A DNA stretch of 16,208 nucleotides from Deltaproteobacteria bacterium RBG_13_61_14 (lineage in GTDB: Bacteria; RBG-13-61-14): contig MGQK01000125.1 of assembly GCA_001797815.1 (NCBI GenBank), forward strand, positions 1 through 16,208, read 5' to 3'. Within the stretch, counting starts at the first letter, position 1; each line of letters begins with the position of its first letter. A program made the position numbers and the translations under genes. Below the pieces are notes generated by a model. That model ran no database searches. It was not told the origin of the DNA and was given only the letters and a program-made list of their open reading frames with translations. Shown piece after piece: positions 1 to 16,208 of the stretch.

Positions 1-49
1 CAAAAAAGGCATCACCAAATATGTCGCACACCCCTGGCGGACTTGCCAC

Positions 50-77
50 TTGACAAACGCTAAAGCAGGACTATGAT
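50..77 (+). promoter_or_regulatory. Sigma70-type promoter of the small lipoprotein gene
   Basis: A perfect -35 hexamer TTGACA (50-55) is followed after 16 bp by TATGAT (72-77). Transcription would start near 84 and give a leader of about 50 nt before the lipoprotein start at 134. The match to consensus is direct; promoter activity is inferred. Confidence 0.7.
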
Positions 78-133
78 ATTGCGCACGATGGTTCGGGCTA
101 GATCCGGGCCATTAGTCCAGAAAGGAGAAAAAG

Positions 134-400
134 ATGAAAAAGGGTATTGGGTTGTTGTTGGGGCTGGCCTTGGTCGTGATGGTGGCAACGGGCTGCAACC
201 AACAAATGAAAAGCGAGAACGATCAACTTAAAGCCACCAACGAGAGCCTGACCACCCAGGTGAATGACCTTCAGGCCAAGGTGGACGAGGCGACCCGGCT
301 GGTCACCGAGGCGACTCAGCAACGCGACGCCTGCCAGGCGGAGCTGGCGGCTCTGAAAGCCGCGGCCCCGGCGCCGGAAGGCGGGAGCACGGCGCCTTAG
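134..400 (+). CDS. Small coiled-coil lipoprotein (Lpp-like)
   Basis: An 88-residue protein. The N-terminus is a lipoprotein signal peptide: KK at residues 2-3, a hydrophobic run at 5-17, and a lipobox-like ATGC with the lipidated cysteine at residue 21. Residues about 26-75 form a heptad-patterned helix (L32, L39, L46 and V43, V50, V57 at spacing 7), as in murein lipoprotein Lpp and related small outer-membrane lipoproteins. The tail is Ala/Pro-rich. A second cysteine (C67) sits in the helix. A strong AAAGGAG site (121-127) lies 6 nt before the ATG, and a good promoter precedes it, so it is a monocistronic, probably well-expressed gene. I infer an outer-membrane or periplasmic structural role. 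It lacks the C-terminal lysine of E. coli Lpp that links to peptidoglycan, so covalent anchoring is not supported. Confidence 0.8.
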   Translation: MKKGIGLLLGLALVVMVATGCNQQMKSENDQLKATNESLTTQVNDLQAKVDEATRLVTEATQQRDACQAELAALKAAAPAPEGGSTAP

Positions 401-425
401 CCAGGCAAGTAAGCTGCAAAATGGT

Positions 426-449
426 GAGCGAAGCCGAACCACTTCGCTC
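426..449. terminator. Hairpin just after the lipoprotein gene, possible terminator
   Basis: Perfect 8-bp arms GAGCGAAG (426-433) and CTTCGCTC (442-449) enclose an 8-nt loop, 26 bp after the lipoprotein stop. A C-run rather than a T-run follows, so it is not a canonical intrinsic terminator. It may instead stabilise the 3' end of the lipoprotein mRNA. Confidence 0.4.
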
Positions 450-503
450 CCCCCGGGCCCGCGCCGGCCGTCGGGTCCGGCCAACTAATTGAACCCAGGC
501 CAA

Positions 504-555
504 AAGGGGTCAGAGTGCACCGAGCGGATCTTCCGCCCGGGATCTCTGACCCCTT
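504..555. repeat. Palindromic CTGACCCC-family repeat pair
   Basis: Exact 12-bp inverted arms AAGGGGTCAGAG (504-515) and CTCTGACCCCTT (544-555) enclose a smaller hairpin (GCGGA 524-528 with TCCGC 532-536). This is the first of about eight sites in the window sharing the core GGGGTCAG/CTGACCCC. REP-like elements of this layout are commonly spread by Y1-type (RAYT) transposases; that link is inferred, as no such gene is in the window. Confidence 0.75.
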
Positions 556-577
556 ATTTATGGTCCTTCCGGTTAAT

Positions 578-761
578 TGTAATGCCTCATGACTTTAGCA
601 TACGAAGTTCTCGCGAGAAGTTGCGGCCTTCCCGCGTGGGGGCGACCGGCGGCTCGACTGCCTTCGACCAGCTCAGGCCCCGAGTTTATCGAGGGGAGCT
701 CGCCGAAGTCCGGTCGCCCCTCCCACTCTTCCCAGGTTCGGTAAGGTCATGAGGCATTACA
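578..761. repeat. 184-bp MITE-like palindromic element
   Basis: Exact 16-bp terminal inverted repeats lie at 578-593 and 746-761 (core GTAATGCCTCATGAC). Inside are a nested exact 11-bp inverted pair, GGGGCGACCGG (639-649) with CCGGTCGCCCC (710-720), and a 12-bp palindrome TTCTCGCGAGAA (608-619). The element could fold into one long structured hairpin. No clear target-site duplication is visible. The open frame crossing it (489-752) has no coding character. Confidence 0.7.
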
Positions 762-775
762 CCTACTGATATTCA

Positions 776-838
776 GTTCAAGTTCAGGTTCAAGGCCCCT
801 TACCTCCTCTATACGATATACCATATACGACATACCTT
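776..838. repeat. Short tandem repeats: 6-bp x3 and 7-bp x4
   Basis: Three hexamers (GTTCAA, GTTCAG, GTTCAA) occupy 776-793. Four heptamers (ATACGAT, ATACCAT, ATACGAC, ATACCTT) occupy 811-838. They lie in the gene-free interval before the peptide transporter operon. Other heptamer tracts occur near 4776, 5629 and 7764. Confidence 0.6.
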
Positions 839-905
839 CGCGGCCCTGCCTGCTGCCTCATGCCTCTCTCGGATACGTTCACGGGTGGAAGTTCAAGACC
901 GGGCC

Positions 906-914
906 TGTTACAAT
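906..914 (+). promoter_or_regulatory. Extended -10 promoter close to the permease start
   Basis: TGTTACAAT reads as an extended -10 element (TG at 906-907, TACAAT at 909-914). There is no convincing -35 at the right distance. The expected start of transcription is about 920-922, only a few bases before the ATG at 924, so the mRNA would be nearly leaderless. No clear Shine-Dalgarno is present apart from a poorly spaced AAAGAG (916-921). Confidence 0.4.
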
Positions 915-923
915 TAAAGAGCC

Positions 924-1937
924 ATGCGGGCTTATCTGGTCCAGCGCTTGTTGCTGATGATCCCTACTTTGCTCGGGATCTCGCTGATCACCTTCCTCAT
1001 CATCCAGCTCGCGCCCGGGAACCCGGCTGAATTGAAGATCCGGCAGGCCATTGAGGCCGGGAGCATGAGCGCGCAGGACAGCCAGGCCATAATCGAGCAG
1101 ACCAAGCAGCTTTACGGCCTGGATAAACCGATCCATATCCGTTACCTGATCTGGCTCAAGCGCATGGCCACCCTGGACTTCGGCAATTCCTATAAAGATC
1201 ACCGGCCGGTGACCGAGAAGATCCTGGAGCGGGTGCCGGTCTCGCTGCAACTGAGCCTGATCTCGATTTTCCTGGTCTATCTGTTCGCGGTGCCGGTCGG
1301 CGTCTTTGCCGCGGTCAAGCAGCGGAGCTTCAGCGACCGCATCGTCACCCTCATCCTCTTTGTCCTCTACTCGCTCCCCAACTTCTGGACCGCGATGATG
1401 CTGATCCTGCTCTTCGGCGGCGGCCAGTTCCTGAACTGGTTCCCGGTCTATGGGCTCAACTCGGAAGGAGCGGACCGCCTGCCCATCGCCGCCTGGCTTT
1501 TCGACCGCGGCTGGCACCTGGTGCTCCCGGTCTTTTGCCTGACCTACGAGGGCCTGGCCTACATCTCCCGCCAACAGCGAGCCGGGATGCTCGAGGTGAT
1601 CCGGCAGGACTACATCCGCACCGCCCGGGCCAAGGGCTTGTCCGAAAAGACCGTGATCTTCAAGCACGCGCTGCGCAACTCGATCATCCCCATCGTCACC
1701 CTGATGGCCTCGCTCTTTCCGGCCATCCTCGGCGGCAGCGTGATCGTGGAGAGCATCTTCAGCATCCCGGGCATGGGCAAGCTCGGCTTCGATTCCATCC
1801 TGGCCCGCGACTATCCCACGATCATGGGCATCGCCGTTATCTCCGCTTTCCTCACCCTGATCGGCATCCTGGTCGCGGACCTGGCCTATACCCTGGTGGA
1901 CCCGCGCATCACGTTTAGCGGAAAGGGCCGGCGCTGA
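924..1937 (+). CDS. dppB: Peptide ABC transporter permease, DppB/OppB family
   Basis: A 337-residue inner-membrane permease of the dipeptide/oligopeptide/nickel importer family. The start is family-typical: MRAYLVQRLLLMIPTLLG, then a first transmembrane helix and the APGNP motif. About six hydrophobic segments follow. The cytoplasmic EAA-type coupling loop is visible as DYIRTARAKGLSEKTVIFKH near residues 230-250 and would dock onto the ATPase. The C-terminus has the usual ADLAYTLVDPRI. It is the first gene of the operon; its stop shares a base with the next start (TGATG, 1935-1939). Family assignment is firm. The substrate is inferred, since no binding protein is in the window. The symbol marks the family rather than proven orthology. 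Confidence 0.92.
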   Translation: MRAYLVQRLLLMIPTLLGISLITFLIIQLAPGNPAELKIRQAIEAGSMSAQDSQAIIEQTKQLYGLDKPIHIRYLIWLKRMATLDFGNSYKDHRPVTEKILERVPVSLQLSLISIFLVYLFAVPVGVFAAVKQRSFSDRIVTLILFVLYSLPNFWTAMMLILLFGGGQFLNWFPVYGLNSEGADRLPIAAWLFDRGWHLVLPVFCLTYEGLAYISRQQRAGMLEVIRQDYIRTARAKGLSEKTVIFKHALRNSIIPIVTLMASLFPAILGGSVIVESIFSIPGMGKLGFDSILARDYPTIMGIAVISAFLTLIGILVADLAYTLVDPRITFSGKGRR

Positions 1938-2974
1938 TGAGAAGTGATGTTAAGTTGGGGCCTGACCCCTTGTTAAGTAAACCCGGCCGCTCCTACTGGG
2001 GTCTGGTCTGGCGCCAGTTCCGGCAGGACCGCCTCGCGCTCGCGGCCTTGATCGGCGTGCTCCTGCTCTTCCTGGTCGCCATCTTCGCCCCGCTCCTGGC
2101 CAACGACAAACCCATCTACCTCCGGATGCAGGGCCGAAGCTACTTCCCCATCTTCAAGAACTACCACCGGTTTTTCGAGACCGATTTCAAGGCGCTGGCC
2201 GATTCGCTCGCGGCCCCGGACCTGGCCCTGTTCCCGCCGGTGCCCTACTCGCCGACCGAGTATGATTTGACCCAGGCGCTCAAACCCCCCAACCAATACC
2301 ACTGGCTCGGCACCGACGACCGCGGCCGCGATATCCTGGCGCGCATGATCTACGGCGCCCGGGTCTCGCTCTCGGTCGGGTTCGTCGCGGTCTCGATCTA
2401 CGTCTTGATCGGGGTGATCCTGGGCAGCCTGGCCGGGTATTACGGCGGAGTGCCGGACGTGTTCATCTCCCGGGCGATCGAGGTGATGATCTGCTTCCCC
2501 ACCTTCTTCCTGATCATCACCATCGTTGCCTTTTTACCGCCCAGTATCTATAATATCATGGCCGCGATCGGCATCACCGGCTGGACCGGCGTGGCCCGGC
2601 TGACCCGGGGCGAGTTCCTGAAACTGCGGAGCCGGGAGTTTGTGGAGGCGACCCGCGCGCTCGGGGCTTCCGACCTGCGCGCCATCTTCCGCCACCTGCT
2701 CCCCAACGCCCTGGCCCCGGTCCTGGTGGTGGCCACCTTCGGCGTGGCCGACGCCATCCTGATCGAGTCGTCGCTCAGCTTCCTCGGCTTCGGGGTGCCG
2801 CCGCCCACGCCGAGCTGGGGCGATATCCTGTCGCAGTCGCGCTCCTACGTGGACTTCGCCTGGTGGCTGACGACCTTTCCGGGCGCGGCCATTTTCCTCA
2901 CCATCACCATGTATAACCTGGTGGGGGAAGGCTTCCGCGACGCGGTGGATCCGAGACTGAAACAGGATAGGTAA
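1937..2974 (+). CDS. dppC: Peptide ABC transporter permease, DppC/OppC family (YejE-like)
   Basis: A 345-residue partner permease. The motif GTDDRGRDILARMIYGARVS near residues 129-148 opens the conserved permease domain, and the EAA loop EFVEATRALGASDLRAIFRH follows near 235. The first helix is at about residues 30-55. A long extracytoplasmic insert (about 56-125, containing ANDKPIY and YFPIF) resembles YejE-type permeases of the peptide/microcin C subfamily more than short DppC proteins. The start is translationally coupled to the previous gene by a TGATG overlap. Residues 5-14 are encoded by a palindromic intergenic-type repeat (1949-1980) that stays in frame and lengthens the cytoplasmic tail before the first helix. 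Together with the upstream permease it forms the membrane channel. Confidence 0.92.
   Translation: MRSDVKLGPDPLLSKPGRSYWGLVWRQFRQDRLALAALIGVLLLFLVAIFAPLLANDKPIYLRMQGRSYFPIFKNYHRFFETDFKALADSLAAPDLALFPPVPYSPTEYDLTQALKPPNQYHWLGTDDRGRDILARMIYGARVSLSVGFVAVSIYVLIGVILGSLAGYYGGVPDVFISRAIEVMICFPTFFLIITIVAFLPPSIYNIMAAIGITGWTGVARLTRGEFLKLRSREFVEATRALGASDLRAIFRHLLPNALAPVLVVATFGVADAILIESSLSFLGFGVPPPTPSWGDILSQSRSYVDFAWWLTTFPGAAIFLTITMYNLVGEGFRDAVDPRLKQDR
1949..1980. repeat. CTGACCCC-family palindromic repeat inside a coding region
   Basis: An imperfect palindrome with TTAAGTTGGGG on the left and CCCCTTGTTAAG on the right, around CCTGA. Its last 19 bases are identical to 8721-8739, and its first 19 match 8355-8373 with one mismatch. 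It lies 12 bp inside the second permease gene, is 32 bp long, and is read in frame as residues 5-14 plus part of codon 15. Confidence 0.8.
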
Positions 2975-2982
2975 AAAAATTT

Positions 2983-3057
2983 AAACACAAAGACACAAAG
3001 ACTCTAAGTTCAAGAAGGAAGAAAATATTTTTCTGTGCCTTCGTGTCTTTGTGGTAA
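2983..3057. repeat. Inverted repeat of the CACAAAGACACGAAG family
   Basis: CACAAAGACACAAAG (2986-3000) and CTTCGTGTCTTTGTG (3039-3053) are inverted, matching at 14 of 15 positions, with an AT-rich centre. It fills the gap between the second permease and the DIFA protein gene. The unit resembles the 'CCACGAAGGACACGAAG' units of the array at 7936-8354, so both probably belong to one repeat family. The hairpin could attenuate transcription within the operon. Confidence 0.6.
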
Positions 3058-3082
3058 ACATTCCGCGCGGAAAGGGCCGACC

Positions 3083-3751
3083 ATGGAAGAAAAGAAAAAA
3101 CCGCCGGCCCACGGCCTGGGCGATGACTCCGGCGAGATGGATGTGATCAAGGACATCTTCGCCGGCGATGAGCCGACCGGGGGGACCACCGACATCTTCG
3201 CCTCGGATATTTTCGCGGCCGACCCCTTTGCCACGGCGCTGGAGAAAGCACCGGAGCCCAAGCCGGAGCCGAAACCCCAGGCGAAGCCGCCGGCGCCGGC
3301 TCCGAAGGGCATCAAGGTGGTCACCGACGCCGACTTCAAGCAACTCATGGATGTTTCACCAGCCCCTTCGGCTCCGCAACCCAAACCGGCCCCTCCGGCC
3401 AAACCCGCACCTGCGCCGGCGGCTGCCAAGCCCAAGCCCGCTCCTGCCCCGGCCAAGCCCGCACCTGCGCCGGCCCCGGCCGCTGAACCCGAGAGCCTCG
3501 AGTTCCAGGCCGTGGCCGAGGACCTCAAGGCGGTGGGCGCGGCCAAGAAAGGGGCCGGCCTTGAGCAAGTGGCGCACGAGCTGGAAGACCTGGAGCCGAT
3601 GGGCGACGATTTCATGAGCATCAAGGAGATGAAAAAGCTCTTCGGCAACGTCAACGCGATAATGGAGGCGATCCAGCGCCTGTGCCAGCGGATTGATCGC
3701 CTGGAAGAGGCGCTGGCGAAAGCGGGCCTGCTCAAGCCCGAAAAGAAATAG
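3083..3751 (+). CDS. Pro/Ala-rich 'DIFA' protein of the transporter operon, unknown function
   Basis: A 222-residue protein I do not recognise. It has no signal peptide or membrane segment, so it is probably cytoplasmic. The acidic N-terminus contains three related motifs ([14 protein letters not shown] and IFAADPFA, residues about 29-55). The middle (about 60-150) is low-complexity Pro/Ala/Lys, probably a flexible linker, with an internal DNA duplication around 3405 and 3453. The C-terminal 40 residues ([20 protein letters not shown] onward) look like an amphipathic helix or short coiled coil. The ATG at 3083 is preferred: GGAAAGGG (3069-3076) precedes it, whereas the upstream in-frame GTG at 3035 lies within the intergenic repeat. 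It sits between permease and ATPase genes, 10 bp before the ATPase start. I infer a regulatory or scaffolding partner; function unknown. Confidence 0.7.
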
Positions 3752-3761
3752 GAGCACCTCC

Positions 3762-4769
3762 GTGCCGCTTCCCGCCGCCGCGCCTTCGCTCGAACCCCTG
3801 CTCCGGATCACCAACCTGGTCACTACCTTCCGCACCGAGCGGGGCCTGCTCCGCGCGGTGGACGGCGTCAGCCTGGAAATTCCCAAGGGCGGCAAGCTCG
3901 GCCTGATCGGCGAGTCGGGCTGCGGCAAATCCGTGACCGCCCTCTCCATCCTCCGCCTGATCCCGGACCCGCCCGGCCAGATCGAGTCCGGCGAGATCCT
4001 TTTCGATGGCCAGGACCTTCTCAAACTCCCCCTCTCCCGGATGCGCCACATCCGGGGCAACCGCATCTCCATGATCTTCCAGGAACCCCAGTCCTCCCTG
4101 AACCCGGTCTATACCGTGGGCAACCAGATCGCCGAAACCATCCGCCTCCACCAGAAGGTCAGCCGGCGCGAAGCCCGCGAGCGCGCCATCGCCGCGCTCA
4201 AGCAGGTCGGCATCTCCGACCCCGAGCGCCGGGTCGCCGAATACCCGAACCAGATGTCCGGCGGCATGTGCCAGCGGGTGATGATCGCCATGGCGCTGTC
4301 CTGCCACCCCGAGCTTCTGATCGCGGACGAGCCGAGCACCGCGCTCGATGTTACCATCCAGGCCCAGATCCTGGAGCTGATCACTTCCCTGGTCCGGGAG
4401 ATGTCCATGTCGCTCCTGCTCATCACCCACGACCTGGGCGTGATCGCGGAGACCGTCGAGCAGGTGGCGGTGATGTATGCCGGCAAGGTAGTGGAAGAGG
4501 CGGAGGTGCACGAGCTTTTCCAGAACCCGCTCCACCCTTACACCACCGGCCTGCTCCGCTCGCTCCCCAAACTCGGCGCGGAGGCGGGCCAGGCCGGACA
4601 CCAGCGCCTGCAAGCCATCCCCGGCCTGGTTCCCTCGCCCCTGGACCTGCCCTTCGGCTGTCCCTTTCAGGAGCGCTGCCCCCTGATGAAGCCCCTTTGC
4701 GGCCAAGAGATGCCGGAGCTGGAAGAAAAACGGACAGGCCATCGGGTGCGGTGCTTCGAGAGCTGCTGA
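3762..4769 (+). CDS. dppD: Peptide ABC transporter ATP-binding protein, DppD/OppD family
   Basis: A 335-residue ATPase powering the two permeases. From the GTG start: Walker A GESGCGKS at 50-57, Q-loop Q107, signature MSGGMCQR at 165-172 (a Cys replaces the usual Arg/Lys), Walker B LLIADEP at 185-191, and H-loop H223. The C-terminal oligopeptide-type extension contains a cysteine-bearing segment, [15 protein letters not shown], as in DppD/OppD proteins. GTG 3762 is chosen because AGGAG (3750-3754) is 7 nt upstream and the N-terminus then matches family length. An in-frame ATG at 3693 lies inside the previous gene. The usual second ATPase (DppF) does not follow, so the protein either forms a homodimer or pairs with one encoded elsewhere. 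Confidence 0.92.
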
Positions 4770-4885
4770 GAGCGGTAGGTCGTAGGTCGCAGGTCGTAGG
4801 TAGGGAGAAGAAAAGGAACATCCGCAGATTTCGCAGATTTTCTTGTTCTGAAGACTAAAGCCTAATGTCTAATGCCTCTTCTTTC

Positions 4886-4898
4886 CTTGACACCTCTT
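4886..4898 (+). repeat. Left 13-bp flanking repeat
   Basis: CTTGACACCTCTT; its exact reverse complement is at 7755-7767 on the other side of the AT-rich island. Confidence 0.6.
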
Positions 4899-4940
4899 CG
4901 AAAATCTGCCGCAGCCTGAAGATTCCTGAAATTTAAGGAT

Positions 4941-4964
4941 GAATTAAGTATGGTGTCCTCCGAA
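4941..4964 (+). repeat. Left 24-bp flanking repeat
   Basis: Begins GAATTAAGTATGGTGTCC and ends in CCGAA; matches the reverse complement of 7798-7821 at 23 of 24 positions (T against A at position 19). Confidence 0.7.
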
Positions 4965-5011
4965 TTAATTGACTATTTGACGACCTGACCCCAATCCTCT
5001 GCTTCTTCTAC

Positions 5012-5596
5012 TTATTCCTTAATGTAATTCTTTTGAAGTTCAAACCTAAGCTTTGTTAATTCCTCTCTGAGGCAACTATCTAATTGAAAATTATCAGGAT
5101 TTGTATTAAATCGAATTTCATCTGCTCTCGAGCACGCTCTTTGAACTGCCTCATTTAATATCTTGTTAGCTCCATTCATGGCATGTATTGCAGCAAATAT
5201 TTCTGGCAAAAATATCTCTCCCTCTTCATACATTAATATCATTTCAATGAATAATTTAATGCTCTGTTTTCCAATTTTATCATTATTTAAGTCATAATAT
5301 TTCACCTCATTTTTACTTGATTTATCTTCATTATTAATTGAAATAGAACCTTTCCCATGAATATCGTAATGACTTTCATTTTCTACCTCGGAGACAGAAC
5401 TGGGGGAAATAGTATCGAAGTCACCTGAATAGGCTACAGGTAAATCTAGACCATTTTCAGTTATAATACCTTTTGAAATTCTTTTTATAACAGATTTAAG
5501 ATCATTAGAAGATTTCAAATAGTAATATTTAGTGATATACGCAGTCACAATTATTGCTATAGCAGCTACAAGGATATTTATGGTAATCTCTAGCAT
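5012..5596 (-). CDS. Small membrane-anchored protein of unknown function in the island
   Basis: A 194-residue protein I do not recognise. A single N-terminal transmembrane helix (about residues 4-27, rich in Ile/Ala/Val) is followed by positively charged residues (K28, K34), suggesting an inner-membrane anchor with a soluble C-terminal part in the cytoplasm. The middle (about 50-105) is polar, Ser/Asn/Asp-rich and probably disordered. The C-terminal part (about 110-190) looks helical, with a hydrophobic stretch SIKLFIEMILMYEEGEIFLP. GGAGGGG lies 10 nt before the ATG at 5596. It is the last of three same-strand AT-rich genes, 129 bp after the DUF262 gene, with a repeat in the gap. It may be the membrane component of the same system or an unrelated passenger. 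Confidence 0.65.
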   Translation of the reverse strand: MLEITINILVAAIAIIVTAYITKYYYLKSSNDLKSVIKRISKGIITENGLDLPVAYSGDFDTISPSSVSEVENESHYDIHGKGSISINNEDKSSKNEVKYYDLNNDKIGKQSIKLFIEMILMYEEGEIFLPEIFAAIHAMNGANKILNEAVQRACSRADEIRFNTNPDNFQLDSCLREELTKLRFELQKNYIKE

Positions 5597-5628
5597 ACCA
5601 CTTCAACCCCTCCGGTTAATCTCCTTGG

Positions 5629-5685
5629 CTACCGACTACGGACTACTTGTTTTAAGTGTTAACTGTAAAGTGAAGCTCTGACCCC
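5629..5685. repeat. Heptamer tract and CTGACCCC repeat between two island genes
   Basis: Heptamers CTACCGA, CTACGGA, CTACTTG occupy 5629-5649. A CTCTGACCCC core (5676-5685) follows. Both lie in the 129-bp gap between the DUF262 gene and the membrane-protein gene, so repeats have invaded the island as well as its edges. Confidence 0.55.
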
Positions 5686-5725
5686 AATGCCTCAATGCCT
5701 TTTCGAATTCCCATATCTTCTGAAT

Positions 5726-6784
5726 CTAAGTTTTAATTCTATCAATATATTTATTAAATTCATCAAGAAGAATTTCTACTCGTCTAATATGGCTTTTTTC
5801 ATCATTTGTGCTCCTGTTTAATAACTCAAATTCATTTAATACGCCTCCTCCTGTCTTGGGATAATTTTCAGTTTTTTTCAATTGCTTTCTTCTTTGTTTG
5901 AAATTTACAAGAAATTCTCTTACCAATAAATCTTTTTGTGGCTTTATGGAACGCACAAACCAATAATAAACCGGAAATAATCCCGCAGAATTAAGCAATT
6001 TATCTCGTGGCAAAAATATTTCACACATTCTCTCAAAACTATCAATTACTCTTCTCGTGGCCAATTCTAAAGTTCCCTTGTCCTGTGATCTTACTTTTTT
6101 AACAAAATCATCTAAGTTTTTTCTCTTTGTTTCCTTGGGGCCATCAGAATATTCGAACATCAATATTTTTGTCGCTGCATTTTTGTCATCTCCTCTTAAG
6201 GTAGGGAATTTTATGCAGCTATTAAATATTTCATGTTTAACTAATTCCCTTATTATACCTGGAATTGGACCTCTCATAGCATTTCTTATTTCGGCACCAG
6301 TTAATGGTTTACTTCGATTAAGCCTAATGAAAAGTTCTTCTATTCTCTTTTCATCATCTGTAATTACATGCATTACACTCAAATTGTAACTATCGAATTT
6401 ATCAGCTATAATAGGATGATTCTTACGTAGATCTTGATAGCTAAGGCTTTTTAAAGAAAGAGAACTATTATCTAAATAAACAAAATTATCATCTAGAGTA
6501 ATGTTGCCATCATAGAAATCAAAGATTGCCTCAAATCTTTGTTTGCCATCTATAATAGCATAATTGAGTCTTTTTCTATTAAGCTTAGACTTGCTAAATG
6601 TAAAATCAGCAATATAAATTTTAGGGATATCGTATCCATTGAGTATAGAATCTATCAGAAAAGCTTTGTCAGTAATAGACCATAAGCGGCCATGTCTTTG
6701 ATAGGGTGGGTCCATATCTATTTGATCTTTCATTGTCCTCCACCAATTCAAGCTCTTCGAGCCAAATGCTTCAACCTTGAACAT
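5726..6784 (-). CDS. DUF262 family protein (GmrSD N-terminal / ParB-like NTPase domain)
   Basis: A 352-residue DUF262 (PF03235-type) protein. Key motifs: PPYQR at 26-30, W35 and K40, then LIDSILNGYDIPKIY (43-57), IDGKQR (78-83), and FIRLNRSKPLTGAEIRNA (152-169). IDGKQR corresponds to the DGQQR nucleotide-handling motif of GmrS, SspE and BrxU, with K for the first Q. The usual partner nuclease domain DUF1524 (HNH) was not seen in this protein or the window. The ATG at 6784 is preferred over a TTG at 6796: GGAG sits 6 nt upstream, and the stop of the FRG gene (6786) is one base away, giving translational coupling. Codons are AT-rich, unlike the flanking genes. I infer a role in phage or plasmid defence, with the FRG protein as partner. 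Confidence 0.85.
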   Translation of the reverse strand: MFKVEAFGSKSLNWWRTMKDQIDMDPPYQRHGRLWSITDKAFLIDSILNGYDIPKIYIADFTFSKSKLNRKRLNYAIIDGKQRFEAIFDFYDGNITLDDNFVYLDNSSLSLKSLSYQDLRKNHPIIADKFDSYNLSVMHVITDDEKRIEELFIRLNRSKPLTGAEIRNAMRGPIPGIIRELVKHEIFNSCIKFPTLRGDDKNAATKILMFEYSDGPKETKRKNLDDFVKKVRSQDKGTLELATRRVIDSFERMCEIFLPRDKLLNSAGLFPVYYWFVRSIKPQKDLLVREFLVNFKQRRKQLKKTENYPKTGGGVLNEFELLNRSTNDEKSHIRRVEILLDEFNKYIDRIKT

Positions 6785-6785
6785 G

Positions 6786-7601
6786 TTAATCTCCAAATTT
6801 GAATTCTCGCATAATTTCTCTCGCCAATCCTTCTAGATCTGGAAATACTACAGAATCTGTGATGCCATAAAATGAAAGCGCCTCATAAATCTTGTGTATG
6901 GCTTGATATTTAATATGCATCTTAATCAGACAACCTTCAGAAATATACGCTTTTTCAAAGATATCTTCCATAGGTTTAGTTGATTTTCCAAAAATTAAAA
7001 ATGTTCCTCTTTGTGCAACTATTCTTTGGCTGTTGTAGGTTCCATATACTGCTAATGGTTCTTCCTTCATTTCTGTGCACTTTACAGGTGGCTTATATGA
7101 ACTTAAATTAGCATCAAATGGTGTAAGTATGCTTTCTTTGAAACTTTTTAAGTTAATTGCAGATTTGTTCCAACTCTGTGGGTCTAATATCCACACTGCA
7201 GCATCCTTCTTAAAGCTTCTACTTCTGATTATATTATGTCTAATATGCAAAGCAACGGAGAAATACAAAGCGATTAGTGGGCTTTCTGTCCAGTCCAATA
7301 ATCTGGTTGGGACACCATAATGTTGCATAAAAAACATTAGATCCCATTGGTCTTCTATTGGACGAGAAGTAAATGCAATGCTCCTTTGTTTGAATCGAGC
7401 AATAAGATTATTTTCAAGTTCTATAAAATCTTCTATGGACCTGCATTTACTATGTTTGTATAGGCCGGGCAGCAAAGGTTTATCAGATTCTGTAGATCCT
7501 CTGTACCAAAGAGGCGTCTTTCGTTTTTTTCTCTGCGTTTCTATGAAATCTAAAAATTGCTGAAATGACACTATTTTCTTTTCTACAAGCCTAGTCATCA
7601 T
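6786..7601 (-). CDS. FRG domain-containing protein
   Basis: A 271-residue protein spanned almost wholly by an FRG domain (PF08867-type). Diagnostic residues: YRG at 33-35 in PLWYRGSTES, the core QHYGVPTRLLDWTESPLIAL at 93-112, then R193 with QRGTF at 197-201, and the terminal VVFPDLEGLAREI pattern. No signal peptide or membrane segment, so it is cytoplasmic. The biochemical activity of FRG domains is not something I can assign from sequence; the conserved R/Q/H/D positions suggest an enzyme. It is the first of three minus-strand genes, one base from the DUF262 start. M1 and M2 are adjacent ATGs; only a weak purine run (AAAGAGA) precedes them. Composition is AT-rich, unlike the rest of the window. 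Confidence 0.88.
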   Translation of the reverse strand: MMTRLVEKKIVSFQQFLDFIETQRKKRKTPLWYRGSTESDKPLLPGLYKHSKCRSIEDFIELENNLIARFKQRSIAFTSRPIEDQWDLMFFMQHYGVPTRLLDWTESPLIALYFSVALHIRHNIIRSRSFKKDAAVWILDPQSWNKSAINLKSFKESILTPFDANLSSYKPPVKCTEMKEEPLAVYGTYNSQRIVAQRGTFLIFGKSTKPMEDIFEKAYISEGCLIKMHIKYQAIHKIYEALSFYGITDSVVFPDLEGLAREIMREFKFGD

Positions 7602-7642
7602 ATTCTCTTTTTCACTTCAGATTTAGAAGAATTGGAGGGTCT

Positions 7643-7652
7643 GGGGTCAGAG
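7643..7652 (-). repeat. CTGACCCC-family core upstream of the FRG gene
   Basis: GGGGTCAGAG lies 42 bp upstream of the FRG start, inverted relative to the copies at 4985 and 5676. No convincing -35/-10 pair was found for the FRG gene in 7602-7700. Confidence 0.5.
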
Positions 7653-7754
7653 CTGGAAATGGAACATTCAAGCCCCTTTGCTACTGGCTCCTTGCATTTC
7701 ATTAGTATCTTGCTCCTGATTTCTTTCCGATGGCCCAAAGCATACCATATTTAA

Positions 7755-7784
7755 AAGAGGTGTCAAGTGCCAAGTGGCAAGTGG
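7755..7784. repeat. Right 13-bp flanking repeat plus heptamer tract
   Basis: AAGAGGTGTCAAG (7755-7767) is the exact reverse complement of 4886-4898. It runs into a heptamer tract CAAGTGC, CAAGTGG, CAAGTGG (7764-7784). Confidence 0.6.
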
Positions 7785-7797
7785 CAGGAAACCCGAG

Positions 7798-7821
7798 TTC
7801 GGTGGACACCATACTTAATTC
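7798..7821 (-). repeat. Right 24-bp flanking repeat
   Basis: Inverted partner of 4941-4964 with one mismatch. It marks the right edge of the AT-rich island; GC-rich sequence resumes right after it. Confidence 0.7.
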
Positions 7822-7935
7822 CTTATCAACCAGGGTCCGGCCGGATCGCGGCTGGCGGGCAGGATAACGGGAGGCCGGCCTGGGTCCGCGGTCTGGGCCG
7901 ATCTCGGCATGGGTTTATTTTAGGCAGGTCTCAAA
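7822..7935. other. GC-rich gene-free stretch
   Basis: No gene is supported; a 60-codon open frame (7767-7949) runs through repeats and lacks coding character. The stretch contains a 10-bp palindrome AGGCCGGCCT and inverted GGTCCGGCCGG-like segments, so some structure is possible. Confidence 0.5.
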
Positions 7936-8354
7936 GCCAAAGTCAATAGAAAAATTAGCCGCGAAAAAGCACGAAGGATCGAGGCCAAAGTCAAGAGGAA
8001 GATTATCCACGAAGGACACGAAGGGCACAAAGGGCTAAAGAGCTAAGTCCAGGAAAGAAGTCACCACGAAGGACACGAAGAACACGAAGGGCTGAAAAGC
8101 TAAGTCCAGGAAAGAAGTTTCCACGAAGGACACAAGGGCTTAAAACTCAAGTCCAGGAAGAGATTATCCACGAAGGACACGAAGAACACGAAGGGCTGAA
8201 AAGCTAAGTCCAGGAAAGAAGTTTCCACGAAGGACACAAGGGCTTAAAACTCAAGTCCAGGAAGAAATTATCCACGAAGGACACGAAGGGCTAAAGAGCT
8301 AAGTCCAGGAAAGAAGTTTCCACGAAGGACACGAAGGACACGAAGGGCAGGAGG
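7936..8354. repeat. Tandem repeat array, 47/57-bp units
   Basis: Units begin CCACGAAGGACAC and most end in AAGTCCAGGAA-like sequence. Starts: 8007 (57 bp), 8064 (57), 8121 (47), 8168 (57), 8225 (47), 8272 (48) and 8320 (partial); two diverged 48-bp-spaced units (7936, 7984) lie before them. The 57+47 pair at 8064-8167 is repeated almost exactly at 8168-8271, a 104-bp higher-order duplication. The inter-core sequences are themselves repeated, so this is not a CRISPR array. No open frame runs through it with coding character. Confidence 0.85.
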
Positions 8355-8736
8355 GTTAACTTGGGGCCTGACCTAATGTTGTTCAGTTAAGAAAGGATTT
8401 TCACGCCAAGACGCAAAGGCGAAAAAATTTTAAACGATTGGCGGCTTAAAATCCTTTGCGACTAAGTCCTTCGATTCATAAGTTCGATGACGAACTTATT
8501 TACTCAGGACTTAGTGCTGAGTAAGCAAATAAGCCTTTGCGAGAAAATAAATACGTCATTGTATTTGCGAATCGAAGCACTAAGCCGGCCGACTTGAGCC
8601 GCAGAAGAGGATGAGTTCCCAAGGCGCCAAGCCTCTTGGCTTTGTCAGCCTTTGCAACTTTGCGGCTTTGCGTGAGAATTCCTCCGTCTGAGATCTCCCT
8701 TAAGTGAACAGAATTAGGGTCTGACCCCTTGTTAAG
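8355..8736. mobile_element. 382-bp non-coding element with ~37-bp terminal inverted repeats
   Basis: The left end (8355-8391, starting GTTAACTTGGGGCCTGACC) and the reverse complement of the right end (8699-8736, starting CTTAACAAGGGGTCAGACC) are similar over about 37 bp. Inside is a second inverted pair, CACGCCAAGACGCAAAG (8402-8418) with CTTTGCGGCTTTGCGTG (8658-8674), 15 of 17 matching. Further hairpins: AAAGGATTTT (8392-8401) with AAAATCCTTT (8448-8457), a 9-bp stem at 8478-8499, and a 7-bp stem at 8501-8523. The whole can fold into one long branched hairpin. There is no gene inside. Confidence 0.7.
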
Positions 8737-8740
8737 TAAT

Positions 8741-8853
8741 GCCCTGACCCCACCCGGAGAGGCCGGGTAGAAAGGCGGGGAAGGTTTTTTTGGTCTTTAT
8801 GAAAATTTCGAGGTATGGTAAAGTTGCATGAGCGGAAGGCTAGAGAGGAGCAA
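8741..8853 (+). promoter_or_regulatory. Leader region of the epimerase gene
   Basis: Contains another CTGACCCC core (8744-8751), a small hairpin ACCCGG/CCGGGT (8752-8768), a seven-T run (8785-8791) and the Shine-Dalgarno AGAGAGGAG (8842-8850). The hairpin and T-run are about 16 bp apart, too far for a normal terminator. No confident promoter was identified. Confidence 0.4.
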
Positions 8854-9825
8854 GTGGCGCTTCATTTAATCACGGGCGGCAGCGGGGTGCTGGGCCGGGC
8901 CGTGGCCCAGGCGCTCTTGGAGCGCGGCCACCGGGTCCGGATCTTTGACCTGAAGGAGCCGCCGGTCGAGTTGGCCGGCCGGGTGGAGTTCTTCCGCGGC
9001 AGCATCCTGGACGCCGAGGGAGTGCTGGAGGCCTGCGCCGGCGTCGAGGTGGTCCATCACCTGGCCGCCTCCATGCCCCAGGCCAGGCTCTCGCCCCGCG
9101 GCTTCTGGGAGATCAACGTGGCCGGCACGCTCCACGCGGCCGAGGGAGCGCTCAAGCAGGGCGCCCGCCGGCTGGTCTTTGCCTCCACCATCGAGATCTA
9201 CGGCCTGCATTATCCGCATGAGTTCCCGGTGACCGAGGAAAGCGAGCGGCGCTTTACCGGCATTTACAGCCGGAACAAGTGGGAGTGCGAGGAGCGGCTG
9301 CTGGAGGTCAAGGAAAAGACCGGATTGGAGGTGGCTTTTCCCCGCATGCCCATGATCTTCGGCCCGGGCTTTTACCATGAGCCGAGCATGACCGGGCTCT
9401 TCCGCCTGATCCGGCGGAGCTGGCCGGTGCCGATCGTGGCCGATCCCAACGCCCCCTGGGCCTCGGTTTCATCGGCGGACGCGGCCCAGGGCTTCGCGCT
9501 CGCGGCGGAGCGGCCCGAGGCCATTGGCCAGGCCTTCAACCTGGCCGCGGCGGACGCGCCGCCTTGCCGCGAACTCCTCCATCAGCTCATCTCCGCGGTC
9601 GGCTCGCGCTCGCGCGCGATCGTCGTTCCCCGGCGGTTGCTGGAAGCCGCGGTCCTTCTGATCGAGCGCTACCAGATCGGGCCGACCCCGGCCGAGCTGG
9701 TCCGCTTCTCTTTGGTGGGCGGGATTTATTCAATTGAGAAAGCAAAGAAGCTGCTCGGCTATCAGCCGAAGCACAGCGCCCTGGAGGGGATGTTGCAGGC
9801 CTACAGATATTTGGAAGAAGGTTAA
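8854..9825 (+). CDS. NAD-dependent epimerase/dehydratase (extended SDR family)
   Basis: A 323-residue extended short-chain dehydrogenase of the nucleotide-sugar epimerase type. From the GTG start: Rossmann glycine motif TGGSGVLG at 7-14, acidic D32 at the end of strand 2 (NAD rather than NADP preference), HHLAAS at 68-73, N88, the catalytic ST pair at 111-112, and YSRNK with Y138 and K142. GTG 8854 is chosen because it starts two residues before strand 1, as in the family, and AGAGAGGAG is just upstream. An ATG at 8815 would add 13 residues and has a weaker site. It may supply a modified sugar to the glycosyltransferase operon, though the enoyl-CoA hydratase and receiver genes lie between. 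Exact substrate cannot be assigned. Confidence 0.85.
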   Translation: MALHLITGGSGVLGRAVAQALLERGHRVRIFDLKEPPVELAGRVEFFRGSILDAEGVLEACAGVEVVHHLAASMPQARLSPRGFWEINVAGTLHAAEGALKQGARRLVFASTIEIYGLHYPHEFPVTEESERRFTGIYSRNKWECEERLLEVKEKTGLEVAFPRMPMIFGPGFYHEPSMTGLFRLIRRSWPVPIVADPNAPWASVSSADAAQGFALAAERPEAIGQAFNLAAADAPPCRELLHQLISAVGSRSRAIVVPRRLLEAAVLLIERYQIGPTPAELVRFSLVGGIYSIEKAKKLLGYQPKHSALEGMLQAYRYLEEG

Positions 9826-9828
9826 TAG

Positions 9829-9851
9829 GGCACAGATTGAAAACCTGTGCC
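9829..9851. terminator. Palindrome between convergent genes, possible bidirectional terminator
   Basis: GGCACAG (9829-9835) and CTGTGCC (9845-9851) form a 7-bp stem with a 9-nt loop, located between the epimerase stop (9825) and the stop of the opposing enoyl-CoA hydratase gene (9861). It lacks a strong T-run. It resembles the palindrome at 10633-10665. Confidence 0.45.
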
Positions 9852-9860
9852 ACTTGCCTT

Positions 9861-10622
9861 TCAGCGCTTGAGGGTGGAGGCCAGGTTGGCGATGAGCATG
9901 GCCTGGTTGCGGTCTTCGAGGAGGATGGCATCTTCCAGGCTGACCGGGCCGCAGTTGCAGTTCAGCGCTTCCTTGGTCAGGCGCAGCCCCAGGGGCGATT
10001 TGCCCACCAGCACCCCGGCCAGTTTCTTCGCCTCTTCGATCAAACTTTCCTCGGCGACGACCGCGCTGACCAGGCCCATCTTCAGCGCTTCCTCGGCCCC
10101 GAAAAACTCGCCGCTGTAGAGCCAGCGCGCGGCGTGGCTGATCCCCACCTGGCGGGGCAGGAAGTAGCTGGAACCCATGTCGGCGCCGCCCAGGCCCAGG
10201 TTGATGTAGGTGGCCTGGAACTTGGCCGAAGCCGCGGCCAGCCGGAGGTCGCAGGCCAGCGCCAGGCTGAAGCCCGCGCCCACCGCGGCGCCCCGGAGCG
10301 CGGCGATGATCGGCTGGGGCGCGCGGCGCATGAGCAGGATGGTCTCGGAGTAATGGGTCTGGAGCTCGTAGGCGCGCTTGGGGGTCATGGCCTCGCCCAT
10401 CAGGGCGGTGGATTCCTTGAGGTCCACCCCGGAGCAAAAGCCGGGCCCGGCCCCGGTGAAGACGATCACCCGGACCTCCGGGTCGTCCTGCCGCTCGCGC
10501 CAGAAAGCGCGGAGTTCCGCGTTCATGGCGGCGTTGATGGCATTGCGCCGGTCCGGCCGGTTCAAAGTCAAAATCCCGATCGGACCTTCGCTCTCAAAGA
10601 CCAGAGTTTCCCATTTGCCCAT
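9861..10622 (-). CDS. Enoyl-CoA hydratase/isomerase (crotonase) family protein
   Basis: A 253-residue crotonase-fold protein acting on acyl-CoA thioesters. Seen: LTLNRPDRRNAIN near 18-30, the first oxyanion-hole segment GFCSGVDL (61-68), the second GAAVGAGF (111-118), CDLRLAA (124-130), and GGADMGSSYFLPR (145-157). By hand alignment to rat mitochondrial hydratase, the two catalytic glutamates (E144, E164) fall on Y139 and an Arg, while D148 sits where dienoyl-CoA isomerases carry their catalytic Asp. So it is more likely an isomerase or other crotonase reaction than a classical hydratase. AGGGAG lies about 6 nt before the ATG. It is downstream of, and on the same strand as, the receiver gene, and lies between two related palindromes. 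Confidence 0.88.
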   Translation of the reverse strand: MGKWETLVFESEGPIGILTLNRPDRRNAINAAMNAELRAFWRERQDDPEVRVIVFTGAGPGFCSGVDLKESTALMGEAMTPKRAYELQTHYSETILLMRRAPQPIIAALRGAAVGAGFSLALACDLRLAAASAKFQATYINLGLGGADMGSSYFLPRQVGISHAARWLYSGEFFGAEEALKMGLVSAVVAEESLIEEAKKLAGVLVGKSPLGLRLTKEALNCNCGPVSLEDAILLEDRNQAMLIANLASTLKR

Positions 10623-10632
10623 GATAACTCCC

Positions 10633-10665
10633 TAAGGGCTACAGGTTTCAAACCTGTAGCCCTTA
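10633..10665. repeat. Perfect 16-bp palindrome overlapping the receiver stop codon
   Basis: TAAGGGCTACAGGTTT (10633-10648), one base, then its exact reverse complement AAACCTGTAGCCCTTA (10650-10665). The receiver's TAA stop (10663-10665, minus strand) is the end of the right arm. The hairpin lies between the receiver and enoyl-CoA hydratase genes and could terminate or attenuate transcription. Confidence 0.8.
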
Positions 10666-11043
10666 TTCAGTATTAAGATTAAGCACCTTGCCCACGCAGG
10701 TGACCAGGGTTTCCATCTCGAAAGGCTTGGCGATGAAATATTTGGCGCCGATGGCGCGGCCGCGCTCCACCGTGCGCTGGTCGAATTTAGAGGAAATGAA
10801 AATGAAGGGGATGCTTTTGGTCTCGAGCCGGTTCTGGATGGCCTCGCACAAGCGCAGCCCGTCCAGCTTGGGCATCATGATGTCGCTTACGATCAGGTCG
10901 GGCTGGATCTCCTCCAGGTCGCGCAAGGCCTCGAAGCCGTTGGTGACCACGAACACGTCATAGCCCTTGGCTTCGAGCGCCTCCTTGACCATCTGGTAGA
11001 TCACCTGGCTGTCTTCCACCACCATAACTCTTTTATTGCTCAT
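10663..11043 (-). CDS. Single-domain response regulator (CheY-like receiver)
   Basis: A 126-residue stand-alone receiver domain with no output domain. Key residues: acidic E10/D11 in VVEDS, phosphoacceptor D54 in VSDIMMPKLDG, S84 in FIFISS, and K106 in AKPFE. All are in canonical positions, so it should be phosphorylatable by a histidine kinase; no kinase is in the window. The ATG at 11043 is preceded by AAGGGCGGC. A longer open frame extends upstream to 12657 on this strand, but that part is the antisense of the glycosyltransferase gene and is not coding. It is transcribed divergently from the glycosyltransferase operon, so it may influence it through protein contacts, but this is only positional inference. 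Confidence 0.88.
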   Translation of the reverse strand: MSNKRVMVVEDSQVIYQMVKEALEAKGYDVFVVTNGFEALRDLEEIQPDLIVSDIMMPKLDGLRLCEAIQNRLETKSIPFIFISSKFDQRTVERGRAIGAKYFIAKPFEMETLVTCVGKVLNLNTE

Positions 11044-11068
11044 GCCGCCCTTGCCCTTCTCGGCGCTC

Positions 11069-11097
11069 AGTCTAACAAACCCTCTTCCAAAGTTCAA
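11069..11097 (-). promoter_or_regulatory. Promoter of the receiver gene
   Basis: On the minus strand TTGAAC (11097-11092), a 17-bp spacer, then TAGACT (11074-11069) with an upstream TG making an extended -10 (TGTTAGACT). Predicted start near 11062 leaves about 18 nt of leader containing the AAGGGCGGC ribosome site. Confidence 0.6.
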
Positions 11098-11107
11098 GCC
11101 GGCCTTC

Positions 11108-11265
11108 GCCCACGAAACTTGCCCTCCCTCAGTTTTTGTCCGCACCGCATATTTTCGGCCTTCGTAGTGGCGCAATTTATTGCGCCCAGTCCCTGCAAGG
11201 GCGCGATAAATCGCGCCCCTACCCCCGGTTCCCGGAAAACTGAGGGAGGGCAAGGCCCACGAAAC
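11108..11265. mobile_element. 137-bp MITE-like insertion with target-site duplication
   Basis: Exact 19-bp terminal inverted repeats: CTTGCCCTCCCTCAGTTTT (11118-11136) and its reverse complement (11236-11254). Immediately outside is an exact direct repeat GCCCACGAAAC (11108-11118 and 11255-11265), i.e. a 10-11-bp target duplication, the last base shared with the left repeat. Inside are two related palindromes, GGCGCAAT-TT-ATTGCGCC (11169-11186) and GGGCGCGAT-AA-ATCGCGCCC (11199-11218). There is no open frame, so it must be mobilised in trans. The exact duplication suggests a recent insertion between the two divergent promoters. Confidence 0.85.
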
Positions 11266-11267
11266 GG

Positions 11268-11296
11268 TTGACAGGCTTACACCCGGATGATATCTT
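11268..11296 (+). promoter_or_regulatory. Promoter of the glycosyltransferase operon
   Basis: TTGACA (11268-11273), a 17-bp spacer, and TATCTT (11291-11296). Predicted start near 11303. An ATG at 11287 would lie upstream of this start, supporting translation from the ATG at 11335. The -35 begins 3 bp after the target duplication of the MITE. Confidence 0.65.
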
Positions 11297-11334
11297 ACGA
11301 AGCAGGCAAGGAAGCAGGAAGCGGCTCCAGTTCC

Positions 11335-12486
11335 ATGCGGGTCTGTTATTTCGGCATCTACTCCACCGGCGCGGTTTATCCCCGCAACAACAATATCATC
11401 CGCGGGCTGCGGCAGGCCGGGGTGATCGTGGATGAATGCCGGGTGGAATTGACCGAAAGCTTTGCCGACCGCGCGGCCGTGGCCCAAAGCCAGCTCCGCA
11501 TGCTCGGCTTCGGGCTCCGCCTCCTCCAGAGCTACCTCCGCCTGGCCCGCCGGCTTCTCTCCCTGCCCCGGCCCGACCTGTTCGTGGTCGGCCATCCCGG
11601 CTACTTCCACCTCCACTTCCTCCGGCTCTGCACCCGGCTCGTGCACCGGCGCGTGCCCATCGTCTACGACGTCTTCATCCCGCTCCACGACGCCCTGGTC
11701 TATGACCGCGGCATCCTTCAGCCGCACCGCCTGACGGCCCGCCTGATCCACGCATTGGAAAAAAGCGTCTGCCTTCGGGCCGACCTGGTGCTGATTGACA
11801 CCGCCGAGCATACCCGCTACCTGCGCCAGGAGTTCGGCGTGCCCGAAGAGAAGCTGGGCGTGGTCTTCATCGGGTCGTCGGATATGCTCTTCCCTCAGGC
11901 GGGCACGCGGCCGGCGGCGCCGCCGTTTCGGGTGCTGTGGTTCGGCACCTACATTCCGCTCCACGGCTTGGACACCATCGTGGCCGCGGCCAAGCTCTTG
12001 GAGGATGACCCCGAAATCCGGCTGGAACTGGTCGGCCAGGGCCAGTTGGAAGGCCAAATCAAAGCGCTGGCCAGGGAGCTCCAGGTCAAGAACCTCGTCT
12101 TCCAGGGCTGGGTGCCGGTGGAGGCGATGCACGAACACATCGCCGCGGCCCAACTGGTGCTCGGCATCTTCGGCCGGACCGCCAAGACCTTGCGGGTGAT
12201 CCCCACCAAAGCCTTTGACACCGCGGCCGTGGGCCGGGCCTTGCTCACCGGCGACACCCCGGCCATGCGCGAAGCCTATACTCACGGCGAAGATGTTTAC
12301 CTGGTGCCGGTGGCTGACCCCCAGGCCCTGGCCGGCGCCATTCGCGAGCTCAAGGGAAACCCGGAACTGCTCGAGCGGCTGGCCCGGAGCCACCGTCGGC
12401 TTTATCAGGAGCGGTTTCAGCCCGCGGCGCTGGGCCGGCAGTTCCTGGCCGTGGTGCGGAAACGATTCCCCGGACTTGCGGTCTAA
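11335..12486 (+). CDS. Glycosyltransferase family 4 (GT-B fold)
   Basis: A 383-residue cytoplasmic or membrane-associated transferase starting MRVCYFGIYSTGAVYPRNNN. The C-terminal nucleotide-sugar half shows FRVLWFGTYIPLHGLDTIV, LELVGQGQLEGQI, LVFQGWVP and the RVIPTKAFDTAAVGRALLTG segment. In the last, Asp is at the place where GT4 enzymes usually carry the second Glu of the E-x7-E motif, and no first Glu is evident; this variant form deserves note. The ATG at 11335 is chosen over 11287 because the promoter -10 overlaps the upstream start region; AGGAAG (11316-11321) is a rather distant ribosome site. First gene of the glycosyltransferase operon; the next starts 17 nt after its stop. Sugar donor and acceptor cannot be assigned. 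Confidence 0.82.
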   Translation: MRVCYFGIYSTGAVYPRNNNIIRGLRQAGVIVDECRVELTESFADRAAVAQSQLRMLGFGLRLLQSYLRLARRLLSLPRPDLFVVGHPGYFHLHFLRLCTRLVHRRVPIVYDVFIPLHDALVYDRGILQPHRLTARLIHALEKSVCLRADLVLIDTAEHTRYLRQEFGVPEEKLGVVFIGSSDMLFPQAGTRPAAPPFRVLWFGTYIPLHGLDTIVAAAKLLEDDPEIRLELVGQGQLEGQIKALARELQVKNLVFQGWVPVEAMHEHIAAAQLVLGIFGRTAKTLRVIPTKAFDTAAVGRALLTGDTPAMREAYTHGEDVYLVPVADPQALAGAIRELKGNPELLERLARSHRRLYQERFQPAALGRQFLAVVRKRFPGLAV

Positions 12487-12502
12487 GGAGGGAGGCCGAA
12501 TC

Positions 12503-13438
12503 ATGACCAAGCTGATCGTGCAAATCCCCTGCTGGAATGAGGAAGCGAACCTGGCCGCGGTTATTGCCGGCATTCCCCGCCGGATGGAAGGGGTGGACGC
12601 GGTGGAGGTGCTGGTCATTGACGACGGCTCGACCGATCGGACCGCGGAAGCGGCCACGGCCGCGGGCGCGGATCACCTGGTCCGGTTCACCTCGCATCGG
12701 GGCCTGGCCCGGGCCTTCGCGGCCGGGCTCGACGCCGCGCTCAAGCTGGGCGCGGACCTGATCGTCAACACCGACGCCGACGGCCAGTATCGGGGCGAGG
12801 ACATTCCCAAACTGATTGCGCCCATCCTGGCCGGCGAGGCCGACCTCTGCGTGGGCGACCGGGGAATTGCGGCGGACCGGGACTATCCCGCGCTGAAGCA
12901 AGGCTTGCAGCGCCTGGGCAGTTGGGTGGTGCGCCGGCTTTCCGAGACCGACGTGGCCGATGCCGCTTCCGGGTTCCGGGCCTTTTCCCGCCAGGCCGCG
13001 CTCGAGCTTTCGGTGGTCTCCGAGTTCACCTACACGCTCGAGACCCTGATCGCCGCGGGCAAGAAGAAGCTCAGCGTGCGCTCGGTGCCGGTGGCGGTCA
13101 ACCCCCCGGCGCGGCCCTCGCGCCTCTATGCGAGCGTGCCCGAGTATCTGCGCAAGAGCCTCGAGACCATGGTCCGGGTCTATGCCATGTTCGAGCCGAT
13201 GCGGGTCTTTGCCCTGATCGGCGCGCTGCCCTTCGCCGCCGGCTCCGCCATCGGGCTGTGGTTTTTGTATGAGTATTTCACCACCGGCGGCAAGGGCCAC
13301 GTCCAAGCCCTGATCCTGGCCGCGGTGCTCCTGATCATCGGTTTCCAGGTCATGATTTTCGGACTCCTGGCCGACCTCATCGCCCAGAACCGCAAGCTGA
13401 TCGAGGATTTGCTCCGGCGGATCAAAGAGCGCCCGTGA
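12503..13438 (+). CDS. Glycosyltransferase family 2 with C-terminal membrane helices (DPM1/GtrB-like)
   Basis: A 311-residue GT-A transferase. IPCWNEE (8-14), IDDGS (39-43) and the metal-binding DxD NTDADGQY (89-96) are present. Two transmembrane helices close the protein (about 235-258 and 268-292), the arrangement of polyprenyl-phosphate sugar synthases of the GtrB/DPM type, which load a sugar onto a lipid carrier at the inner membrane. The strong AAGGAGGGAGG (12485-12495) directly precedes the ATG and overlaps the previous stop. The stop overlaps the next gene's GTG start by 4 bp (GTGA). Family is firm; the polyprenyl-phosphate role is inferred from architecture. Confidence 0.88.
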   Translation: MTKLIVQIPCWNEEANLAAVIAGIPRRMEGVDAVEVLVIDDGSTDRTAEAATAAGADHLVRFTSHRGLARAFAAGLDAALKLGADLIVNTDADGQYRGEDIPKLIAPILAGEADLCVGDRGIAADRDYPALKQGLQRLGSWVVRRLSETDVADAASGFRAFSRQAALELSVVSEFTYTLETLIAAGKKKLSVRSVPVAVNPPARPSRLYASVPEYLRKSLETMVRVYAMFEPMRVFALIGALPFAAGSAIGLWFLYEYFTTGGKGHVQALILAAVLLIIGFQVMIFGLLADLIAQNRKLIEDLLRRIKERP

Positions 13439-14622
13439 AGGCCCTGCTCCTCGCCACCACCTTCCCCCGCTGGTCCGCGGACCCGGGACCGGCACCTTTT
13501 GTATTCCAGCTCGCAAAACACTTGAGCGGCCTCCTGCCCGTCCTCTGCCTGGCCCCGCACTTTCCCGGCGCGGCGCGGGAAGAGAACCTGGAAGGGGTTC
13601 CGGTGCAACGCTTTCAATACCTCTGGCCGGAAAGCCTGGAGACCCTGGCCGACGGCCAGGGCATCCAGAACCACCTCCGCCAGAGCTGGCGCGCCCGGCT
13701 GGAGGCCGTGCCCTTCCTGTTCGGCGAACTCCGCGCGCTCCGCCGCCTGCTCCAGAGCGGCGAGTTCGCGGCGGTGAACGCGCACTGGCTGGTGCCTTCG
13801 GGCGCGCTGGCCGCCTGGCTCAAGCGGCGCTATCACTTCCGGCTGGTCTTGACCGCGCATGCCGCGGACCTCTTCCTTTTGCTCCGGCTGCCGGGAGGAA
13901 AAACGCTTTTGCGCTGGATCGTGGGCCGAGCCGATGTGGTCTTCTGCGTGAGCCAGGCCATCCAGGCCGGCATGGCCGAGGTCACCGGCCCTTCTCCCAA
14001 GTTCCGCGTCCTGTCCATGGGCGCGGACCTTTCCTTGTTCAGCCCGGCGCCGGATAAGGACGCTATCCGCGAGCGGCTCCAGATCGGCCCGGGACAAGTG
14101 ATCCTGTTCGTGGGCAAGTTGACCGAGAAAAAGGGCGTCACTTACCTCCTCCAGGCCGCGGCCCGGCTTGAGAAAGAGTGGCGCCTTCTCATCGTGGGCC
14201 AAGGAATTCTGCGGCCCGGGCTGGAAGCCGAGGCGGCCCGCCTGGGGATCCGCGAGAGAGTGCGCTTTGTCGGCGCCATGCCTCAGGCCCGGCTGGCCGA
14301 CTATTACCGGGCCGCGGACCTGGTGGTGGTGCCCTCGGTGCGGGACGTGAAGGGCGAGGCCGAGGGCATGCCGGTGGTGATCCTGGAGGCGTTGGCTTCC
14401 GGCGCGCCGGTGATCGCCACCGAGGTCTGCTCGGTGCCGGAGGCGCTCAAGGGCAAGGGCGTGAAAGAGGTGCCTTCAGCCGATGTGGCGGCCCTGGCCC
14501 GGGCGATGGCGGCCGTGCTTGGGGGCGAGGCCGCGCCGGCGGATCCTAAGGCGATCGAACCGTATGCCTGGCCCGAGATCGCGCGGCAGTATGCCCAGGC
14601 GCTCTCCGGAGACGGGCCGTGA
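13435..14622 (+). CDS. Glycosyltransferase family 4 (GT-B fold)
   Basis: A 395-residue GT4 enzyme. The N-terminal acceptor half begins MKALLLATTFPRWSADPGPA and includes NAHWLVPSG and LTAHAADLF. The donor half shows ILFVGKLTEKKGVTYLLQAA, RLLIVGQG, VRFVGAMP and the canonical E-x7-E pair E310/E318 in EGMPVVILEALASGAPVIAT, so it is a standard retaining glycosyltransferase. A GTG start within a 4-bp GTGA overlap with the preceding stop shows translational coupling. It probably adds one sugar to a lipid-linked glycan in the cytoplasm. Confidence 0.9.
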   Translation: MKALLLATTFPRWSADPGPAPFVFQLAKHLSGLLPVLCLAPHFPGAAREENLEGVPVQRFQYLWPESLETLADGQGIQNHLRQSWRARLEAVPFLFGELRALRRLLQSGEFAAVNAHWLVPSGALAAWLKRRYHFRLVLTAHAADLFLLLRLPGGKTLLRWIVGRADVVFCVSQAIQAGMAEVTGPSPKFRVLSMGADLSLFSPAPDKDAIRERLQIGPGQVILFVGKLTEKKGVTYLLQAAARLEKEWRLLIVGQGILRPGLEAEAARLGIRERVRFVGAMPQARLADYYRAADLVVVPSVRDVKGEAEGMPVVILEALASGAPVIATEVCSVPEALKGKGVKEVPSADVAALARAMAAVLGGEAAPADPKAIEPYAWPEIARQYAQALSGDGP

Positions 14623-15764
14623 AGATCCTGCACGTCACCCCGTTCTTTTACCCGGCCTGGGCCTACGGCGGCATTCCCCGCTTGTCGTTTCACCTGGCCG
14701 CGGAGCAGGCGCGCCAGGGCCACACCGTCCACGTGGTCACCACCGACGCGCTGGACGAGAACCGCCGGCAGAAAGAAACCCGGTTCACGGTCGAGGGCGT
14801 GGAGGTCCGGGTCTATCGGAACTTGAGCAACCGGGCCGCCTATCATCTCCAACTGTTTACGCCGCGCGGTCTTTTCGAGGAACGCGGGCGCGTCCGGGAT
14901 TATGATATCCTGCATATCCACGGCCACCGCAATTTTCTCAATACCGGGATGGCCGCCTGGGCGCGGGAGGCGGGCGTGCCCGCCGTGCTCATGCCCAACG
15001 GCACCCTGGTCAACATCGAGCGCCGGCGGGCGCTCAAGGCGATCTACGATATCCTTTTCGGCCGGCGCCAGGTGCGGGCCGCCGCGGCCTTCGTGGCCGT
15101 GGCGGAAGTGGAGAAGCGCCAGTTTCTGGAAGCAGGCATCCCGGCGGAAAAGATCGCGGTGATCCCCAACGGCGTGGCCCTGGACACCGACGATGCCGGC
15201 ATCCGCTTCGCGGAGAAATTCAATCTTCCCGGCCGCTACCTCCTCTACCTCGGGAAAATCACCCCGCGCAAAGGGATCGAGCATTTGATCGCGGCCCTGC
15301 CCCTGCTTAAGGACCGCGAGCTTTGCCTGGCGGCGGCCGGGAACGACATGGGCCACCTGGCCTTTCTGAAAAAACTGGTGAAAAAGCTTGGCCTCGACTC
15401 CCGGGTTTTTTTCCCCGGCCTGGTCACCGGGCCGGACAAGGCCGCGGCCTACAAGGGCGCGGTCCTGACCGTGTATCCCTCGCGCGATGAGATCTTCGGA
15501 CTGGTGCCCTGGGAGTCTATCCTTTGCGGCGCGCCGGTGATCGTGGCCGCGGGTTCCGGGTCGGAGGAATGGGTCGGCGGCGCCCGGGCCGGGACGGTGG
15601 TGCCCTACGGCAGCCCCTCGGCCCTGGCCGAGGCGATCAACCGGAACGATCCGCAAGCCGCGGCCGAACAGGTCAAGCGCGGCCGGGCTTTTTGGCAAGA
15701 GCGTCTGGCCTGGCCGCAGGTGGCCCGGGAGACGCTGGCCTGGTATGCTAAAATAAAATCATGA
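14619..15764 (+). CDS. Glycosyltransferase family 4 (GT-B fold)
   Basis: A 381-residue GT4 enzyme. It begins MKILHVTPFFYPAWAYGGIP (typical glycine-rich acceptor loop), followed by DILHIHGHRNFLN and LMPNGTL. The donor half has VIPNGV, LLYLGKITPRKGIEHLIAAL and the E-x7-E pair E291/E299 in EIFGLVPWESILCGAPVI. The GTG start overlaps the previous stop by 4 bp (GTGA), and its own stop overlaps the next ATG by 4 bp (ATGA). It works with its neighbours in building a surface polysaccharide; the exact linkage is unknown. Confidence 0.9.
   Translation: MKILHVTPFFYPAWAYGGIPRLSFHLAAEQARQGHTVHVVTTDALDENRRQKETRFTVEGVEVRVYRNLSNRAAYHLQLFTPRGLFEERGRVRDYDILHIHGHRNFLNTGMAAWAREAGVPAVLMPNGTLVNIERRRALKAIYDILFGRRQVRAAAAFVAVAEVEKRQFLEAGIPAEKIAVIPNGVALDTDDAGIRFAEKFNLPGRYLLYLGKITPRKGIEHLIAALPLLKDRELCLAAAGNDMGHLAFLKKLVKKLGLDSRVFFPGLVTGPDKAAAYKGAVLTVYPSRDEIFGLVPWESILCGAPVIVAAGSGSEEWVGGARAGTVVPYGSPSALAEAINRNDPQAAAEQVKRGRAFWQERLAWPQVARETLAWYAKIKS
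15746..15754 (+). promoter_or_regulatory. Possible internal extended -10 at the last gene's start
   Basis: TGCTAAAAT (TG 15746-15747, TAAAAT 15749-15754) ends 6 nt before the ATG at 15761, so transcription would start at or beside the start codon. There is no clear -35, and the bases also encode the C-terminus of the previous protein, so it may be chance. Confidence 0.25.
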
Positions 15765-16208
15765 TCGAAGACGCTTTAGTCATCATTCCCGCGTTCAACG
15801 AGGCCCCGGTGCTGGCCGAGACCTTGGGGGAGTTGCGCGGGTATGCGCGGCGCCTTTTGGTGGTGGACGACGGGTCGCAGGATGAGACCTCCCGGATCGC
15901 CCGGGAATCGGGAGCCGGGTGCTTAAGGCTCGCCACCAACCTCAACTACGGCGGCGCGCTCCAGGCCGGGTTGCGCTTCGCGCTGCGCCAGACCGAGTTC
16001 CCCTACTTCCTGACGTTCGACGCCGACGGCCAGCACGACCCGGCCGCGCTCGCCGGCCTGCTCGAGCCTTTGCGCCAGGGCCGGGCCGACTATGTCCTGG
16101 GCTCGCGCTTCCTCGCCGGCGCTCCGGTCAGCCTTCCCCTGCTTCGCCGCGCCGGCATCCGCCTGTTCGCCGCGGCGGCGAGTTCGGTCCTGAAGTTCCG
16201 GATCACCG
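15761..16208 (+). CDS. Glycosyltransferase family 2, partial (cut by window edge)
   Basis: The first 149 codons of a GT2 (DPM1-like) transferase. VIIPAFNEA (7-15), VVDDGSQDET (39-48), NYGGALQAG and the DxD-containing FDADGQHDP are visible, then LGSRF. The order and spacing match polyprenyl-phosphate mannosyl- or glucosyltransferase-like GT2 proteins. No stop is reached before 16208. The ATG overlaps the preceding stop by 4 bp (ATGA), so it belongs to the same operon. Whether it ends with membrane helices cannot be seen. Confidence 0.88.
   Translation, partial: MIEDALVIIPAFNEAPVLAETLGELRGYARRLLVVDDGSQDETSRIARESGAGCLRLATNLNYGGALQAGLRFALRQTEFPYFLTFDADGQHDPAALAGLLEPLRQGRADYVLGSRFLAGAPVSLPLLRRAGIRLFAAAASSVLKFRIT

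What the first reader, a model, noticed from the sequence alone, without database searches (positions are those of the whole stretch)
5012..7601. FRG + DUF262 + membrane protein: candidate undescribed defence cassette
Seen: three minus-strand AT-rich genes inside GC-rich DNA. The FRG and DUF262 genes are one base apart with the second ribosome site inside the end of the first, so they are co-translated. Known: DUF262 domains with DGQQR-like motifs occur in GmrS, SspE and BrxU restriction-type defence proteins, normally linked to a DUF1524 nuclease. Inference: here DUF262 stands without DUF1524 and is paired with an FRG protein, so FRG may be the effector. I cannot match this set to a named system.
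Basis: partly seen in the sequence, partly recalled or inferred. Interest (0 to 1): 0.75.

Follow-up and report, generated by a model that had tools for sequence, protein, structure and literature searches.

The report
Two-gene FRG–DUF262 phage-defence module
Two tightly coupled bacterial genes, one resembling the sensor half of DNA-modification-sensing restriction enzymes and one resembling NAD-using ADP-ribosyltransferases, travel together on plasmids, prophages and bacterial chromosomes and look like an anti-phage system that nobody appears to have named, in which the usual DNA-cutting part is replaced by a different kind of effector.

Summary
On the minus strand an FRG gene (7601-6786) is followed after one base (TAA-c-ATG, GGAG inside the end of FRG) by a DUF262 gene (6784-5726) that has no DUF1524 nuclease. 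The pairing is no accident. All 20 other close relatives of this DUF262 with DNA upstream (19 distinct: a Hymenobacter plasmid, an Ignavibacteriaceae MAG, two more genomes of its phylum, prophage/viral contigs) have FRG directly upstream; none of 41 more distant DUF262 genes does. The two proteins diverge in step (Mantel r 0.93), and the paired DUF262s form one clade.

The predicted DUF262 model matches BrxU, SspE and ParB but ends where BrxU's nuclease begins. The FRG model resembles ADP-ribosyltransferases in all 42 top-ranked rows, at modest scores. Many copies sit beside prophage repressors or integrases and beside known defence genes. C5-cytosine methyltransferases lie near 6/15 viral module loci versus 0/93 controls.

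Best reading: a nucleotide-switched DUF262 sensor of DNA (probably its modification state) licensing an ART-fold effector that attacks NAD+ or a cell target. Defence and NAD chemistry are inferred. The membrane gene (5596-5012) is an orphan, not part of the module. New variant of the known 'DUF262 sensor + effector' kind.

The parts
6786..7601 (-). FRG-domain protein, 271 aa; putative effector with an ADP-ribosyltransferase-like fold
   Evidence: PF08867 E 5e-23; PADLOC single-gene candidate PDC-S15 E 2e-52; AlphaFold2 pLDDT 90.6, pTM 0.90; the 42 top-ranked structural rows are ADP-ribosyltransferases, Z 4.1-5.6; W32, R34, G35, Q93, H94, R100, D103, W104, R193, Q197 invariant in the clade
5726..6784 (-). 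DUF262 (GmrSD_N, ParB/Srx-like) protein, 352 aa, without DUF1524; putative sensor/NTP switch
   Evidence: PF03235 E 1e-16; PADLOC NsnA E 3e-28 and PD-T4-2_A E 5e-11; AlphaFold2 pLDDT 89.3; BrxU Z 8.3, SspE Z 8.2, nucleotide-bound ParB Z 7.4, DndI Z 5.4
6782..6797 (-). junction between the genes: GGAG and stop TAA of FRG, one base (c), then ATG of DUF262 (6784-6782)
   Evidence: sequence; other members have gaps of -4 (commonest) to +16 nt
5012..5596 (-). orphan protein, 194 aa, one N-terminal hydrophobic segment; probably a passenger, not part of the module
   Evidence: no relative in module loci, plasmids, PHROGs, or nearest genomes apart from an E 0.08 fragment; hydropathy
4941..4964 (+). 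left arm of a 24-nt inverted repeat enclosing all three AT-rich genes; dispersed genome repeat
   Evidence: 96% complementary to 7798-7821; 17-mer core has 35 exact and 20 one-mismatch copies in this genome, 0 in the reversed-pattern control
7798..7821 (-). right arm of the same 24-nt inverted repeat

Best explanation
A two-gene, mobile anti-phage module of the 'DUF262 sensor plus separate effector' kind. DUF262 is a ParB/GmrS-like nucleotide-binding protein that inspects DNA, probably its cytosine-modification state. Binding of target DNA turns its NTP switch, as in the 'recognise-hydrolyse-activate' cycle of SspE. The switch acts in trans on the co-translated FRG protein, which holds the place of the DUF1524/HNH nuclease found in GmrSD, BrxU and SspE. 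FRG has an ADP-ribosyltransferase-like fold and would consume NAD+ or ADP-ribosylate a cell component, stopping phage growth, probably by abortive infection. Shown here by sequence: the conserved pair, its close coupling, co-divergence and mobility, and its association with C5 methyltransferases and defence genes. Predicted: the two folds. Inferred: DNA sensing, NTP switching, control of FRG by DUF262, NAD chemistry and the anti-phage outcome.
For: FRG lies directly upstream of all 18 closest DUF262 relatives found by DUF262-only searches with upstream DNA (17 distinct), and of 0/41 more distant ones; two further genomes also have it. Co-divergence r 0.93, permutation p 1e-4, n=18; the FRG-paired DUF262s are one clade, support 0.89. 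DUF262 model matches BrxU, SspE, ParB-CDP and DndI and lacks the C-terminal nuclease. FRG model matches ADP-ribosyltransferases; FRG as a possible NADase effector is already in the literature (PMC9503650). C5 methyltransferase within ~5 kb in 6/15 viral module loci versus 0/66 FRG-only and 0/27 DUF262-only loci, upstream in one gene run in L011, L015, L016 and L144. Prophage repressor upstream or integrase nearby in L011, L017, L020, L021, L142, L143, L144, L146. Known defence genes beside it: type II R-M (L017, L021, L229), type IV REase (L146), PD-Lambda-1 (L009). Other DUF262 genes abut SIR2, RelA/SpoT or AAA-DUF3696 genes, so DUF262 pairs with exchangeable partners.
Against: No phage assay or enzyme data exist for any member. 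Structural matches of FRG to ADP-ribosyltransferases are weak by score (Foldseek E no better than 0.07; VIA Z up to 5.6, within the range the tool calls middling). The canonical catalytic glutamate was not identified. A C5 methyltransferase is not found near most members, including this one; the genome's only one is about 55 kb away on the same contig. Most module loci come from viral contigs, so the prophage setting is partly a sampling effect. In the window the pair lies alone between housekeeping genes, not in a defence island. No null was computed for the non-methyltransferase defence neighbours.
Confidence: 0.5

Rival explanations
1. A toxin-antitoxin or addiction module: FRG is an ADP-ribosyltransferase-like toxin and DUF262 its neutralising partner; it stabilises plasmids and prophages, and any phage defence is secondary.
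For: Two overlapping or abutting genes always together, co-diverging, on a plasmid and in prophage cargo sites; ADP-ribosyltransferase-fold toxins in toxin-antitoxin pairs are known, and MbcT-MbcA is among the Foldseek matches.
Against: The partner is a ~350-aa protein with an intact nucleotide-pocket motif and BrxU/SspE-like architecture, more than a simple antitoxin needs. C5-methyltransferase linkage has no reason under pure addiction.
Confidence: 0.2
2. DUF262 is itself the effector (a ParB/Srx-type nuclease or nucleotide hydrolase) and FRG is the sensor, or the maker of an ADP-ribose-derived signal that switches it on.
For: Nuclease and NTPase activity of ParB/Srx proteins in conflicts is argued in the literature (PMC10853773); some ADP-ribosyltransferase-superfamily enzymes are listed as signal generators (PMC9503650).
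Against: The closest characterised relatives (BrxU, SspE) keep the nuclease in a C-terminal domain that is absent here; other DUF262 genes adjoin clear effector types, SIR2 and RelA/SpoT.
Confidence: 0.12
3. A Menshen-like or PD-T4-2-like system that has lost components or is incomplete in this window.
For: The DUF262 protein matches PADLOC NsnA (E 3e-28) and PD-T4-2_A (E 5e-11).
Against: No match of FRG or the third protein to NsnB, NsnC or PD-T4-2_B; no third gene is conserved across the 18 module loci; the FRG pair is a separate clade present as a pair everywhere.
Confidence: 0.06
4. A prophage or plasmid cargo gene pair with a role unrelated to phage defence, such as lysogeny control or host regulation.
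For: Adjacent to CI/S24 repressors and integrases in several loci.
Against: Also in chromosomes beside PD-Lambda-1 or type II R-M and alone in this window; lysogeny-adjacent sites are common places for defence cargo (own knowledge).
Confidence: 0.08

Closest known systems
GmrSD / BrxU type IV restriction enzymes (DUF262 + DUF1524)
   Same: DUF262 fold with the DGxQR pocket motif and the helical region that follows; model aligned over 285 residues to BrxU 1-426 (Z 8.3, rmsd 13.7 over two domains)
   Different: no DUF1524; a separate FRG gene stands in its place
SspE / DndI phosphorothioate-sensing effectors
   Same: DUF262 sensor/NTPase domain (Z 8.2 and 5.4); the recognise-hydrolyse-activate logic (PMC13251355) is the proposed analogy
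   Different: no HNH/DUF1524 nuclease and no sulfur-modification genes; C5-cytosine methyltransferases are the recurring neighbours instead
Menshen (NsnABC)
   Same: DUF262 subunit related to NsnA (E 3e-28) and lacking DUF1524
   Different: no OLD/AAA partner; the partner is FRG
PD-T4-2
   Same: DUF262 subunit related to PD-T4-2_A (E 5e-11)
   Different: PD-T4-2 is listed with a HEPN domain (PMC10952713); here the partner is FRG
PDC-S15 (PADLOC single-gene FRG candidate)
   Same: the FRG protein is a strong match (E 2e-52)
   Different: PDC-S15 is listed as one gene; here FRG is consistently paired with DUF262
DUF262-SIR2 gene pairs (Hymenobacter sp. YIM 151858-1, Sinorhizobium americanum plasmids)
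   Same: DUF262 lying next to a gene of an NAD-consuming family
   Different: different effector fold, reversed gene order, DUF262 outside the FRG-paired clade

Membership tests
FRG domain (Pfam PF08867) | match above the curated cut-off | tested here: met
   82.2 bits against cut-off 25
DUF262 / GmrSD_N (Pfam PF03235) | match above the curated cut-off and the DGxQR motif | tested here: met
   61.7 bits against 33.2; IDGKQR, with D79 G80 Q82 R83 invariant
GmrSD / BrxU / SspE restriction enzymes | DUF1524 or HNH nuclease in the same or a neighbouring gene | tested here: not met
   no such match in any of the three proteins; the protein ends where BrxU's C-terminal domain begins
Menshen | NsnA + NsnB + NsnC | tested here: not met
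   only an NsnA-like match; no NsnB or NsnC match; no conserved third gene in the clade
PD-T4-2 | A (DUF262) plus B subunit | tested here: not met
   A-like match only; neither FRG nor the third protein matches a B model
PDC-S15 (PADLOC candidate) | FRG protein matching the PDC-S15 models | tested here: met
   PDLC04938 E 2e-52; the candidate status itself is not experimental proof
ADP-ribosyltransferase (ART) superfamily | ART fold | tested here: inconclusive
   the 42 top-ranked VIA rows are ADP-ribosyltransferases but Z is only 4.1-5.6 and no Foldseek match is significant; literature places Frg in this superfamily (PMC9503650)
ADP-ribosyltransferase (ART) superfamily | NAD+-dependent catalysis | not testable with these tools
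   needs an enzyme assay; R34 is invariant in all 25 aligned FRGs
anti-phage defence system | protects cells against phage | not testable with these tools
   only indirect: mobility and defence-gene neighbours

The most novel reading that the evidence does not exclude
A modification-sensing immune system without a nuclease: a GmrS/BrxU/SspE-type DUF262 sensor that reads cytosine modification and licenses, in trans, an FRG enzyme that destroys NAD+ or ADP-ribosylates a host target, giving abortive infection. FRG (in about a tenth of sampled species, biochemically unknown as far as I could find) would thereby get a defined activity and trigger.
Probability: 0.3. Interest if true: 0.8.

Novelty: new variant of a known kind. 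Interest (0 to 1): 0.6.

Why it matters
FRG is found in 40 of 386 sampled species yet appears to have no proven activity and no solved structure that sequence search can find. This module ties one FRG subfamily to a well-studied sensor type, so its trigger, chemistry and role can be tested with two small genes and two mutants. It also suggests that DUF262 is a general sensor unit whose nuclease can be exchanged for NAD-directed or alarmone-type effectors (FRG, SIR2, RelA/SpoT), linking type IV restriction with abortive, NAD-based immunity.

Tried and rejected
Third gene as a component: no relatives in module loci, plasmids, PHROGs or nearest genomes; the 211-aa gene downstream of the Hymenobacter pair is unrelated to it. 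General FRG-DUF262 adjacency: FRG in general is not next to DUF262; among 60 FRG loci (about 30 distinct places) from 386 genomes only the window itself had it. Relatives by genus or phylum: only three genomes of the phylum are held. Genome-wide scan with the first alignment found one relative because of poor patterns. Other plasmids and phages: no further pairs. E. coli: only the methyltransferase part matched, in a different methyltransferase-ATPase-helicase-Vsr locus. PDB by sequence: nothing meaningful for either protein. The source paper for FRG as an ADP-ribosyltransferase effector (10.1128/JB.00365-20) is not held. Promoter and terminator scans gave no more hits than shuffles.

Full report
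What is in the window. Three AT-rich minus-strand genes (30-35% GC) lie inside 64% GC DNA. The first is an FRG protein (7601-6786) and the second a DUF262/GmrSD_N protein. The mechanical ORF caller starts DUF262 at a TTG inside FRG, but relatives begin near 'MF.V', so the ATG at 6784-6782 is the likely start. The third gene (5596-5012) encodes a 194-aa protein with one N-terminal hydrophobic segment and no family match.

Is the pair more than chance? A Hymenobacter plasmid carries both genes in the same order, 41% and 46% identical, sharing one base. I then searched with DUF262 alone, so that FRG could not bias the sample. The result splits cleanly. All 18 DUF262 genes scoring 178 bits or more against the window's, with upstream DNA, have FRG directly upstream on the same strand, most often overlapping by four bases; none of 41 DUF262 genes scoring 124 bits or less does (two of the 18, L144 and L145, are near-duplicates; a few negatives have under 1 kb of upstream DNA). 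One further close relative, L018, begins at its contig end and cannot be judged. Two more genomes from the phylum of the Ignavibacteriaceae MAG, found with the DUF262 profile, also have the pair. FRG and DUF262 identities correlate with r 0.93 over 18 pairs (largest of 10,000 permutations 0.48). The FRG-paired DUF262s form one clade (support 0.89). The module is rare: one of 386 sampled species (the window's own) and three of 395 in one phylum. FRG in general is common (40 of 386) and normally stands without DUF262.

What is conserved. Only FRG and DUF262 are shared by all loci. The window's third gene is an orphan, so the 'three-gene cassette' reduces to a two-gene module.

Folds. The DUF262 model (pLDDT 89) matches BrxU (Z 8.3), SspE (8.2), nucleotide-bound ParB (7.4) and DndI (5.4), and aligns to BrxU residues 1-426 of 580; the C-terminal nuclease part has no counterpart. 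The FRG model (pLDDT 91, pTM 0.90) has no significant Foldseek match, but the first 42 VIA rows are all ADP-ribosyltransferases, Z 4.1-5.6, including tRNA 2'-phosphotransferase and several secreted enzymes. From the starts of the aligned ranges, model residue R34 would fall on the NAD-binding arginine of these enzymes; this is an inference, since residue-level alignments were not returned. R34, H94, R100, D103, R193 and Q197 are invariant in the clade. The Z-scores alone do not prove the superfamily; together with the published assignment of Frg to it (PMC9503650) I regard it as probable.

Setting. In the viral-contig loci the pair follows a phage repressor (L142, L143, L146 CI; L021 S24; L011 S24 with the methyltransferase between) or has an integrase nearby (L017, L020, L144, L146). 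Known defence genes lie beside it in several loci: Eco29kI-type R-M (L017, L021), MvaI/BcnI-type R-M (L229), a type IV restriction enzyme (L146), PD-Lambda-1 1.2 kb downstream (L009), Vsr (L015). A C5-cytosine methyltransferase lies within about 5 kb in 6 of 15 viral module loci, against 0 of 66 FRG-only and 0 of 27 DUF262-only viral loci (Fisher p 1.5e-5 against FRG-only). In L011, L015 and L016 it is the next gene upstream on the same strand, and in L144 it is separated from FRG by one short gene. The methyltransferases fall in two groups, so the association probably arose at least twice.

How it probably works. In SspE, DUF262 recognises marked DNA, hydrolyses GTP and thereby licenses a nuclease domain (PMC13251355); GmrSD and BrxU use DUF262 with DUF1524 against modified cytosine (PMC10952713). 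Here the DUF262 part is kept, the nuclease is missing, and a co-translated ADP-ribosyltransferase-like protein is always present. Linkage to C5 methyltransferases points to cytosine modification as the thing sensed or used as a self mark. Other DUF262 genes adjoin SIR2_2, RelA/SpoT or AAA-DUF3696 genes, which fits DUF262 as a general sensor with exchangeable effectors. Steps shown: gene pairing, close coupling, co-divergence, mobility, methyltransferase linkage. Steps predicted: folds. Steps inferred: sensing, switching, effector chemistry, phage defence.

Comparison with the known. It is not GmrSD/BrxU (no nuclease), not Menshen (no NsnB or NsnC) and not PD-T4-2 (no B subunit). The FRG gene alone falls in PADLOC's single-gene candidate PDC-S15. 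No paper in the searchable library mentions both 'FRG domain' and DUF262, but that library omits most subscription journals and bioRxiv, so prior naming elsewhere cannot be excluded. I rate it a new variant of a known kind.

Weak points. No experiment supports defence or NAD chemistry. Most loci come from viral contigs. Defence neighbours other than the methyltransferases were not tested against a null. In this window the pair is isolated between a peptide-transporter operon and other housekeeping genes.

Noticed in passing
4941-4964 and 7798-7821: A 24-nt inverted repeat (96%) encloses the three AT-rich genes. Its 17-mer core AATTAAGTATGGTGTCC occurs 55 times (35 exact, 20 with one mismatch) in the genome and 0 times in the reversed control; some copies form tight dyads (e.g. 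L134), others flank unrelated genes. Possible dispersed palindromic element marking insertion sites.
   Followed up: partly
7973-8389: Array of imperfect ~104-nt direct repeats built on 'CCACGAAGGACACGAAGG' just outside the cassette.
   Followed up: no
L124:230-2175 (-): A DUF262 gene overlaps by 4 nt a gene with a RelA/SpoT alarmone-synthetase domain: another possible DUF262-effector pair.
   Followed up: no
L004:3950-5828, L006:3953-5855, L005:2923-4987: DUF262 genes next to SIR2_2 genes on Hymenobacter, Sinorhizobium and (weak match) Sulfurovum plasmids: DUF262 paired with an NAD-consuming family.
   Followed up: partly
L128:20-2643 (-): DUF262 gene followed by an AAA/DUF3696 gene, a Menshen-like arrangement, in an unrelated genome.
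   Followed up: no
L230:2349-5246: A UvrA-like ABC ATPase resembling MADS component mad3 (E 1e-82) lies directly upstream of an FRG-DUF262 pair.
   Followed up: no
L017:7658-10111: A NACHT-domain protein lies downstream of the FRG-DUF262 pair, beyond an integrase gene.
   Followed up: no
L017, L021, L144: Related (54-58% identical) C5 methyltransferases sit near the module in three loci whose DUF262s belong to different subclades (L017 apart from L021/L144); an Eco29kI-type restriction gene is present in L017 and L021.
   Followed up: partly
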